From assembly GCA_020850325.1 (NCBI GenBank), contig JADZEW010000008.1, positions 248,001 through 312,000 of the forward strand: a DNA stretch of 64,000 nucleotides. The letters run 5' to 3'. Positions within the stretch are counted from its first letter, which is position 1, and every line of letters starts with the position of its first letter. The notes below the pieces were generated by a model. It was given only the letters and a program-made list of their open reading frames with translations. It was not told the DNA's origin and searched no databases. A program made the translations under genes and the position numbers. Origin of the DNA: Methanoregulaceae archaeon (lineage in GTDB: Bacteria; Armatimonadota; Fimbriimonadia; Fimbriimonadales; Fimbriimonadaceae). This document shows, piece after piece, positions 1 through 64,000 of the stretch.

Positions 1-54
1 CGGCGGGAACCGCGAGGCGGTCATTGAGCGAATCCGAAGTCAAGTAGGGGAGTC
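1..54. other. Left window edge, upstream of the first complete gene
   Basis: No start codon or complete gene is visible. Two plus-strand frames are open from the left edge: one stops at 45-47 (TAG), the other runs to about 80. Either could be the tail of an upstream gene, but too little is present to decide. The purine-rich stretch AGGGGAG at 46-52 is probably the ribosome binding site of the gene starting at 55. Confidence 0.3.
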
Positions 55-357
55 ATGCAAGATCTCTGGGCCGAAGAACTGACGGAAGACGAGACCGCTG
101 CTCTGATCGAAAAGGCAGCGGCGGCGATCGAGAAGCGTGGCATGGTCACGCCAGCTGTCCTCATGTTTGAGATGCACAAGCCTCTGGCGTTCATTGGCGC
201 CCAGACGGCGATCACATTTTCTCCCTTTATCGTGCCCTTTCTGGGGTTCGATAACGTCAACGACTATACTCGCCTGTTTTCCAAACGGGAGAACATCGAG
301 CGACTGCTCGCGCGGCTGGATCGAGGTGTGGCGATCCAAGGGGCTACGGAGGGTTAA
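55..357 (+). CDS. Small conserved protein, first gene of the DUF6754 cluster
   Basis: A 100-residue protein I cannot assign to a characterised family. It has an acidic, Ala/Glu/Lys-rich helix (residues 7-28), a PAVLMFEMHKPLAFIGAQ stretch (33-50) and a mildly hydrophobic segment to about residue 65 that could lie on or in the membrane, then a charged C-terminal helix. No signal peptide is visible. The ATG at 55 follows a good ribosome binding site. Its stop codon TAA shares a base with the ATG of the next gene (TAATG), so the two are very likely translationally coupled. This suggests an accessory subunit of the membrane complex encoded downstream. Its function is unknown. Confidence 0.8.
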   Translation: MQDLWAEELTEDETAALIEKAAAAIEKRGMVTPAVLMFEMHKPLAFIGAQTAITFSPFIVPFLGFDNVNDYTRLFSKRENIERLLARLDRGVAIQGATEG

Positions 358-1226
358 TGCAATACTTTGACACCGGAAAATATCAGGTGCTCTTTGTGTT
401 GGTCATGGTGGCTTTCATCCTGATCAATATCTTCAGAGCCCAGAACAAAGACATCTTCATCCGGCGTATCGCCGGCTTGAATGCGATCGAAGACGCGGTA
501 GGCCGCGCCACCGAAATGGGCAAGCCCGTTCTGATGGTGCCGGGCTTGGGCGCGTTGAACGCGATCTCCGTTCAAGCGTTGAACATCTTCGCGCACATCA
601 CGCGAACCGCGGCACGATTCGCCAGCCCCATCCGCCTTTGTTGCGGTGAGGCGGCGGTCTTCGCTGTGGCGCAAGAGGTCATCCGCGACGTCTACCAGTC
701 TGAAGGCGTGCCAGAGCGGATGGATGGCGACAGCGTCCGCTTCGTCAGCGACCGACAGTTTGCCTTCGCGGCGGGCGTGTCGGGCATCATGCTCCGCGAG
801 CAGACGGCGGCTACGTTCTTCATGGGTGAGTTCTTCGCCGAGTCGCTGATCTTTGCCGAGACGGCGAACTCGATCGGTGCGATTCAGGTCGCCTCATCCA
901 CGGAAAACACGCAGACCCCCTTCTTTATCGCTGCGTGCGACTACGTGCTCATCGGTGAAGAGTTTTACGCCGCGAGTGCCTACCTCACCCGCAAGCCGGT
1001 TCTCGTCGGAAGTTTGGTCGGTCAGGACTGGGGCAAGATGCTCATCGCGAGCCTGGTCGTCCTCGGTATTGCGATGGAGTCCTCGCAGCGGAAGGGTTGG
1101 ATCGAGCAGATGGAGAACGATCCCGCCGCCAAGACTTCGATGATGCGGCTGTTCTCGCCCGAACCGCCGGATCCCGCAACGAAGCCGGTTCGCCAGAAGC
1201 ACCCGGAGGAAGGTGAAGCACAGTGA
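357..1226 (+). CDS. DUF6754 domain protein, membrane-anchored
   Basis: A 289-residue protein matching my recollection of DUF6754, a family without assigned function. One transmembrane helix lies near the N-terminus (about residues 9-26). A long conserved middle follows, including GKPVLMVPGLGALNAISVQ (about 60-78) and a central stretch rich in small residues, then a second hydrophobic segment near 223-240 and a charged, proline-rich tail. The short N-terminal segment and the C-terminal helix suggest the middle forms one folded domain at the membrane. The start overlaps the upstream stop as TAATG, and its own TGA overlaps the next start as GTGA. This tight coupling indicates that products are needed in fixed proportion. 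No catalytic motif is recognised. Confidence 0.85.
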   Translation: MQYFDTGKYQVLFVLVMVAFILINIFRAQNKDIFIRRIAGLNAIEDAVGRATEMGKPVLMVPGLGALNAISVQALNIFAHITRTAARFASPIRLCCGEAAVFAVAQEVIRDVYQSEGVPERMDGDSVRFVSDRQFAFAAGVSGIMLREQTAATFFMGEFFAESLIFAETANSIGAIQVASSTENTQTPFFIAACDYVLIGEEFYAASAYLTRKPVLVGSLVGQDWGKMLIASLVVLGIAMESSQRKGWIEQMENDPAAKTSMMRLFSPEPPDPATKPVRQKHPEEGEAQ

Positions 1227-2122
1227 TCCCCTGGTCTTTTGAAAGTGGCAGTACCCAACTCAAGATCGCGATCTTCGTGACGCTTGCGCTGGGCTTCGGC
1301 CTGTTCTTCGCCTTGATGAAGACGCCGCCTAGGCTCCGGCCAAAAATCGCGGCGACCTTCACCTTCCTTGCCGGCCTGCTCTATGTAGGCATTTGGCTGT
1401 GGCCCACCGCCCACGGACGCGAGGCAGGTGACATTCCTGCGAACTTCACCGAAGGCGTGGCCTTCTGGCTGGAGGACACGCAGAGCCAGTTCCAGAACCT
1501 GAGCAACATCCTTACCTCGTTCCTCCTACTCATGGGTGTGTTCTCGCTGGTGCGGCTTCACGCCACCCGAGTATCCAAGAAGCAGCGAGACTGGCCCTTC
1601 AGCTTGGTGCTTCTGATCTGCGTCGCCATCATGACGTTCATCGGCTACTGGGATTGGCTGACCGTCATGAACATGAAGCCCGAAGAGCTCGAGGCGATGA
1701 GGGACGTGACGAATCAGCCGTTCGCGGTCTGGATGAAGGATCTGTTATTCGACGGCCTGCTGCAGACCATGGAAGCGGCGATGTTCTCGATCATCGCGTT
1801 CTATATTCTCTCGGCCGCTTATCGAGCGTTCCGCGTTCGATCGGTCGAGGCGACGATCTTGCTCGCTTCGGCGATCATCGTCATGCTGGGCCTGCTCGGT
1901 ATGGCTGAGAACTACTGGTCGATCATGATCGACAACATGGGCGGGCTCGAGGATCCGAACGCCTTGGTCAACAACTTGCGGCTGGAAGCGATCACGCAGT
2001 TCATTCGCGATAACCTGCAGACGCCCGGTCTGCGCGCCATCGACTTCGGAGTCGGTGTAGGTGCGCTGGCGATGGCGCTGCGACTCTGGCTCAGCCTTGA
2101 GCGAGGAGGGTCGACTAGCTAA
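1223..2122 (+). CDS. Polytopic membrane protein of the DUF6754 cluster
   Basis: A 299-residue integral membrane protein with about seven hydrophobic helices, near residues 12-30, 42-60, 96-112, 128-147, 180-200, 210-230 and 272-290. A loop of about 35 residues between helices 2 and 3 begins with an HGREAGDIPANF motif. No transporter signature, ATPase motif or catalytic residue set is recognised. The GTG start at 1223 overlaps the stop of the DUF6754 gene by four bases, and the stop at 2120-2122 overlaps the next ATG, so it is firmly part of the five-gene unit. It probably forms the membrane core of a complex with its neighbours; that role is inferred from gene order alone. Confidence 0.85.
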   Translation: MIPWSFESGSTQLKIAIFVTLALGFGLFFALMKTPPRLRPKIAATFTFLAGLLYVGIWLWPTAHGREAGDIPANFTEGVAFWLEDTQSQFQNLSNILTSFLLLMGVFSLVRLHATRVSKKQRDWPFSLVLLICVAIMTFIGYWDWLTVMNMKPEELEAMRDVTNQPFAVWMKDLLFDGLLQTMEAAMFSIIAFYILSAAYRAFRVRSVEATILLASAIIVMLGLLGMAENYWSIMIDNMGGLEDPNALVNNLRLEAITQFIRDNLQTPGLRAIDFGVGVGALAMALRLWLSLERGGSTS

Positions 2123-3084
2123 TGGCAACTCCACAAAAAGTTCCGGGCAGCCTGAACATACCGCGTGAGGCGCTGTTCGCCGCCCTATTCGTCGTCTGTT
2201 CGATTCTTGTCTTCGTCAGCATCGAACTTCCCAACCGCGTGAGCAACAACTCGGCAGACCTCTACAAGGTTCTGAAGGAGATCGACAAGACCAAGCCGGT
2301 CATTCTGCAAAGCGACTGGACGAAGAGCACGCGCGGCGAGAGCGGCGCGCAGTTCGACGCGCTGGTCCGCATTCTCATACGAGAGCGGGTGAAGATCGCG
2401 CTGATGTCGGGTGCGGATCCGCAGGCACCCGAAGTCGCTCGCGAGGCGATTCGCAGAATCGCCGTGGAAACCGAGAAGGTCACCGGCCAACCCTACAAGC
2501 AGTGGGAAGACTGGGTCTTCATCGGATTCTTCCCTGGCATCGAGGCCTCGCTCCAATCGTTCTCCAGTAACTTGCGGAACGCTCTGTCGGCCAACAAGGA
2601 CAGCGATACCGCGGGCGTGAAGCGATCGGTGATGGAATCCCCGGTCTTCGCCGGCGTCAACCGGATCGAGGACATGGGCGCCTACATCATCGTCACGGCT
2701 TCGAAAACGAGCCGGATCGCGATCGAGCGGCTTTCGGGCAAGGTTACGATGCTCGGGCTGGTTACGGGGGTTATGGGTCCCGAGACCTACAACTACTACC
2801 AGAGCGGCCAGCTGAGCGGCTTGGCGATCGGACTGAAGGGGGCCTACGACATGGAGTCGATGATGGCCTACGGTCTGAACACGCCCGATGGGCAAGGTGT
2901 GATCAAGGTGAGTAACGCCAAGGTTACCGACCCGATCGAAGGCTACACCGGTGAAGAGTTCATCAACTTGGCGAACGGCCAGAAGTACATCGTGCCCTTA
3001 CACGGCGCGATCATCTTGCTGATCACCGCCATCCTGCTTGGAAACATCGAGACCATTCGGCAGCGCCGACGGAGGAACGGATGA
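2122..3084 (+). CDS. Membrane protein with large soluble domain between two terminal helices
   Basis: A 320-residue protein with one transmembrane helix near residues 17-36 and another at about 293-311, followed by a very basic tail (RQRRRRNG). The roughly 250 residues between them form a mixed alpha/beta soluble domain, probably extracytoplasmic by the positive-inside rule because the C-terminal tail is strongly basic. Landmarks are KPVILQSDW (about 54-62), a GVNRIEDMGAYIIV stretch (about 187-200) and the glycine-rich LGLVTGVMGPETYNYYQSG. The layout recalls a membrane-tethered binding domain, but I recognise no family. The start overlaps the upstream stop (TAATG), and the end overlaps the next start by four bases (ATGA). 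Confidence 0.85.
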   Translation: MATPQKVPGSLNIPREALFAALFVVCSILVFVSIELPNRVSNNSADLYKVLKEIDKTKPVILQSDWTKSTRGESGAQFDALVRILIRERVKIALMSGADPQAPEVAREAIRRIAVETEKVTGQPYKQWEDWVFIGFFPGIEASLQSFSSNLRNALSANKDSDTAGVKRSVMESPVFAGVNRIEDMGAYIIVTASKTSRIAIERLSGKVTMLGLVTGVMGPETYNYYQSGQLSGLAIGLKGAYDMESMMAYGLNTPDGQGVIKVSNAKVTDPIEGYTGEEFINLANGQKYIVPLHGAIILLITAILLGNIETIRQRRRRNG

Positions 3085-3815
3085 ACCCGGAAACCTATTC
3101 GCTCATCAAACTCACGCTAGGCGTCATCGCAACGTTCGGTCTCTATAGCGTTCTCTACCGAGAGAATAAGTTCTATCGGTTCTGGGAGCATGTCTTCCTC
3201 GGCCTGGCCGGTGGATGGGCGCTGGTCGCCCTCTGGAAGGAGACGCTAAAGCCGAGTTGGTACGACAAGATGGCCGGTTCCATTCCCGAGACCGGTGGCG
3301 AGGGCACCCCAGGCTACTTCGTCTGGGCGATTCTCCTGCCGATCGGCATGATGGGCTACATGGTCTTCAACAAGAAGCATGCCTGGATGAGCCGGATTCC
3401 GATCGGCATCATTCTCGGTATCTGGTCCGGACAGCAGCTGCTCAACTTCTGGCGAACCTATTCGCCGCAGTTCCGCAGTTCGATGCCCACGATCGTTCCG
3501 ACCCGCTGGGAGTTCATGCAACCGGCGGCCACGCCTGAGAACTTCACAGACCTCGCCCGCCACACGTACATCAGCGAGGCGATCGGCAACTTGGTCGCGG
3601 TCATCACCGTCTTGGCGGTCCTTAGCTACTTCATCTTTAGCATCGAGCTGAAGAGCAAGTTCATGCAGGGAGTGACCAAGTCAGGCCGCTACCTGCTGAT
3701 GATCGGCTTCGGAGCGATCTTCGGATCGACGGTCATGATGCGGTTTACACTGCTCATCGACCGCATGTACTTCATCTGGGTGGAGTGGATGTCTCAGAGG
3801 CTGCTTGGCAACTGA
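3081..3815 (+). CDS. Polytopic membrane protein, last gene of the DUF6754 cluster
   Basis: A 244-residue protein with about six hydrophobic segments, near residues 8-24, 36-52, 82-98, 108-125, 170-190 and 204-222. A soluble stretch of about 45 residues lies before the fifth helix. No family was recognised. It starts with ATGA overlapping the previous gene. Its last eleven bases are overlapped by the TTG start of recO, so recO may be translated from the same transcript. With the four genes upstream it probably completes an inner-membrane assembly. Nothing in the sequence says what is transported, sensed or modified. Confidence 0.85.
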   Translation: MNPETYSLIKLTLGVIATFGLYSVLYRENKFYRFWEHVFLGLAGGWALVALWKETLKPSWYDKMAGSIPETGGEGTPGYFVWAILLPIGMMGYMVFNKKHAWMSRIPIGIILGIWSGQQLLNFWRTYSPQFRSSMPTIVPTRWEFMQPAATPENFTDLARHTYISEAIGNLVAVITVLAVLSYFIFSIELKSKFMQGVTKSGRYLLMIGFGAIFGSTVMMRFTLLIDRMYFIWVEWMSQRLLGN

Positions 3816-4548
3816 GGTAACCCTACACGCCGTGGTGTTGAGGCGCCGGGACGCTGGAGAAAGCGACCGGCGCCTCACGCTTTTAACCCGAGAGGAGGGC
3901 ATCGTGGACGTCCTCGCCAAGGGTGCGCGCCGCGCGGGTTCTCGGCTCAGCGGTTGCTCCGAACCGATGAGCGCCTCGATCCTCCAGATCGCCCGCGGCA
4001 AGCACATGGCCTACGTCACTCAGTCGCAGCCGATCTCGTCATTTCCGGGACTGCGCTCGGACTTTGAGCGGCTCAGTTGGGGGCTCGCGCTTTGCGAATT
4101 GGTTGCTGGCATTCTTCCGCATGAGCACCCGGCCGCTGAGGAGTTTTCCTTCCTGGTCCGTGCGCTCCATGACCTCGAGCACCATGAAAGGCCCCGCGTA
4201 TCGTTCGTTTGGGCGGCGGCTCACTTGCTCGATGTCGCGGGCTTCTCGCCGAGCTTCGACGCCTGCGCGGTTACCGGAGCAGGAGTGCAAGAGGCGCGTC
4301 CCTTCGTCTCGCCCCATGCGGGGGGGTACGTGGTTGCCGACGAGGCTTTGCGGTTCACGGATCGGCTGCAAACGACCGCGGAAGTGCTGTATGGCTTGGC
4401 CGCGATTGAAGGGTGCGAGTCGCCTCCTCCGAAGCTTAAGTTCACGGCCGAGACCATTCGGCTGCTCTTCCAGTTCTGGCGAGCGGTCATCGACCGGCCG
4501 CTACCCGCCTTCGAGGCTGCCCTCAGCCTGCTCCTTGAGCCCGGCTAG
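3805..4548 (+). CDS. recO: DNA repair protein RecO
   Basis: RecO loads RecA onto SSB-coated single-stranded DNA with RecF and RecR during recombinational repair. The 247-residue length is typical. The N-terminal OB-fold carries the family pattern TEVTLHAVVLRRRDAGESDR followed by LLTREEGIVDVLAKGARR, and the helical C-terminal domain contains a short FDACAVTGAG segment where many RecO proteins carry a four-cysteine zinc site. Only one cysteine remains there, so zinc binding is unlikely. The TTG at 3805 sits inside the end of the upstream membrane-protein gene; no later start preserves the conserved N-terminus. The 3' end overlaps the convergent scpB gene by 48 bases. Confidence 0.93.
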   Translation: MATEVTLHAVVLRRRDAGESDRRLTLLTREEGIVDVLAKGARRAGSRLSGCSEPMSASILQIARGKHMAYVTQSQPISSFPGLRSDFERLSWGLALCELVAGILPHEHPAAEEFSFLVRALHDLEHHERPRVSFVWAAAHLLDVAGFSPSFDACAVTGAGVQEARPFVSPHAGGYVVADEALRFTDRLQTTAEVLYGLAAIEGCESPPPKLKFTAETIRLLFQFWRAVIDRPLPAFEAALSLLLEPG

Positions 4549-5073
4549 TTCGAAGGTCATTTGGTCTGCCTCGGGCAGCGGTTGCGAGAGCGGGGGTAGC
4601 TCCTTGAGGCTGTTCAGCTTGAACTGATGCAAAAACTGCTGAGTTGTGCCATAGAGCAAGGGACGCCCCGGGGCTTTGCGCCTTCCTACTTCCTTCACGA
4701 GCCGTCGCTCGACGAGCGCCCGAACCGAGTAGTCACTCTGAACACCTCTGATCTCGTCAACCTCCGCCATGGTGAGGGGTTGGCGATAGGCGACGATCGC
4801 CAAGACCTCCATGAGCGAACGGGAGAGCCGCTGTCGTTGCGGCTTCAGAAAGTTGCCGATCATTTCGGCATGCTCCGGCTTGGTACAGAGCTGGTAGCCG
4901 CCGGCGATCTTCACCACCTGAAGCGCCCCCGTTTCTTCGTGCCTGAGAGTCAAGATGTCCAGCGCCTGCTCAGCCTGACCCTCCGTCACCTCGGCGGCGC
5001 GAGCGAGCGCAACGAGCGGTACAGGGCTGTCCGCCACGAACAGAAGCGCCTCGATCACGTCTACCAGCGACAT
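4501..5073 (-). CDS. scpB: Segregation and condensation protein B
   Basis: ScpB binds the kleisin ScpA in the SMC-ScpAB condensin that compacts and segregates the chromosome. The 190-residue protein contains two winged-helix domains. Family landmarks are SLVDVIEALLFVADSPV at the N-terminus, VAYRQPLTMAEVDEIRGV in the second winged helix and RLVKEVGRRKAPGRPLLYGTT. The ATG at 5073 gives the family start; the open frame continues about 70 codons upstream, but that extension overlaps the promoter and start of the divergent gene and looks unrelated. scpA is not in the window. The last 48 bases overlap the end of recO tail to tail. Confidence 0.93.
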   Translation of the reverse strand: MSLVDVIEALLFVADSPVPLVALARAAEVTEGQAEQALDILTLRHEETGALQVVKIAGGYQLCTKPEHAEMIGNFLKPQRQRLSRSLMEVLAIVAYRQPLTMAEVDEIRGVQSDYSVRALVERRLVKEVGRRKAPGRPLLYGTTQQFLHQFKLNSLKELPPLSQPLPEADQMTFELAGLKEQAEGSLEGG

Positions 5074-5092
5074 TGCGATGGATTGTAGCGGA

Positions 5093-5104
5093 TACAATGC
5101 CCCC
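5093..5104 (+). promoter_or_regulatory. Probable -10 element of a leaderless transcript
   Basis: TACAAT at 5093-5098 lies six bases before the ATG at 5105. The intervening GCCCCC is no ribosome binding site. A transcript starting at or next to the ATG would be leaderless. No good -35 hexamer is seen at normal spacing. Confidence 0.5.
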
Positions 5105-7816
5105 ATGAAGCGGCTGGTGGGACTCATCACAGGATTGGCGGCGACCGCGCTGGGGTTTTCGCAGTTCACGATCGACGAGAAGAAGGGCATCGAGCAAGCT
5201 CTGTACATCGGAAACTTGACGCTGAAGGACTTGAACTTCGCTCGGCGTCCCTTTGCCGACAAGTATCGAATCCCCCTCGTCAATCAAGCGATCGATCAGC
5301 CCATCGAGACGTCGGATGCGCTGATGAACGCCCACGCCACCGCGGGGCGCGCCAATGCTCCAGGACTGATGGCTCTCTCCCGGCAACTGCTCGGCGATAC
5401 CCTCGCCGTGCCTCTGCCCGAGAATCCTAAGCTAAATGGGGACGTGCCGAAGGAAGTTCCGGCGAACGTTGCGCCCTTGGTGCGCCGGTTAGCCGAGGCG
5501 GTTGCGGGAGCCAACGCCGCGGTGCGAAAGGCGACGGAGAAGCTGAGCGCCGCCGATCAGCGGCTGCTGCTCGAGAGCCTGCCGCAGTGGGCGGTCGAAG
5601 AGCCGTCGGTGAAGTTCGAGTTTGTGAGCAAGCCGATGGCCACTCAAGCCGAGATCTTGCGAATGATCGATCAGGTGGATCTGCGCATGATCTTTGCTGC
5701 CGCGGAGCGAATGGCGCGAACGATCGAAGGCATCTTGCCCGACCTCCGCCGTATCGGCGGCGGCGCGACCTGGCAGGGCTCGCAGAAGTTCCGACTTGGC
5801 GAGATGGTCATCGTCGTCGCTGGCGTGGGCGATGATGTCCACCGCGATCGCGATGCACGGCTGGTGATCGATTTGGGGGGAAATGACCGGTACGTGGGTC
5901 GCGCAGGCGCGGGACCGGGCTACGCGGCGCTGCTCATCGACCTCGCCGGCGACGACTTCCACAAGGCCCCGGACATGGGGCCGGGCAGCGGCCTGATGGG
6001 CATCGGCATGGCCTATGACCTCGGCGGCCACGACAACTTCCGCGGCAAGTCCCTGGCCTTCGGATCGGGTTTGGCGGGAGTGGGGGTCTTCTTCAAAGAC
6101 GGCGGCAACGATACGTACCAGTCCGAGACGCTTTGCCAAGGCTTCGGCCAGTTCGGTATCGGTCTTCTGATGGACGCCCGCGGCGACGATCAGTTCGAGG
6201 CTCAGCTATTTGCCCAAGGTGCGGCGCGGACGGCGGGCTTGGGCTGGCTGGTCGATGGCGCGGGTGATGACACCTACCGGGCTGGGGGACGCATTCTCAA
6301 CTCGCCCCTCTTTGCGGATGTGCATTACTCGTTCGCTCAAGGCTTTGCCAGCGGCTACCGGGAAGACACCGGCGGTATCAGCGGTGGCATTGGTCTGTTG
6401 ACCGACCGCGCGGGCGACGACGCTTACATTGCCGAGACGTACGCCCAAGCCGCGAGCTACTGGTTCGCGCTGGGCTCGCTACAGGATTCGAGCGGCCACG
6501 ACACCTACCGCGCCTACCACTACGCCCAATCCAGCGCGATGCACATGTGCGCGGCGTACCTGATCGACCTCGCTGGCGACGACATCTACGCGACCAGCTT
6601 TGGCGCGAGCCACGCGATTGGACACGACTACGGCACCGCGGTCCTCTTTGACCGCGCCGGCAACGACATCTACGCGGCCCGAGACAGCCGTCCGGGGATA
6701 GGCAATGCGAACGGCCTAGGCTTGTTTGTCGATGCGGCGGGCGAGGATCGGTACGCTGGTCCACCCGCGGCTGGCAACGGAGCCCGAGGCAGCGGCTCGC
6801 TGGGCCTCTTTGTCGACCTCGATGGCCCGGACCAGTATCGTACGGGGCTCGCGGATGCTCAAGCCTCGGTTCGCGAGACGTGGGCGATTGCCTATGATCA
6901 GGAGTCCAAGGCGATCGAAGTCCCCGCCAGTCAAGACCCTGCCCAGGCACCGCCCAAGGCCGGGTCTGCTCCGCGTCCGACCGACGCCGAACTGCAACAG
7001 ATCTACGCGAAGGCCACCCAGTGGGGTGTTGGCACGGCGCAGCAAGAGGTCCGCGAGAATGTTCATAAGCTGATCGCCATCGGTATGCCCGCGCTGAAGT
7101 GGATGATCGAGTACAAGCTGCCCAAGGCATCGCGCCTCGAGCAGCGGGCGTTCACCGATGTCGCGAATGCACTGGAAGCCGAAGGGCGCACCGCGATCGC
7201 CGAGCGACTAAACAGCGATGATGCTAACGAAGTCAGGGTCGCGCTTGGCATCCTCCTCGATGCCAATGCCAAGGAAGCCGCGCCGTACTTGGCCAAAGCC
7301 TTGAAGAACAAGGACACGCAGCGACTTGCCGCCCGAATGGCGGGTGTGGCTCAGAGCCGAGAATCCGTGCCCGAGTTGCAGGTGCTTGCGGGCACCGCGG
7401 AAGACCAGCTGACCGTGCTCAATGCGGTGATCGCGCTTGCCCAGATCGCCGACGCCCAGAGCCTAGGGACCGGGCAGGCGCTGATGACCCACGACAGCCT
7501 GCCGATTCGTAAGGCGGCGATTGCGCTCGTCGCCAAGTTCAGCGAGGCCCTGACGATTGCCAAGACGATGATCCTCGACCCGGATGAGCGCAAGGCGCGC
7601 ATCGGGGTGGAACTGCTCGGGGCCATCGGCTCCGACGAGGCGTTGAACGTGGTTGGACCGCTCCTGACGGACGAGCGCGTTGGCGTGCGGATTCAAGCGC
7701 TCATCGAATTGGATGGGCGCGCCCCCGCGGCATGGCAGCAGGCTGTCCTCGATCGGCGCAAGGACCCCAGCCCGCTGGTGCGGGCGATTGCGATTCGTAT
7801 CGATCCGGGCCGATAG
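5105..7816 (+). CDS. Secreted Asp/Gly beta-repeat protein with C-terminal HEAT-like repeats
   Basis: A protein of about 903 residues starting with a clear signal peptide (MKRLVGLITGLAATALGFSQ). After a helical N-terminal region of about 250 residues, residues 255-570 contain a dozen tandem repeats of the form L-x-D-x-(A/G)-G-(D/N)-D-x-Y, each followed by a glycine-rich stretch, as in GGNDRYVGRAGAG and DGAGDDTYRAGGR. The aspartate spacing resembles calcium-binding parallel beta-roll or beta-helix repeats of the RTX type, though the nonapeptide is not canonical. A short proline-rich linker leads to about 270 residues of alanine-rich helical pairs that look like HEAT repeats. It is probably exported and may act as a surface or periplasmic scaffold. 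The ATG at 5105 was chosen over an in-frame start at 5078 because the signal peptide begins there. Confidence 0.8.
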   Translation: MKRLVGLITGLAATALGFSQFTIDEKKGIEQALYIGNLTLKDLNFARRPFADKYRIPLVNQAIDQPIETSDALMNAHATAGRANAPGLMALSRQLLGDTLAVPLPENPKLNGDVPKEVPANVAPLVRRLAEAVAGANAAVRKATEKLSAADQRLLLESLPQWAVEEPSVKFEFVSKPMATQAEILRMIDQVDLRMIFAAAERMARTIEGILPDLRRIGGGATWQGSQKFRLGEMVIVVAGVGDDVHRDRDARLVIDLGGNDRYVGRAGAGPGYAALLIDLAGDDFHKAPDMGPGSGLMGIGMAYDLGGHDNFRGKSLAFGSGLAGVGVFFKDGGNDTYQSETLCQGFGQFGIGLLMDARGDDQFEAQLFAQGAARTAGLGWLVDGAGDDTYRAGGRILNSPLFADVHYSFAQGFASGYREDTGGISGGIGLLTDRAGDDAYIAETYAQAASYWFALGSLQDSSGHDTYRAYHYAQSSAMHMCAAYLIDLAGDDIYATSFGASHAIGHDYGTAVLFDRAGNDIYAARDSRPGIGNANGLGLFVDAAGEDRYAGPPAAGNGARGSGSLGLFVDLDGPDQYRTGLADAQASVRETWAIAYDQESKAIEVPASQDPAQAPPKAGSAPRPTDAELQQIYAKATQWGVGTAQQEVRENVHKLIAIGMPALKWMIEYKLPKASRLEQRAFTDVANALEAEGRTAIAERLNSDDANEVRVALGILLDANAKEAAPYLAKALKNKDTQRLAARMAGVAQSRESVPELQVLAGTAEDQLTVLNAVIALAQIADAQSLGTGQALMTHDSLPIRKAAIALVAKFSEALTIAKTMILDPDERKARIGVELLGAIGSDEALNVVGPLLTDERVGVRIQALIELDGRAPAAWQQAVLDRRKDPSPLVRAIAIRIDPGR

Positions 7817-7831
7817 GGTCCGGATCGATAC
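7797..7831. terminator. Perfect 12-bp hairpin between convergent genes, without U tract
   Basis: GTATCGATCCGG (7797-7808) pairs with CCGGATCGATAC (7820-7831) around an 11-base loop that contains the TAG of the upstream gene. The minus-strand repeat gene stops at 7835. Neither strand shows a T run after the stem, so it is either a non-canonical bidirectional terminator or a barrier to 3' exonucleases. Confidence 0.5.
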
Positions 7832-7834
7832 GGG

Positions 7835-9532
7835 CTATCTGTTCTTGCGGCTTGCGGGCGGAATCTGTTGCCGCTTGGGCTCGCCATCGTAGTCCATCCC
7901 GCGCTCGGGGCCGAACCCGTAGAACTCGGGGTGCTGGTACGTTCCTCGGTCAACGCCTTCCTTCTCGACGATGTCCTTCGTTGGGCGGTTTCGGACGTAC
8001 AGGTCGTTCCGATCCGCGTCGACACGCCATGACACCTTGACGTTCGGGGCGTTGGTTCGAATCTGGAAGCGGTTGTTCTTGACCTCCTCCCAGACGACGG
8101 CCTGGGCAAAACTCTTGCCTACGATGGTGAGCTGATACTTGAAGTTCCGGTTGATCTCGGCGAAGTAGTCGGGCAGCGTGACCCAGGCGTAGCCTTGAGC
8201 GTCCGTGACCACGTTGCCGACATAGAAGTTCTGGGGCATCGGGCTTTCGGCCGCGTAATGGAGCAGATACTTGTTCTCGGGGTCGAACGGGTGGTCGATT
8301 CGGAACGACTTGGTTCCTGACGCCCCCAAGTTGCCTCCGCTGTAGACGCCGTAGCCGTCGGGGCTCATCGACACACCGCGCACCCCATAGTTGAACCCCG
8401 TCGATGAAACCGCGATCGCGTACAACCCTCTGCCCGACGAGCTCGCTGATTCGAACCATCCTCCATAGGCAAATCCTGTGGTTGACTCTGCTTCGCCGTA
8501 AACGGTGCGCGCTGATGGACTCGTGGTTCTGAAGTAGCCCGCAAAGGTGCCGCCCGTCGTGGCCGTCGCTTCCGAGAACACGCCTCGGCCCGTAGTGCTT
8601 GCTGAGCGAAAGAAGCCCCCGTAGGTGGTGCCGGTGGCAGCGGTAACGTGGCCGATGATGCCGGTTCCGGTCGAGCCATTAGAGTAGAAATGCCCGCCAA
8701 TCCCGCTACCGACGGTGCTGGTGGCCGCCCCCAAGACTCCGAGACCCGTCGAGCCGTCACTCAGACCTTTGACCCCGACTGCACTTCCGGCCACTGCATA
8801 ACCGTGCACACCCGAACTAGCACCGCTTGTCGAGGTCGTGGTGCCCTTTATGATATCGCCGCTTGGTCCCGTTAGATGGAGCGGGTTGGGGACCGACTGT
8901 AGGAAGGCGCTAGGCAGCAGACCGCCGAGTTTAGCGGCATTGACACTAGTGAGGCCCGACCCGTTGCCGGAGATGACGCCGGTGGCGTGCATATTGCCTT
9001 GGGAATACACACCGTATCCTGACGGGCTCGATGTGTGACCAAAGACGCCGAAGTTGACGCCACCGCTGTTGGTGGTGTAGCCATAGACTCCACGGCCGGT
9101 GGCGCTGGCCGTCTGTCCCCAGACGCCGGTCGCGTTGCCGGTGGTTGCCGGGGCGACGCCGGTTACGCCGCGTCCACCCGGGCTGTCACTTTGGCCCCAA
9201 ACACCGTGAGTTGTTCCGCTGGTGGCACTTGCGCGACCATAGAGCGCCCGACCCAGGACGCTGTCCGACCGGAAGAACCCGCCGAAGTTGGCGCCGGTAG
9301 TCGAGGTCGCGTTGCCGACGATGACCTGGGCGGTCGGACTCCCGTTTTCCGTTTGAATAGAACCAGCTTGAACAAAGCCGGCGATGACCCGGCCACTTAC
9401 GTTGGCGTTCCCAACCTGTTGGGTGCCGGGGGTCGTGGGTTGAAGTTGGACCGCCGTTCCCTGGCCGTAAAGGTAGGTTGTACTGGCAACGGCGGCCGTC
9501 GCGGTCAAAGCGAAGAGCATAGTGCGAGTCAT
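7835..9532 (-). CDS. Secreted G-V-x-G repeat protein, copy 1 of 3
   Basis: A 565-residue protein with a signal peptide (MTRTMLFALTATAAVAS), then about 350 residues of imperfect repeats of 18-35 residues built on G-x-G-V-x-G (GVWGQSDSPGGRGVTG, GRGVYGYTTNSGGVNFGVFG), suggesting a beta-solenoid. A C-terminal module of about 165 residues begins near FRIDHPFDPENKYLLHY and includes NFYVGNVVTDAQGYAWVTLPDYF and VSWRVDADRNDLYVRNRP. I know this C-terminal module from secreted repeat proteins of several phyla, without a known function. The ATG at 9532 follows GGGAGG with seven-base spacing and was chosen over the in-frame start at 9565. It is likely a surface or extracellular protein. It is the most downstream of three tandem paralogues. 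Confidence 0.82.
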   Translation of the reverse strand: MTRTMLFALTATAAVASTTYLYGQGTAVQLQPTTPGTQQVGNANVSGRVIAGFVQAGSIQTENGSPTAQVIVGNATSTTGANFGGFFRSDSVLGRALYGRASATSGTTHGVWGQSDSPGGRGVTGVAPATTGNATGVWGQTASATGRGVYGYTTNSGGVNFGVFGHTSSPSGYGVYSQGNMHATGVISGNGSGLTSVNAAKLGGLLPSAFLQSVPNPLHLTGPSGDIIKGTTTSTSGASSGVHGYAVAGSAVGVKGLSDGSTGLGVLGAATSTVGSGIGGHFYSNGSTGTGIIGHVTAATGTTYGGFFRSASTTGRGVFSEATATTGGTFAGYFRTTSPSARTVYGEAESTTGFAYGGWFESASSSGRGLYAIAVSSTGFNYGVRGVSMSPDGYGVYSGGNLGASGTKSFRIDHPFDPENKYLLHYAAESPMPQNFYVGNVVTDAQGYAWVTLPDYFAEINRNFKYQLTIVGKSFAQAVVWEEVKNNRFQIRTNAPNVKVSWRVDADRNDLYVRNRPTKDIVEKEGVDRGTYQHPEFYGFGPERGMDYDGEPKRQQIPPASRKNR

Positions 9533-9583
9533 CGTCGATCCTCCCGACGAGCACCGAGAGGACACCCGCCGGATTCATCTTAG

Positions 9584-9609
9584 CGGATGTCGTCCCGAAT
9601 CGCGGTCAG
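9584..9609. repeat. Intergenic spacer repeat between paralogues, copy a
   Basis: The spacer sequence from GCGGATGTCGTCC onward at 9584-9609 recurs at 11419-11444. It is part of a longer near-identical block that runs through the ribosome binding site into the coding region, and it marks the tandem duplication of the secreted repeat genes. Confidence 0.85.
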
Positions 9610-9621
9610 ATCAGACAAGAA

Positions 9622-11367
9622 TCATCGATTGCGGCTTGCGGGCGGAGCCTGTTGCCGCTTGGGCTCGCCATCGTAGTCCATCCCGCGCTCGGGGCCGAAG
9701 CCGTAGAAAGCGGGGTGCTGGTAGGTGCCCTTCTCGCGCCCTTCTTTCTCCACCACATCCTTTGCCGGGCGGTTGCGCACGTAGAGGTCGTTTCGATCGG
9801 CGTCGACTCGCCAGGAGACTTCTGTATTCGGCGCGCTGGTTCGGACTTGGAAGCGATTGGATTTGATCTTCTTGGAGATAACCGCCTGCACAAAGTCTTC
9901 GCTGATCACGGTCAACTGGTACTTGAAGTTCTTGTTGATCTCGCCGAAGTAGTCGGGGAGCGTCACCCAAGCGTAGCCTTGGGCGTCGGTGATGACATTG
10001 CCCACATAGAAGTTCTGGGGCATTGGGCTCTCCGCGGCGTAGTGGAGCAGATACTTGTTCTCAGGATCGAACGGGTGGTCGATTCTAAAGGGTTTCGTAC
10101 CACTCGCTCCCATGTCTCCAATGGCGAACACGCCCCATCCCGCAGAACCCGAAGACCCCAACACGCCATAGGGAGTTCCCGCTGCTGAAGTCGCTAGTCC
10201 GTAAACACTCCGTCCTGCCGGGCTCTGGGTCCGGCCGTAGATGCCATACACCGTGCCGGTAACCGCTTTCGCCTCGCCAAACACCGCTCGCCCAGAGGTG
10301 CTCTCACTCGATCCCACCACCCCGAAGTTCACCCCGGTATCGGCGGTTGCCTCTCCATAAACGCCGGTGCCGACTGTACTCATCGCAAGGAAGCGCCCAC
10401 CGTACGTGGTGCCAGTTTGAGCACTTGCACGACCGTAGACTCCTCGTCCGCCCACGCTGACACTCGTAAAGAAGCCGCCCGTCGGCTCGCTTAGGCCACC
10501 GCCCGTCGTTATGGTCGCCTCACCTCGAACTCCAATGCCATAAACTCCGCTGGATTCTCCATGAATCCCATAGCCTTGATTGGCCGTGGATACGCCGCGG
10601 ACTCCGGCAGTGATGTCTGTCGTGCTCTTGCCAAGGACCCCGGAAGAGTCATATGTAGTCGACGAATTCTCCCCAACGATGACGCCACTCGCGGGAACAC
10701 TCCCAACAAGTGACAGCGGAACCGGAATGGAACGCAGATAGGCAGCGCTGGCGAAGCCCCCCAGGTGAGAGGCGTTTACATTACTGAGGCCCGAACCGTT
10801 GCCGGAGATCACTCCGGAGGCGTGCATGTTGCCTTGCGAATAAACTCCGTAACCGGTGGGGCTCGATGATTGACCAAAGACGCCGTAGTTGACGCCACTG
10901 CCATTCGTGGTGTAGCCGTAAACGCCTCTGCCGGTCGTGCTGGCCGTCTGGCCCCAGACGCCGGTCGCGTTGCCGGTCGTCGCTGGAGCGACGCCGGTGA
11001 CGCCTCTTCCGCCGGGACTGTCGCTTTGGCCCCAGACACCGTGAGTTGTTCCGCTGGTGGCACTTGCGCGACCATAGAGCGCCCGACCCAGGACGCTGTC
11101 CGACCGGAAGAACCCGCCGAAGTTGGCTCCGGTAGTCGAGGTCGCGTTGCCGACGATGACCTGGGCGTTCGGACTCCCGTTTTCCGTTTGAATAGAACCC
11201 GCTTGAACAAAGCCGGCAAGAACGCGTCCGCTGATGTTGGCGTTCCCAACCTGTTGGGTGCCGGGGGTCGTGGGTTGGAGTTGGACCGCCGTTCCCTGGC
11301 CGTAAAGGTAGGTTGTACTGGCAACGGCGGCCGTCGCGGTCAAAGCGAAGAGCATGGTGCGTGTCAT
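9622..11367 (-). CDS. Secreted G-V-x-G repeat protein, copy 2 of 3
   Basis: A 581-residue paralogue of the neighbouring genes with the same plan: signal peptide, G-V-x-G repeat region, and the C-terminal module starting near FRIDHPFDPENKYLLHY. The first 170 residues are almost identical to copy 1, and the C-terminal module is very similar, but the central repeats (about residues 190-400) differ in sequence and number. The upstream spacer including the ribosome binding site (GGGAGGATCGACG) is also nearly identical to that of copy 1. This indicates a recent tandem duplication with continued exchange or selection at the ends. The ATG at 11367 is fixed by that ribosome binding site. Confidence 0.82.
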   Translation of the reverse strand: MTRTMLFALTATAAVASTTYLYGQGTAVQLQPTTPGTQQVGNANISGRVLAGFVQAGSIQTENGSPNAQVIVGNATSTTGANFGGFFRSDSVLGRALYGRASATSGTTHGVWGQSDSPGGRGVTGVAPATTGNATGVWGQTASTTGRGVYGYTTNGSGVNYGVFGQSSSPTGYGVYSQGNMHASGVISGNGSGLSNVNASHLGGFASAAYLRSIPVPLSLVGSVPASGVIVGENSSTTYDSSGVLGKSTTDITAGVRGVSTANQGYGIHGESSGVYGIGVRGEATITTGGGLSEPTGGFFTSVSVGGRGVYGRASAQTGTTYGGRFLAMSTVGTGVYGEATADTGVNFGVVGSSESTSGRAVFGEAKAVTGTVYGIYGRTQSPAGRSVYGLATSAAGTPYGVLGSSGSAGWGVFAIGDMGASGTKPFRIDHPFDPENKYLLHYAAESPMPQNFYVGNVITDAQGYAWVTLPDYFGEINKNFKYQLTVISEDFVQAVISKKIKSNRFQVRTSAPNTEVSWRVDADRNDLYVRNRPAKDVVEKEGREKGTYQHPAFYGFGPERGMDYDGEPKRQQAPPASRNR

Positions 11368-11418
11368 CGTCGATCCTCCCGACGAGCACCGAGAGGACAC
11401 CCGCCGGATTCATCTTAG

Positions 11419-11444
11419 CGGATGTCGTCCCGAATCGCGGTCAA
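11419..11444. repeat. Intergenic spacer repeat between paralogues, copy b
   Basis: Second copy of the spacer found at 9584-9609, in the same position relative to the start of repeat-protein copy 2. The match continues on both sides with few changes. Confidence 0.85.
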
Positions 11445-11456
11445 ATCAACGAGGAA

Positions 11457-12995
11457 TCATCGATTGCGTGTTGTTGCCGGAGGTGTCTGCTGGGCCTTGT
11501 AGCGCTCATCACGTTCCATACCTCGCTCAAAGCCGAGGCCGTAGAACTCGGGATGCTGGTAGCGGCCCCGCTCGAACGACACCTTCTCTTCGACGTCCTT
11601 CGTCGGGCGGTTGCGCAAATACAGGTCATTGCGGTCGGCGTCCACGCGCCACGACACTTCGGTGTTTGGCGCGTTGGTGCGAATCAGGAAGCGTCCATCC
11701 TTGATCTTTGTCGCAACCTTGGCCATCACAAAGTCATTCGTGTTCTCGCCGTCAACAACCGTCAGCTGATACTTAAAGTTCCGGTTGATCTCGCTGAAGT
11801 AGTCGGGCAGCGTCACCCAGGCATGGCCTTGCGCGTCCGTGACCACGTTGCCCACATAGAAGTTCTGAGGCGTCGGGCTCTCGGTGGCGTAATGGAGCAG
11901 ATACTTGTTCTCGGGGTCGAGGGGGTGATCGATGCGGAACGACTTGGCGCCGCTGGCGCCGGTGTTGCCGACGCTGTAAACGCCGTAGCCTGAAGGGCTG
12001 TTGCTCTGGCCTCTTACGCCGTAAGAGACGCCGCCTGCGTTACTGGCAAATCCGAGCATTGCGCGGCCGTCGGGGCTGTCGACTTGGGCCCGTACCCCGT
12101 GCGTGAACCCAGAATCAGCCCGTGACCAGCCAAAGAGGGCGCGACCATCTGTGCTGAGACTCGTGCCATAGACGCCGGTCGTGAAACCCGTGGTGGCAGA
12201 GGCGAAGCCTTCTACACCGCGTCCGCTGGTGCTCTCGACGACCCCAAGAACCCCGACGGTTAGACCAGCGGATGCCAAAGCTGAGCCCCTGACTCCCGTC
12301 GACCCTCCCGTATTCTGACCATGGATGATTGGATACACGCTGCCCGCTATCAACTCCAAGGGCTTGGGCACCGATTTCAGGTAGGCACTTGAGTGAGATC
12401 CACCTAAGTGGCTGGCGTCAACATTCGTGAGTCCCGAGCCGATGCCAGAAATCGTCCCCGTCGCGTGCATGTTGCCCACGGAATAGATTCCAAAGCCGTT
12501 CGCACTACTCGACTGGCCAAGCACGCCGTAGTTCACCCCGCTGGCTGAGGTTGTATAGCCATAAACACCACGGCCCGTCGCGCTGGCGGTCTGGCCCCAC
12601 ACGCCCGTTGCGTTTCCGGTCGAGGACGGGGCAAGACCCGTGACTCCGCGTCCGCCGGGACTGTCGCTCTGGCCCCAAACACCGTGAGTCGTACCGCTGA
12701 GGGCGCTTGCCCGGCCGTAGAGAGCTCGGCCAAGGACACTATCAGAGCGAAAGAATCCACCGAAGTTTGCACCGCTGGTTGACGTAGCCGAGCCTACAAT
12801 CGCTTGCCCCGTCGGAGTTGAGTCCGACACATGGACAGAACTTGCCATCACTCGACCGCTGATGTTCGCATTTCCGACCTGCTGCGTCCCTGGAGTGGTG
12901 GGTTGTAGTTGGACGGGTGTCCCTTGGCCGTAGAGATAGGTTGCGCCTGCGGCCACCGTCGAGGCGGACAAGGCAAGGAGCATGGTGCGAGTCAA
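11457..12995 (-). CDS. Secreted G-V-x-G repeat protein, copy 3 of 3
   Basis: A 512-residue paralogue, the most divergent of the three and the first in transcription order. It has a signal peptide, G-V-x-G repeats and the same C-terminal module, here with FRIDHPLDPENKYLLHY and ending in KAQQTPPATTRNR. The start is a TTG at 12995, aligned with the ATG of the other copies and placed seven bases after GGAGG; the in-frame ATG four codons later lacks such spacing. The spacer before it resembles those of copies 1 and 2 but is less conserved, so this copy separated earlier. It is likely secreted or surface-exposed; ligand and role are unknown. Confidence 0.8.
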   Translation of the reverse strand: MTRTMLLALSASTVAAGATYLYGQGTPVQLQPTTPGTQQVGNANISGRVMASSVHVSDSTPTGQAIVGSATSTSGANFGGFFRSDSVLGRALYGRASALSGTTHGVWGQSDSPGGRGVTGLAPSSTGNATGVWGQTASATGRGVYGYTTSASGVNYGVLGQSSSANGFGIYSVGNMHATGTISGIGSGLTNVDASHLGGSHSSAYLKSVPKPLELIAGSVYPIIHGQNTGGSTGVRGSALASAGLTVGVLGVVESTSGRGVEGFASATTGFTTGVYGTSLSTDGRALFGWSRADSGFTHGVRAQVDSPDGRAMLGFASNAGGVSYGVRGQSNSPSGYGVYSVGNTGASGAKSFRIDHPLDPENKYLLHYATESPTPQNFYVGNVVTDAQGHAWVTLPDYFSEINRNFKYQLTVVDGENTNDFVMAKVATKIKDGRFLIRTNAPNTEVSWRVDADRNDLYLRNRPTKDVEEKVSFERGRYQHPEFYGLGFERGMERDERYKAQQTPPATTRNR

Positions 12996-13105
12996 GGTGA
13001 TCCTCCGGAACGAGCACCGAGGTGACACCCGCTTGAACCATCATAGCCGATTGCAGTTCAGGCTACGCCCAAAGCTGCCCAAAGGGCATTCAGGGCCTCT
13101 GTCCG

Positions 13106-13462
13106 CTAACGGTCTTGAGTCAAGGTGACGCCCGCCTGTTGAGCGATGACCGGCATCGGCGGGTAGGGTTTGGCCACCGTAATCGTCACCTGCTGGACCC
13201 GCCTGTATCGAGCAAGGATAGCGTCGGCGATTACCTGAGCGAGCCGCTCGACGGTGGATACCCCTGGCTGCATTCCGTGCTCGACGACGAGTAGCCCGAT
13301 CTGGGAGTAATCGACGGTGTCCTCGACCCGATCGCTCTGGGAGGCTCGCTCGTCGACCTCCAGCTCGACATCGACCAAGTAACGGTGCCCGACCGTGCGC
13401 TCTGCTTCGGGGACCCCGTGGTAGCCATAAAACTCGATTCCGTGAAGAAATACTTGCGCCAC
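13106..13462 (-). CDS. folB: Dihydroneopterin aldolase
   Basis: FolB converts 7,8-dihydroneopterin to 6-hydroxymethyl-7,8-dihydropterin in folate synthesis. The 118-residue product matches the family in length and in the motifs FLHGIEFYGYHGVPEAER near the N-terminus (substrate-binding Tyr and Glu region), DTVDYSQ in the middle and VTITVAKPYPPMP near the C-terminus, which carries the conserved lysine. I chose the GTG at 13462 because it gives the usual FolB N-terminus; in-frame starts at 13504 (ATG) and 13552 would add a tail with no family counterpart and run into the nusA promoter. It is divergent from nusA. No other folate genes are near. Confidence 0.88.
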   Translation of the reverse strand: MAQVFLHGIEFYGYHGVPEAERTVGHRYLVDVELEVDERASQSDRVEDTVDYSQIGLLVVEHGMQPGVSTVERLAQVIADAILARYRRVQQVTITVAKPYPPMPVIAQQAGVTLTQDR

Positions 13463-13509
13463 GATGGTCAGTCTAGCGGATTCGGAGCACGCAAGATCGG
13501 CCATTCTTG

Positions 13510-13518
13510 TGCTAAACT
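13510..13518 (+). promoter_or_regulatory. Extended -10 promoter for the nusA operon
   Basis: TGC-TAAACT at 13510-13518 fits an extended -10 element. No -35 hexamer stands out at 17 bases upstream. Transcription would start near 13525, leaving a leader of about 60 bases before nusA that contains the hairpin at 13543-13562. Confidence 0.5.
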
Positions 13519-13542
13519 CCACTACTAGCTTGGCGTGACCGG

Positions 13543-13566
13543 AAGGTGGCACTAGCCGCCTTTTTT
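13543..13566 (+). terminator. Intrinsic terminator / attenuator in the nusA leader
   Basis: AAGGTGGC (13543-13550) pairs with GCCGCCTT (13555-13562) around an ACTA loop, with one T-G wobble, and runs into six T residues at 13561-13566. It is a textbook Rho-independent terminator but lies between the promoter and the nusA start at 13584, so it should act as an attenuator. NusA stimulates pausing and intrinsic termination, and autoregulation through leader terminators is known for nusA operons in other bacteria. This makes feedback control likely, though it is inferred here. Confidence 0.7.
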
Positions 13567-13583
13567 GTTACCCGAGGAGGTCG

Positions 13584-14642
13584 ATGAATATGGATGTCCT
13601 GCTACAACTGAAACAGATCGCGCAGGAACGGGATCTCCCCGTGGACGAACTGCTGAGGGAGATCGAAGAGGCGCTTGCGGTCTCTTACAAGAAGTTCATC
13701 GGCATTCCCAACGACGTGCCCATCGACGTGACTGTCCAAGTCGCCGGGCCGAAGGGCATTACCGCGAGCATTGCGAAGGAAGTCGTCGCCGTTGTCGGCG
13801 ATCCGGGCTACCAAATGTCGCTGACCGACGCTCGCAAGAAGAAGCCGGATGTCGAGATTGGAGACTTCGTCGAAGTGCCCGTCGATCCCGACCGATTCGG
13901 TCGGATTGCCGCCGCGACGTTCAAGCAAGTCTTGAGTCAGAAGATGCGCGAAGCCGAGACCAGGCAGATTCACGATGAGTTCCACGAGAAGATGGAGCAG
14001 GTCGTGTCGGGTGTCGTTTCCCGCCGCGAGGGCCAGAGCGTTTACGTTCAGGTCGGCAAGGTCGAAGTGGAACTGCCCAAGCGCGAGCAGGTTCCGACCG
14101 AGCCGTACCGCATGAACGACCGCCTCATGGTTTACGTGCTCCGCGTCGATGACACGACCCGGCGGATGCGCGTCCTCGTAAGTCGCACGCACCCGAATCT
14201 CCTCCGCCGACTCTTCGAGTTCCACGTGCCGGAGATCGCCGAGGGCGTCGTGGTCATCCAATCGGTCGCCCGCGAACCGGGCCAGCGAAGCAAGATTGCC
14301 GTCTCCAGCACCGATGAGCGGGTTGATTCCGTCGGCGCCTGTGTTGGCCCCCGCGGTAGCCGCGTGCAGTCAATCGTCGAGGACCTGTACGACGAGAAAG
14401 TCGACATCGTGCCGTACAGCGAGGACCCGAAGGCGTACATCGAAGCTGCCCTCAGCCCGGCCAAGGTCAATGCGATCAAGCTGAACGAGGAAGAGAAGAG
14501 CGCGTATTGCATCGTGCCGGATAGCCAACTTTCTCTCGCCATCGGCAAGGGTGGGCAAAACGTCCGCCTCGCCGCCCGCCTGACCGGCTGGAAGATCGAT
14601 ATTCGAAGTGAGGCCCAAGCGGCCGAGGAGGGTCGTAAGTGA
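13584..14642 (+). CDS. nusA: Transcription termination/antitermination factor NusA
   Basis: NusA binds RNA polymerase and nascent RNA and promotes pausing, termination and antitermination. The 352-residue protein has the N-terminal polymerase-binding domain (about 1-125), an S1 domain (about 135-200) and two KH domains (about 205-345). KH landmarks include GACVGPRGSRVQSIVEDL and SLAIGKGGQNVRLAARLTGW. It lacks C-terminal acidic repeats, as in most bacteria outside Proteobacteria. The ATG at 13584 follows GAGGAGG. No rimP precedes it, which is unusual. The genes downstream are rnpM and infB, forming the usual translation/transcription operon core. Confidence 0.96.
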   Translation: MNMDVLLQLKQIAQERDLPVDELLREIEEALAVSYKKFIGIPNDVPIDVTVQVAGPKGITASIAKEVVAVVGDPGYQMSLTDARKKKPDVEIGDFVEVPVDPDRFGRIAAATFKQVLSQKMREAETRQIHDEFHEKMEQVVSGVVSRREGQSVYVQVGKVEVELPKREQVPTEPYRMNDRLMVYVLRVDDTTRRMRVLVSRTHPNLLRRLFEFHVPEIAEGVVVIQSVAREPGQRSKIAVSSTDERVDSVGACVGPRGSRVQSIVEDLYDEKVDIVPYSEDPKAYIEAALSPAKVNAIKLNEEEKSAYCIVPDSQLSLAIGKGGQNVRLAARLTGWKIDIRSEAQAAEEGRK

Positions 14643-14683
14643 CCCGTTGGCCCCAAGATCTTGGGGGGGAGGTATGACCCCGC

Positions 14684-14929
14684 GTGTCCTCCTCTCCTCA
14701 GCGGACGTGTATCGCCTGTAGGCAACGTCGCGATCAGCGAGACCTCGCCCGGTTTGCGCTGATCGAAGGCCAAGTTCGTCGTCTGGAGCACGGCCCCTCG
14801 CAGGGTCGAAGCGCCTACGCCTGTCCGACTCCCCAATGCCTCGAGCGTGCGTTGAATGTGAAGACGCTTTCTCGGGTTTTTCGGAAGCCCGTGTCCCCCG
14901 ATTCGATTCCGAATCCGACCGCCTTGTGA
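14684..14929 (+). CDS. rnpM: YlxR/RnpM family RNA-binding protein
   Basis: A small basic protein of 81 residues with the DUF448/YlxR pattern: RTCIACRQRR near the N-terminus, GRSAYACPTPQC in the middle and a final Arg-Phe (RVFRKP). YlxR proteins lie between nusA and infB in many genomes, bind RNA, and in Bacillus modulate RNase P activity, hence RnpM. The start is GTG at 14684; the ATG at 14674 is in another frame. A GGGGGGAGG purine run about ten bases upstream is the likely ribosome binding site. The position between nusA and infB supports the assignment. Confidence 0.88.
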   Translation: MSSSPQRTCIACRQRRDQRDLARFALIEGQVRRLEHGPSQGRSAYACPTPQCLERALNVKTLSRVFRKPVSPDSIPNPTAL

Positions 14930-14938
14930 TTTGAACGA

Positions 14939-16861
14939 GTGAGCACCTGCATGACCATTTCCATTTCCGATCTCAGCAAAGAATTCCAACTGAAGCCTAG
15001 CCAGGTGTGCTCGGTCCTCGACGACCTGGGGGTCGAGCATGACCACACCGAGTTTGAGGGTGATCAGGACGTGCTCGAACTCCTTCGCGGTGCGCTTGCC
15101 GACATGAAGGGAAGCAAGACGATCACGCTCAAGCCGAACAGTACGCCGCGCGATATCGCCGCCGCACTCGATGTCCCTCAGCCCGAGGTCCAGAAGACCC
15201 TCATGATGAAGATGAAGGTCATGGCGACGCTCACGACGACGCTCAAGCCCGATGTCGCCGAGAAGTTGGTGAGCGAGTTTGGCTACGACGTTCAGTGGGC
15301 CGACGCCCCCAAGCCCAAGCCCGCGGTTACCGCCAAGCCGGTCAAGAAGCCGAGTGGTGCGCAGGTCCGTCCGCCCGTGGTGACCATCATGGGGCACGTC
15401 GACCACGGCAAGACTTCACTTCTCGATTACATCCGTAAGGCCAACGTCGCGGCGAAGGAGCACGGAGGCATTACCCAGCACATCGGTGCGTATCAGGTCG
15501 AACTTCCGGAAGGGAAGATCACCTTCCTCGACACGCCCGGCCACGCCGCGTTCACTGCGATGCGGGCCCGCGGTGCGCAGGTCACCGACATCGCCGTCTT
15601 GGTGGTCGCTGCGGACGACGGCATCATGCCTCAGACCATTGAAGCGATCAACCACATCAAGTCAGCCGAGGTGCCGATGATCGTGGCGGTCAACAAGATC
15701 GATAAGCCGGGCGCGAACCCGGATCGCATCCTCACCCAGCTGACGGAGCACGAAGTCGTTCCCGAAGCCTTCGGTGGCCAGACCCCGGTTGCTAAGGTGT
15801 CGGCGCTGACCGGCGAAGGCGTGCCTGCGCTGCTCGAACTGCTCTTGCTGCAGGCCGAAGTCATGGAACTCAAGGCCGACCCCAAGGGCAAGGTCGAGGG
15901 CACCGTCATCGAGGCCAAGCTGGACAAAGGCCGGGGCCCGGTGGCGACCATTTTGGTCATGGAAGGCACCGTCAAGCGCGGCGACGCGATGCTCGTGGGT
16001 AACACCTTCGGCCGCATCCGTACGATGACGAACTATCTCGGCGAGACCGTCGAGACCGCTGGCCCGTCGACTCCCGTCGAGATCCTTGGCCTCAGCGATG
16101 TTCCGCAGGCTGGTGACCACATCGAGATCGTCGCCGACGAGCGCACCGCCCGAGGCATCGCCGAAGGTCGAGCGATGGTCGATCGCGAGAAGTCACTGAA
16201 GACACCGAGCCGCGGCATGTCGCTTGCCGACTTGCGGCGACGCATGAACGAAGGCGAGGGCAAGGACTTGAATCTGATCGTCCGCGGCGACGTCCAGGGT
16301 TCAGTCGAAGCCGTCAAGGGCATGCTCGAGAAGATCGAGAGTGACGAAGTGACGGTCAAGGTTCTGCACAGCGGCGTCGGTTCGATCTCCGAAGGCGATA
16401 TCTTGCTGGCGAGCGCGTCGAACGCGATCTGCGTAGGCTTCAACGTGAAACCCGAAGGCGGAGCGAAGAAGGAAGCTGAGCGGCGCAAGGTTGAAATCCG
16501 CACCTATACGATCATCTACGAACTGATCGAAGACATCGAGGCCGCCGTCAAGGGCATGCTCGAGCCGAAGTTCCGCGAGGAATATCTGGGGACCGTCGAA
16601 ATTCGACTGGTGTTCAAGCTCACCAAGTACGGTCTGGTCGCGGGTTCGCACTGTACCGATGGCAAGATCACCCGCAACTCACGCGTCCGCGTCACTCGCG
16701 GCACCGAAGTGGTGTACGACGGCAAGGTCGCCTCGCTGAAGCACGTGAAGGAAGATGTCCGCGAGATCACTCAGGGCTTCGATTGCGGCATCCAGTTCGA
16801 TAACTGGACCGGATTCAAGGAAGGCGATGTGGTCGAGGCGTTCGAGCTCGTTCAGATCTAG
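14939..16861 (+). CDS. infB: Translation initiation factor IF-2
   Basis: IF-2 is the GTPase that brings initiator tRNA to the 30S subunit and promotes subunit joining. The 640-residue protein is short for the family because the variable N-terminal region is reduced to about 150 residues with IF2_N-like folds. The G domain is complete: GHVDHGKT (152-159), DTPGH and NKID. It is followed by the beta-barrel domain II, domain III and the tRNA-binding C-terminal barrel. A GTG at 14939 and an ATG at 14951 are both possible starts, and neither has a strong ribosome binding site. rbfA, the usual next gene, is missing here. Confidence 0.95.
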
Positions 16862-16869
16862 GTTCGCCG

Positions 16870-17082
16870 ATGCGCATCAACTCCGAGGGCATTCCGCGCG
16901 ATGAGCTTTTGTGGGCATTGACCCAACCGGAGCTCATCCGCCAATCCCGCCGGATTGACTCGTGTTTGCTGTGCCGGCGTCCCCACGTGAACGAGGCCGC
17001 GCTCTGCGACTGCTGCTGGGCCACCCTGGACGATGAGGAGCTGCGCCTGGCGACCCGGTGGACGATGGGGATCCGTCCGTGA
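16870..17082 (+). CDS. Small zinc-ribbon-like protein downstream of infB
   Basis: A 70-residue protein with two cysteine pairs, C32-x2-C35 and C46-x2-C49 (with an extra C48), spaced as in a small zinc ribbon. The flanking helices are charged. It begins nine bases after infB, and its stop overlaps the next ATG (TGATG), so it is surely co-transcribed with them. The position usually held by rbfA suggests, weakly, a role tied to translation. I recognise no family, and the zinc-binding call rests on cysteine spacing only. Confidence 0.7.
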   Translation: MRINSEGIPRDELLWALTQPELIRQSRRIDSCLLCRRPHVNEAALCDCCWATLDDEELRLATRWTMGIRP

Positions 17083-17921
17083 TGACCGAGTTCGTGGTCG
17101 GCGGTATCGTCGCCGTCCTGTTCTGGGTGACCGTCATCTCGATCTTCAAACTCAAGAAGGACAAGCCGAAGTACTTCGCGGCTTGCGAATTTTGGGTCTA
17201 CCTTCCTCACGAGAAGCTTCCCAGCCAAGAAGCGGTGATGACCGCGATGGTCGCCCAGAACCCGCACGCCCGCCCCGGATTCACGCCGATCGGCTCCAAA
17301 GAGGGCATCCTCTTCAGCGATATCCGCCTGCATGTGTCGCACGTGTTGCGCAGCAAGAACCCGCACACCTTTAGGCCAGACCTCTTTGAGGATGGGGTGG
17401 TTGTCTCCGCCGGCACCCTTGCCGCGCTCGCCGAATCGCAGAGCTTTGTCAAGGTTCGCTACGTGAGCGAGGTTGCCTTGGCCGACCATCGCCATCTGAC
17501 GTTCATGCTGCACTTTGCCGACGCCTACGCTCGGCTGGGGGGGGCGACCGCGGTTTACGACGTGGTCAGCGAGGTGCTTTACACGCCCGAGGAGTTCCAC
17601 GCCCGCATCGGCGAACATGCCGACACCACCCGGCCCGAACTGCACGTGCGGGTGGAGTGGAATCCGGTGCGAGGGGTGGCGTTCACGAAGGGCCTCATCA
17701 AGGTGGGTCTGCCCGAACTTGAAACCGCGGGAGCGAGCGCCGATATGCGTCAGCTCGTGGTCGAAGTCATGCGCGAGGCCGCCCACCGGTATTGGGAGGT
17801 CGGCAGCGCTGAAGGGCCCATGGTGGTGGAGTACTTCGGCGACCGATTCGAGGTGACCCCCAAGCCCAAGAAAGGCGGCGGCAAGGAAGTCCACATCGTG
17901 AGGATTCAGGCCCGCGTATGA
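17082..17921 (+). CDS. Membrane-anchored protein of unknown function
   Basis: A 279-residue protein with one N-terminal transmembrane helix (about residues 3-23, [19 protein letters not shown]) followed by a basic stretch, so the rest is probably cytoplasmic or a membrane-tethered soluble domain. Phrases such as [21 protein letters not shown] and [29 protein letters not shown] occur, but I do not recognise a family. I chose the ATG at 17082 because it overlaps the upstream stop and begins the membrane helix; the frame is also open from 17058. The end overlaps the hisF start by four bases. A run of eight G residues inside the gene (17537-17544) is a possible slippage site. Confidence 0.75.
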
Positions 17922-18670
17922 GGTCGATCCGCGTCATCCCTTGCCTAGACATTCGCGACGGGCGGGTGGTGAAGGGCGTCAACTTCGTCGGTCTGCGGGA
18001 CGCCGGCGATCCGGTGCAGCTCGCTTCGTTCTACGGGCGCGAGGGTGCCGATGAGCTGGTGTTCCTCGACATCACGGCGAGCCACGAGGGCCGGGCGCCC
18101 GTGATCGCTTTGGCCGAGCGCGTGGCTGAGCAGGTGTTCATCCCGTTTACGGTCGGGGGCGGCATTCGGACGGTCGACGCGATCCGAGATGCGCTGCTGG
18201 CCGGTGCCGACAAAGTCAGCCTGAACACGGCGGCGATCCAACACCCCGAACTCATCTCTGAGGCCGCGGAGAAGTTTGGTTCGCAGTGCGTGGTGGTCGC
18301 GATTGACGCAAAGATGACTTGCGAGGGATGGCATGTGTTCACCCACGGTGGACGACGCGACACGATGATGGACGCCGTGGAGTGGGCCGCCGAGGCGGTG
18401 CGCTTGGGGGCGGGGGAGATTCTGCTGACAAGCATGGACGCCGACGGCACGCGCGACGGCTATAACCTTCTGCTGACTCGGGCGGTGGCGGATGCGGTGC
18501 CCGTGCCGGTAATCGCCAGCGGCGGGGCGGGGAAGGCCTCGCACCTCGTGGACGCGGTGGTCGAGGGCCACGCCGATGCAGTGCTCCTGGCTGGGATTCT
18601 GCACGACGGGGTCACGACGATCCGGTCTTTGAAGGATGCGATGGCAGCGTCTGGCGTGCCGGTGCGCTGA
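17918..18670 (+). CDS. hisF: Imidazole glycerol phosphate synthase cyclase subunit HisF
   Basis: HisF is the cyclase half of the HisFH enzyme that makes imidazole glycerol phosphate and AICAR in histidine synthesis. The 250-residue (beta/alpha)8 barrel carries both catalytic aspartates, Asp11 in [18 protein letters not shown] and Asp130 in VVVAIDAK, and the phosphate-binding loops FTVGGGIRT and [11 protein letters not shown]. The start overlaps the previous gene as ATGA. No other his genes are in the window, so the pathway genes are scattered. hisF lies at the end of the nusA-infB transcription unit, an unusual place that could link its expression to growth-rate control. Confidence 0.96.
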
Positions 18671-18713
18671 GGTCCCAGCGAGTCGCGCCTCGTGGCTTCA
18701 GCTCTCAAGGGAT

Positions 18714-18747
18714 GATCACGAGGGGCGTGGATGGTTGGTGCCACGCT
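18714..18747. repeat. 34-bp direct repeat, left copy
   Basis: Starts GATCACGAGGGGCGTGG and matches 19159-19192 at 31 of 34 positions. It contains a small inverted repeat, GCGTGG...CCACGC. The two copies bracket the small membrane-protein gene at 18825-19160. Confidence 0.85.
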
Positions 18748-18789
18748 ATGCCCTGGTCTACGCCGGTACGAGCCAACCGGCGACTACGA

Positions 18790-18818
18790 TTGCTTCGGAC
18801 GCATGCTCGTGTTATGAT
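18790..18818 (+). promoter_or_regulatory. Promoter of a probable leaderless gene
   Basis: TTGCTT (18790-18795), a 17-base spacer and TATGAT (18813-18818) form a good housekeeping-type promoter. The GTG start at 18825 is only six bases beyond the -10, so the transcript should begin at or within a base or two of the start codon. Confidence 0.65.
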
Positions 18819-18824
18819 AAACGT

Positions 18825-19160
18825 GTGCGGGTCGACGCGCTCATCGCGATAGTGACGATCTCGGTTGCCATTCTGGTAATGACCCATCCGCATGCGCTGC
18901 GGGCATTCTCTTCGCTGTCCTGGTCGCCTTGGTCGGTGTATCGAGGTCGGTCGCGTGAGTTCTTTGAGAGGGCTTCCGACATGCTCCGAGGTGTTCTGCT
19001 CGGTGGCACCGTAGGTGGTGCCTTCAACGCCATGTCCCTGAGCCTACCGGTGCCGTGGTCTATCTTGATCGGATCTCTCGGCGGGGTGGTCTTCTTCATG
19101 CTGTTGCGTCAAGTCCTCAAGGTTCTCTTCGGCCCCGTGGGCTCTATGCTAATGAAGTGA
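18825..19160 (+). CDS. Small membrane protein
   Basis: A 111-residue protein with about three hydrophobic helices: one at the N-terminus (DALIAIVTISVAILVMTH), one near residues 58-72, and one near 78-98 (SILIGSLGGVVFFMLL). No family is recognised. The GTG at 18825 was chosen because a strong promoter ends six bases before it; the open frame continues upstream to 18636 inside hisF, but that part looks like non-coding read-through. The gene is flanked by imperfect 34-bp direct repeats, the right one overlapping its stop codon. This suggests it may be part of a small inserted cassette. Confidence 0.6.
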   Translation: MRVDALIAIVTISVAILVMTHPHALRAFSSLSWSPWSVYRGRSREFFERASDMLRGVLLGGTVGGAFNAMSLSLPVPWSILIGSLGGVVFFMLLRQVLKVLFGPVGSMLMK

Positions 19161-19192
19161 TCACGAGGCGCGTGGATGGTTCGTGCCATGCT
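19159..19192. repeat. 34-bp direct repeat, right copy
   Basis: Second copy of the element at 18714-18747, with three differences. The mismatch in the internal inverted repeat (GCGTGG...CCATGC) still allows a G-T pair, so a small hairpin is kept. It overlaps the TGA stop of the small membrane-protein gene. Confidence 0.85.
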
Positions 19193-19219
19193 CATCGGTT
19201 GCGGGCTCGCCTATTAGCT

Positions 19220-19277
19220 GGGAGGGCGCTGCTCCGTCAGCGCCGTTGGTGCGGCTCCGACAAAGCGGAGCCCTCCC
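19220..19277. repeat. 58-bp palindromic element predicted to fold as a three-way junction
   Basis: Outer stem GGGAG (19220-19224) with CTCCC (19273-19277). Directly inside it are arm 1, GGCGCTG (19225-19231) with CAGCGCC (19238-19244), and arm 2, GGCTCCG (19253-19259) with CGGAGCC (19266-19272). All pairs are perfect, with an eight-base linker between the arms. It resembles intergenic repetitive palindromes (REP or MITE type). Only one copy is seen in this window. Confidence 0.75.
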
Positions 19278-19287
19278 GTGTCCCCAC

Positions 19288-19317
19288 TTGCCTCAAGGGT
19301 GCACATGCGGTTATGAT
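19288..19317 (+). promoter_or_regulatory. Promoter of a probable leaderless gene
   Basis: TTGCCT (19288-19293), an 18-base spacer and TATGAT (19312-19317). The ATG at 19323 follows after only five bases (GGGCG), too close for a ribosome binding site, so the mRNA is probably leaderless. Confidence 0.65.
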
Positions 19318-19322
19318 GGGCG

Positions 19323-20012
19323 ATGCTTGCCGCGATGCTGGTCGTGCCGTTGCTCGCGCCTCCTCAGCTGGCGATGGTGGCCCGCGTGTACAAGCCCGGG
19401 CTCGGCAAGAGCTACCCGCGGGCTTACGTCGTGTCTGCCGACGGATCTGGGTTTCGAGCGGTCTCGCTGCCCGGGCAGGTGGTGGAGCAAGTCCAGTGGT
19501 CGGACGGCGACGTCGTCTACTGGGTCGACGGTGATGCCTGGCTCGTGCATCGTGGCCGGACCGGCCGGATTGGTTTGGACTTCGACGAAGAGCGGATTCC
19601 GACGCTCAACATGAGCGAGACTCGAATGACGAGCGGTGACATCATCAAATGGGGCGAGGACTACGTCACGGTGTTCGGTCGCACCCACAGCCTGGGACTC
19701 ATCAGCAGCGTGAGGGTGGGCTCGGAAGGCTGGCGGCTGTACTTCGTCGAGCGAGTCACGATGATCGAGTCGAGAATCTGGTGCGCCGACGCGAGGACGC
19801 GGGCCATGCGGCCGATCTTGTCGTCTCAAGACACCTTGCTGGATTGGCATCCGGACCGGCAGTTTGTGGCGTTTTCGCCGCAGCGGACTGATGTGCCCTT
19901 CGAGGGTCAGCGAGTTTGGGCGAATGAGCTTTGGGTGGGCACACTCGGGGGCTCAGCCACGCGGCTCCGGCTGCCGACGATGGAGCTTCTTGATGTCGAG
20001 GTGAAGCCTTGA
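19323..20012 (+). CDS. Secreted TolB-like beta-propeller protein
   Basis: A 229-residue protein with a short hydrophobic N-terminus (MLAAMLVVPLLAPPQLAMVA) that may be a signal peptide or anchor. The rest is rich in short beta strands. Phrases typical of TolB/WD40-type propellers occur, such as AYVVSADGSGFRAVSLPG, VEQVQWSDGDVVYW and LLDWHPDRQFVAFSPQ. The length allows about four or five blades, so this is a partial propeller or a smaller beta-sandwich. The gene stands alone between repeat elements and a convergent two-component system. The function is unknown. Confidence 0.7.
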   Translation: MLAAMLVVPLLAPPQLAMVARVYKPGLGKSYPRAYVVSADGSGFRAVSLPGQVVEQVQWSDGDVVYWVDGDAWLVHRGRTGRIGLDFDEERIPTLNMSETRMTSGDIIKWGEDYVTVFGRTHSLGLISSVRVGSEGWRLYFVERVTMIESRIWCADARTRAMRPILSSQDTLLDWHPDRQFVAFSPQRTDVPFEGQRVWANELWVGTLGGSATRLRLPTMELLDVEVKP

Positions 20013-20027
20013 GGCCCTGTCTCCCTT

Positions 20028-20097
20028 GAGGCTGGCGGTTGTGTTGTCTCGCCAGTCTTAAGCGAGGTCAGGACTGCGGGGACGATGCAACCCGCAG
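20028..20097. terminator. Two hairpins between convergent genes
   Basis: First hairpin: GAGGCTGGCG (20028-20037) with CGCCAGTCTT (20050-20059), ten pairs including two G-T. Second: CTGCGGG (20074-20080) with CCCGCAG (20091-20097). Neither is followed by a T run on either strand. They lie between the stop at 20012 and the convergent stop at 20109, where terminators are expected. Confidence 0.45.
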
Positions 20098-20108
20098 CCT
20101 CATGGGCC

Positions 20109-21281
20109 TCACGCTGCCTTCAAAATCGACGGCGGCAACAACTTCGGCACCAACTCCGTCTCCGAAGCCTGCGCTAGCACCACGCCGCGCTCGATCGTGT
20201 TCTCGAGTTCGCGCACGTTGCCCGGCCAGCGGTAGCCCTGGAGCTTCTCCAAGGTCTCTTCAGATAAAGTCAGCAGAGGCCGTTCGTTCTCCGCGCAGTA
20301 TTTGTGCAAGAAGTGCTCGGCGAGAGGCTGGATGTCCTCGATGCGCTCGCGCAGCGGCGGGATGTGCAGCTCAACCACCTGAAGTCGATACAGCAAGTCG
20401 AGGCGGAAGATGCCCTCATCGACGGCTTGGCGCAGATCGCGGTTCGTGGCCGTCACGACACGCACATCGACGCGCGTCGGCTTGCTGCTGCCGAGGCGCT
20501 CAAACTCTCGCTCCTGCAGGACGCGCAGCAGCTTCACCTGAATCGCCATCGGAATCTCGCCGATCTCGTCGAGGAACAACGTGCCCTTATCGGCAAGTTC
20601 GAACCGGCCGGGCTTTGTGCCTTGCGCCCCGGTAAACGCGCCCTTCTCGTAGCCGAACAGCTCGCTTTCCAAGAGAGTCTCGGGCAAAGCCGCGCACGAC
20701 ACCGCTACAAACGGCTTCGATGACCGGCTCGAGTGCTCGTGGAGCGCCTTGGCGACCACTTCCTTGCCCACGCCGCTCTCGCCGGTGATCAGCACCGTGG
20801 CGCGGGAATCCGCCACCTGCACCGCGGTCTCGAACACCTCGCGCATGGCTGGCGACTCGGCGATGAACCTCGGTGAAGGTGTGGCCTTCGCGGAGGGCTT
20901 CGAAATGCGCACGGGCGCTGGCTCGTCGATCGCGGCGGCGACGATGCGCTTCAAAGCGTCGAGATCGAACGGCTTGGTGACGTACTCGAAGGCGCCGTCG
21001 CGGATGGCCTGCACAGCCTGGGGGATCGTGCCGAACGCGGTCATGATCACGACCGGCAAGTCAGGCCGGGTGGCCTTGACCTCGCGCAAGAGTTCATAGC
21101 CGGTCACGCCGGGCATCGTGACGTCGGTGATGATGCAGTCGGGGTGTTCCTCGCCGATCATCTGCAGGGCCGATGGCACGTCCTCGGCGGTGACCGCCAC
21201 ATATCCGACCTTCTCGAAGGCCATCTGCAAAATGCGCCGAATGTTCGGCTCGTCGTCGACGATCAGGAGCTTTGTTTTCAT
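20109..21281 (-). CDS. Sigma-54-interacting response regulator lacking a DNA-binding domain
   Basis: A 390-residue NtrC-type regulator with a receiver domain (phospho-acceptor Asp53 in [11 protein letters not shown]) and a AAA+ sigma-54 activation domain with Walker A GESGVGKE (167-174), the sigma-54 contact loop GAFTGA (214-219) and Walker [11 protein letters not shown]. The usual C-terminal Fis-type helix-turn-helix is missing: the protein ends shortly after the AAA+ domain at [10 protein letters not shown]. It should therefore act from solution, as described for FlgR of Helicobacter. It overlaps the sensor kinase gene by four bases, so the two form a pair. The ATG at 21281 begins [11 protein letters not shown]. 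The target genes are not evident. Confidence 0.92.
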
Positions 21282-22780
21282 GCCGCTTGGTCCCATCCAA
21301 AATCGAGTTCAAAGGTAGTGCCGACACCGGGGGTACTTTGCACCCGAACATCCCAGCCGTGCGCGTCGGCGATCTTCCGCACGGTAGGTAATCCCAGGCC
21401 CGTCCCGCTGGGCTTGGTCGTGAAGAATGGGGTGAACAGCTTCTCCAGATGGTGCGGCTCGATGCCCGCGCCGGTGTCGTGGACCGACAGATGGGGCCCG
21501 TCGACGACAAGGGTCACTTCACCCCCAGGGCGACACGCCTGCAGTCCGTTCAGGATCAGGTTGCGGAGGATCTGCTCCAGGCGGAGCGGGTCGCCTTTCA
21601 CCATGGGTGCCGTCCGTTTGATTTGCAGGTCGAGGCCGACCGACCGCTTGATGAACTCGGACCGGTGCAAATCGCACACGTGCGCGGCGACCTCGGTCGG
21701 GTCGAAGTCTTTGAGATTGAGGGCCAACGGACGCGAGAACTCGAGGAACTGATCGCACAGCGCGTTGAGCTTCAACGCCTCCTCTTCGATGATCTTGCCG
21801 TACTCGCACGCCTCGTCGGAGGTGCTTTGCACCATCTGAGCCGCGCTGCGGATGCCGGTGAGCGGGTTGCGAATCTCGTGCGCCACCGCGGCGGTCATCT
21901 GGCCGATCTCGGCAAGTCTCCGCACGCGGGCAAGTTCTCGGTTGGCCCGCTCGTGTTCGGAGATGTCTTGAATCGCGAGGGTGACGCCCCCATCGGGCAA
22001 GGGCGAGGCGACCACGCTCCACGCCAGGTCGCTGGCGGAGTCGAACGCGCGTCGCGAGATCCGTTCGCCCTCGCTGGCGGTGTAGAAGGCTTGCTCGAGC
22101 GTCACGCGGAGCACGACGGGGATCTGCTTGAGGATGTGCCGGAACAGCACGCCTTGCTGAAGCGTCTCGCCAAACACCTGCACCGCCTGCGGATTCCAGC
22201 CGACCACCTCTTCGTAAGGGGTCACGACCAACACACCGACGCCGAGGTTGGCGATGATCGCGTCGAGCTTCTCGGACGTGGCGCGGCTTTGGGCCACGGC
22301 CTGGTTCATTCGGGAGAAGAGTCGGGCATTGTGGATAGCGAGGCCGATGTAGCGGGCGATCGACGCGATGAGGTCGAGGTCCTGGTCGTCGTAGGCGGGC
22401 ATGCCAGCGGTGCGCGCAACGTTGATGACGCCGATCGGGCCGCTCTCCGGCGTCACAAGGGGCACGACGACGGCGGAGCCCCCGTCGGGCAGGTCCCGCG
22501 GGTCGACCAAGATGGGACGCCCATCGCGAATGGCTTTGCCCGCGATACCTTCTCCTTCGCGGAGGAGCGTATGGGTGGGGACGCGCGAGGTGTCGCCCGC
22601 CTGGCCGGCCAAGATGTAGCCGCGCGAGAGATCGTCTTTGAGAAAAAGCGTGGCGCGCGCGGCTCCAAACCACTCGATGGCGCACCCTAAGGCATGCTCG
22701 AGAAACGCGCCTAGGTTGGTTTCACCTCGGTACGCGTCGAACAGGGTGGTCAGGTCCCGCTCGGGGAGAATGGACGCCAT
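21278..22780 (-). CDS. Sensor histidine kinase with GAF and PAS domains
   Basis: A 500-residue NtrB-like kinase without transmembrane helices, so a cytoplasmic sensor. Order: GAF domain (about 20-150), PAS domain (about 170-280), HisKA dimerisation domain with the phospho-acceptor His301 in AVAHEIRNPLTG, and a HATPase domain (about 390-495) with the N box NLILNGLQAC, the G1 box VHDTGAGIE and the G2 box GTGLGLPTV. The first half suggests sensing of a small ligand or redox signal. It is transcribed first, with the sigma-54 regulator overlapping its end. The signal cannot be predicted from the sequence. Confidence 0.92.
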   Translation of the reverse strand: MASILPERDLTTLFDAYRGETNLGAFLEHALGCAIEWFGAARATLFLKDDLSRGYILAGQAGDTSRVPTHTLLREGEGIAGKAIRDGRPILVDPRDLPDGGSAVVVPLVTPESGPIGVINVARTAGMPAYDDQDLDLIASIARYIGLAIHNARLFSRMNQAVAQSRATSEKLDAIIANLGVGVLVVTPYEEVVGWNPQAVQVFGETLQQGVLFRHILKQIPVVLRVTLEQAFYTASEGERISRRAFDSASDLAWSVVASPLPDGGVTLAIQDISEHERANRELARVRRLAEIGQMTAAVAHEIRNPLTGIRSAAQMVQSTSDEACEYGKIIEEEALKLNALCDQFLEFSRPLALNLKDFDPTEVAAHVCDLHRSEFIKRSVGLDLQIKRTAPMVKGDPLRLEQILRNLILNGLQACRPGGEVTLVVDGPHLSVHDTGAGIEPHHLEKLFTPFFTTKPSGTGLGLPTVRKIADAHGWDVRVQSTPGVGTTFELDFGWDQAA

Positions 22781-22823
22781 CTACCGTTTGATTGTCGGAA
22801 GATGGCGCGCGGGTTCGCAGGCG

Positions 22824-23195
22824 TTACTGCGGTTTCCAGAAGGTTCCCACCGCGAACAGGATGCCCAAGAGCACCGCGGCGCCAATGCACACTCGGCTGG
22901 CGGCTTTGCCCGACTCGAAACTCTGGCTCAGCTTCATCTCGTCTCGATGCGCAAGGCGGCGCATTTCGCCCACCTGCAGCTTCTCGGCGATCTCCGACAC
23001 CTCCGGCCAGCGGCGGCGGGCATCGGCGAGATGACTTGGTCCAGCATCGCGCTCTAGCACCGACCGGAGCTTGCGCAGCTCATCCCGACTTGCGCCGATG
23101 CGAAGGGCCAGGAAGTAGAGAAGACCGGCGCCAACAATGGCGACAATGAAGCCGATCATTGCGATCGGCGTAACAGTTTGCAGAAGTTCTTTCAT
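22824..23195 (-). CDS. Small membrane protein with central helical domain
   Basis: A 123-residue protein with hydrophobic helices at residues 10-31 (IAMIGFIVAIVGAGLLYFLAL) and near 100-116. Between them is a charged, helical stretch rich in Arg, Glu and Leu that may form a coiled coil. No family is recognised. It lies between the two-component genes and the DUF3592 gene, all on the minus strand, with 43 bases to the kinase gene. No start-site ambiguity is evident. Confidence 0.65.
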   Translation of the reverse strand: MKELLQTVTPIAMIGFIVAIVGAGLLYFLALRIGASRDELRKLRSVLERDAGPSHLADARRRWPEVSEIAEKLQVGEMRRLAHRDEMKLSQSFESGKAASRVCIGAAVLLGILFAVGTFWKPQ

Positions 23196-23248
23196 GACCC
23201 TCGCTGAGTGGTCGTGTTGTTACCCCGAAATCGTTCGGAAGTGTACGT

Positions 23249-23725
23249 TTAGGTTCCCGTGATTAGCGCATAAAGGATCGCCCCGAACACAAACGCGACC
23301 AGTGGGGTCCAGACGAAGAGCCATGTTGATGGACCGGGCAGCAGCGTGGCGTACTTGCCGCGATACCGAATCGTCACCTCCTTTCCGGCTGGATATTCGG
23401 CCAAGATCTCCCGAGCCCGGACTTTGCCCGCCTCGATGCTGTGTCCGAACTGGACCGTATTGCCCCAGCGCTCTTCACCGTCGACGGTGTAGGTGTAGCT
23501 CAGCTTGGCGAAGACGTGGATCGTTCGGTGCGAAGGTACGCGGGTCTCGTTCCAACTCGCTTTGATCACTCCGGGTGCCCGGGGCCACTGGTAGGAAGCG
23601 TAACCGAGAACGAGTTCACGCAGCAACCACGCCAGCGAGGCACCGGTGATCAGTAGCCCGATCGAACCAGGAACCCAACGTTCCGCCCAATGCGCCGCTA
23701 AGAACACTACTGACCCTGATTCCAA
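23249..23725 (-). CDS. DUF3592 family membrane protein
   Basis: A 158-residue protein with a transmembrane helix near residues 20-37, an extracytoplasmic beta-rich domain and a second helix at 134-153. The middle has the DUF3592 pattern: WPRAPGVIKAS, then a tyrosine-rich strand LSYTYTVDGEERWGNTVQFG, then AEYPAGKEVTIRYRGKYATLLPG. The function of DUF3592 is unknown. The start overlaps the end of the upstream S9 peptidase gene by 19 bases, so the two are probably co-transcribed. Confidence 0.82.
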   Translation of the reverse strand: MESGSVVFLAAHWAERWVPGSIGLLITGASLAWLLRELVLGYASYQWPRAPGVIKASWNETRVPSHRTIHVFAKLSYTYTVDGEERWGNTVQFGHSIEAGKVRAREILAEYPAGKEVTIRYRGKYATLLPGPSTWLFVWTPLVAFVFGAILYALITGT

Positions 23726-25983
23726 TCCGGAGGCTCGACGCCGTGCAGCCAGCGCACGAAGAAGTCTCGCCGCTTCCGTTCGCCGTAGACGCCGCCATCG
23801 GTGTGATCCATGCCCGGCAGTACGATAAGGTCGAACTCCTTGCGGGCGCGCATCAGAGCGTCGGCGAGGCGCAGGGTGGACTCCGGCGGTACGTTGCGGT
23901 CGAGCTCGCCCACGAGGAGCAGCAACCTACCCTGCAGCTTCGCCGCGTTGGTGATGTTGCTTTGCTCGTCATAGTGCTTACCCACCGGGTAGCCCATCCA
24001 GTGCTCGTTCCACCAGAACTTGTCCATCCGGTTGTCGTGGCAGCCGCAGCTCGACACGCCCACCTTGTAGAACTCAGGGTGGAAGAGCAGGGCGCCGGTT
24101 GAGTTCTGGCCGCCCGCGGACGTGCCGTAGATGCCTACGCGGGTGTCGTCGACGTAGGCGTACTTCTTGGCGAGGCTTTGAATCCACAGCTTTCGGTCCG
24201 GGAATCCGGCATCGGCCACGTTCTTCCAGCACACGTCGTGGAAGGCCTTTCCACGGTTGCGGGTGCCCATGCCGTCCATCTGCACGACGATGAACCCAAG
24301 CTCGGCGAGCCGCTGCATTCGCGTGATCGGCGTGTAGTTCTTGGGCACGTGGCTGTCGTGGGGACCGGCGTAGATGTTCTCGACCACCGGATACTTCTTG
24401 GTCGGGTCGAGGTTGGTTGGTCGAACCACGATGCCCCAGATGTCGGTCTTGCCATCGCGCCCCTTGGCGGTGAACACCTCGATCTTGGGCAGCTTGAGCT
24501 CGGCAAGGCCGGAGACGTCCGCATCTTCGAGCTTGAGAACCATGTTGCCTCGCGCATCGCGAACCTCGTGGCTGGGGGCTTGATCGACCCGTGAGAACGA
24601 ATCGACGAAGTGGGTGAATCCCGGAGACCATTGGGCTCGGTGGGTTCCGTGGCCAGAGGTCATCGGCGTGATCTCTCCACCCGCGAGCGGAACGCGGTAG
24701 TAGTGGATGTGATAAGGATCTTCGCCGGGTCGGCGGCCATTGGCCGAGATGATGGCGTAGCCCTGGTCCTCGTCGATGTGCTCGACCGAGCGGACGACCC
24801 ACTCGCCCTTGGTGAGCTGACGCTTCACTGCGCCGGTTGCCGCGTCGATAGCATAGAGATGGCCCCAGCCGTCGCGTTCGCTGCGCCAAAGAACCTCATT
24901 GGCCTTGGTGAGCGGGCGGTAGATGGTGCTCGTCGTGTCGACGAAGGTGTTGCTCTTCTCGTCGATCTGGGTGAAGACGGTGCCGTCGGGATTGCCGATG
25001 ATGACGCGATAGCGCTGGTACCCGCGATCGGCAAACTGCAGGCGGAATCGGTCATCGGGAAGCCACTGCAGGCGTGGGGGAGAGGCCCACGGCTGGCCAC
25101 CGCCGAGGATCGGTTCGACGTCGAGCTTCTTCTCTTCGCCCGTCTCCGGGTTGCAGATCCACATTTCGTAGCGGTCGAGTTCGTCACCCGGCTGGTCGTA
25201 GAGACGCCGTTCGAGCGTGGCGCGCCCGCCGTTTCGAGGCGACGACGAGATCAGGAAGACCTCTTTGCGATCTCCGTCGAGCCGTCGCTTGGCGACGACG
25301 AACTTGGAGGAGCGAGCCCATTCGTAGTCCGTCACGTTGGCGACCTTGAAGGTGCGCGTGGGGCCATCGGGGGCGGCGGCCTTCACGGTCAGGCTGCCTT
25401 CCTTCATCTCGGCTGTCCACTTGTTGTCGGGCGAACGTCCGTCGCGTGCGCGGGGAGGACCTTGCTCGTACTCGGGACGCGCGAGTTCCCATGGGTAGAC
25501 CGGTCGCTCCTCGGGTTCCTCGATGGGCGCGGGTTCGGGCGGCGGGGTCCCCGTGAGGGGCTCCAGCTTGGCGGTTGCGCGGGTCCATCGCCATCGCTTT
25601 TGGCTGGCCGTGAACTCGACGGTGCTTAGGTCGGCGGCGACGTTTAGCGAGGTCAGCGGGAGGGCGTCCGCGTTGAGCGTGGAGCTGGTGGCCTCGCCGA
25701 GGGCCTTGGCGAGTGCGGCGTGGTCAAAGAGGGGCCCCTTCGACTTCGCCTTGAGGTTGGCGAGGACGAACTGATGCCGGTTTCGGGCGTCGGCCCTACG
25801 GTACCAGAGCGCGTCCTCTCCGACCCAGGTTGCCGCCAAGGTGACGTTGAGCGCGCGTCCGTCCGCGTTAAGGGCGTCGGCCCGCTTGTAGGCTTCGGCA
25901 AGTTCGGCCGGGGTGGGTCGGTAGGCTTGGGCATTCGCTCCGCCAACGACACAAATCAACGCAACCGCAAGGAAAGTGCGCAT
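23707..25983 (-). CDS. S9 family (prolyl oligopeptidase / DPP IV-type) peptidase
   Basis: A secreted serine peptidase of 758 residues with a signal peptide ([20 protein letters not shown]). Residues 30-500 form a DPP IV-type beta-propeller; the C-terminal 250 residues are an alpha/beta hydrolase. The catalytic triad is Ser622 in GTSAGG, Asp695 in GELDRNVPP and His727 in MDHTDGG. Such enzymes cleave short peptides, often after proline, and probably serve extracellular protein use. The ATG at 25983 begins the signal peptide, and an upstream in-frame ATG at 26004 was rejected. The DUF3592 gene overlaps its 3' end. Confidence 0.92.
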
Positions 25984-26082
25984 GGGCCATTTTAGCCCGA
26001 ACACTCCCGCGTTTGACGCAGTCTCTGGCGGGTCGCGAAGGGTGCGGATGCGATCAAGCTGCGCAATCCATCGTGGCGGTTC

Positions 26083-26331
26083 CTAGCATCCCTCATAGAA
26101 CATTGAGATCAAGCAGATGGCAAACAGCGATAGAAAGCCGTAGCGCAAGAGCCGAAATCCAAGGTCCTCGTCGACCTTGGTCGACCACCCATGGCGAATG
26201 CCTGTGTAAAACGTCGTTGGTTGCGGCGGAGGCGACTCCAGCGGGCACGATCGAGCGCACTCACGACAGTTCGCTCCAGAGTTTGCGGTTCCGCAGTCCG
26301 GGCAAATCCAAGGGCTCGAAAACTCGGCCAT
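26083..26331 (-). CDS. Zinc-ribbon membrane miniprotein A
   Basis: An 82-residue protein with a zinc-ribbon-like head, PWICPDCGTANSGANCRECAR, in which two C-x2-C pairs are spaced by 9 residues, and a C-terminal transmembrane helix (FRLLRYGFLSLFAICLISMFY). The ATG at 26331 directly precedes the ribbon; the frame is open to 26415, but that extension has no counterpart in the neighbouring paralogue. It is a paralogue of the next gene upstream in transcription order. Tail-anchored zinc-ribbon proteins of this type are widespread and mostly uncharacterised. Confidence 0.65.
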   Translation of the reverse strand: MAEFSSPWICPDCGTANSGANCRECARSCPLESPPPQPTTFYTGIRHGWSTKVDEDLGFRLLRYGFLSLFAICLISMFYEGC

Positions 26332-26396
26332 CTGATGTAAGAACGGGCGGCTACCCAAGTTGGCTGCCGCAGACCGGCCATCACGGAGTAAAGCCT

Positions 26397-26624
26397 CTAC
26401 GGCCTGTTCATACATGGCCCGACGATGACGATGATGGCCACAACCAAGATGGTCAAGAAAACGCGCGCGACCATGCGTGAGAGGGGATCCCCTTGCTTAA
26501 GCCCCTGGAACCAGAACATGGGCTCGACCGAACCGGCACGACAAGGCGGAGTCGCACCGCATGCGCTACAGATTCCCCCGGCATTGGGGCTACCGCAATC
26601 CGGGCAGATCCAGGGCTCAGGCAT
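26397..26624 (-). CDS. Zinc-ribbon membrane miniprotein B
   Basis: A 75-residue paralogue of the neighbouring gene. It starts MPEPWICPDCGSPNAGGICSACG, with two C-x2-C pairs, then a proline- and cysteine-containing linker and a C-terminal transmembrane helix (FLTILVVAIIVIVGP). The ATG at 26624 was chosen over the in-frame ATG at 26642 because it aligns with the paralogue. The tandem arrangement suggests local duplication followed by strong divergence outside the ribbon. Confidence 0.65.
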   Translation of the reverse strand: MPEPWICPDCGSPNAGGICSACGATPPCRAGSVEPMFWFQGLKQGDPLSRMVARVFLTILVVAIIVIVGPCMNRP

Positions 26625-26632
26625 AAAGCTGG

Positions 26633-26658
26633 CTCCCCACACGAACGCATGTGGGGAG
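26633..26658. terminator. Perfect 9-bp hairpin between minus-strand genes, no U tract
   Basis: CTCCCCACA (26633-26641) pairs with TGTGGGGAG (26650-26658) around an eight-base loop. It lies just downstream of the Gly/Gln-rich protein gene (stop at 26672, minus strand), where a terminator is expected, but only a short CTTTA follows the stem on that strand. Confidence 0.45.
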
Positions 26659-26671
26659 ATGTCCGTTGAAC

Positions 26672-28006
26672 TTACCGACGCCAGCTGGTGCGGAAGTCCG
26701 TGATGATGAACCCGTACCGGTCCTCTTCGAGGCGGTAGTTGTGATACACCGACGAGCGGCGTCCCCAGGGGTCCGTGTACTCGTGGCGCGCGGTCACCTG
26801 AATCTCATCTCGCCACGTCCTCACGCGCTCGATCTCGTAGCGCATGGTTCGCGTGGTCTCGATGTTGTCCAGCATCAGGTCATAGAAGTCGTCCGCCTCC
26901 AATGAGTAGGCGTAGGTGTCATCCATGTAGATGTTGATCCGGCCCCGGCGCGGAATCAACCGGCCGAGAGCCCGGCGGTCGCGCCGCTCGAACGCGTTCA
27001 CGAGATCGCCAAGCGCCTCATCGACGTAGTTCGATCCGCGATCGTTACCCCAGTCCCAGCCGCTGCGGTTGTTGCGGTTCCAGTTGTAGTTGTTGCCGTT
27101 GTCCCAGTTCCACGACGTGTTGCCGATGTAGAAGATCCGCGTCAGCGACACGTAGCCGGGGAGGTGGGGGTAGTAGTACCACGGCGAGAACGAGCAGTTG
27201 TTGCTGTAAGGCGAGAACGAGTAGTGCGGATAGTAGAAGTTGTCGTCGCGCCAGTCTCGGTAGTAGCTGGTGTAGCCGTCGCGGAACCGCGTGTTCACGC
27301 GGACCTGCTCCGAGCGCAAAACCTGGCTCATGATCGATCCCTTCTGGAGGATCGTCGTCGGGGCTTGGCCGATCTCAAAGCGGTCACCGCGGTTGTTGGT
27401 GCTGCCGTAGCTGGTGCCACCCAGCCGTCCGCGATCGGTGCCCTTGCCAAGCGAGCCCTGCCCACGATTCGTGGTGTTGCCGCTCTGTCCAAAGCCGCCG
27501 GAGGTTCCTTGGCCCTTGTTGCCGAGGCCGCTGTTGCCGCTGCCTTGACTCCCGAAGCCGCCGCCGGAGTTGCCCTGACCCTTGTTTCCGAGGCCACCGC
27601 CTTGGTTGCCCTTGCTCTGGCCGCCGGAACCTTGGTTGCCGAGTCCGCCGCCGGTGCCGCCGCTGCCTTGGCCCTTGTTCCCTAAGCCGCCGCCGCCCTG
27701 GTTACCCTTGGTTTGACCGCCGCCCTGGTTGCCCAGACCGCCGCCACCACCCTGGTTGCCTTGACCCTTATTGCCAACGCCGCCGCCTTGGCCCTTGCTT
27801 TGGCCGCCGGAACCCTGATTACCCAGTCCGCCACCACCGCCTCCGCCTTTGCTTTGACCGCCGGAACCCTGGTTACCCAGTCCGCCGCCTCCGCCTTGGT
27901 TACCCTTGCCCTTGCCCTGTCCGCCGGTTTGGGTGCTTTGAGCGGCAACGCTCGAGAACGCGAGCGCGATGATACTCATGGCTGAAATCGTGCGAAACCA
28001 ACTCAT
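26672..28006 (-). CDS. Secreted Gly/Gln/Asn-rich low-complexity protein with a C-terminal globular domain
   Basis: A 444-residue protein with a signal peptide (MSWFRTISAMSIIALAFSSVAAQ). Residues 25-190 are a low-complexity repeat of units such as GGGLGNQGSGGQSKG and GNKGQGNQGG, almost only Gly, Asn, Gln, Ser and Lys. A linker leads to a C-terminal domain of about 240 residues rich in Tyr, Trp, Asn, Arg and Asp, with a tyrosine-rich stretch (YYRDWRDDNFYYPHYSF). The final 110 residues look like a small folded domain, ending in YGFIITDFRTSWRR. It may be a flexible or self-associating extracellular protein. No family is recognised for the C-terminal part. A GAGGAG ribosome binding site precedes the ATG. 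Confidence 0.78.
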   Translation of the reverse strand: MSWFRTISAMSIIALAFSSVAAQSTQTGGQGKGKGNQGGGGGLGNQGSGGQSKGGGGGGGLGNQGSGGQSKGQGGGVGNKGQGNQGGGGGLGNQGGGQTKGNQGGGGLGNKGQGSGGTGGGLGNQGSGGQSKGNQGGGLGNKGQGNSGGGFGSQGSGNSGLGNKGQGTSGGFGQSGNTTNRGQGSLGKGTDRGRLGGTSYGSTNNRGDRFEIGQAPTTILQKGSIMSQVLRSEQVRVNTRFRDGYTSYYRDWRDDNFYYPHYSFSPYSNNCSFSPWYYYPHLPGYVSLTRIFYIGNTSWNWDNGNNYNWNRNNRSGWDWGNDRGSNYVDEALGDLVNAFERRDRRALGRLIPRRGRINIYMDDTYAYSLEADDFYDLMLDNIETTRTMRYEIERVRTWRDEIQVTARHEYTDPWGRRSSVYHNYRLEEDRYGFIITDFRTSWRR

Positions 28007-28066
28007 TGTTTGATGGACTCCTCTACCGTGTGTTTGACGAGCGCGACGGTGCCGCGTTTCATTCAG

Positions 28067-28621
28067 TTAAAACTGGACTTTGACCGCTTCGCGTTCCACC
28101 GGGTTCTCGATGAGGAACAGTTCGCGCGGCTTGAATCCGCCCGCCGACGCGAAGATGCTCGAGGGGAAGGTCTCCAGCTTCGTGTTGTACGCGGTGGTGG
28201 CGTCGTTGTAATACTGACGCGAGAACGAGATTTTGTCCTCGGTGCCTCGCAGCTCGTCCTGCAGGTTCAACATGTTCGCGCTGCTCTTGAGGTCAGGATA
28301 CGCCTCGGCGAGTCCGAAGAGGCCGGTCAGCGCTGCACCGACTGCGGCTTCCGCGGTGGCTTTCTCACCGACCGTCTTGGCGGAAAGCGCTTGATTGCGG
28401 GCTTGAATCACTCTCTCAAGGGTGTCCTTCTCGTGAGCCATGTAGGCCTTGACGGTTTCCACCAAGTTGGGAATCAGGTCGTAGCGCCGCTTCAGCTGCA
28501 CCTCGATCTGGGCCCAAGCGTTGGCGGAGCGCTGCCTCGCGGTCACAAGACCGTTATACATAGCGATTGCCCCGAACAGAATCAGGACGAGAACGACGAT
28601 GATGATAATCAGCGGGGCCAT
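28067..28621 (-). CDS. lemA: LemA family protein
   Basis: A 184-residue membrane protein with one N-terminal helix (APLIIIIVVLVLILFGAIAMYNGLV). It is followed by the family hallmark ANAWAQIEVQLKRRYDLIPNLV and the motif YPDLKSSANMLNLQDELRGTEDKI, then an all-helical domain. LemA proteins have no established biochemical function. They are often near TPM-domain or M48 peptidase genes, neither of which is present here. The gene lies between a lipoprotein gene and the low-complexity protein gene on the same strand. Confidence 0.93.
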   Translation of the reverse strand: MAPLIIIIVVLVLILFGAIAMYNGLVTARQRSANAWAQIEVQLKRRYDLIPNLVETVKAYMAHEKDTLERVIQARNQALSAKTVGEKATAEAAVGAALTGLFGLAEAYPDLKSSANMLNLQDELRGTEDKISFSRQYYNDATTAYNTKLETFPSSIFASAGGFKPRELFLIENPVEREAVKVQF

Positions 28622-28642
28622 GGAGTCACCTCTAACGGGTTG

Positions 28643-29062
28643 CTACGGTTTACGGGCGGGGTTTGCTTCAGGTTTCGGCGTTAGTCGCAAAGGTGTCGGG
28701 TCGGGACCTCGGGGATCGGTGAAGATGAGGTCGTTGCCGTCGAACTCGGCGTAGGATCCTTCGCCGAGCAGGGACTCCCCTTCGGAGGGGATCAAATCTC
28801 GTCCCGCCGCTTGTTGGGGAATAAAGGTGATCCGCTTGCCGTCGACTTCGTACTCGCCCTCGACGGGCAGCGAGTGGATGATGACCGAATAGCGCCCGGT
28901 GCGTTCGAGCTTTAACTCGACGCGTCCGGCCGTGCCGACAATGTGCTCTGGCCCATCAAGTTTGCGCGACCCGACCCACGTTCCCTCGAACCCAGGTTTT
29001 GCGCAACCGGCCAGCCAAGCCGCCAGCCCGACCGCCATAATGAATCGGATGGCCGCGATCAC
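28643..29062 (-). CDS. Small lipoprotein
   Basis: A 139-residue protein with a lipoprotein signal ending in a lipobox, LAGC at residues 17-20, after an Arg-containing n-region ([11 protein letters not shown]). The mature part has about 120 residues and looks like a beta-sheet protein ([43 protein letters not shown]), close to small lipocalin-like or META-like domains. The GTG at 29062 keeps the positively charged n-region; the ATG at 29038 would give a very short uncharged signal. The start region overlaps the start of divergent purL by about 14 bases. Confidence 0.68.
29036..29041 (+). promoter_or_regulatory. Probable -10 element for purL, leaderless
   Basis: CATAAT at 29036-29041 is followed after seven bases by the purL ATG at 29049. 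There is no ribosome binding site between them. The next in-frame ATG upstream, at 29040, overlaps this hexamer, which makes 29049 the better start. Confidence 0.45.
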
Positions 29063-31286
29063 GCCCGAAGTCTACTCCTCCATGGGCCTGAACGATTTCG
29101 AGTACGAGCGCATTGTGTCGCTCCTCGGTCGGGAACCCACAATCACCGAACTCGGCATGTTCTCCGTTATGTGGAGCGAGCATTGCGGCTACAAGTACAG
29201 CCGCCCGGTACTGGCGCTCTTTAAGAAGTACAAAGAAGCCATGGAGGGCGAGGGGCATGAAAATGCGGGCGTCGTCGACATTGGCGACGGCTGGGGAGTG
29301 ACCATGAAGGTCGAATCCCACAACCACCCCAGCGCGGTCGAACCGTATCAGGGGGCGGCGACCGGCGTCGGCGGCATCATCCGCGACATCTTGACCATGG
29401 GTGCGCGCCCGATCGCCGCACTGAACTCGCTGCGTTTCGGACCGATTGTGCCCGACGGCACGACCCCCGATGCGGTTGTTCGGCGCAATCGCTACCTCTT
29501 CGAGCATGTGGTGGCGGGTATCGCGGGTTACGGAAACTGCGTGGGTGTTCCGACGGTCGGTGGGGAAGTGAACTTCCACCCGCGCTACTCGGGGAATCCG
29601 CTGGTCAACGCGATGTGCGTGGGGATGCTTCGGCTGGATGAGATCACTACCGCGGCCGCGCAGGGCGACGGAAATCCCGTCATCTATATCGGTTCGGCAA
29701 CGGGCAAAGACGGAATCCACGGGGCAAGCTTCGCCAGCAAGAAGCTCAAGGACGACGCGGTCGAGGATCGGCCCAACGTCCAGATCGGCGATCCGTTCGC
29801 GGAGAAGCTTCTTATTGAGGGGACTCTAGAGGCGCTCAAGACGGGTGCGATCGTCGCCATTCAGGACATGGGCGCGGCGGGCCTGACGTGCTCGACCGTT
29901 GAGATGTCGAGCAAGGGCGGCGTTGGCATGGAGATCGATCTCGACAAGGTTCCAATGCGCGAAAGCGATATGAGCGCCTACGAGCTGATGCTGAGCGAGA
30001 GCCAGGAGCGGATGCTTGCGGTTGCCGAGAAGGGCCGCGAACAGGAAGTGCTCGACGTGTTTCGCAAGTGGGGGCTCAAGGCCGAGGTCATCGGCTACGT
30101 AAATGAACAGGGCGAGACCACGGTGCGGCGAAACGGTGAAGTTGCGGCGAGCCTCGATGCGACCTTCCTGACCGACCACTGCCCGACCTACGTGCCACCG
30201 TTCGAGGTGCCGGGTTATCACCTTGCTGCCCAACGCTTCGTGCTCGACCGAATCCCCGATGCGGATTCGCATCAGAGCCTGCTGACGCTGCTTGCGGCTC
30301 CGAACATCGCCAGCAAACGGTGGGTGTACCAGCAGTACGACCAGCAAGTACAGACCCAGACCGTCGTGTTGCCTGGCCACGGCGATGCCGCAGTCGTTGC
30401 GCCCCGAGGGACGACGAAGGGGCTGGCCCTTACGCTCGATGGCAACGCTCGCCACGTGTATCTGCATCCCTACGTGGGCGGCCTGAGAGCGGTTTGTGAA
30501 GCCGCGCGGAACGTCGCTTGTGTGGGTGCGCGTCCGGTGGCGGTCACCGATGGCCTCAACTACGGCAACCCGCAGCGCCCGCACGTGTATTGGCAGTTCA
30601 AAGAGTCCGTACTTGGCATCGCCGAGGCGTGCGAGGTGATGGATACGCCGGTGATCTCCGGCAACGTGAGCTTCTACAACGAGAGCGATCTCGGTGAGGT
30701 CCTGCCGACGCCGCTCATCGGAATGCTGGGCGTCCTCGAACGAGCCGACCGGGCCGTCGGCCATCGGGTCTACGGGGGACTCCAACTCGGGGTCATCGAA
30801 GTGCCGTTGCCGGAGGATCCGCAAGCCGGGCTCGGCGGCAGCGAGTACTTGGCCGCAGTCCACGGGATCGAAGACGGGCTCCCTACGGCTCCCGACGTGC
30901 AGGGTGAAAAGCGCCTGTGCAAGTCGCTGATCCAGTTGATCGAGCGGGGCGTGATCGCCGGGGCGCACGACGTGTCCGATGGCGGCATTGCGGTGGCTCT
31001 CGCTGAGATTGCGGTGAGCAGCTCAATCGGGATCGTCGCCAAGCTCCCGACCGAAGGTAGGCGAGATGAAGCGTTCTACTCAGAGGCTCCAGGCCGGGTC
31101 ATCGTGGCGTTTGACCGCGAGGTCGGCGACGAGATCGCAGAGTTCGTGCGTGAGTCGGAACTGCGTTGGTGGGAACTTGGCGCTACTGTGGCTTTTTCAG
31201 ACGTCTTAGAGATAGACGGTGTCCGTTGGTCATTGTCAGAGTTGGTCGATGCGTTTGAGGGCTCGATCCCTCGTGCGATGGCTTAG
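29049..31286 (+). CDS. purL: Phosphoribosylformylglycinamidine synthase subunit PurL
   Basis: PurL is the ATP-dependent synthetase subunit of FGAM synthase, the fourth step of de novo purine synthesis, working with PurQ and PurS. The 745-residue protein is the short subunit type. Landmarks are [13 protein letters not shown] near the N-terminus, [23 protein letters not shown], the GQ-like [16 protein letters not shown] stretch and, in the second half, [14 protein letters not shown]. The ATG at 29049 begins just before the family N-terminus; the open frame extends upstream to 28899 without family similarity. purQ and purS are not in the window. Confidence 0.95.
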
Positions 31287-31329
31287 GGTCTGGCATGCAA
31301 TGTGCATCAGAGAGGCTAGTAGGAATCAT

Positions 31330-32775
31330 ATGAAGCGGTTGTTGATCATTGCGTTGGCGGTAGCCTCATTCAGCTCGGTATGGGCGCAGACTCCACCGGT
31401 TGATCGGGAAGTTCAAAAGAAGGTCATCGCCGCCGCCGACATGTACAAGTCCGGAAGCGTCGATGCCGCCCTAAAAGCCTTCGAAGAGCTGTACGCGGCT
31501 CATCCTGAAAACAGTGATGTCCTTGCCTGGCTTGGCTTCCTTTACCTTCGGGCGGAGCGGGCTCAAGAAGCGGCACCGATTCTCGAAAAGGCGCTGATCG
31601 CCAAACCGAGCAGTATCGACGTCCTCAACAACCTCGGCAATGTCCGTCAGCGGCTGGGTGACGATGAGCGGGCGGCCACGTGCTACGAGCGGATTACCGA
31701 GATCGACCCCAAGATGTTCGAGGGTTGGTACAACTTGGGCAACATACGGCTCCGGCTGGGAAAAATCGACTCAGCCCTGACTGCGTACACGAAGGCGGCC
31801 GAACTTCGCCCCACCGATCCCTTCATCTACAACAATATCGGCGTCGCTTACGAGCGGCAGAAGAAGCTCGATGTTGCGGCACAGTCGTTCGTCAAGGCGG
31901 CGAATCTGCGTCAGGATAACGTGGTGTTCGCCAAGAACGCAGGCATCACCCTCGCGAAGGTGCGCCAGTTTGAGCAGGCGATCCCCTACCTTGAGCGTGC
32001 CCTCAAGCTCGATCCGAACGACAGTTCGGTGGCGCTGACGCTGGCGGATTCCTACTCGAAACTTGCACGACGCGATGACGCCTTGCGGGTCTATGAGTCA
32101 TCGCAGAACCTGCTGAACACCAACGCGGCGTTCTGGTTCAACCTCGGCGTGCTGCGAGATCAAAAGGGCGACACCGCAGGAGCGGAGGCAGCCTACAATC
32201 GCACATTGGAAATCAATGCGTCGGATCTGGACGCGTTGAACAACTTGGGTCTGCTCCAGTTCCGTACGGGACGCTTCGACGACGCAACGAAGACGTTTGA
32301 GAAGTTGGTCAGCCTCAACCCGACCAGCCGTGACGCGAAGCTGAATCTCGCTGCGGCCGCGGCCAAGACTTCAGATTATGATCGAGCCGTACCGTTATGG
32401 CGCGAGCACCTTCGCTCGGATCCGACGCGGGTGGACATCCGCGTGAGCCTGGCCAACGCGCTTTGGATCACCGGGGACACGGAAGGGGCGGTTGCCCAGT
32501 TTAAGATCATCCTGAATGCTCAGCCGACCCAACCTGACGCCCTCAACGGCATGGGGCTCTTCCATCTGAAGAACTCGAAGCTTCCCGAAGCCGAGGCCAG
32601 CTTCCGCAAAGCGATCCAATCAAACACCCGGTTCGTGCAGGCTTACAACAACCTGGGCGTCGTGCTTGAGCGGTTGAACAAGAAGGCAGATGCGATCAAG
32701 ATCTGGGAACGGGGCCTTGCGATCGATCCGAAGAACAAGGAAATCACCGAGAATCTCTCGCGGGTTAAAGGCTAG
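31330..32775 (+). CDS. Secreted TPR repeat protein
   Basis: A 481-residue protein with a signal peptide (MKRLLIIALAVASFSSVWAQ) followed by about twelve tetratricopeptide repeats covering the rest of the chain. Good examples are PSSIDVLNNLGNVRQRLGDD, FEGWYNLGNIRLRLG and FVQAYNNLGVVLERLNKK. TPR proteins mediate protein-protein contacts; this one is probably periplasmic or outer-membrane associated. The ATG at 31330 begins the signal peptide and follows AGGAAT; upstream in-frame starts lie in the purL end. It is 44 bases after purL and 16 bases before nadK, all on the plus strand. Confidence 0.88.
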   Translation: MKRLLIIALAVASFSSVWAQTPPVDREVQKKVIAAADMYKSGSVDAALKAFEELYAAHPENSDVLAWLGFLYLRAERAQEAAPILEKALIAKPSSIDVLNNLGNVRQRLGDDERAATCYERITEIDPKMFEGWYNLGNIRLRLGKIDSALTAYTKAAELRPTDPFIYNNIGVAYERQKKLDVAAQSFVKAANLRQDNVVFAKNAGITLAKVRQFEQAIPYLERALKLDPNDSSVALTLADSYSKLARRDDALRVYESSQNLLNTNAAFWFNLGVLRDQKGDTAGAEAAYNRTLEINASDLDALNNLGLLQFRTGRFDDATKTFEKLVSLNPTSRDAKLNLAAAAAKTSDYDRAVPLWREHLRSDPTRVDIRVSLANALWITGDTEGAVAQFKIILNAQPTQPDALNGMGLFHLKNSKLPEAEASFRKAIQSNTRFVQAYNNLGVVLERLNKKADAIKIWERGLAIDPKNKEITENLSRVKG

Positions 32776-32779
32776 CGGC

Positions 32780-32785
32780 TAAGAT
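32780..32785 (+). promoter_or_regulatory. Possible -10 element for nadK, leaderless
   Basis: TAAGAT at 32780-32785 lies six bases before the GTG start at 32792 and overlaps the end of the TPR gene region. No -35 is obvious. It matches the spacing of several other genes in the window. Confidence 0.35.
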
Positions 32786-32791
32786 AGAAGC

Positions 32792-33652
32792 GTGCGCATT
32801 CACTTTCTGGTGAACCCGAATCGCCTCGACGCGGTGCAGGCCGCGCGCGAGGCGATTTCCTTTGTTCGGGCCCAGCACGTGGAGGTCGCCACCGAACCCG
32901 AAACTGCCGAGATTCTCGACATCCCCGGATTGCATCGGGCGGAACTCGGTGTCGCCGACCTCATGATCACCTTCGGCGGCGATGGCACTCTGATTCGCGC
33001 CGCCGACTTCTGCGCCGAGCCGGGGACGCCGATTCTAGGGGTGTACTTCGGGCGGTTCGGCTTCGTTACTCAATGCCAGCCAAACGAAGTCAAGGTGAGC
33101 CTCAGCGAGTTCTTCGACGGTACTGCGAGGTTCGAGACTCGCATGATGCTCCAGGTGGACCTCCACCGGGGTGACGCCGTGATCGCGACGCTCCATGCGC
33201 TCAACGAAGTGACCCTGCAGCGCGCCACCACCGCTCGCATGCTGTCGTTCGAGGTCGAGGTCGATGCCCACTTTCTCACCTCCTATCCGGCCGATGGCGT
33301 CATTCTCAGCACCCCAACCGGATCGACGGCCTATAACCTCTCCGCGGGCGGGCCGGTGATCGATCCGCGAATGGAGTGTCTCACGCTGACCGCGCTTGCT
33401 CCGCACACCCTCAGTGCGCGGCCCCTCGTGCTCCGTCCAGATTCGACCGTGCGCCTACGGGTACAAAGCGTAGGCGACGCGATGCTGACTGCCGACAGCC
33501 ACACTCGCCTCCATATCCTGAGCGGAGACTACATCCAGGTGTCCCGCTCGCCTCGGGTAACCCGACTCATGTGTGTTGATTACGACGACTTCTTGACCAA
33601 GCTGGGCGAACGCCTCCTCTGGAGCCAGAGCATTCTCGGGAGCCAGCCATGA
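32792..33652 (+). CDS. nadK: NAD kinase
   Basis: NadK phosphorylates NAD to NADP. The 286-residue protein has the catalytic GGDGT motif (62-66, in FGGDGTLIRAADF), the conserved NEV region (ALNEVTLQR), the PTGSTAYNLSAGGP signature and the C-terminal beta-sandwich with LTALAPHTLSARPLVL. A GTG start at 32792 gives the usual N-terminus (MRIHFLVNPNR). The last four bases overlap the next gene as ATGA, so an ABC-transporter ATPase is co-translated with it. Confidence 0.94.
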   Translation: MRIHFLVNPNRLDAVQAAREAISFVRAQHVEVATEPETAEILDIPGLHRAELGVADLMITFGGDGTLIRAADFCAEPGTPILGVYFGRFGFVTQCQPNEVKVSLSEFFDGTARFETRMMLQVDLHRGDAVIATLHALNEVTLQRATTARMLSFEVEVDAHFLTSYPADGVILSTPTGSTAYNLSAGGPVIDPRMECLTLTALAPHTLSARPLVLRPDSTVRLRVQSVGDAMLTADSHTRLHILSGDYIQVSRSPRVTRLMCVDYDDFLTKLGERLLWSQSILGSQP

Positions 33653-34572
33653 GCGTGCTTTCGGTGCGCGACGTGCGCGTGGAGTTCATGTCGCCCGGAG
33701 GGGTCGTCCGCGCTCTCGACGGCGTTTCGCTGGACGTCGAAACCGGTGAGATTCTCGCGGTCGTGGGAGAGTCCGGCTGCGGAAAGACCACGCTCGCGCG
33801 GGCCGTGCTTGGGCTGCAGCCGATGTCGGCGGGGCAGATCACCCTCAATGGGCGCCTCGTGGAGGGAACCACCCGAACGATGGCCCGCGACGTGGGCATG
33901 GTTTGGCAGGATCCCTACGCTTCGCTTGACCCCCGCTGGCGGGTGAAGGATGCGATTACCGAAGCCGCCGATCTGGCGGGTGTTCCGGCTGACGCCGTCG
34001 AGTTGTTCGATCGGGTCGGGCTCGATCAGCGGTGGCTCGATCGCTTTCCGCACCAGCTCTCGGGCGGGCAGCGACAACGGGTCGCGATCGGACGCGCGTT
34101 GGCGGCCGAACCCCCACTAGTGATCTGCGACGAGCCTACCGCGGCACTCGATCTCTCGATCCGCGCGCAGATTTTGAACCTGCTGAAGACCATCCAGCGC
34201 GACCGCGGCTGCTCGTTCCTTTACATCTCTCACGACCTGACGACCGTACGTTTCCTCGCCGATCGGGTGGCGGTGATGTACTTGGGACGGATTGTGGAAA
34301 TGGGTGAGACCGAGGAAGTCTTCGAGAATCCGCGCCACCCGTACACGCGGGCATTGATGGACTCGGCGCTCACCCTCGACAACTTGATGACGCTGCCCGA
34401 GCCGGTACCGGGCGAACTCCCCGATCCGCGGGAGCGCTTCGTCGGCTGTCGGTTTGCCTCTCGGTGCGCATTCGCACAAGAGAAATGTCGCCGGGAGGAT
34501 CCTGTCCTCACCGGCGACATCCACCAGTATGCGTGCCACTTCCCGTTGGAGCCGGCTACCGTTTCCGCTTAA
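33649..34572 (+). CDS. Oligopeptide/dipeptide-type ABC transporter ATP-binding protein
   Basis: A 307-residue ATPase with Walker A GESGCGKTT (40-48), signature LSGGQRQR, Walker B LVICDEPTAALDLSIRAQ and the H-loop ISHD. The C-terminal extension contains a cysteine-rich patch (GCRFASRCAFAQEKC...YACHFP), typical of OppD/F and DppD/F proteins. The closest type is OppF/DppF. The partner ATPase, permeases and family-5 binding protein are absent from the window, so the rest of the transporter must be elsewhere. The end overlaps the convergent solute-binding-protein gene by 17 bases, but that protein is of the sugar-binding type and probably not a partner. Confidence 0.9.
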   Translation: MSVLSVRDVRVEFMSPGGVVRALDGVSLDVETGEILAVVGESGCGKTTLARAVLGLQPMSAGQITLNGRLVEGTTRTMARDVGMVWQDPYASLDPRWRVKDAITEAADLAGVPADAVELFDRVGLDQRWLDRFPHQLSGGQRQRVAIGRALAAEPPLVICDEPTAALDLSIRAQILNLLKTIQRDRGCSFLYISHDLTTVRFLADRVAVMYLGRIVEMGETEEVFENPRHPYTRALMDSALTLDNLMTLPEPVPGELPDPRERFVGCRFASRCAFAQEKCRREDPVLTGDIHQYACHFPLEPATVSA

Positions 34573-35884
34573 CGATCGTCTCGTCGTTGCGCACTTCTTC
34601 GGCCTTCTTCTCGACCCGCGCCAAGAACGACTCGGGCGTCTCCGTGCCGTTGAGCATGCCGGTGAGGGCATCCTCCATCTCCTTGTTCAGCGTCGGATAC
34701 CAGTCGGCGAACTGAATGGCCCACACGTCTTTGCTGGCCTTGAAGACCGCGGCGGGCGTGACGAGCTCCTTCATCAGTTCAGTCTGATCCGAACCCTTGA
34801 TCGCGGTAAGCGTGCCCTTCTCCTTCACGAACTTCTTGGAGTTCGAGAGGCTGGTGATCTCCTTGTACAGCGAGATTGCGCCCTGCGGGTCCTTCGACTT
34901 CGCCGCAACCATCCACGGCTCGATCTTGATGATCACCGCGCTAGGATCGCCAGCCCCGCCCGGTACGACCGGCGGCAGGAAGAATTCCATCGCCGCGCCC
35001 TCGGGGATCGCATCCCGCATTTCGGAGCGCAGCCATGTGCCGCACATGACCATCGCCGCCTTGCCCTGCAAGAACTGGGTTTGCGCTTCGGTGTGGGTCA
35101 TGCCGACCGAGCCGCGCTGAAAGAACCCCTTCTTGTTCAGCTCGTCGATCATCTTGGCGGCCTCGAGGAAGGCCGGCGAACTCCACGCGCCCGGCTCCAG
35201 GTTCTCCGCGGCGCGGATCGCTTCGGGCCCGCCGATGTTGTGCGCCCAAGGGAGGAGCATGCCGTGGAGCATGTAGTACGGGTACTTGCCCTGAAACACG
35301 ATGGGCGACATGCCGGCCGCCTTAATCTTCTCGCCGAGCATTCGCAACTCGTCGAACGTCTTCGGCGGGGTCCAGCCGTTCTTGGCGAACACGCCCGGGT
35401 CATACCACCAACCGAGCATGCTGAAGAACTGGGGCAGCATCCACGTTTTGCCGTCCTGCTGGCAGTATTTCAGCAGCGAAGGCTCAAAGGTGTCACCCCA
35501 CGTACCCTCACCTTCGGCGGGCGGAGTGGCGAGTGCTTCATCCAGCGCCAGAAGCTGACCTTCTTCCTTCAGGGCCCAGTGGTCCATTCCCCATCCGGGG
35601 AAGAGGAGATCGGGGGGATCGCCGGCGATGAAACGAGGACGGAGCTTCTCCCAAATCCGCGGGTCGCCTTCGAACTCGACCTTCTTGCCGGGGTTCTTGG
35701 CTTCCCACTCGCGGGCGACCGCTTCGTAGAAGTCGACATCGAAGCCTCCTTTGAATGCCGAGACCTTAAGGGTCGAGGTGCCGGTGGACGAAGTCGTTGG
35801 TGAATCCGATTTGCTGCCGCAGCCGATGAGGGCCGCCGACGCAAGCGCACCGATGAACAGTTGAGCGACGATCTTGGGCGTCAT
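34556..35884 (-). CDS. Extracellular solute-binding lipoprotein, family 1
   Basis: A 442-residue ABC-transporter binding lipoprotein with signal MTPKIVAQLFIGALASAALIGC, the lipidated Cys at residue 22, then a Ser/Thr-rich linker. The mature part matches family-1 (maltose/sugar type) binding proteins: WEAKNPGKKVEFEG, PPDLLFPGWGMDHWALKEEG, TFDELRMLGEKIKAAGMSPI and GKAAMVMCGTWLRSEM. The substrate is probably a carbohydrate, by analogy. No permease genes lie next to it, so the system is split. The ATG at 35884 starts the signal; an earlier in-frame ATG at 35905 is unlikely. The dtd gene is divergent. Confidence 0.9.
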   Translation of the reverse strand: MTPKIVAQLFIGALASAALIGCGSKSDSPTTSSTGTSTLKVSAFKGGFDVDFYEAVAREWEAKNPGKKVEFEGDPRIWEKLRPRFIAGDPPDLLFPGWGMDHWALKEEGQLLALDEALATPPAEGEGTWGDTFEPSLLKYCQQDGKTWMLPQFFSMLGWWYDPGVFAKNGWTPPKTFDELRMLGEKIKAAGMSPIVFQGKYPYYMLHGMLLPWAHNIGGPEAIRAAENLEPGAWSSPAFLEAAKMIDELNKKGFFQRGSVGMTHTEAQTQFLQGKAAMVMCGTWLRSEMRDAIPEGAAMEFFLPPVVPGGAGDPSAVIIKIEPWMVAAKSKDPQGAISLYKEITSLSNSKKFVKEKGTLTAIKGSDQTELMKELVTPAAVFKASKDVWAIQFADWYPTLNKEMEDALTGMLNGTETPESFLARVEKKAEEVRNDETIVKRKR

Positions 35885-35902
35885 GGTGTGCATCCTACCC
35901 GC

Positions 35903-35908
35903 CATAAT
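35903..35908 (+). promoter_or_regulatory. Probable -10 element for dtd, leaderless
   Basis: CATAAT at 35903-35908 lies eight bases before the ATG at 35917; the intervening GGGCGGCG is not a typical ribosome binding site. It matches the short -10-to-start spacing seen at other genes here. Confidence 0.45.
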
Positions 35909-35916
35909 GGGCGGCG

Positions 35917-36354
35917 ATGCGAGCAGTCGTTCAGCGAGTGTCTGAAGCTTCAGTGGCAGTGGATGGAGCGGTGGTGGGCCGATGTGGGGTCGGGCTCCTC
36001 GTGCTGGTTGCCGCGCACCGGGACGACACCGAGGCGAACGCCGACAAGATGGCGGATCGCGTGGCAGGACTTCGCATCTTTGGAGACGCGGAAGGGAAGA
36101 TGAACCTCTCCCTGGCGGATGTCGAAGGATCGGTGTTGGCGATCTCGAACTTCACGCTCTACGGCGACGCCAACAAAAACCGGAGGCCGAGCTTCATCGA
36201 GTCGGCTCCTTACGCCGATGGTGAACGGCTTTACGAGGCGTTTGTCGCCGGGCTACTGCGTCGAGGCGTCCCCGTGGAGACCGGCGTGTTCGGGGCGCAC
36301 ATGGATGTCTCGCTGGTGAATGACGGCCCCGTAACGATCGTGCTTGATGCTTAG
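35917..36354 (+). CDS. dtd: D-aminoacyl-tRNA deacylase
   Basis: DTD removes D-amino acids and glycine mischarged onto tRNA. The 145-residue protein matches the family in length and in the motifs MRAVVQRVSEASVAVDG, ISNFTLYGD (SQFTLYGD in most) and [18 protein letters not shown], the last holding the Gly-cisPro region at the active site. The start is the ATG at 35917. A diverged copy of the last 26 codons is present at 40516-40594, joined to a fragment of the EamA transporter gene. Confidence 0.95.
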   Translation: MRAVVQRVSEASVAVDGAVVGRCGVGLLVLVAAHRDDTEANADKMADRVAGLRIFGDAEGKMNLSLADVEGSVLAISNFTLYGDANKNRRPSFIESAPYADGERLYEAFVAGLLRRGVPVETGVFGAHMDVSLVNDGPVTIVLDA

Positions 36355-36457
36355 CTAGCAATTGTGCGGGCTTTTGCGTCTCGTGGGCGCTTTCTTGTCG
36401 GCGGCGGGTCGCTTATGTCTTACAGTGGGGGTGACGGGCACAACCCCGGGGAGAGAG

Positions 36458-37423
36458 ATGCGGCAGTTTCCAACTCGTTTGCTGATTGGGGCCTTGGTGG
36501 CAGCCCCTGTTGTTGCGTCGTGCCAAGTTGCGGAGACGGGCCTTGGCAACATGCTCTACTGCGACACGCTCCAAGGCGACTTTGTGGTTGCTGGCGCGAG
36601 CACCCGGATCCGAGATGGTGCCCAGACGCCGACCTTCAATCTGAATGTGGCTGGCATCCCCAATGGAGCAACTGTCGTTGCCGCCTATGCGAACTGGTCA
36701 TATCTCGGCAACACACCACAGCCGTTCAACAACATCTTCCTAGGCGGACAGCTCGTGACCGGCCAGAAGAGCGGCGAGGGCAACCGCGATCTCGTCTGGG
36801 GCCATGATTATGCCTTCGCGTACACGGCCGACGTAACCTCGATCATTACCGGGAACGCAACCTATCAAGTGCAAGGTGCGACCGATAATGTGAGTGCCAA
36901 TCGGATCGGCGAGGGGATTTCGATCGTCGTCGTTTATGAACTCGCCACGGCAGTCCTGAAAGAGGTCAATGTCTACGATGGGTACACCTCCACCACCACC
37001 GGAGACGCCGAGGCAACACTCGCGTTCTGCAATCCCTACGCGTCGAACATAAAGCTCTTCTTGAATGCGCTTGATGGGCAGGAAGAACTCACAGACGACT
37101 TTTACGTGAACAATCTGTACGCGAGCGATCGCTTTGGGCTCGGCGGCTTCGAGAACGCGTGGAGGGGCAAGCTGGGGCCGGGTGCCTCGGGGCGCAACTA
37201 CTACGACCACATCTTGGGCGATGCTTCCGATTTTGTCTCACTCAATGACACCGATATCCGTATCGACACCGACGGATTCGACGATGACGCGGTTCGCACC
37301 GATGCGATCGGCCACAGCTTCGCCGCCGTTTCCTTCCAACCCGTGCCCGAGCCGGGCACTATCGCGGTGATCATCCTGGGGCTCAGTGCCCTTTGTCGGA
37401 GAAAGAGATCAAGGGGGGTATGA
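36458..37423 (+). CDS. PEP-CTERM sorted surface protein
   Basis: A 321-residue exported protein with a signal peptide (MRQFPTRLLIGALVAAPVVAS) and a C-terminal PEP-CTERM sorting signal: VPEPGTI, a hydrophobic helix (AVIILGLSALC) and a basic tail (RRKRSRG). Such proteins are processed by an exosortase at the membrane. The middle resembles DUF3344-like surface proteins: GATVVAAYANWSYLG, then YTADVTSIITG and a GEGISIVVVYE strand. The start was set at the ATG at 36458, which follows GGGAGAGAG; the frame is open from 36362. It is followed after one base by the large propeller protein gene, probably co-translated. No exosortase gene is in the window. Confidence 0.82.
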   Translation: MRQFPTRLLIGALVAAPVVASCQVAETGLGNMLYCDTLQGDFVVAGASTRIRDGAQTPTFNLNVAGIPNGATVVAAYANWSYLGNTPQPFNNIFLGGQLVTGQKSGEGNRDLVWGHDYAFAYTADVTSIITGNATYQVQGATDNVSANRIGEGISIVVVYELATAVLKEVNVYDGYTSTTTGDAEATLAFCNPYASNIKLFLNALDGQEELTDDFYVNNLYASDRFGLGGFENAWRGKLGPGASGRNYYDHILGDASDFVSLNDTDIRIDTDGFDDDAVRTDAIGHSFAAVSFQPVPEPGTIAVIILGLSALCRRKRSRGV

Positions 37424-37424
37424 C

Positions 37425-40367
37425 GTGAGTCTCTGTCGCAATCTGTCCTTCAGTTTTGCAGTGCTTGCGCTTTCCGCAAGCGTTTCGGCTAATCCGGGTG
37501 CCGTTTCAGTGGCCCTTGGGTTCAGTAAGCGCGTCCTAACCATCGCCCAACGAATGCAACCTACTGACGAGCGATCGAGCCTCCGCAGCATGGAGCGGCG
37601 TGTCTCATTGATTCGGGCCGGGGGGCGTGAGCCTGAGTTCCAGGACGCATATCATGCCTGGCTGTGGCAGCGGTCGTATCCCTACGACGCTCCAGATTGG
37701 GGCGCGTTCAGCCTCGCCGCCGAGGTACGAGACGCCATGGCACCGGCCTCGAATCTGTCTCGTGGGGAAGGGTTCGACGCCAACTGGACCGAGCAGGGGC
37801 CCTTCAATCTCGATACACCGGCGCGCATTTGGCATGGCCCGAAGCGAGCGCTTACGGGGCGGATCAACGGCATCGCGGTCAACCCCTTCGACAAGCAGAC
37901 GCTGATTGCTGCTACGGCGGGCGGTGGAGTGTGGAAGTCAACGGATGCTGGAGCTGACTGGTCGTTCAAGAGCGCGGATTGGCCGGCACTTCAGACAACT
38001 TCCGTCGCCTATCACCCTAAAGACCCCAACAAGGTCTACGTGGGCACCGGCGACTCACGTGGATTCTTCCGGCTATATGGACGTGGCGTTTACCGCAGCG
38101 CGGACGGCGGGGAAACATGGGCGAGGAACAACAACCTCGACGGATCGGCGGTGTCCGAGATTGCCGTAGATCCCGACAATGGAAAGGTACTCGCCTCGAC
38201 CAGCGGACGAGCGGATTTCGTGTGGCAACTGGGCCAGGTTTATCTGTCCGACGATGGCGCGACGTTTAATGCCCAAGCGGGTCCGGGAGCCGCGGTGTGG
38301 CAAGGAGTCTCGATCGGAGCAAAAGACCGAGCCGGCAAGCGGGACTACTACGCTATCGGTTACAGCCTTCCGACCGCCGCGGCGGACGGTGCAGTCCGCG
38401 TCTGGCGTCGAAACGGGGCAGGAGTTTGGTCCGATATCACCCCTGGAGCTGCGACGCCCTTGGCGGCGATCACGTTGGCCAACGCGTTCAATGCGGGGGT
38501 TGACATCGCGGCTTCTCCGGTCAAGCCGGGCGTCGTCTATCTCGTTTCAGGAATTGACCAGGTCGTCTGGCGGAGCGTCAACTACGGGGCGACGTGGGAC
38601 AACATCACGACCGCCAATGCACCGATGAACGATGCCTACAACTGGAGCCAGTCGGGATACAACTTCTTCCTGACCTGCACTTACATTCCCGGAGGCAACG
38701 AGGACGTGCTGTACTTGGGTCAGATCACGATTGCCGGTCGGTCCATGAGTACGGCTAACTGGAGAGATTTGGGACGAACCTACGCGCCCAATGCGGCCCT
38801 CACCCACAACGACCATCAAGCTCTTGCCTACGCGCCAAGCGATCCAAACCTCGTCTATTTCGGCAACGATGGCGGCATCTACCGCACAAGCTTTGTTCCA
38901 ACAACGCGAACCTGGACGAATGTGGTGGTAACGACGATGAACGCGAAGCTGAACGCGATTCAGTTCTACCATGGGGCAAGCGGCACGGAGGCTGGCCAGT
39001 TCTTGGGGGGCACGCAGGACAATGCGACACCCAGGTCGTATGGTCCCGTGAGCCCGATTGACGGCCAGGCCGCTTCAACCCTGCGCTGGAACAACGCCGG
39101 TTCAGGCGATGGTTCCTTTGTTGCGATCAACCCGAACAACGCGCTTGACGCGTTCTTGTGCATTGGCGGTGGACTGCGACGCACGACCGATGGATGGAAG
39201 GACTTGGCGATCGATGCCGACGGCAACCTGATCGCGGATAGCGCGACGCAGTATGGAGTGCGGTTTCCGAACTACAACTTAGATGGCTATTCTGGACGAA
39301 GTCGAGGGGCGATGGATTTCGACGGGAAGACTGTCTTCTACGCGAGCTTCAATGAGAGCAACTTCACGACGGCCCACTTGTTCCGCTACACCGGCCTTGG
39401 TGCCGAAGCGGGCTCGAGATTCGACCGCGCAGACTCGACGGTGGCCATGAACGATGGGCGAAAGCGGTTCCGTCTTGGACCGGACGCTCGACTGTATGCC
39501 CGCAGCGGTTTTCTCTTCGACCGACTGGGTGCGGGCAGCGATCGCGGCTGGATCAGTGCGGTCGCGGTCGCCCCAGGCGACCGCAACACCGTCTATGTCG
39601 GCACCAGCACGGGGCGAGTGTTCATGACCAAGAACGCGAGGGCCGCGACGACGGCCGTCACGTTTACCGAGATCACCCGCAACTTGAGCCGACGGTTCGT
39701 CTCCGACATTGCCGTCGATTTCAACGATCCCAACCGAGTGTGGCTGGTGCTTGGAGGTACGGGAGATACCAAGGACTACGTTTGGGAGAACGCTGACACC
39801 CGCGCGCTAAACGGGCCGGGGAACTGGGCGGACATCGATAATGGCCTGCCACCGATCAGCCACAACACGATTGCCCTTGTCCCCGATAGGGTCACGCTGC
39901 TCTACGTGGGCAATGACGCGGGGGTGTTCGTCAGCGGCGACAATGGGGCCACTTGGGCGAACGCAACGGCTCCCTTGGGCTTGCCGAATGTCCAAGTGAA
40001 CAAGCTGGTTTCTAACTTTGCGACCGGCGAACTCACTGCTTTCACCTTTGGAAGAGGCGCATGGAGTTTGCCCATTGCCGGCAACCGCCTCGTGGGCTTC
40101 GGTCTCCAGGATCTGCAGATCGTCGGGCCGCGCGCGAACGTCGAGGGGCGAATCGTGCTCAGTCGGCCCGTCGATGCCGACACCGATGTGAACCTCTCCA
40201 CCGACGAACCGGCCGTCTTTCAAGTTCCGATGAAGACCACGATCAAGAAGGGCGAGAATGCCGCCACATTCACGATTAACGTGGTACCAAATGGAACGAC
40301 CTCTGCATTCATCGGGGCCGAGGTGGGTACAGACCAGTGGTTCGTGATTGTGACGTCGAGACCCTGA
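37425..40367 (+). CDS. Large secreted sortilin/BNR-type beta-propeller protein
   Basis: A 980-residue protein starting with a signal peptide (MSLCRNLSFSFAVLALSASVSAN) at a GTG at 37425 behind AAGGGGGG. Residues 120-890 contain many BNR/Asp-box motifs of the form S-x-D-x-G-x-T/D-W, such as STDAGADWSFKS, SADGGETWARN and SGDNGATWANA, each near a GGGVW or NTVYVG strand. This indicates a VPS10/sortilin-like propeller, probably two propellers. The last 90 residues form an Ig- or Calx-like beta domain. It is related to the 1255-residue protein at 59007-62774. The ligand is unknown; some family members bind carbohydrates. No PEP-CTERM is present. Confidence 0.82.
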   Translation: MSLCRNLSFSFAVLALSASVSANPGAVSVALGFSKRVLTIAQRMQPTDERSSLRSMERRVSLIRAGGREPEFQDAYHAWLWQRSYPYDAPDWGAFSLAAEVRDAMAPASNLSRGEGFDANWTEQGPFNLDTPARIWHGPKRALTGRINGIAVNPFDKQTLIAATAGGGVWKSTDAGADWSFKSADWPALQTTSVAYHPKDPNKVYVGTGDSRGFFRLYGRGVYRSADGGETWARNNNLDGSAVSEIAVDPDNGKVLASTSGRADFVWQLGQVYLSDDGATFNAQAGPGAAVWQGVSIGAKDRAGKRDYYAIGYSLPTAAADGAVRVWRRNGAGVWSDITPGAATPLAAITLANAFNAGVDIAASPVKPGVVYLVSGIDQVVWRSVNYGATWDNITTANAPMNDAYNWSQSGYNFFLTCTYIPGGNEDVLYLGQITIAGRSMSTANWRDLGRTYAPNAALTHNDHQALAYAPSDPNLVYFGNDGGIYRTSFVPTTRTWTNVVVTTMNAKLNAIQFYHGASGTEAGQFLGGTQDNATPRSYGPVSPIDGQAASTLRWNNAGSGDGSFVAINPNNALDAFLCIGGGLRRTTDGWKDLAIDADGNLIADSATQYGVRFPNYNLDGYSGRSRGAMDFDGKTVFYASFNESNFTTAHLFRYTGLGAEAGSRFDRADSTVAMNDGRKRFRLGPDARLYARSGFLFDRLGAGSDRGWISAVAVAPGDRNTVYVGTSTGRVFMTKNARAATTAVTFTEITRNLSRRFVSDIAVDFNDPNRVWLVLGGTGDTKDYVWENADTRALNGPGNWADIDNGLPPISHNTIALVPDRVTLLYVGNDAGVFVSGDNGATWANATAPLGLPNVQVNKLVSNFATGELTAFTFGRGAWSLPIAGNRLVGFGLQDLQIVGPRANVEGRIVLSRPVDADTDVNLSTDEPAVFQVPMKTTIKKGENAATFTINVVPNGTTSAFIGAEVGTDQWFVIVTSRP

Positions 40368-40377
40368 TCGGGGGGCT

Positions 40378-40524
40378 CTAGCGTAGCGTCACGAGAACGC
40401 CGGCTGCGATCAGGCCGCAGCCGATCCACACGTTCGCGGTGACCTTCTCGTGAAGTGCGACGACGCCGAGGATGACCGCGAGCACGAAACTGAGCTTATC
40501 GATCGGAGCAACGGCGGAGACCGG
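40378..40524 (-). pseudogene. 3' fragment of an EamA transporter gene
   Basis: Reading from 40524 down to a TAG complement at 40378, the frame encodes about 48 C-terminal residues closely matching the intact EamA gene at 42502-42921 ([19 protein letters not shown], then KVTANVWIGCGLIAAGVLVTLR). There is no start or N-terminal half. It is cut exactly at GGAGACCGG (40516-40524), where it joins a dtd fragment on the other strand. It is a rearrangement scar, not a gene. Confidence 0.9.
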
Positions 40525-40594
40525 CGTGTTCGGGGCGCATATGGATATCTCGCTGGTGAATGACGGCCCCGTGACGATCGTGTTGGATGTTTAG
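40516..40594 (+). pseudogene. 3' fragment of dtd
   Basis: The bases after the GGAGACCGG junction match the end of dtd (36276-36354) with six differences in 78, and encode [18 protein letters not shown] then VTIVLDV and a TAG stop. No start or upstream part is present. The TAG overlaps the stop codon of the convergent STN-like gene at 40591. Confidence 0.9.
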
Positions 40595-42483
40595 TCCCCA
40601 CCAGTTGCTCGTTGCACACGCGCACGGAAGTCCTCGGGCAGAGCGGCGTAGCTCCCCCAGCTGCCCTTGCGCCCCTTGGTCTCGTCGGTGAAGATCCGGG
40701 TCTGGTTGGGGAAGACACTGAGCTCGATCTCAATCTTGTTTTGGACGGTGAAGCAGAACTCAGTCGGGCACTGGTTTGATGGCTGTCGCATGAGCGTGGC
40801 CAAGGCACGGGCATCCAAAAACCTCTCGCTTCCTGCGCTACGAATGAGCGCACCTTCGGCCGACGTAGCCCTGACCGCAAGAGCGGCACCGTTAGGAATC
40901 CCGTTGGGGAACTGGTCAGTGATGTCCTTCGCGCCCCCTCGTTGCAGTCCGAAGAGAAGCATCACGTCTGACAGCGACTGGTCAAAGATCAGGCGATGTG
41001 CGGTCTGACGAGCTTCTGGCGGTAGGGCCCCGAAGTTGATCGCCCTTCCCGATCTGAGCGCCGACTGCTGAGTCGGCGTCGCCAAGGCAAAGAGCCTCAG
41101 ATAGAGGAGATCAATGTGTTGCCGCGATCGAAAGGGTAGGGCCAGAGTCAGGAACTGCTCACTTGACAGTCCTTCTGGCACCGGGGTCGCCAAAGCCAGG
41201 ACTTGTTGGGCGGCCAGAGTGGCTTGACCTTCGCGCACGCACATCCGAATGTAGTCGGTTAGCAACTTCCGATCGGCTCTAAAACGGCTCGCGGACGCTG
41301 GCTCTTTGGGTCGGACCACGATCTGATTTGAGCTTTCCTGTATAGTCGAGTACCAAGCTAACGAGTTCCTGTAGACGTTGAGCGTAAGCGGCTCGGTGAG
41401 CCCGGAGGCTCCTTTGTCCGGCAACAAGGCGAAGATTGCCTTGCTCGAGTGGCGACTCCAAGTCTGCAGTGCCTCGGTGTGAACGAAGCTGAGAGGGTCG
41501 CGAGCGACGAGGTCTTGAAATGGGGCTCGCTCGGCAACCGGGGCGTTAGTGCGGTAAACCTTTGATCGCAGCAAGGAGAGTTGGCTCAGCTCAACCCGCG
41601 GCGATGCGAAGCTGGCGAGGTCGCGGGCATCAGGATAGAACGTGATGTGGCTCACGACCGAACCCTGCGCCACGCCTTGCGCATCCAAGAAATGGACGTA
41701 GATCGTGATTGGACCCTGAGGCCGAGGCACGACCGATATGAGAACTTTGCCGTACGTCTTCGGGATTTCGTTGATGTAGTCGAATCCGCTTGCATACTGC
41801 CCGGGGCTGGGTTTCGCGGGGTGGTTCTCAAGTTCGGCGACGTACCGTGCTTGCTCGGTCCGCAACTGATCGATGATCGGGCCGATTCCCTTGAACGGAA
41901 GCGGCTTCTGCATGCGGTTGGGTTTGTCGGAGAACACGGTGCGCTGGCCCACGGGCAGGGCGGCCAAGGTCTCAGGACCCATCGCCTCGATCAGGCGCCG
42001 CGAGAAACGGCCAACGGGCGAGCGGCCATTCATCGGACCCAACTCTCTTGAACGCCGTGGGTCGGACTCGATGGTCTCCTTGAACTCCCGCCGGTAGGTC
42101 GCCAGCGCGACGGCCGCGTTCTTGTCGAAGGCCTTGTCAGTTGGGATTGACTTGAGCGCTTCGCGGATTAGCTGGGCACGGTACTTGGCTTCCGTGGCCT
42201 CGTCGTCCTGCGCCTGCCGCCGACTGCGAACGAGCACTAACCCCTCGGGGCGCTTTTCCCAGGTGGCGTTCGCAGCCGTCGCGATGCCATCGAGCAGGTC
42301 TTGCGCAGGTCTAGGTGGGCTTGAGATGGCGAGGACGTCATCTTTCGTGCTCGACCCTGCGATAAGCTTGATGCCCAGCTTTCGGCCCACCTCCGGAATC
42401 AACCGACTAGCGGGCGCGACCATGCACGGGATTGCGAACTTGCCGTTTTGCGACAGGGTAACCAGAGCCAGGAGTGTGAGCAC
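40591..42483 (-). CDS. STN-like secreted protein, paralogue 1 of 3
   Basis: A 630-residue protein with an N-terminal hydrophobic leader ([19 protein letters not shown]) that resembles a short signal peptide. Residues 15-90 look like the STN/secretin N-domain: [20 protein letters not shown], then the fold ending with [19 protein letters not shown]. The rest is an unrecognised domain with a conserved [19 protein letters not shown] core and [16 protein letters not shown]. The start is GTG at 42483 with TATAAT six bases upstream. It shares its plan with two more paralogues on the same strand. Its 3' end abuts the EamA/dtd fusion scar. It is probably periplasmic or outer-membrane associated. Confidence 0.78.
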
Positions 42484-42489
42484 ACCGCC

Positions 42490-42495
42490 ATTATA
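42490..42495 (-). promoter_or_regulatory. TATAAT -10 element of STN-like paralogue 1, leaderless
   Basis: On the minus strand TATAAT reads from 42495 to 42490, followed by six bases and the GTG at 42483. It is identical in spacing to the elements before paralogues 2 and 3. Confidence 0.6.
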
Positions 42496-42501
42496 AGTGG
42501 A

Positions 42502-42921
42502 TCAAGGTCGTAATGTGACCAAGACCCCGGTCGCGATGAGCCCGCAGCCGATCCATACGTTCGCGGTGACCTTCTCGTGCAGCGCAACCACGCCGAGGAT
42601 GACCGCCAGCACGAAGCTGAGCTTATCGATCGGAGCCACGGCGGAGACCGGACCCAACTCTAGCGCCCTAAAGTAGCAGAGCCACGACAGGCCGGTCGCG
42701 ACGCCGGAGAGCGCCAGGAACATCCAAGCTCGCCCGTCGAGCTTCTCGATTGCGGTTTGGCGGGTGGCGATCGCGATGCCCACCGCGAACACCAAGACAA
42801 CCGCCACACGGACGGCGACGGCAAGGTTGCTCGGAACGGTCTCGACACCCTTCTTGGCGAGGATGGCGGTAATCCCGGCAAACACCGCGGAAGCAAGCGC
42901 CCAGAGCTGATAGTCCTTCAT
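42502..42921 (-). CDS. EamA family transporter, single-domain type
   Basis: A 139-residue membrane protein with about five helices, matching one EamA domain: ALASAVFAGITAILAKKGVE at the start and the [32 protein letters not shown] pattern near the end. Half-size EamA proteins are thought to dimerise to make a drug/metabolite-transporter-type channel. Substrate unknown. The ATG at 42921 lies 12 bases after paralogue 2 of the STN-like family and 18 bases before the -10 region of paralogue 1. A TATCGT hexamer five bases upstream could drive it. A truncated copy of its 3' part is at 40378-40524. Confidence 0.88.
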   Translation of the reverse strand: MKDYQLWALASAVFAGITAILAKKGVETVPSNLAVAVRVAVVLVFAVGIAIATRQTAIEKLDGRAWMFLALSGVATGLSWLCYFRALELGPVSAVAPIDKLSFVLAVILGVVALHEKVTANVWIGCGLIATGVLVTLRP

Positions 42922-42933
42922 GGCCCACGATAC

Positions 42934-44874
42934 CTAGGGCGGCGGCACACGGCGTTGTTTGATAATCGCGGCCTGGCGCTCGATCTCATCCCGAAGGGCC
43001 TTGGGCAGGGAGTCATACGGCCCCCACCCCACTTTAGGGTCGACCCGCGCTTCTCGGATGATTGCTTCATAACCCCGGCTTGCGGTGATCGTGACGTCGA
43101 ACCGAAGGAGCCGGACCTTGCAGGGTTGGAACTCCATTCCCCTCGTTTGATCATAGGATGCCATCTCGGCAAGCTCGCCCAACGAGTAGGGAATCCTGAA
43201 GTTCGCCTGCTTGAATCTCGCACCGTCGCCCACGCTCGATTCGGTACGCAGCACGAAGGAATCGGGAATGCCGTCGGGAAAGGCCTCGGTGGGCTCGGCG
43301 GGTAGGGGATCCTTTGCATCGACTCGGCTTGTAAGGCCGAAAAACGAGTCTTCTGACTGACCATAGATGAAACGCTCGACGAGAGTTCGCTGGGTCGGAT
43401 TAAGGTCTCTGAGGCGGATAGCGCCTCCGGCGAGTAGTTCGTCGCGCTGCGATGGGAATCCATGCGCAAGGATCGAAAGGAGCCCGCCGGCATTCATGTT
43501 TCGAAACTCCGGTAAGGCTAGCCAGACTAACCAGTTACCAGTGGAAGACGAGTTTGGATTGAGGCTTGCCGAGAAATCGACAGCCGCGGCGATCGATAGT
43601 GTTCCTTGTGCCAAACGAACATCGATCGCTTTCTGCAACGCCCGACGATCCACACGCTTCAACCGCGCCTCGTAGGGTGCAAGCGGGCGAAGGATAATCG
43701 TGCCTTGGGCGTCCGTCAGTGAATGACTCGACGTCATGAACTGCCGGTAGGTTGAGAGCCGGTACGGCGTAGTAGTCTGGGTAACTACGTTGTCATCGGA
43801 AAGGGAGGCGATGATCGGCGCCTGTAGCTGCTGCGACCACGCGCCGACTGCTTCGCGGTGAACGTTCTCAAGCGGATCTCGCCTGAGGACATCGATGATG
43901 GCCATGGACTCATCAGAGAGGAGGGCTCGCTCTCTCTTCACTCTCTCCAAGAAGGTGCGAGAGGCTTCATCGAGCTGAATCTCATCTGCCGGGCCCTCAA
44001 CTGGCTTAGGTTGCTCGAATCCTCGATTGAGATAGGCTCGTGCAGAAGCTAGTGGCTTGCCCTGTGTCGAGCAGAACTCGACGCGAAGGAAAGTCTGATT
44101 CGGACTCTTGGTATCTACCGCGATCCGGATCTTCTCGTAGCCTGAGTTGATGGGGCTTACCGTATCGAACCCGCTGACGAACTGACCGTTGTGTCCGCCC
44201 TGAGGGGCACCCTTCTCTTTGATTGCCTTCGCATAGCGATTCTGCTCCTCGGTGAACTTGGCGATGAGCGCGTCGAAGTTCTTGATTGGGATCGGGCGCT
44301 GCATCTTGGTCGGTCGCGTGGAGAACACGGTGACCGTGCGCTGGGGAAGGCGGGCAAGTTGGGGAACGCCGAACGCCTCGACGAGCCGCCGGGTGAAGCG
44401 ACCTAACGGTGACCGGGCGTTCATCGTATCCAGCTGCGCATAGTCGGAGGGCTCGTGCTCATTCTTCGACTTGAACTCGAACCAATACTCGGCCAGCGCT
44501 TTGGCCCGAGTCTCATCGAAAGGCGTATCGATCGGCGTCGATTCGAGGCTCTTGCGAATCCACGCTTCGCGGTACCTCGCGTCGGATTCTTCGTCCTCAA
44601 GTTCCTGCTTCTTGCTTCGGCTGAGGACCCAGCCTTCCGGGCGCTCTTCCCAGGTTGCATTGACTGCGGCGGCGATGCCGTCCATGATCACCTTCGCGGG
44701 ACGCTTGGGGCTCGCAATGCCCACAACGTCCGACTTCACGCTGACGCCAGCGATGAGCTTCATGTTGAATCGAGTGCCGATTTCGGGGATGAGCCGTTCA
44801 AGCGGCGCCACCATGGCGGGGATTTCCGCCTCTTGCACTTGGAGGAGACTTACGGCGGCGAGAAGGGCCAGCAT
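42934..44874 (-). CDS. STN-like secreted protein, paralogue 2 of 3
   Basis: A 646-residue paralogue with the same plan: a leader MLALLAAVSLLQVQ, an STN-like N-terminal domain (PLERLIPEIGTRF...IMDGIAAAVNATWEERPEGW) and the family core MNARSPLGRFTRRLVEAFG plus VFSTRPTKMQRPIPIKN. The start was set at the ATG at 44874, six bases after a perfect TATAAT (44881-44886). The open frame continues upstream to 45117, but that stretch overlaps the next gene and reads as unlikely protein. The downstream EamA gene follows after 12 bases, so both may be co-transcribed. Confidence 0.78.
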   Translation of the reverse strand: MLALLAAVSLLQVQEAEIPAMVAPLERLIPEIGTRFNMKLIAGVSVKSDVVGIASPKRPAKVIMDGIAAAVNATWEERPEGWVLSRSKKQELEDEESDARYREAWIRKSLESTPIDTPFDETRAKALAEYWFEFKSKNEHEPSDYAQLDTMNARSPLGRFTRRLVEAFGVPQLARLPQRTVTVFSTRPTKMQRPIPIKNFDALIAKFTEEQNRYAKAIKEKGAPQGGHNGQFVSGFDTVSPINSGYEKIRIAVDTKSPNQTFLRVEFCSTQGKPLASARAYLNRGFEQPKPVEGPADEIQLDEASRTFLERVKRERALLSDESMAIIDVLRRDPLENVHREAVGAWSQQLQAPIIASLSDDNVVTQTTTPYRLSTYRQFMTSSHSLTDAQGTIILRPLAPYEARLKRVDRRALQKAIDVRLAQGTLSIAAAVDFSASLNPNSSSTGNWLVWLALPEFRNMNAGGLLSILAHGFPSQRDELLAGGAIRLRDLNPTQRTLVERFIYGQSEDSFFGLTSRVDAKDPLPAEPTEAFPDGIPDSFVLRTESSVGDGARFKQANFRIPYSLGELAEMASYDQTRGMEFQPCKVRLLRFDVTITASRGYEAIIREARVDPKVGWGPYDSLPKALRDEIERQAAIIKQRRVPPP

Positions 44875-44880
44875 ATCGCC

Positions 44881-44886
44881 ATTATA
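44881..44886 (-). promoter_or_regulatory. TATAAT -10 element of STN-like paralogue 2, leaderless
   Basis: A consensus TATAAT on the minus strand ends six bases before the ATG at 44874. No ribosome binding site is present between them. Confidence 0.65.
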
Positions 44887-44968
44887 GGCGGCAAAACGGC
44901 AGTTTGCGGCAGGAATATACTGCGGCCGGTAGAGCCAACCGGCGGCTACGATGACTACCGAGCCGGCG

Positions 44969-46933
44969 TTACCGCAATTCCCCACCGCGTCCGCGCTGCC
45001 TCTTGATCTCCTCGTCGATCTCGTTGACGCGGGCGCGCGCCGCGCTCGGTTGGGTGTTATAGGGTCCCCACGGTGCGCGAGGGTCAAAGACATGCTCGAC
45101 AAAGGAGCGGTGGCCAATGAAAGTGCCAGGAGCCGTCAGCCTTAGGTTGAGACTCTCCTGAGTCGCCGCCCGGAGTTCCTTACCCTGCACAGCGGCACCC
45201 GAGGCAACGAACTGCGCGATTTCCCGGTCCCTCATGAATAGCGGTTCGTAGCCCGTTTGCCGCGCGACGAACCCCGTGTCGGACTTCAAGGGGGCGGCAA
45301 CCTGGAAGTTCGCCGGTAGCCCGTTCGGTAAGGCCTCCGTAATCTCGGTCGGTCCACGGTTCATTCTCATGTCGGTCGTCATGAGGGGCATGATGAAGCT
45401 GCTGAGAACCCCATACTTGAACACGAGGTCATGCGCGAGCGCTACCTGCTCTCGAGTGAGGTCGCCCAACGAGAGGCTCTGCCCCTCTAACAAAGCTTGA
45501 CGCTGACTCTGGGGACCCAGCGCGATCAACTTCAGCACCATCAGACTGTCAAGCGAAGGATGCATCGGCGGGAGCGCGAGTCGGATGAACCAGTCGCCGC
45601 TGTTGCCGAATCCGCTTCGGGTGGCGCGGGCCAGGTTCATTTGTGCGGCGAGCGTGCTCCGTCCGGCTTTAAGGCACTCGCGGATGTAAGCGGTGAGCGC
45701 GGCCCGGTTGGCGCGGGTCAGTCGAGCGGATGCGGGTTCGAGCGGGCGCAGAACGATGCGATTCCGCTCCTCGCTGATCGACGTGGAACGGGATAGGGTG
45801 GCTCGATAACTCGAGATCGTGATGTTGGAGTTCCCTGAGGACCAGCCAATCGCCGAGTCCGGTAAGAGCGCAAAGATCGGCTTCTTGGCCGCGCGGCTCC
45901 AAGCTCGGAGGGCATCTGCGTGGACGAACTCGAGCGGCTCGTTGGCCACCAGATCCTGGAACGGCCTCCGCTCCTGATCTGCAATCACCTCAGTCGTACG
46001 ACTCACCTTGAGTCGGAGGAGCGACGACTCGGAGAGGGGAATGCGGGGTGACTTGGGATCGATCACGGGAGGAGTCTCGAAGGCGTCGCGGGTGAGAGAA
46101 CCGCGCGTCGAGAGCGTGGTGGTTCCTCTTGAGTCGTGGAAAGACAAGAGAATGAACCACTGGTAGGGGTTGCGGTTGTCGATCACCAGGTTGATTTTCG
46201 ACGGGTTGTTGGGAATGGGTTGCACGAAATCGAAGCCGCTGACGAACTGCCCTTGCATCCCGGGCTCCCCTTTGGCTTCAACCGCCTTGGCATATCGATT
46301 CTGCTCGGCCCGGAACGTCGAAAGAAGCGTGTCTAGGTTCTTCAGCGGCATGGGACGCTGGACTCGAGTTGGACGCGTGGAGAAGACGAGCCTCTGCCCC
46401 TGGGGCAGGCTGGCCAGCTCCCTTGCGCCCATGGCTTCGATGAGTCGACGCGTGAATCGGCCCAAGGGCGATCGGGCGTTCATCACGTCCAGTTGAGCGA
46501 AGGACGGCTGTGATCTTGCCGCGCTGAATTTGTACTCGAACCGATAGTCGGCAAGCGCGGCCGCACTCGCGTCGGTAAAGGCGGATTCGGTCGGGGTCTT
46601 CGAAATCACCCTCCGTATCCAGGCCGCGCGCATGTCCGCATCCTCGGCTTCGTCGGCTTCCTGCTGCTTGCGCGTGCGGACGAGCACGCGCCGATTGTCG
46701 CGCAAGTCCCATGACGCATTGGCCGCTTCGGCGATTCCGGCGAGGACGGCGCCAGTGCTCGTCGCCGGCGGAATCACAATCCCCATGACGTCATCGCGGA
46801 CATTGGGGTCGGCAGCGAGTTCGATGCCGAGCCGTTTGCCGAGATTCGGAAGCAGCCGCCCCAGCGGAGCTACCGTCGCAGGTACCTCGACCTGGACGGG
46901 GGATAAGACCAACGTTGCTGCGAGCCAGTTCAT
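44969..46933 (-). CDS. STN-like secreted protein, paralogue 3 of 3
   Basis: A 654-residue member of the same family. It begins MNWLAATLVLSPVQVEVPATVAP, then PLGRLLPNLGKRLGIELAAD and the STN-like strand ending near DNRRVLVRTRKQQ, followed by the core [19 protein letters not shown] and VFSTRPTRVQRPMPLKN. The family-wide arginine-rich core suggests a shared structural or binding role, but no catalytic site is visible. The ATG at 46933 lies six bases after TACAAT. ppa is directly upstream on the same strand, with 19 bases between. Confidence 0.78.
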   Translation of the reverse strand: MNWLAATLVLSPVQVEVPATVAPLGRLLPNLGKRLGIELAADPNVRDDVMGIVIPPATSTGAVLAGIAEAANASWDLRDNRRVLVRTRKQQEADEAEDADMRAAWIRRVISKTPTESAFTDASAAALADYRFEYKFSAARSQPSFAQLDVMNARSPLGRFTRRLIEAMGARELASLPQGQRLVFSTRPTRVQRPMPLKNLDTLLSTFRAEQNRYAKAVEAKGEPGMQGQFVSGFDFVQPIPNNPSKINLVIDNRNPYQWFILLSFHDSRGTTTLSTRGSLTRDAFETPPVIDPKSPRIPLSESSLLRLKVSRTTEVIADQERRPFQDLVANEPLEFVHADALRAWSRAAKKPIFALLPDSAIGWSSGNSNITISSYRATLSRSTSISEERNRIVLRPLEPASARLTRANRAALTAYIRECLKAGRSTLAAQMNLARATRSGFGNSGDWFIRLALPPMHPSLDSLMVLKLIALGPQSQRQALLEGQSLSLGDLTREQVALAHDLVFKYGVLSSFIMPLMTTDMRMNRGPTEITEALPNGLPANFQVAAPLKSDTGFVARQTGYEPLFMRDREIAQFVASGAAVQGKELRAATQESLNLRLTAPGTFIGHRSFVEHVFDPRAPWGPYNTQPSAARARVNEIDEEIKRQRGRGGELR

Positions 46934-46939
46934 GGCCCC

Positions 46940-46945
46940 ATTGTA
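46940..46945 (-). promoter_or_regulatory. TACAAT -10 element of STN-like paralogue 3, leaderless
   Basis: TACAAT on the minus strand ends six bases before the ATG at 46933, and lies just beyond the stop of ppa at 46953. Spacing matches that of paralogues 1 and 2 exactly. Confidence 0.6.
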
Positions 46946-46952
46946 AGCGATC

Positions 46953-47462
46953 TCAGAGGTCGGTGCGGTACTTATCGACGAGTTGGACGGCGTCGATCAC
47001 GTCCTTCCAGCCCACGACCTCGACTTCCTTGTCCTCCAGTGCCTTGTACACCTCGAAGAAGTGGTAGATCTCCTTGAGAGTGTGGGGGTTGAGGTCGTTG
47101 AGCGAGGTGCGGTTATTGAACCTGGGGTCCTTGGTCGCCACGCAGAGCACCTTCTCGTCCGGGCCCTTGTCGTCGCGCATCTCGAGGAGTCCGATCGGCT
47201 TGGCCTCGACGATGCATCCTGGGAACGTGGGGTGCATCAGCATCACGAGAACGTCGATCGGGTCACCGTCGAGGTAGAGCGTTTGGGGAATGAATCCGTA
47301 GTCGAACGGATAGAACAGCGGGGAATAGAGCACTCGGTCGAGCCTGAGTAGTCCCGTCTGCGGGTCCATCTCGTACTTGTTCGTGCTGCCCTTGGGAATC
47401 TCGATAACGGTGTTGAAGGATTGCGGAGCGTTGGGTCCGATAGGTACATCGAGCAGCGACAT
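46953..47462 (-). CDS. ppa: Inorganic pyrophosphatase, family I
   Basis: Soluble pyrophosphatase that hydrolyses the pyrophosphate released by biosynthetic reactions. The 169-residue protein has the family signature DGDPIDV, with upstream YPFDYGFIPQTLYLD and IVEAKPIGLLEMRDDKGPDEKVLCV, and a C-terminal HFFEVYKALE helix. The ATG at 47462 was chosen; a GTG one codon upstream is equally possible. It is divergent from grpE with about 80 bases between, so their promoters share this space. Confidence 0.95.
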   Translation of the reverse strand: MSLLDVPIGPNAPQSFNTVIEIPKGSTNKYEMDPQTGLLRLDRVLYSPLFYPFDYGFIPQTLYLDGDPIDVLVMLMHPTFPGCIVEAKPIGLLEMRDDKGPDEKVLCVATKDPRFNNRTSLNDLNPHTLKEIYHFFEVYKALEDKEVEVVGWKDVIDAVQLVDKYRTDL

Positions 47463-47491
47463 CACCGCGGAGATTACCCGCGCGGGGGCGG

Positions 47492-47528
47492 TACAATTCG
47501 GTTCGTGTTAAGGTCGATTTGACCTTGA
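47492..47528 (+). promoter_or_regulatory. grpE -10 element and inverted repeat
   Basis: TACAAT at 47492-47497 is a plausible -10 box. Just downstream TTAAGGTC (47508-47515) and GACCTTGA (47521-47528) form an inverted repeat with a five-base centre and one mismatched pair in eight. It would span the first bases of the transcript, a good place for a repressor site. It is not a CIRCE sequence. An AAGGAG ribosome binding site follows before the ATG at 47545. Confidence 0.5.
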
Positions 47529-47544
47529 CGGAAGGAGTCAGCCG

Positions 47545-48075
47545 ATGGACGATACCGATACCCAAACGACCGACCCCACCCCCACCGACGATCTCATCGA
47601 CGAGGAACTGGAGTTTGATGCCCGCGACGAGCTGATCCAGGCGCTCGCCAAAGAGCGCGACCAACTGAAGGACCAGCTCTTGCGCTCCCTTGCCGACCTG
47701 AAGAATGTGCGGCGCCGCCACGAAGAAGACCGCCGGGCGATGTCGCTGTACGCAACCGAGGACTTGGTTCGCGACTTGCTGCCGGTAATGGACAACTTCG
47801 AGCGGACCTTGGCGGCCCTGGAGTCTGGCGCGAGCCCCGAAGCGATTGCCGAGGGCGTGCAGATGGTGGAGCGCCAGTTGCGGTCTGCGTTGGGCCAACG
47901 TCACTTGGTGCGCATTGCCTCCGTGGGCGAAATGTTTGATCCCGCGCTCCACGAAGCGCTTGCCCACGATGAGGGCTCGGAGCAGCCCGCCGGAACCATT
48001 ACCGCCGAAATCGAAGCCGGCTATCGCATGGGAGATCGCGTGATCCGCCCCGCCCGGGTTCGGGTGGCCAAGTAA
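47545..48075 (+). CDS. grpE: Nucleotide exchange factor GrpE
   Basis: GrpE releases ADP from the chaperone DnaK. The 176-residue protein has an acidic N-terminus, a long coiled-coil helix (about 25-80) with DQLLRSLADLKNVRRRHEED and the C-terminal beta domain with MVERQLRSALGQRHL, FDPALHEALAH and GYRMGDRVIRPARVRVAK. The start follows AAGGAG. Its stop shares a base with the glmM start (TAATG). dnaK and dnaJ are not in the window. The partial palindrome upstream suggests heat-shock control. Confidence 0.94.
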   Translation: MDDTDTQTTDPTPTDDLIDEELEFDARDELIQALAKERDQLKDQLLRSLADLKNVRRRHEEDRRAMSLYATEDLVRDLLPVMDNFERTLAALESGASPEAIAEGVQMVERQLRSALGQRHLVRIASVGEMFDPALHEALAHDEGSEQPAGTITAEIEAGYRMGDRVIRPARVRVAK

Positions 48076-49445
48076 TGTCTCGCCGCTACTTCGGAACTGA
48101 CGGCATCCGCGGCGTCGCCAACGTCAAGCTCACTCCGGAACTCGCTTTCCGGCTCGGGCAGGGCGCAGGCCGGACGCTGGAGAACAAGCGCGTCGTGATC
48201 GGCCGCGACACGCGGCGAAGCGGACCCATGCTTGGCGCGGCGCTCGCCGCCGGATTCTGCTCGGTGGGTGTAGATGTGGTCGCACTGGGCGTGGTACCCA
48301 CGCCAACGGTGGCCCAGGTCGCCCGTCGGTGCGGCTACGGCTTGGGAGCGGTCATCAGCGCTAGCCATAACCCGGCGCCGGACAACGGCATCAAGCTGAT
48401 CGGCCCCGACGGCGGAAAAGTGCCTGACGCTCAAGAGCTGGAAATCGAGCGGCTCATGGACGATACGTTCGAAGATCGTCCGGAAGGGGCGGCGATCGGT
48501 CTTCTGACCAGCGACCGAGCCGACGTTGCCCATTACTTCGACTTCCTTCTGAATCTGGTTCCCGAGGGACTCTCCGGAATGAAGATCGCGGTAGACGCCT
48601 CGAACGGCGCGGCTTACGAGCTGGCCCCTCTCGTGCTCGAGAAGCTCGGAGCCGAAATCGTCGTCGTCGCCGCCGAGCCGGACGGCAACAACATCAATCT
48701 CGAGTGCGGAGCGACTCACCCGCAGCGAGTTCAGGAGCTGACGAAATCAGGAGGTTGCCACATCGGTGTTGCGTTCGATGGCGACGCGGATCGGGCCGTG
48801 TTCAGCGACGAGCAAGGTCGCTTGATCAATGGCGACCGCACCATCGCGATCTGGAGCGCCTATCGCCAGTCTCGCGGCGAACTCGATCCCGCGACGGTGG
48901 TGGGCACGGTGATGAGCAATGGCGGCTTCGGCGCGTGGCTCGAGAGCCGTGGCATCACTCTGGAGCGCGCGCCGGTGGGCGACAAGTACGTTTCTGAGCG
49001 CATCCGAGCCACGGGCGCACGCATTGGCGGGGAACAGAGCGGCCACATCATCTTCCCGGCGCTAGGCCCGACCGGCGACGGCCTGGCAACCGCCCTCGAG
49101 CTGTTCCGGACGATCGCTCTATCCGGGCGCACTGCTTCCTCGTGGTACGACGAGTTTGAGAACTGGCCCCAGGTGCTCATCAATGTCACCGTGCGAGAGC
49201 GGGACGGTTGGGACGCTCAGCCGAACGTGGCCCGTGCGCTTCAAGAAGCCGCGGAGCGGCTGGGCCAGCGCGGACGCGTCAACGTTCGCCCGAGCGGAAC
49301 GCAGCCGATGATCCGGGTCATGGTCGAGGCCGACGGCTACGACCTTCGGGACGAGGTCGCGGGGCTGGTTTTGAGCGCCATGGAGACCGACCTGGACGCC
49401 AAGGTGTACAGTCGAGTAGATTTGACCCATGCTCTTGGCGATTGA
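48075..49445 (+). CDS. glmM: Phosphoglucosamine mutase
   Basis: GlmM converts glucosamine-6-phosphate to glucosamine-1-phosphate for UDP-GlcNAc and cell-wall synthesis. The 456-residue protein has the N-terminal FGTDGIRGVAN motif, the active-site serine Ser97 in VISASHNP, the metal loop FDGDADR, the sugar-binding GGEQSGH and the phosphate-binding RPSGTQPMIRVMVEA. It overlaps grpE by one base and coaX by 17 bases, forming a compact operon of unrelated housekeeping genes. Confidence 0.95.
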   Translation: MSRRYFGTDGIRGVANVKLTPELAFRLGQGAGRTLENKRVVIGRDTRRSGPMLGAALAAGFCSVGVDVVALGVVPTPTVAQVARRCGYGLGAVISASHNPAPDNGIKLIGPDGGKVPDAQELEIERLMDDTFEDRPEGAAIGLLTSDRADVAHYFDFLLNLVPEGLSGMKIAVDASNGAAYELAPLVLEKLGAEIVVVAAEPDGNNINLECGATHPQRVQELTKSGGCHIGVAFDGDADRAVFSDEQGRLINGDRTIAIWSAYRQSRGELDPATVVGTVMSNGGFGAWLESRGITLERAPVGDKYVSERIRATGARIGGEQSGHIIFPALGPTGDGLATALELFRTIALSGRTASSWYDEFENWPQVLINVTVRERDGWDAQPNVARALQEAAERLGQRGRVNVRPSGTQPMIRVMVEADGYDLRDEVAGLVLSAMETDLDAKVYSRVDLTHALGD

Positions 49446-50190
49446 TGTCGGCAACACCCACACGGTTTACGGTCTTCGGATCGGAGGCGAGTGGCGTCAC
49501 GTGTGGCGTCGGGCGACGGATTCGGAGGCGACCGAGGACGAACTTGCGGCCTGGCTCGACGGCTTGTTTCGCCTGTCGGGACTAACGGAGCGCCCGAGCG
49601 GCGTCGTGTGTGCCTCGGTGGTGCCGGCGATGAACGCGGCACTGGTCGAACTCTCACGCAAGTGGTTCCGGGCCGAAACGCTGTTTCTGGATGCCGCGGC
49701 GTCGGGGCTCGAGATTCGCTATCAGCCGATCACGGCCGTGGGCGCGGACCGCCTTGCCAACGCGCTCGGAGCCCTGGACCGGTATGAACCGCCGATCGTC
49801 GTGGTGGATTTCGGCACAGCGACGACCTTTGACGCGATCTCTCGCGACCGCGCCTACGTGGGAGGCGCGATTTTGCCTGGAGTTCTGGTTTCCGCTGAAG
49901 CTTTGGTGCGCCGCACGGCCAAGTTGCCGCAGATCGACTTGCACGCGCCCGAAAGGGCCATCGGCACCACGACGGTGGACTCGCTCCAGAGCGGGTTGGT
50001 GCTGGGCTATGCGGGGGCGATCGACACGCTAGCAGGGCGCATCTCTGAGGAGTTGGGCGGGGCGACGATCTTGGCCACGGGCGGCCTGAGCGGCATGTTT
50101 ATGGGCGTTTGCCACACGTTGGGCCACCACGAGCCCAATCTAACGCTCGATGGCCTGGCACTTGCCTGGGAACGGCGACACGCGGCATAA
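49429..50190 (+). CDS. coaX: Type III pantothenate kinase
   Basis: CoaX phosphorylates pantothenate, the first step to coenzyme A. The 253-residue protein has the phosphate-binding loops IDVGNTHT at the N-terminus and VDFGTATTFDAI in the middle, the ADRLANALGA motif and the C-terminal ATGGLSGMF loop. Type III kinases are insensitive to CoA feedback. The start lies inside the end of glmM; a TAGATT hexamer ends six bases before it, so it may also have its own leaderless promoter. Confidence 0.94.
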   Translation: MLLAIDVGNTHTVYGLRIGGEWRHVWRRATDSEATEDELAAWLDGLFRLSGLTERPSGVVCASVVPAMNAALVELSRKWFRAETLFLDAAASGLEIRYQPITAVGADRLANALGALDRYEPPIVVVDFGTATTFDAISRDRAYVGGAILPGVLVSAEALVRRTAKLPQIDLHAPERAIGTTTVDSLQSGLVLGYAGAIDTLAGRISEELGGATILATGGLSGMFMGVCHTLGHHEPNLTLDGLALAWERRHAA

Positions 50191-50224
50191 AAAATCCCCG
50201 CAAGACGCTAGGTCCTGCGGGGAT
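50189..50224 (-). terminator. Rho-independent terminator of the caspase-like gene
   Basis: On the minus strand a nine-pair stem, ATCCCCGCA with TGCGGGGAT (50194-50202 and 50216-50224), is followed by a run of T residues (A run 50189-50194 on the plus strand). It lies 21 bases beyond the stop at 50245. On the plus strand it could also slow transcription from coaX, but no T run follows there. Confidence 0.85.
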
Positions 50225-50244
50225 CAGTGGTCAGAAGATTGAAG

Positions 50245-51609
50245 TTAGAACTTCGAGTCGGAGCTCATGTTGATGAGGACCGGCAGCGTGGGCGTCTGGT
50301 TTGAACCGCCGCCGAACTGGCCCGTTCCGCCCCGACGCATGCGGTAGAACACCTGCCAGCCGAACTCCTGAATCGGGATACGGTTCGTTCGCAACTCAGC
50401 GAGCGTGCTGACGAGCGAGTCGGTGAAGAGGCCGACTTCCTTGCCGTTGCGCATGTAGCTAGCGACGCTTGCCCCGGGGAGCGTGGCTTGAACCTGGGCG
50501 ATCCGACCGACCATCGGCACTTCCATGCCGAAATAGCGTCCCGTTTGAACCGGCCGGCTGGCTTGGAAGAACGCATAGACCCGAGCACCCTTGCGCATCA
50601 GGGTCGAGTACACCTCGGCCTTGGCGACCATCGAGTTGGAATCCGTCAGGTTTGTTGCGTCTACCCCAGCGAGAAAGTCCTTGCCGTCGAGGTTGACTCC
50701 CACGCCGGTGAAGTAGATGAAGACGGTCGCTTCCTCGGGAATGCGATCCGAGAGTGCCTTGACACTGCTGCGAATCTGCTCAGCGGTGGCGTTTAGGATC
50801 AGATCGATATTGCTGTCGAGGTATCCGGCGTGGGTCACGAGAGCTTCGCGGACCCGCTGTCCGTCGTCGCTGCCGAAGGCCAAAGCCGTCCCATCGATGC
50901 CGCTCATCGAGTTGCCGATGATCAGCGCGTACTTTTCGGGGAGCGGTGCGACCACTCCGGCCGGGGGAGCAACAGTCGTCGAACCGGCGGTAGTCGGCGA
51001 TGTGACGGTCGTCGTCGTGCCGCCTGCCGTGGTCGTCGTCGTCGTATTGGACGACGTGGTGGAAGGAGACGTGCCCGGGTAGCTCTGAGCGACCGCGGCG
51101 ACGTCTTCCGGCAACATGCCGTCACCGTCGATGCGCCACGTCAGCTTTGAGGACACCGATTGGTACTTCTCCTGGAGTTGGAGTCGCTTCTCGGTATTGC
51201 CCGACATGATGAAAATCTGGTTGAGGAAGTAGAACGTGGCCGCGCTCAGCTGGTTCTTAGCCAACAGGCCCTCGAACTCTGCGGTTACTTCGCCGAGCAG
51301 GGCGTTCTTGTCGTCCCCCGCAATCGAAAGCGCGTGCTTGAAGCCGGCGTACGCGCTGAGGAAGTTGGGAGAGTACGGCGAGCCGTTCCTCCACTTGCGG
51401 CGCTCGGTAATCGAGCCGGGCAAGGTTGTCTCCCCAGAAACGTCGTCGGTTCGGTAGGCCGCGGCCTGCTTGAACGCGACTCTGGCCTCGGTCCATTTCC
51501 CACCCTTTGCCGCAGTCAGTCCTGCCTCATAGGCCGACATCCATCCCTGGCTGGAGGCCATAGAAACCGCCAACGCCATCAATCCTACGATGACCGTGAT
51601 TTTTCGCAT
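50245..51609 (-). CDS. Secreted caspase-like (peptidase C14) protein, probably inactive
   Basis: A 454-residue protein with a signal peptide (MRKITVIVGLMALAVSMASS), a helical region with TPR-like character (about 20-165), a linker of nearly pure Ser/Thr/Pro/Val (about 180-220) and a caspase-like domain beginning KYALIIGNS. The fold is suggested by VFIYFTGVG, corresponding to the family YFSGHG, and DFLAGVDA. The catalytic His is replaced by Val303 and the position of the catalytic Cys appears to be Ser351 in FFQASRP. It is therefore probably a pseudo-protease. It is the last gene of a three-gene minus-strand locus and has a clear terminator. Confidence 0.75.
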   Translation of the reverse strand: MRKITVIVGLMALAVSMASSQGWMSAYEAGLTAAKGGKWTEARVAFKQAAAYRTDDVSGETTLPGSITERRKWRNGSPYSPNFLSAYAGFKHALSIAGDDKNALLGEVTAEFEGLLAKNQLSAATFYFLNQIFIMSGNTEKRLQLQEKYQSVSSKLTWRIDGDGMLPEDVAAVAQSYPGTSPSTTSSNTTTTTTAGGTTTTVTSPTTAGSTTVAPPAGVVAPLPEKYALIIGNSMSGIDGTALAFGSDDGQRVREALVTHAGYLDSNIDLILNATAEQIRSSVKALSDRIPEEATVFIYFTGVGVNLDGKDFLAGVDATNLTDSNSMVAKAEVYSTLMRKGARVYAFFQASRPVQTGRYFGMEVPMVGRIAQVQATLPGASVASYMRNGKEVGLFTDSLVSTLAELRTNRIPIQEFGWQVFYRMRRGGTGQFGGGSNQTPTLPVLINMSSDSKF

Positions 51610-51611
51610 CC

Positions 51612-52748
51612 CTACTTCCCGAATCTATAGACTAAGCTGAGGCTGAAATCGCTGCCGCCACTTTGGGGTCTTCCCCAGTTCACGTCGATGCCCCAGTCGC
51701 TGTTGCTCGGCCGATATCCCAGGCCGAACGTGAAGGTGTTTCGCGGGCCAAAGAACTGGCCGCCCTTCTGAATGAAGTTGTAGCCCAGTCGAACGGGGAT
51801 CACCCCGCTGCCCATGCTGTAGTGGTACTCGCCACCAATGCCGAACATGGTCTGGGTATCCCGATCGATGAAGGCGGAACTCTCACCGCCGAAGAAGTAC
51901 GACAGCTCGGCCCCGAAGACCATGAAATCGCGTCCGCCACGGAATCCATCCTTGCGGAAAGCCAAACCGGCCTGCATCCGGCCGGGAATCCGCTCGTAAA
52001 TAAGAGGACTACCGTTACCGCCGCGAAGTTTGATCGGCGTGCGCACACTGGCTCCGAAGCTTAGATTGTTGCCCCCGGGAGGAGTGGCCAAGATTCCGAC
52101 CTGCAACCCGAGTCCGGTGGCGTCGGCGTCAAAGGTCGAAGTACCGCTCGGCGCGACCTTGTGGTTCATCTGCCGGTTTAGGGCGTAGACGATTCCAACA
52201 CCGTAGTTGAACGCGCCATCACCGGTGGTTCGGCCATAGGACAAGTTCACGAAGTCGGTCGTCGACTTCAAGAGTTGCCGGTAGCCGCCTGCAGGGTTGC
52301 CACCTTCGGTCAATCCTGCGCCACCCGTGCGCAAGTCTCGAAGGACTCCGCCCTTGGTTAGCGTCAGCGCGACCGTACCGTTGGTCGAACCGTTGCGACC
52401 GCCAATCGGGATCGCCACACCAGCGTGACCCATCGCTGTCGGGCCACCCTGGCCCGACGTCGCGAGTCGTTGCGTACCCGTCGGTCCGATATCACCGGTC
52501 ACCACCGTGCGTGATTCCGGCATGTTTCGGAACGTGAGTCCGAGCGTGGCCCGGTTGACATATCCCAGCCCGGCTGGATTGTAGTACCCGGACAACGTAT
52601 CGGATCCGGTCACACTGGTTACGCCTCCCATTCCGACGGCACGACCGCCGGCATCGAAGGCGTTCACGAGGTCAGGAACCTGAGACCAAGCCGCCGCGGG
52701 AGCGACGGCCAAAGCGAGCGATAGGTATCTCATGCGGCTCATATTCAA
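51612..52748 (-). CDS. PorV/UPF0164-like outer-membrane beta-barrel protein
   Basis: A 378-residue barrel protein with a signal peptide (residues about 1-22). The mature N-terminus has the family pattern DAGGRAVGMGGVTSVTG followed by SGYYNPAGLGYV, known from PorV-type proteins. The rest has alternating hydrophobic strands, and the C-terminus ends SLSLVYRFGK, with a terminal aromatic strand as in outer-membrane proteins. The start is TTG at 52748, with AGGAGA about ten bases upstream; the ATGs two and five codons later are alternatives. It lies three bases from the caspase-like gene and 15 from the Ig-like gene. Confidence 0.8.
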   Translation of the reverse strand: MNMSRMRYLSLALAVAPAAAWSQVPDLVNAFDAGGRAVGMGGVTSVTGSDTLSGYYNPAGLGYVNRATLGLTFRNMPESRTVVTGDIGPTGTQRLATSGQGGPTAMGHAGVAIPIGGRNGSTNGTVALTLTKGGVLRDLRTGGAGLTEGGNPAGGYRQLLKSTTDFVNLSYGRTTGDGAFNYGVGIVYALNRQMNHKVAPSGTSTFDADATGLGLQVGILATPPGGNNLSFGASVRTPIKLRGGNGSPLIYERIPGRMQAGLAFRKDGFRGGRDFMVFGAELSYFFGGESSAFIDRDTQTMFGIGGEYHYSMGSGVIPVRLGYNFIQKGGQFFGPRNTFTFGLGYRPSNSDWGIDVNWGRPQSGGSDFSLSLVYRFGK

Positions 52749-52762
52749 GGGTTCGATATCTC

Positions 52763-53788
52763 CTAGCTACCGATTCTGGCCGTGACCACTTGCGGAGTCG
52801 CGACGTTGCCGGCTTTGTCGATTGCGGTCACATGAATGCGGAAGGTAGGTGGCAGCTGCCCGCTCACCCAGCGAATCCTACCCGTCCAGCGCGCCGTGGT
52901 GGCGTTTGCAGCGCTGAAAGAAGTCCGCGCGACTCTCATAACGAACGCTCCGGCGGTATTGCGGACAACCACATCGACGCCCGTTACCGCTACGCTCGAG
53001 CTGCTGAAGTCTCGGACGTCGACGACGACCGTGATTGTGCTACCGGAGGAGAACGTCGCATTATCCTGCGGGGTCAGGATGCTGATGACCGGCTTAACGC
53101 GGTCGATCGTGACCGGAATATTCTGGGTGACTTCATTGTCGGCCGTGTCTCGGACCCGTACGGTGACCGTCTTAGGGCCGTCGAACTGCTCTCCCGAGGT
53201 GTCCCAGGTGACGGTGAATCGACCGAGTGCATCGACGGTCGTACCGTCGCCGTTGGGCAGGTCGGCGTTATTCACCTGAACGCGCCAGTCCTTCAGGTTC
53301 TCTTCTGAAATTCGGACGCGGATGGTGACGACTCCCTTCACGAAGGAGTTCGGCAACGGGTTGAACTGAAGAAGCTTTGGTGCCGTCAAGTCGGGCTTGA
53401 TGAAGATGTTCTGGTCGGCGTTGTAGGTGTTGTCCGGACGGCTAAGCTCCGTTGCGCGAACTTCGACTCGGTAGGGAATCTCGGGGTCGATGCCTTTGGA
53501 GAAGGTCATCGTTGTCGAGCCGCTGACGCGTCCCTGGGTGTCGGGGGTCACCTTGACCGGATTGAGGGTTCGGTAAAGCGTGTTGGTGTCAAGCCGGAAA
53601 ATCCGCACGTTGACGGTCACCTCGGTGATACCGCCCGTGATGTTGAAGTTGATCGAGGTCGATCCCTTGACCGGGGTTGGATTCGCGGCCGAACCTTGCG
53701 CCGGCGACGTCACCGTGATCGTTCCGGCACTGACGAGGCCCCATGCCGCGACAGCGAGGAACGTAGTGAATAGACGTAGAAACTTCAT
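52763..53788 (-). CDS. Secreted Ig-like domain protein
   Basis: A 341-residue protein with a signal peptide (MKFLRLFTTFLAVAAWGLVSAG) and three or four beta-sandwich domains: residues 22-135, 135-235 and 235-341. The last two have bacterial Ig-like features such as DGPKTVTVRVRDTADNEVTQ and ITVVVDVRDFSSSSVAVTGV. No anchor or sorting signal is visible. It is first in the minus-strand locus with the PorV-like barrel and caspase-like protein, which suggests export or display at the outer membrane. The ATG at 53788 is preceded by a purine-rich GGAGTTATGGAGGG. Confidence 0.78.
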   Translation of the reverse strand: MKFLRLFTTFLAVAAWGLVSAGTITVTSPAQGSAANPTPVKGSTSINFNITGGITEVTVNVRIFRLDTNTLYRTLNPVKVTPDTQGRVSGSTTMTFSKGIDPEIPYRVEVRATELSRPDNTYNADQNIFIKPDLTAPKLLQFNPLPNSFVKGVVTIRVRISEENLKDWRVQVNNADLPNGDGTTVDALGRFTVTWDTSGEQFDGPKTVTVRVRDTADNEVTQNIPVTIDRVKPVISILTPQDNATFSSGSTITVVVDVRDFSSSSVAVTGVDVVVRNTAGAFVMRVARTSFSAANATTARWTGRIRWVSGQLPPTFRIHVTAIDKAGNVATPQVVTARIGS

Positions 53789-53962
53789 CCTTGACCCTCC
53801 ATAACTCCTTATTCTTGCTTAATTGCGAGGGAAGAATCAAGTGACCCACCCGTGGCGTGGCGTCAATTCGTTGTTTTCCCCCGCAATCCTACGTAGCTTG
53901 CCTAGGCTTAAGACGCTGCAGAGATGCAGATTGTGTCGGACTCGTCCGATCATCCATATGGG

Positions 53963-56212
53963 ATGAGTCTCGGTAGCAGCCTTTCAGGCATCAATTTTAG
54001 CGGCATCAGCAGCGGCATCGACACCGAGTCGATCATCTCGCGCTTGTTGCAGATCGAAGCAATTCCCATCCAGCGGCTTCAAATTCGGCAGCAGCAGCTT
54101 GGTGCTCGCCAGAACCTGCTTAACCAGTTCAAAGGCCGACTGACCGCGCTTTCCACAGCGGCTTCTGCCTTGAACTCGAGCGGATCCTTCAATCCGATCA
54201 CCGCCACCAGCAGCAAGGTCGAAGTAGCGACCATCACGGGTACGTCGTCAGCGGTCGCCGGCACGTACGAACTCAAAATCTCGAAGCTAGCCCAAGCTCA
54301 CAAAGTATCTTCGGCGGCCCAAAACTCCGCTTCGGAGGCCATGAACCTCTCGGGCTCCTTCACGATCAACGGTAAGGGAGTGACGGTTGCCACCACCGAC
54401 AGCCTGACGACGATCGCTCAGAAGATCAACGCTACCTCCTCGGGAGTGACGGCAAGCATCATCGACGGTGGTACGGGCAATGCCTATCTCACGCTGACTG
54501 CTAATGCTTCGGGTGTTGCTGGGAAAGTGCAGATCGGAGATGCGACGGGATCGATCGCAGAAACGCTTGGCCTTACGAGCGGGGCCCTAGCCATTCGCGA
54601 GCCCATCACTGGGGGCGCAACCAGCATTGCCTTCTCCAGTCCGAGCACGAGCCTCGCATCTGCACTGAATCTCACGAGCCCGGGCAGCAAGACGTTCAAC
54701 CTGAACGGCATCAATGTCACTGTTGATTTCGACACCGCCACGCTTCAGGATGTCGCGAATGCGATCAACACGAGCGGCAGCGGCGCAGCCGCCACGGTGC
54801 GAACGGTCAGCAAGGATGGGGCAACCACCTATCATCTCGATATCACCGGGCTGACGACTTTCGACGATCCCGACCACGGGCTTGAGGCCCTGGGTGTGCT
54901 CCAGCGAAGCTACGGCAACCCGATGATCACCGCCCAAGACGCCGCATATGAGCTTGACGGGATTAGCCTCACGAGCGCATCGAACACGATTGCGAACGTC
55001 ATTCCCGGCGCGACGATCAACTTGCTCAAGGCAAACGAGACCACCCCTGAGACCTCGACGTTGACGCTGGCCAAGGACACTGCGCAGATTAAGCAGAAAG
55101 TCCAAGAGTTCGTCGATGCCTACAACGCGGTCACACAGTTCGTCAAGACCAACACCCAGTTCGACAAGGATACGTTTGCGGCGGGCGGGCTCTTTGGCGA
55201 CGCGACGGTCCAAGGGATCGATGCCCAACTCGCGTCCGCGCTGTTCAGTTCGCCGACCGGGCTTTCGGGATCAATCACGAATCTGACCCAGCTTGGGTTC
55301 ACCTTCAGCTCGGAAGGCCAGCTTACGGTGAACGAGGCGACCTTGGACTCCGCGCTTGCGAACAACCTGACGGGGGTTTCGTCGTTGTTCAGAGCGGTCG
55401 GATCGTCAGCCAATGCGCAGATCCAGTTCGTGTCATCGACGTCGAAGACGCGTGCTTCCGGACCGGCTGGCTACTCGGTGGTCATCAGTCAACTCGCTAC
55501 CCAGCATGCCCTACGGGCCGAAGGAGTGCAGACCGATCCGCTGCTCGAGCAGGAGTTCCTGACGTTCGGCGGATCCGCGTTCGGCAACAACTCCTACGAA
55601 CTGGTGTTGGATGCGGGCATGACTCAGGCGCAGATTGTCGAGCGAATCAACAATGACGCCAAGCTCAAAGACTTGGTGAGCGCCACGCTCGACGGCGGAA
55701 AGCTTCAACTGACGGCAAAGAAGTACGGAACCCCCGGCACCTTTACGGTCGCCAGCAACCGAGCCGCGGCAGGGAACACCTCTGGCTGGGGCACAAATGA
55801 GATTGTAGTAGCGGGCGTTGATGTCGCGGGCACGATCAATGGGGAGTCAACGACCGGCTCAGGGCAAATGCTGACCGGATCGACTGGAAACGCGAACACC
55901 GAAGGACTGCAGTTCCTTTACACGGGCAATACGCTTGGGGCCGTCGGCAGCCTCTTGTTCACCAAGGGCATGTCCCCGATCTTCACGGACCTGATCGGCG
56001 GCATGACTGACTCGGTGAATGGAGTGCTCACCGCCACGGACCAGTCCCTTACGGACCAGATCAAAACGATCGACGAGTCCATTTCAGACCTTCAGGAGCG
56101 GCTGGCTGACAAACAGGTGTCACTACGCGCTAAGTTTGCCCGGATGGAACAAGCCGTCAGCCAGCTTCAATCTCAGCAGTCTCGCTTGAGCGCGATCCGG
56201 ACGTCCGGTTAG
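53963..56212 (+). CDS. fliD: Flagellar filament capping protein FliD
   Basis: FliD caps the flagellar filament and helps flagellin fold. The 749-residue protein is large for the family. It has the FliD_N signature SGISSGIDTESIISRLLQIE and IPIQRLQIRQQQL, flagellin_IN-like repeats in the middle (FTINGKGVTVATTDSL, FNLNGINVTVDFDTATL) and a FliD_C coiled-coil C-terminus with DESISDLQERLADKQ. I set the start at the ATG at 53963, just before the conserved part; the frame is open from 53924. No other flagellar genes are in the window. The end overlaps a convergent regulator gene by 56 bases. Confidence 0.9.
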   Translation: MSLGSSLSGINFSGISSGIDTESIISRLLQIEAIPIQRLQIRQQQLGARQNLLNQFKGRLTALSTAASALNSSGSFNPITATSSKVEVATITGTSSAVAGTYELKISKLAQAHKVSSAAQNSASEAMNLSGSFTINGKGVTVATTDSLTTIAQKINATSSGVTASIIDGGTGNAYLTLTANASGVAGKVQIGDATGSIAETLGLTSGALAIREPITGGATSIAFSSPSTSLASALNLTSPGSKTFNLNGINVTVDFDTATLQDVANAINTSGSGAAATVRTVSKDGATTYHLDITGLTTFDDPDHGLEALGVLQRSYGNPMITAQDAAYELDGISLTSASNTIANVIPGATINLLKANETTPETSTLTLAKDTAQIKQKVQEFVDAYNAVTQFVKTNTQFDKDTFAAGGLFGDATVQGIDAQLASALFSSPTGLSGSITNLTQLGFTFSSEGQLTVNEATLDSALANNLTGVSSLFRAVGSSANAQIQFVSSTSKTRASGPAGYSVVISQLATQHALRAEGVQTDPLLEQEFLTFGGSAFGNNSYELVLDAGMTQAQIVERINNDAKLKDLVSATLDGGKLQLTAKKYGTPGTFTVASNRAAAGNTSGWGTNEIVVAGVDVAGTINGESTTGSGQMLTGSTGNANTEGLQFLYTGNTLGAVGSLLFTKGMSPIFTDLIGGMTDSVNGVLTATDQSLTDQIKTIDESISDLQERLADKQVSLRAKFARMEQAVSQLQSQQSRLSAIRTSG

Positions 56213-57119
56213 TCTTTCCCTCGAGCCACGAGGTGAGTTGAGTTGCCGTGTCGCGGAGCGAGAAGCCGCGGAAGTCGACGGGCAGATCTTCGAAGCGTTC
56301 CGGCGCCCTCAATGGTCCGGATCCACCCAGAGCGAGAATGGCCGACGGATAAGTCGACTTCAGTTCCTTGATCAACGTTCGCGCTTCCTGAATCGACTCC
56401 GCCGATGATGAGACCATCACCACGTGGGCTTGATGCTGCCCAACCGACCTCGAAAACGCCTCGGTCGGAACGTTCGCGCCCAGGAAGACAACTTTCCAAC
56501 CTTGCTGTCGCAGGTAGTCGGCCAGCATGCGCAGTCCGATGGTGTGCCAGTTGTTTGCCGCGCACCCAAGCACCGCCGTTCGCCCATTCGGGCGTGCGGG
56601 AAGCTGCGCACTGCTGATCCGAGCGAGCATACGCTCCGTGATTTCGCTCGCGGCGTGCTCTTGAGCTTCGTCGATCGCCCGTTGCTCATACATCCTGCCC
56701 ACCAGGTGCATGGATCTCGAGATCAAGTCTTCGTAGACTTCAATAACTGGCTGGCCAGTGCGCAGAACAAAGTCGATCACGTCCGCGCAACGGGTCTCGT
56801 CGCCCATGACGCCGAAGTGCGCAAATCGCTCGGCAAGTTCGGCAAGGTTGAGTTCGGTGAGCACTTGGCTGCGAACCGCACCGGCCATTCGCACCGCTTC
56901 AGCAATCTCAGGCCCGGCGAGTCGGTAGATCATGAGTCGTCCATCGCGGGTCACGCGTACCGAGTCGTGCTCGCGCATCTTCGCAAGATGGTTGCTGACG
57001 TTGGGCTGTTTATAGCCAGTGGCCTCGACGAGCTGGGATACGGTCTTGGGGCCAAGGAGCAACTCCTGGAGCACAGCTCGTCGCGAATCGATGGCCAAGT
57101 CTTGATAGATGGGCAGCAT
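56157..57119 (-). CDS. ArsR-type regulator with C-terminal cobalamin-binding domain
   Basis: A 320-residue regulator. Residues 1-75 are an ArsR-type winged helix (LLGPKTVSQLVEATGYKQPNVSNHL). Residues 95-170 match the helical B12 cap domain with a Y144-x9-E154-H155 motif; CarH-type photoreceptors have W-x9-EH. Residues 180-300 are a Rossmann-like B12-binding domain with N190-x-His192-x2-Gly195 (usually D/E-x-H-x2-G), keeping the cobalt-ligating histidine, and GWKVVFLGANVP. It could sense adenosylcobalamin or light, as CarH does, but with ArsR instead of MerR DNA binding. It is divergent from an acyl-CoA dehydrogenase gene, a likely target. Confidence 0.85.
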   Translation of the reverse strand: MLPIYQDLAIDSRRAVLQELLLGPKTVSQLVEATGYKQPNVSNHLAKMREHDSVRVTRDGRLMIYRLAGPEIAEAVRMAGAVRSQVLTELNLAELAERFAHFGVMGDETRCADVIDFVLRTGQPVIEVYEDLISRSMHLVGRMYEQRAIDEAQEHAASEITERMLARISSAQLPARPNGRTAVLGCAANNWHTIGLRMLADYLRQQGWKVVFLGANVPTEAFSRSVGQHQAHVVMVSSSAESIQEARTLIKELKSTYPSAILALGGSGPLRAPERFEDLPVDFRGFSLRDTATQLTSWLEGKTNRTSGSRSSETAEIEAG

Positions 57120-57153
57120 AGGGCGGTTTCTTAATCTACGCAGGTTCAGGATA

Positions 57154-57190
57154 TATCATCGGCGGATGTTTCGTGGGGTTAAGTATCATC
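57154..57190. promoter_or_regulatory. Pair of TATCATC direct repeats in the divergent regulatory region
   Basis: TATCATC occurs at 57154-57160 and at 57184-57190, thirty bases apart, close to three helical turns, between the B12-binding regulator gene (start 57119) and the acyl-CoA dehydrogenase gene (start 57198). The second copy also contains a TATCAT -10-like hexamer eight bases before that ATG. They may be operator half-sites of the regulator. Confidence 0.35.
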
Positions 57191-57197
57191 AACGATA

Positions 57198-58313
57198 ATG
57201 GTTTTGCACTTCAACGACGAAGAAAAGGCGTTCTTAGCCTCGGTTCAGCAGTTTGTGGACGAGGTCGCACTCCCTCAAACTCGAGTTTGGGAAAAATCGA
57301 CGTTTCCCAAAGACATCTGGACGATCTGTGCCGCGAAGGGCTTTACATCCTGTGTGTTGCCGAAGGAGTATGGGGGACGAGGCTATAGCTGCCAAACGTA
57401 CGCCGAGATGTGCCGCATTCTCGCTAAGGGCGACCCGGCGCTTTCGATGAACGTTGCGGCGGTGAATGCGCTCTGCGTCGCCCACTTCGAGCATTTCGCA
57501 AACGACGAGCAACGCGCCAAGTATCTTCCGGGGGTGCTCGACGGGTCGATTCCTCTTTCGTGGGGACTCACCGAACCGGATGCGGGCAGCGATGCGCGTC
57601 GGGTCAAGACGTTCGCAACGCCGATCGAGGGTCGGCCGGGCTACTTCCACTTGAACGGCGAGAAGATGTTCATCACGAACGGCGGCTTTGCCAAGCTGTT
57701 CATCATCATTGCCCGGGTCAGCGATACGGAACTCAGCGCGTTCTTCATGGAGAAGGATCAGCCCGGTTTCGAAGAGGTCGGCCGCATTGCCACCACTGGG
57801 GTCTCGGCTTCTTACACGCTCCACTTCCGGATGAAGGACGCCGTTGCGTGGCACACTCCGGGGTCGTTCGAGCAGGTCATTTCGCTGCTTTACCGCGGGC
57901 GCATCGGCATCGGCGCCATGGCGCTAGGCATCGCCGAGAAGGCGCTTGAAGAGGGCATCGAGTATGCCAAGGGCCGCGAGCAGTTCAATCGCCCGCTCGC
58001 TCAGATGCAGTCGGTGCAGAACATGGTCGCCGAGAGCGCGATGCAAGTTGAGGCCGCCCGACTCTTGGTTCACCAAGCCGCTTGGATGTACGATCAGGGT
58101 CTGCCGGTGGTCAAGGAATCATCCTACGCTAAGCTCTTCGCCTCTGAGGCGGCGCGGGACGTTACGAACAAGATGCTGCAAATCCACGGTGGACGCGGCA
58201 TGACGTTCGACTTCCTGATTGAGAAGCTGTGGCGCGACGCAAAGCTGACGGAAATCGGCGAAGGCGCGACGGAGATTCAGAAGCTGATCATCGCAAAGGC
58301 ACTGCTGAAGTAG
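57198..58313 (+). CDS. Acyl-CoA dehydrogenase
   Basis: An FAD enzyme of 371 residues that oxidises an acyl-CoA to the enoyl-CoA. All three domains are present. FAD/acyl-CoA-binding motifs include PLSWGLTEPDAGSD and GEKMFITNGG; the C-terminal domain has QFNRPLAQMQSVQNMVAESAMQ, GGRGM and the probable catalytic Glu in EGATEIQ near the end. The chain length preference cannot be read off; short- or branched-chain types are closest. It is divergent from the B12-binding regulator gene, which hints at a link to B12-dependent propionate or branched-chain metabolism. That link is inference. Confidence 0.93.
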   Translation: MVLHFNDEEKAFLASVQQFVDEVALPQTRVWEKSTFPKDIWTICAAKGFTSCVLPKEYGGRGYSCQTYAEMCRILAKGDPALSMNVAAVNALCVAHFEHFANDEQRAKYLPGVLDGSIPLSWGLTEPDAGSDARRVKTFATPIEGRPGYFHLNGEKMFITNGGFAKLFIIIARVSDTELSAFFMEKDQPGFEEVGRIATTGVSASYTLHFRMKDAVAWHTPGSFEQVISLLYRGRIGIGAMALGIAEKALEEGIEYAKGREQFNRPLAQMQSVQNMVAESAMQVEAARLLVHQAAWMYDQGLPVVKESSYAKLFASEAARDVTNKMLQIHGGRGMTFDFLIEKLWRDAKLTEIGEGATEIQKLIIAKALLK

Positions 58314-58318
58314 TCCAC

Positions 58319-58353
58319 AAAAAAGCCCTCCCCCCACGAGACCGAGGGGAGGG
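58319..58353 (-). terminator. Rho-independent terminator of hsp20
   Basis: CCCTCCCC (58326-58333) pairs with GGGGAGGG (58346-58353). On the minus strand the stem is followed by a run of T residues (A run at 58319-58324 on the plus strand). It lies 16 bases beyond the hsp20 stop at 58369 and can also separate it from the acyl-CoA dehydrogenase gene ending at 58313. Confidence 0.85.
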
Positions 58354-58368
58354 AACCCGAAGTCGCGT

Positions 58369-58836
58369 CTACGTGTTGACTCCGGGTGAATCGGCCTTTT
58401 CGGCCTCGTTGGCGGCGCGAAGCGGAATCCGCTTCACTTCCGGCATTGCCATCTCCGTCTTCGGAAGACGGATTTCAATCACGCCATCTTTGAAGGTTGC
58501 TTCGGCCTGATCGAGGGCATATCCCTCCGGAATGCGGACCGACCGCGCGAACCGCCCATACCGAGATTCACGCCGATACACCTTTGCCTCGGTGGTTTCC
58601 CACTCGGCCTTGGTCTCACCGCGAATCGTCAGTACATCTCGCTCGAATGCCACCTCGACTTCTTCCGGTTTCATCCCGGGGAGTGACGCACGCACAAAGA
58701 GCGCGTTGTCCTTCTCGTAGATGTCCAAAGGCACGTTGGTCGGCATACCCAGCGCAGGAACCTGGCCCCAAAGGCTGTCGATGGATTCCATCAACTGGTC
58801 GAGTTCACGAAGTGGATTCTGTCGATTCAGTAACAT
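58369..58836 (-). CDS. hsp20: Small heat shock protein, Hsp20/alpha-crystallin family
   Basis: An ATP-independent holdase of 155 residues that keeps unfolded proteins soluble. After an N-terminal segment (MLLNRQNPLRELDQLMESID) the alpha-crystallin domain spans about 42-135: PLDIYEKDNALFVRASLPGM, FERDVLTIRGETKAEWE, YGRFARSVRIPEGY and FKDGVIEIRLPKTE. The ATG at 58836 follows a strong AAAGGAGG; the open frame extends to 58887 but that part is the leader. The leader contains a GACCTTGA word (58853-58860 on the plus strand) shared with the grpE inverted repeat. Confidence 0.93.
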   Translation of the reverse strand: MLLNRQNPLRELDQLMESIDSLWGQVPALGMPTNVPLDIYEKDNALFVRASLPGMKPEEVEVAFERDVLTIRGETKAEWETTEAKVYRRESRYGRFARSVRIPEGYALDQAEATFKDGVIEIRLPKTEMAMPEVKRIPLRAANEAEKADSPGVNT

Positions 58837-58960
58837 GGTTTTCCTCCTTTTTGACCTTGATTTGCGGCACCCATTTCCAGATGCCACACTTCATTTATAC
58901 GCCAATCTGGGGCCCAGCAATTGCACCGGGAGGCGGTCTTGCTAAACCTAGAATCTGCAA

Positions 58961-58998
58961 AAACAAAATGCCCCGAGAGCATGGGCTCCCGGGGCATT
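58961..58998 (-). terminator. Rho-independent terminator of the large propeller gene
   Basis: AATGCCCCG (58967-58975) pairs with CGGGGCATT (58990-58998), with further pairs inside, and on the minus strand it is followed by a T-rich stretch. It lies nine bases past the stop at 59007. Confidence 0.85.
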
Positions 58999-59006
58999 GA
59001 GGCCAA

Positions 59007-62000
59007 TTACGGGGTCAGCGTGAGCGTGGTCGTTCGGTTCGATCCGTAGAAGTTTGCCGATATCGTCACGTTTTGAGTCGTCGACACCGCAGCGGTAATG
59101 ACACTGAACGTGGTTGACGTCGCTCCGTTGGGGAACTGGGCATTCGCTGGCGTGGCTGCGTAGACCGAGTTATCCGTCAACTTGACGATCATGTTCGATC
59201 CCCCGCTGATTGCGGGGAGCGAGATGGTGGCCGTACCCGTCGAGGTCTGGCCTCCTTTCATGGATGCGGGGGACATTGACAACCCGGTCATGACGGGTTT
59301 GACCTTTACGACGATCGTCGCGGTTCGGCTGACGCCCTCAAAGGAGGCGGTGACCGTGCCGGTGAGTTCTGAGGTGACATTGCCCCCCGTGACAGAGAAG
59401 CTCTTGTTTGTTTCGCCGCTGTTCAAGATCAAGGACGTTGGGGTGTAGATCAACGCCGAAGTCTTGGTGATCGCTACGTTCATGGCAAACGGGGCGGCTC
59501 GAGTCAAGCTCAGGTTCGCCGTCGTTGCCGTCAGCCCGTAGATCGTGTTTGGGTTGATCGACAACGAGTCGAGAGTGGTGTAAGGACCCGCAACGAAGTT
59601 CTGGTTAGACGCGCTGGGTGGGCACGTCAGCAGGCGCCAACGCGGGCCAAACATTTTGCCGGTGATCCACGGGTAGATCCGGTAGTTTCCGGCAGGGATG
59701 TCAGTGAACGCGTAGAGGCCCCTGGCATCGGTCACGGCGGTCGACAGGTTGCTATACCCTTCGTAGGTGGGCATGACGTTGAACTGGTTCAGGGTGCCCG
59801 TATCTTGGGTGGCCAAGTCGCGGACGATTAACTTCCATGTCCCTCGGGAGTTCTTACCATTGAAGACAGCGGTCGAGTACAGCTGGTCAATGTTGTCCGT
59901 GCCAGCACCGGTGCGATCATGGAGCGTCACCTGCGTGCCATCCGGATGGCTGAGCACGACCTGCAGGTCGCCAATGTAGGTATGCGTGATTCGGACATAC
60001 ACCTCGGTGTTCTTGATCGTGGCGCTGAGCGGGACGTATAGGTTTGCGGTCACGCCCGTCGGGTTGTTGTCAGGGATCGGAGAGTTTGGTGTCGAAGCGA
60101 TGGTGGGCTTGATGTCCTGCCATCGCGCTAACGTCACGTTGACGTTTGGCATGTTGACGCCGTTCTCGGTGATCCGGCCGCTGATATCGCTGCCCGCCGG
60201 AATGATCGGGATGCGCCAGATGCCTCTGCCAAAGGTGGAGGCATAGAGGTAGGTCTTGGTTCCGTTGATGTGGAGCCCAGTTACCTGGGTGTTGGGCAGG
60301 CCAAGCGCATTCATGCGCGCCCACGTGGTCCCAGCGTCCGTCGTCATGAAAGCCCCGATGTCGGTTCCCACGTACCAAGTGTTTGGGTGGTAAGGATCGC
60401 GGGCGATCGATTGGACCCCGCTCGATGGCAGGCCGGTTTGGCCGGTGCCGCTGACATTGGTCCAAACGGGTGTGCCCGCGAGCGTGTTTGTGCATCGCCA
60501 TACATGGCCGAAGTTACCGGCGTCGCTAAATCCCACGAGGACGTCGCTCGGGTTGGTCCAGGAGACCGAGATCGCACCGAACTTGCGATCATCGAGGCCA
60601 GCGTCAACCCGAACAAAGTTGACCCCCTTGTCGGGCGTTCGCCAGAGTTGGCCATCGTTGGAACCGGTGTAGATCACATTCATGTCAGACGGGGCCCTGG
60701 CAAGTTCAAGAACATAGGCGTAACTGCCGCCGGCGAGTACCTGAGTTCGGGCGGTGAAAGCGGTTCCAGAGCCGCTGTAGTACTGCAGCCGGGCGTTCGC
60801 CCCAAAGATTTCCGCGCCGTTGCCAGCAGCAATGAGGGGGGCAATGAACGCTCCGCCCCCGGTCACGCTCAGTTGCGACGGAGAGTAGTCGGTGAGCCCA
60901 TCGTAACGGTACACGCTCAGGTTGTAACTCTGGGTGTAGTGGGTGTCCGGATTGTTCAGATTGAACGCCGGCCAAGCGCCGTCACCGGCCCACAGGTTGT
61001 CCCAGTTGTTAAGGTCGCCCCGGGCGGCTGGGCTCGCGTTGTCCTGGGTGCCTCCGAGGACCACGTTGTCATTGGTCGGGTGCGGAATCATCTCGTAGAA
61101 CTGGCAATCGAAAATGTCCGCGTTGAGCCCAGTCCATGTGCCGGCCCCCGTGCCGAAGTTGCTCATCGTGAACCGATGAACGCCACCGTCGTTGCCGATG
61201 ATGAACTCCGCCGGGTTGCTTGGGTTTACCGCCCAGCAATGCTGGTCGTTATGAGTGTTAATCGGCGAGGGCCCAAACGTCCGCCCGATATCGATCCAGC
61301 TTCCGCCACCGTTGGGCGAATAAGCGACGGTAATGAGCCCGACAAACACCGCATCGGCGGCTCCGTTTGTGGCGCAGTCGATGTAGTAGTCATAGGTCTT
61401 CTGGCTCCAGTTGTAGTTGTTGCTACCGGTCGGGAATCCGGTCGTGATGCTGGACCACGATGTACCACCGTTGGTGGACTTGTAGATCGTGTTGTTGGCC
61501 ACGCTCAGGTAGTACAGGGTGTTCGGGTCTAGCTTTGAGCACGCGATATCGACCGCCGAAGGGGTGCCACCCGTGTAAGGAGGGGTGACCGCCGTCCACG
61601 TTGCACCGCCGTCGGTGGACTTTGCAAGGCGCCCGCCCGCCACGCTTCCATGGGTGCCGACAGCCCACAGCGTGCGGTTGCCTTGTTGGTCCGCTGCGCC
61701 TAAAACGACCTCTTCCCAGTTCGCAGCGGGGGCATCGGTGGCTGTCCAACTGGCCCCTCCGTCAGTCGATCGCCAGATGTCGCCGCCATTCTGGCCAGCT
61801 CCGCCGCGCCCGGTCGATACCACGATGGTGTTGGGGCTGTTCGGAAGGATGACAATCTTGGACACCACGGAGTTGCCGAATTGAGCCTGGCCGACGTTGG
61901 TCCACGTTGTTCCGCCGTTCGTCGTCTTCATGATGCCGAACGTGAGGATAGGGAAGCCCTCGTAATCGCCGGTCCCGACGTAGACCGTGTTTGGATCGGT

Positions 62001-62774
62001 TGGATGGATGGCGACGCTCTCCGCGTTGAGCCCAGTCCAGCTATCGCTCAGGCCTGTCCAGGAACTCCCGCCATTCGTTGACTTCCACACTCCGCCGCCC
62101 GCGGAGGTGGTGTAGATGATCGAAGCGTTCGAGGGAGCGTAGGCGATGGCTGACTTGCGCCCGCTGAGGGGCCTCTTGCCGTAATAGGTCGAGTACGGGA
62201 TGTCGAGATTCTTCGGGCCGACGTATTGGAAGCTGCCCGACGGCGCGAGGCTTCCCCCGACTCGGGGCCATTCCGCGGGCGGCATCTGATCGCGGTGTTG
62301 GGTGGCTTCGTACATCCAGCGGGGATCCCAGTTGCCGTTCTGGTCGCTGCGCGTTTGAAGAAACCACTCGAGGGCCCGGTAAAACCCGTTGCCAAGCTTG
62401 TCGCCGCGTTCTCTGGCCATGCTGGCGGGGAAGCCGGTCATCACATCATAGCGGGCATTGACGAACTTCAGATACTGGCGAACAGAGGTGAGGCTGCTCG
62501 TGTCGGGAGCAAGCGCCGTTGCGGGCATCACGTACTTCACTTTCGGGGCCAGCTGTGCCTGCGCGACCTCGAAAGCAACGCCTGGTTTCAAGGCGATGAC
62601 GAAGAATCCGGAAGGATCTTGGCGCGTAATCTCGCCCACAGGTACGGCAATCTCTTTGGCTCTCTCAAGTGTGAGCTTGTGCTCGCCAATAATCAGGTCG
62701 TCGGCCGCGAGGGCGGTTACCGCGGCCAGCAGACAGGCGAGCAGCGTGACAGGCTTCAACATCGATCCAGACAT
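59007..62774 (-). CDS. Large secreted sortilin/BNR-type propeller protein with P-domain
   Basis: A protein of 1255 residues with a signal peptide (MSGSMLKPVTLLACLLAAVTALA). About residues 190-820 hold many Asp-box motifs (STNGGSSWTGLS, STDGGASWTATD, TTDAGTTWARM) with NTVYVGTGD strands, a sortilin-like propeller pair. Next come a carboxypeptidase-regulatory-like part (SGRITENGVNMPNVNVTLA) with a proprotein convertase P-domain inserted near residues 905-1010 (VYVRITHTYIGDLQVVLSHP, RGTWKLIVRD), and two C-terminal Ig-like repeats with the TATISLPA pattern. The ATG at 62774 follows AGGAG. It is a paralogue of the protein at 37425-40367 but with extra C-terminal domains. It is probably extracellular; the ligand is unknown. 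Confidence 0.82.
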   Translation of the reverse strand: MSGSMLKPVTLLACLLAAVTALAADDLIIGEHKLTLERAKEIAVPVGEITRQDPSGFFVIALKPGVAFEVAQAQLAPKVKYVMPATALAPDTSSLTSVRQYLKFVNARYDVMTGFPASMARERGDKLGNGFYRALEWFLQTRSDQNGNWDPRWMYEATQHRDQMPPAEWPRVGGSLAPSGSFQYVGPKNLDIPYSTYYGKRPLSGRKSAIAYAPSNASIIYTTSAGGGVWKSTNGGSSWTGLSDSWTGLNAESVAIHPTDPNTVYVGTGDYEGFPILTFGIMKTTNGGTTWTNVGQAQFGNSVVSKIVILPNSPNTIVVSTGRGGAGQNGGDIWRSTDGGASWTATDAPAANWEEVVLGAADQQGNRTLWAVGTHGSVAGGRLAKSTDGGATWTAVTPPYTGGTPSAVDIACSKLDPNTLYYLSVANNTIYKSTNGGTSWSSITTGFPTGSNNYNWSQKTYDYYIDCATNGAADAVFVGLITVAYSPNGGGSWIDIGRTFGPSPINTHNDQHCWAVNPSNPAEFIIGNDGGVHRFTMSNFGTGAGTWTGLNADIFDCQFYEMIPHPTNDNVVLGGTQDNASPAARGDLNNWDNLWAGDGAWPAFNLNNPDTHYTQSYNLSVYRYDGLTDYSPSQLSVTGGGAFIAPLIAAGNGAEIFGANARLQYYSGSGTAFTARTQVLAGGSYAYVLELARAPSDMNVIYTGSNDGQLWRTPDKGVNFVRVDAGLDDRKFGAISVSWTNPSDVLVGFSDAGNFGHVWRCTNTLAGTPVWTNVSGTGQTGLPSSGVQSIARDPYHPNTWYVGTDIGAFMTTDAGTTWARMNALGLPNTQVTGLHINGTKTYLYASTFGRGIWRIPIIPAGSDISGRITENGVNMPNVNVTLARWQDIKPTIASTPNSPIPDNNPTGVTANLYVPLSATIKNTEVYVRITHTYIGDLQVVLSHPDGTQVTLHDRTGAGTDNIDQLYSTAVFNGKNSRGTWKLIVRDLATQDTGTLNQFNVMPTYEGYSNLSTAVTDARGLYAFTDIPAGNYRIYPWITGKMFGPRWRLLTCPPSASNQNFVAGPYTTLDSLSINPNTIYGLTATTANLSLTRAAPFAMNVAITKTSALIYTPTSLILNSGETNKSFSVTGGNVTSELTGTVTASFEGVSRTATIVVKVKPVMTGLSMSPASMKGGQTSTGTATISLPAISGGSNMIVKLTDNSVYAATPANAQFPNGATSTTFSVITAAVSTTQNVTISANFYGSNRTTTLTLTP

Positions 62775-62950
62775 GATTCTCCTAAAACACCGCTTCGCCA
62801 CGCCCTTGCCGCTTACGAGCAGTACTCAACTAGGATAACGGACGGTTCGAGATTTGGTGGTCGTTCGACCGTTGTTCAGACGAAACCTGGCAATACTCTG
62901 GGCGTTCGAGACCTGCTTAGCCTCCGATGATTCAATCGGGAGGGAAACCG

Positions 62951-64000
62951 ATGGGTGGCCAGGCGAAGCGTAAATCGAGTCCATGGAAGCGAATTCTGAT
63001 CGTCGAAGACGATTCGGTTTCCGCATTGCTGCTTCGAAAGGTCCTCGAACAGAAGGGCTATGACGTCACCCACGCCGTCAACGGCGTTGAAGCGCTCGAG
63101 AAGTTTAAAGAGTCCGACTTCCGGGTCGTCATCTCCGACTGGATGATGCCGGAGATGGACGGTATCGAACTTTGCGAACGACTCAGGAAGTCCGCCGCCG
63201 GCTACGTTTATGTAATCCTGCTTAGCGCAAAGAGCCAGCGTGAAGACTCGTTGGGAGCGTATGAAGCAGGCGTCGATGACTTCCTTACCAAGCCGCTCGA
63301 CCGTGAAGAACTGCTAGCCCGATTGAAGGTAGCTCATCGCGTTCTCGCCGCTGAGGACTCACTTCGCCGCCAGCAGGAAGAACTCAAACTGGCAGGCGAG
63401 CGCCTGACGAACATGAACGATCGGCTCACCCTGGCCTCCCGCCGCTTTGAGGAATTGTTCAGCGACCTCCCGGTCGCGTGTTTCACTTTCAACCGCGAAG
63501 GACTGATTCACGAGTGGAACTGTGCGGCTGCCGATCTCTTTGGCGAGCATCCTGAATCGGCGCTCATGAAACCGGTTTGGGAGGCTTTCAAGGGCCGCGA
63601 CGCGGGATTCTGGAATCAAGAACTCGTCAGGGACATCTTTGAAGGGAAAGCTCAGCAAGGGGTCGATTGGGTGCACATGTCGCCGGGACACGGGGAGCGC
63701 CATCTCATTTGCAATGTGATTCCGATGCACGGTGTCAATGGCGAGGTCCTAGGGGGAATTGCAACTAATCAGGACATTACCGAGCGTCGCCAGGCCGAGC
63801 AGTGCATCAAGACGTTTGCCCGCGACCTCGAACTGCAGAAGCGCGCCCTGGAAGAAGCCAACGAGAGGCTTTCAGCTCTGGCTGTAACCGATGGTCTGAC
63901 GGGGGTTTGGAACCACCGCCGTTTCCGCGAGGAACTCGAGAACGACTTCGGCGATGTGAAGCGCCGCAAGAACTTCTCCGTCGTGCTTATCGACGTCGAT
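62951..64000 (+). CDS. Response regulator with PAS and GGDEF domains, truncated by the window end
   Basis: The frame is open from the ATG at 62951 to the window edge, giving 350 residues. Residues 14-130 are a receiver domain with the phospho-acceptor Asp63 in VVISDWMMPEMDG and the conserved LTKPLD. A coiled stretch (131-160) and a PAS domain (about 165-275, FEELFSDLPVACFTFNREG) follow, then a linker and the start of a GGDEF domain (VTDGLTGVWNHRRFREEL, 319 onward). The GGDEF signature itself lies beyond the edge. It is probably a PleD-like diguanylate cyclase making cyclic di-GMP. GGGAGGG before the start is the ribosome binding site. Confidence 0.88.
   Translation, partial: MGGQAKRKSSPWKRILIVEDDSVSALLLRKVLEQKGYDVTHAVNGVEALEKFKESDFRVVISDWMMPEMDGIELCERLRKSAAGYVYVILLSAKSQREDSLGAYEAGVDDFLTKPLDREELLARLKVAHRVLAAEDSLRRQQEELKLAGERLTNMNDRLTLASRRFEELFSDLPVACFTFNREGLIHEWNCAAADLFGEHPESALMKPVWEAFKGRDAGFWNQELVRDIFEGKAQQGVDWVHMSPGHGERHLICNVIPMHGVNGEVLGGIATNQDITERRQAEQCIKTFARDLELQKRALEEANERLSALAVTDGLTGVWNHRRFREELENDFGDVKRRKNFSVVLIDVD

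Follow-up and report, generated by a model that had tools for sequence, protein, structure and literature searches.

Can a vitamin B12 sensor be joined to a DNA-binding head other than the MerR type, and what would such a protein sense and control? B12 photoreception has been studied almost only in the MerR-type CarH/LitR proteins. The question is raised by a gene, here termed REG, in a 64,000-nucleotide stretch of a Fimbriimonadaceae genome (the window, meaning the whole stretch analysed), whose product had been predicted to consist of an ArsR winged helix, a cobalamin cap and a cobalamin-binding domain.

Domain architecture and distribution of the REG family

The gene and the parts of its product are located in the window as follows.

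56157..57119, minus strand: REG, ArsR-B12 regulator gene, 320 aa
56895..57119, minus strand: ArsR winged-helix DNA-binding domain, residues 1-75, with an almost invariant recognition helix KQPNVSNHL
56610..56846, minus strand: four-helix B12 cap, residues 92-170
56655..56690, minus strand: Y144-x9-E154-H155, which corresponds to the upper-face motif W-x9-EH of CarH, with no variation at E154 or H155
56220..56588, minus strand: Rossmann-type cobalamin-binding domain, residues 178-300
56535..56552, minus strand: N190-x-H192-x2-G195, with the predicted lower axial His and the N/S at position 190 that is characteristic of the REG family

The open reading frame has an ATG start, and the predicted domain order is borne out by Pfam matches that are all above the curated cut-offs, namely HTH_5/ArsR (residues 12-50, E 5e-10), the B12-binding_2 cap (residues 96-167, E 4e-9) and B12-binding (residues 181-283, E 1e-21). 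REG also passes the NCBIfam HTH_metalloreg model (57.6 against 55 bits). Pfam gave no MerR match for REG or for any of 30 relatives, which have HTH_5 instead. Inspection of the sequence found no Cys in residues 1-110, hence the helix-turn-helix (HTH) has no classic ArsR-type metal site and REG is not a classic metal sensor; it has an ArsR-family fold without being a metalloregulator.

CarH homologues have been defined by Wx9EH together with E/DxHx2G, and a longer B12 signature, H-x2-G-x41-S-x-T/V-x22-27-GG, is found in CarH and MetH (PMC8156234). The translation of REG contains exactly the motifs originally predicted, Y144-x9-E154-H155 and N190-W-H192-T-I-G195. The spacing of the longer signature fits, with G195, S237 and G265-G266 in place and S239 replacing T/V; when the signature is extended to E/D-x-H-x2-G-x41-S-x-T/V-x22-27-GG, REG has the His, the Gly and the spacing, and the E/D is replaced by N/S throughout the relatives. 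The SignatureFinder light signature (GxxW, EH, GxxH, GxxxP) reads GxxY, EH, NxxH, GxxxP in REG, while some relatives, for example L051 (GKWW, GNWH), carry all four elements. The SignatureFinder study mentions HTH-fused light-responsive domains in general (PMC11796333).

The survey for further ArsR-B12 fusions proposed in the original prediction showed that REG is not a one-off. Using a profile built from 30 members, we found it encoded in 54 of 291 Armatimonadota genomes, 42 of the 54 belonging to the window's own family. The relatives, which come from MAG-based assemblies with ad hoc gene calls, include Fimbriimonadaceae and Chthonomonadales, and the same three domains are present in all 30 aligned members. 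A scan of genome contigs with the single REG protein found two loci only, both in Armatimonadota, and a search of plasmids for ArsR-B12 fusions gave half-matches only, neither of which is proof of absence elsewhere; in the open-access literature we found no description of ArsR fused with a CarH, B12-binding or cobalamin-binding domain.

Among 29 distinct members E154, H155, H192, G195, G214, V217, P218, G265 and G266 are invariant, and GxxxP and GG are retained across these relatives (n = 29). Position 144 is Y in 20 of them, W in seven and F in two, and Tyr at this position is not special. Position 190 is N in 25 and S in four and is never D/E; N/S in place of D/E is a true mark of the family. 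The Tyr and Asn changes might, as originally suggested, tune the response to light or ligand. The residue aligned with His132 of TtCarH is never His in the family alignment.

The AlphaFold2 model of REG (pLDDT 89.5) has the four-helix cap and Rossmann fold of CarH/LitR, and the best folds retrieved with it by Foldseek were B12 photoreceptors. The C-terminal two thirds superpose best on the photocobilin SasPcob (Z 25.2, 2.0 Å, 207 residues), with Z scores of 24.5 for CtMerR, 24.1 for AbDPcob and 19.1 for TtCarH (5c8e). AppA and AerR are also in the fold list, AppA with Z 19.5, below the cobalamin photoreceptors SasPcob, CtMerR and AbDPcob. The best PDB sequence match is CtMerR (E 7.5e-20). Cobalamin binding by REG is likely.

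One ArsR-B12 relative (L065:5933-6835, minus strand, genome G090) has EFNGIA replacing x-H-x2-G, with loss of the lower-ligand His, and is perhaps a B12-independent derivative; a search for an adenosyltransferase gave no match in the same genome. A different B12 regulator (L066:5672-6583, minus strand, genome G070, of the same order) carries its HTH, a Cro/C1-type HTH_3 (Pfam E 4e-15), at the C-terminus, after a cap and a B12-binding domain, and its motifs are canonical, W-x9-EH (His right after W) and D-x-H-x2-G. Judged by its domain matches, this protein is a second swap of the DNA-binding head on a B12 sensor.

A shared putative operator and its predicted targets

Two further features lie upstream of REG.

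57152..57173, no strand assigned: predicted operator TATATCATCGGCGGATGTTTCG, imperfect inverted repeat, 15.7 bits (motif scan)
57198..58313, plus strand: ACAD, acyl-CoA dehydrogenase, 371 aa, conserved divergent partner of REG

REG indeed faces an acyl-CoA dehydrogenase gene, as had been claimed, across 78 bp, and the link is conserved, a close divergent ACAD (within about 300 bp) being found beside REG in 31 of the 40 Fimbriimonadaceae genomes examined. Outside the window's genus ACAD identity is about 56-80%. With the cut-off used, 57 of 101 genomes proved to contain ACAD, which is common also in genomes without REG; its best named model, acryloyl-CoA reductase, is far below cut-off. FadB-like and ETF genes lie near REG-ACAD in several Fimbriimonadaceae genomes, whereas the window has fliD instead, hence the pair has survived rearrangement. 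The neighbours of REG vary in other Armatimonadota families.

Thirty REG-ACAD intergenic regions have in common a 22-bp inverted repeat, TAnATCActnnnnagTGATnTA, its centre usually 25-60 bp before REG. At a width of 22 bp the palindromic model reached an LL of 93, where dinucleotide shuffles gave 46 or less, and at 24 bp it reached 114, where they gave 47 or less, a contrast that overstates the significance of the motif because related genomes are not independent; the fasciclin and own-genome tests described below are independent of that contrast. In the window the predicted operator falls inside 57120-57197, the stretch named in the original prediction, with its midpoint 44 bp ahead of REG and 35 bp ahead of ACAD. 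The motif is also present before REG in loci that were not used for training (L047 at -21, L062 at -23, L033 and L113 at -123, L116 at -117). We infer that REG is the protein that binds it.

A shorter palindrome (w = 10-14, AgTatAcT) was set aside as probably representing promoter -10 elements (AGTAGAAT/AGTACAAT before ACAD). The AGTAGAAT/AGTACAAT sequence recurs before the ACAD start in Fimbriimonadaceae REG-ACAD intergenic regions and may be a -10 promoter element of this family (TAGAAT/TACAAT). Neither REG nor the ECF sigma factor gene described below has a recognisable sigma-70 promoter nearby.

A consensus search with the motif led to fasciclin and ECF sigma factor genes. Fasciclin homologues were then taken from 101 genomes, and the motif, trained on REG-ACAD regions only, was used to score the 300 bp in front of each gene. 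A site of at least 10 bits was found upstream in 18 of 27 genomes with REG and in one of 25 without it, this exception being a fragmented assembly (G058) whose congeners have REG; nine of the 27 fasciclin promoters in genomes with REG have no site of this strength. Within Fimbriimonadaceae the counts are 18 of 27 against one of 11 (Fisher p 0.003), and with one value per genus and state p is 0.007, phylogenetic non-independence being only partly handled. In genus g30, the two genomes with REG keep the fasciclin site (17.1 and 13.2 bits) and the one genome without REG lacks it upstream.

The window's own genome was scanned over 862 kb and then over 1.63 of 3.52 Mb (46%). The top match belongs to an ECF sigma factor gene, 27 bp upstream of its ATG (C35:145137-145158, 19.2 bits), and the second lies before a fasciclin gene (C8:452172-452193, 16.4 bits); Pfam matches to sigma-70 regions 2 and 4 and to Fasciclin bear out the identities of the two products. 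The REG/ACAD operator scores 15.7 bits, and after the 15.7-bit matches the next is at 12.3. The reversed sequence of the 1.63 Mb scan gave a maximum of 15.0 bits, and column-permuted motifs on the first 862 kb gave a mean maximum of 14.9 and a highest value of 18.5; with a motif built without the window's genus the same top three were recovered in the first 862 kb. The own-genome fasciclin site was first met in the pattern search, and the ECF site is therefore the own-genome match that was found blind. ECF orthologues in eight further genomes from four other genera (61-70% identical to the own copy) have a site 38-92 bp upstream, but these sites were found through the motif itself, so that only the own-genome ECF site is unbiased.

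The REG protein, its family, the motif and the association of the motif with REG are thus established by computation; new here are the palindrome in the REG-ACAD intergenic regions and the predicted regulon. ACAD is one predicted target among several and not the most telling one, given the sites before the ECF sigma factor and fasciclin genes, and the idea that it is the sole target was dropped once these trans sites emerged.

A fourth match (15.7 bits, L151:3223-3244, G000:C24:143722) lies 39 bp before a gene for a cyclic-nucleotide-binding-domain protein, followed by apparent cyclase genes; it is due to chance or is a further target, is probably incidental, and was not counted. Near pseudopilin genes in G043 and G168, operator-like matches (L141, L142) are placed right after a stop codon, and they were discarded since they resemble terminator or chance palindromes. 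An 11.4-bit site at an arsR-like gene at C26 was likewise rejected; this gene product carries a Cys motif, and probably ArsR operators look alike.

Light, cofactor supply or another ligand

Sequence, fold, the invariant cobalamin residues and the family-wide operator all speak for the proposal of a B12-dependent sensor placed on another DNA-binding fold. We propose that REG is an AdoCbl-dependent, probably light-released repressor that combines an ArsR winged helix with a CarH/photocobilin-type B12 domain and controls an ECF/fasciclin/ACAD regulon, a reading whose truth we judge to be evenly poised. The fold and the invariant residues predict that AdoCbl is sandwiched by the four-helix cap, through Y144, E154 and H155, and the Rossmann domain, whose H192 would be the lower ligand. 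REG would bind the 22-24 bp inverted repeat TAnATCAct-N4-agTGATnTA, as comparative genomics supports, before its own gene (a site shared with ACAD), the ECF sigma factor gene and the gene for a fasciclin-domain surface protein, and the closeness of these sites to the start codons suggests that bound REG represses. Light would then break the Co-C bond and REG would let go, so that the sigma factor, fasciclin and ACAD would be made as a photooxidative-stress response and REG's own gene would also be freed.

Light sensing by REG we infer by analogy with known relatives. In the dark, AdoCbl-loaded CarH occupies its DNA, which it releases on illumination (PMC8156234), and LitR acts through the ECF factor LitS (PMC12705666). 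In the photooxidative response of Rhodobacter sphaeroides a fasciclin gene is up by 2.8-4.5 log2 units (PMC7074977), and in Azospirillum a fasciclin gene works under RpoE-ChrR, according to a citation in PMC10949492. The predicted REG regulon echoes both the LitR-LitS light circuit and the photooxidative-stress fasciclins. AdoCbl is expected in the cell, since the genome encodes a PduO adenosyltransferase and the AdoCbl-using methylmalonyl-CoA mutase; one cobalamin riboswitch was found, near its threshold. Three proteins of this genome match B12-binding in Pfam, the others being the methylmalonyl-CoA mutase small subunit and a MetH-type protein, and REG is the only HTH-B12 protein among them. 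Since no His is ever found at the H132 position, any light state of REG cannot be the bis-His form of TtCarH and would resemble that of CtMerR, which has Arg there.

Counting against light, the targets reached with the motif include none of the classic ones of B12 photoreceptors, such as carotenoid genes or photolyase; REG also lacks the Trp conserved in all CarH homologues studied and the D/E two residues before the lower His, and it departs from two of the four published light-signature elements (GxxW, GxxH). These two changes, together with the missing His at the H132 position and the existence of cobalamin-domain proteins that are not light-responsive (PMC11796333), would fit an AdoCbl-dependent but light-independent REG that senses B12 supply or cofactor integrity (oxidative or nitrosative AdoCbl damage) and governs the same ECF/fasciclin/ACAD stress set. 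However, substitution of H132 does not abolish the light response, CtMerR having Arg and AbDPcob Tyr at this position (PMC11796333), none of the aligned relatives departs from the EH that covers the adenosyl group, the top-ranking folds belong to photoreceptors, and fasciclin is a known photooxidative-stress gene elsewhere; we therefore consider a light-independent REG rather unlikely.

The conserved divergent ACAD could also point to a switch for B12 economy, in which REG would match a propionyl or short-chain route to the AdoCbl available for methylmalonyl-CoA mutase. The mutase is present in the genome, FadB-like and ETF genes lie near the pair in several genomes, and acryloyl-CoA reductase is the best, if far sub-threshold, named model for ACAD. 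This is quite improbable, given that the mutase operon, MetH locus and PduO region, all within the scanned stretches, contain no operator of at least 11 bits, that the sites predicted in trans belong to an ECF sigma factor gene and a fasciclin gene, and that the same ACAD is common in genomes without REG. A loss of cobalamin binding, like that of class II LitR and the SCHIC/AppA group, with heme, another ligand or a partner protein sensed instead, has only a very slim chance of being correct: it draws on the changes at positions 144 and 190, a weak AppA_SCHIC match in one of 30 members and the presence of AppA and AerR among the folds, against which stand the invariance of His192, E154, H155, G195, GxxxP and GG, which fits cobalamin constraint, and the lower rank of AppA.

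Relation to known regulators and surroundings of the locus

The light-released repressor that we favour resembles CarH and class I LitR in its N-terminal DNA-binding domain followed by cap and cobalamin domain, its E-H motif and lower His, and its predicted control of its own gene and, like LitR with LitS, of an ECF sigma factor. It differs in having an ArsR winged helix rather than MerR, Y (or W/F) in the family rather than a fixed Trp, N/S where D/E would be expected, two positions ahead of the lower His, a residue other than His at the H132 position, and, as predicted targets so far, fasciclin and ACAD rather than carotenoid genes. With a sequence that lacks the MerR head, the Trp and the D/E, REG is not a CarH by the published definition; its proposed way of working is CarH/LitR-like.

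CtMerR of Chloracidobacterium thermophilum (8JBS/8JBT) shares with REG a superposable B12 domain and the absence of the H132 His, but has a MerR-type DNA-binding domain and canonical GxxW and D-x-H, none of which REG has. The photocobilins SasPcob (8J2W) and AbDPcob (8J2Y) have the closest B12-domain folds and also a non-His residue at the H132 position; they differ in carrying a biliverdin-binding globin-like domain where REG has a DNA-binding domain, and in their canonical Trp and Glu. With the ArsR/SmtB metalloregulators REG shares the winged-helix fold and the type of operator, an AT-rich inverted repeat with TGA/TCA, in contrast to its Cys-free HTH without a classic metal site and its large C-terminal B12 sensor.

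Tentatively, and with slightly less than even confidence, we see here a second, MerR-independent lineage of B12 light repressors in Armatimonadota. Its members would have an ArsR head, a cap that tolerates Tyr and a lower ligand tuned by Asn/Ser, and would turn on an ECF sigma factor and a fasciclin photooxidative defence in a LitR-LitS-like circuit. In this little-studied phylum REG may act as a sensor of light or of B12. If this is true, a conserved ArsR-type family whose operator is defined and whose predicted regulon is small would show that a B12 sensor can sit on another DNA-binding fold, would offer a natural test of the roles of the Trp cap and the Asp/Glu-His pair in photochemistry, would provide a candidate response to light or B12 in Armatimonadota, and would supply a compact DNA-binding part for optogenetics.

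The 3' end of REG overlaps the convergent fliD (53924-56212, plus strand) by 56 bp (56157-56212). Beyond ACAD, the minus strand of the window carries an Hsp20 small heat-shock gene (58369-58887) and a gene for a 1264-aa secreted sortilin/Vps10-type protein with a proprotein-convertase P-domain (59007-62801). A secreted caspase-like protein (50245-51609, minus strand; Peptidase_C14, E 2.5e-8) has FTGVG and FQASR at the usual catalytic His and Cys contexts and may be a dead metacaspase.
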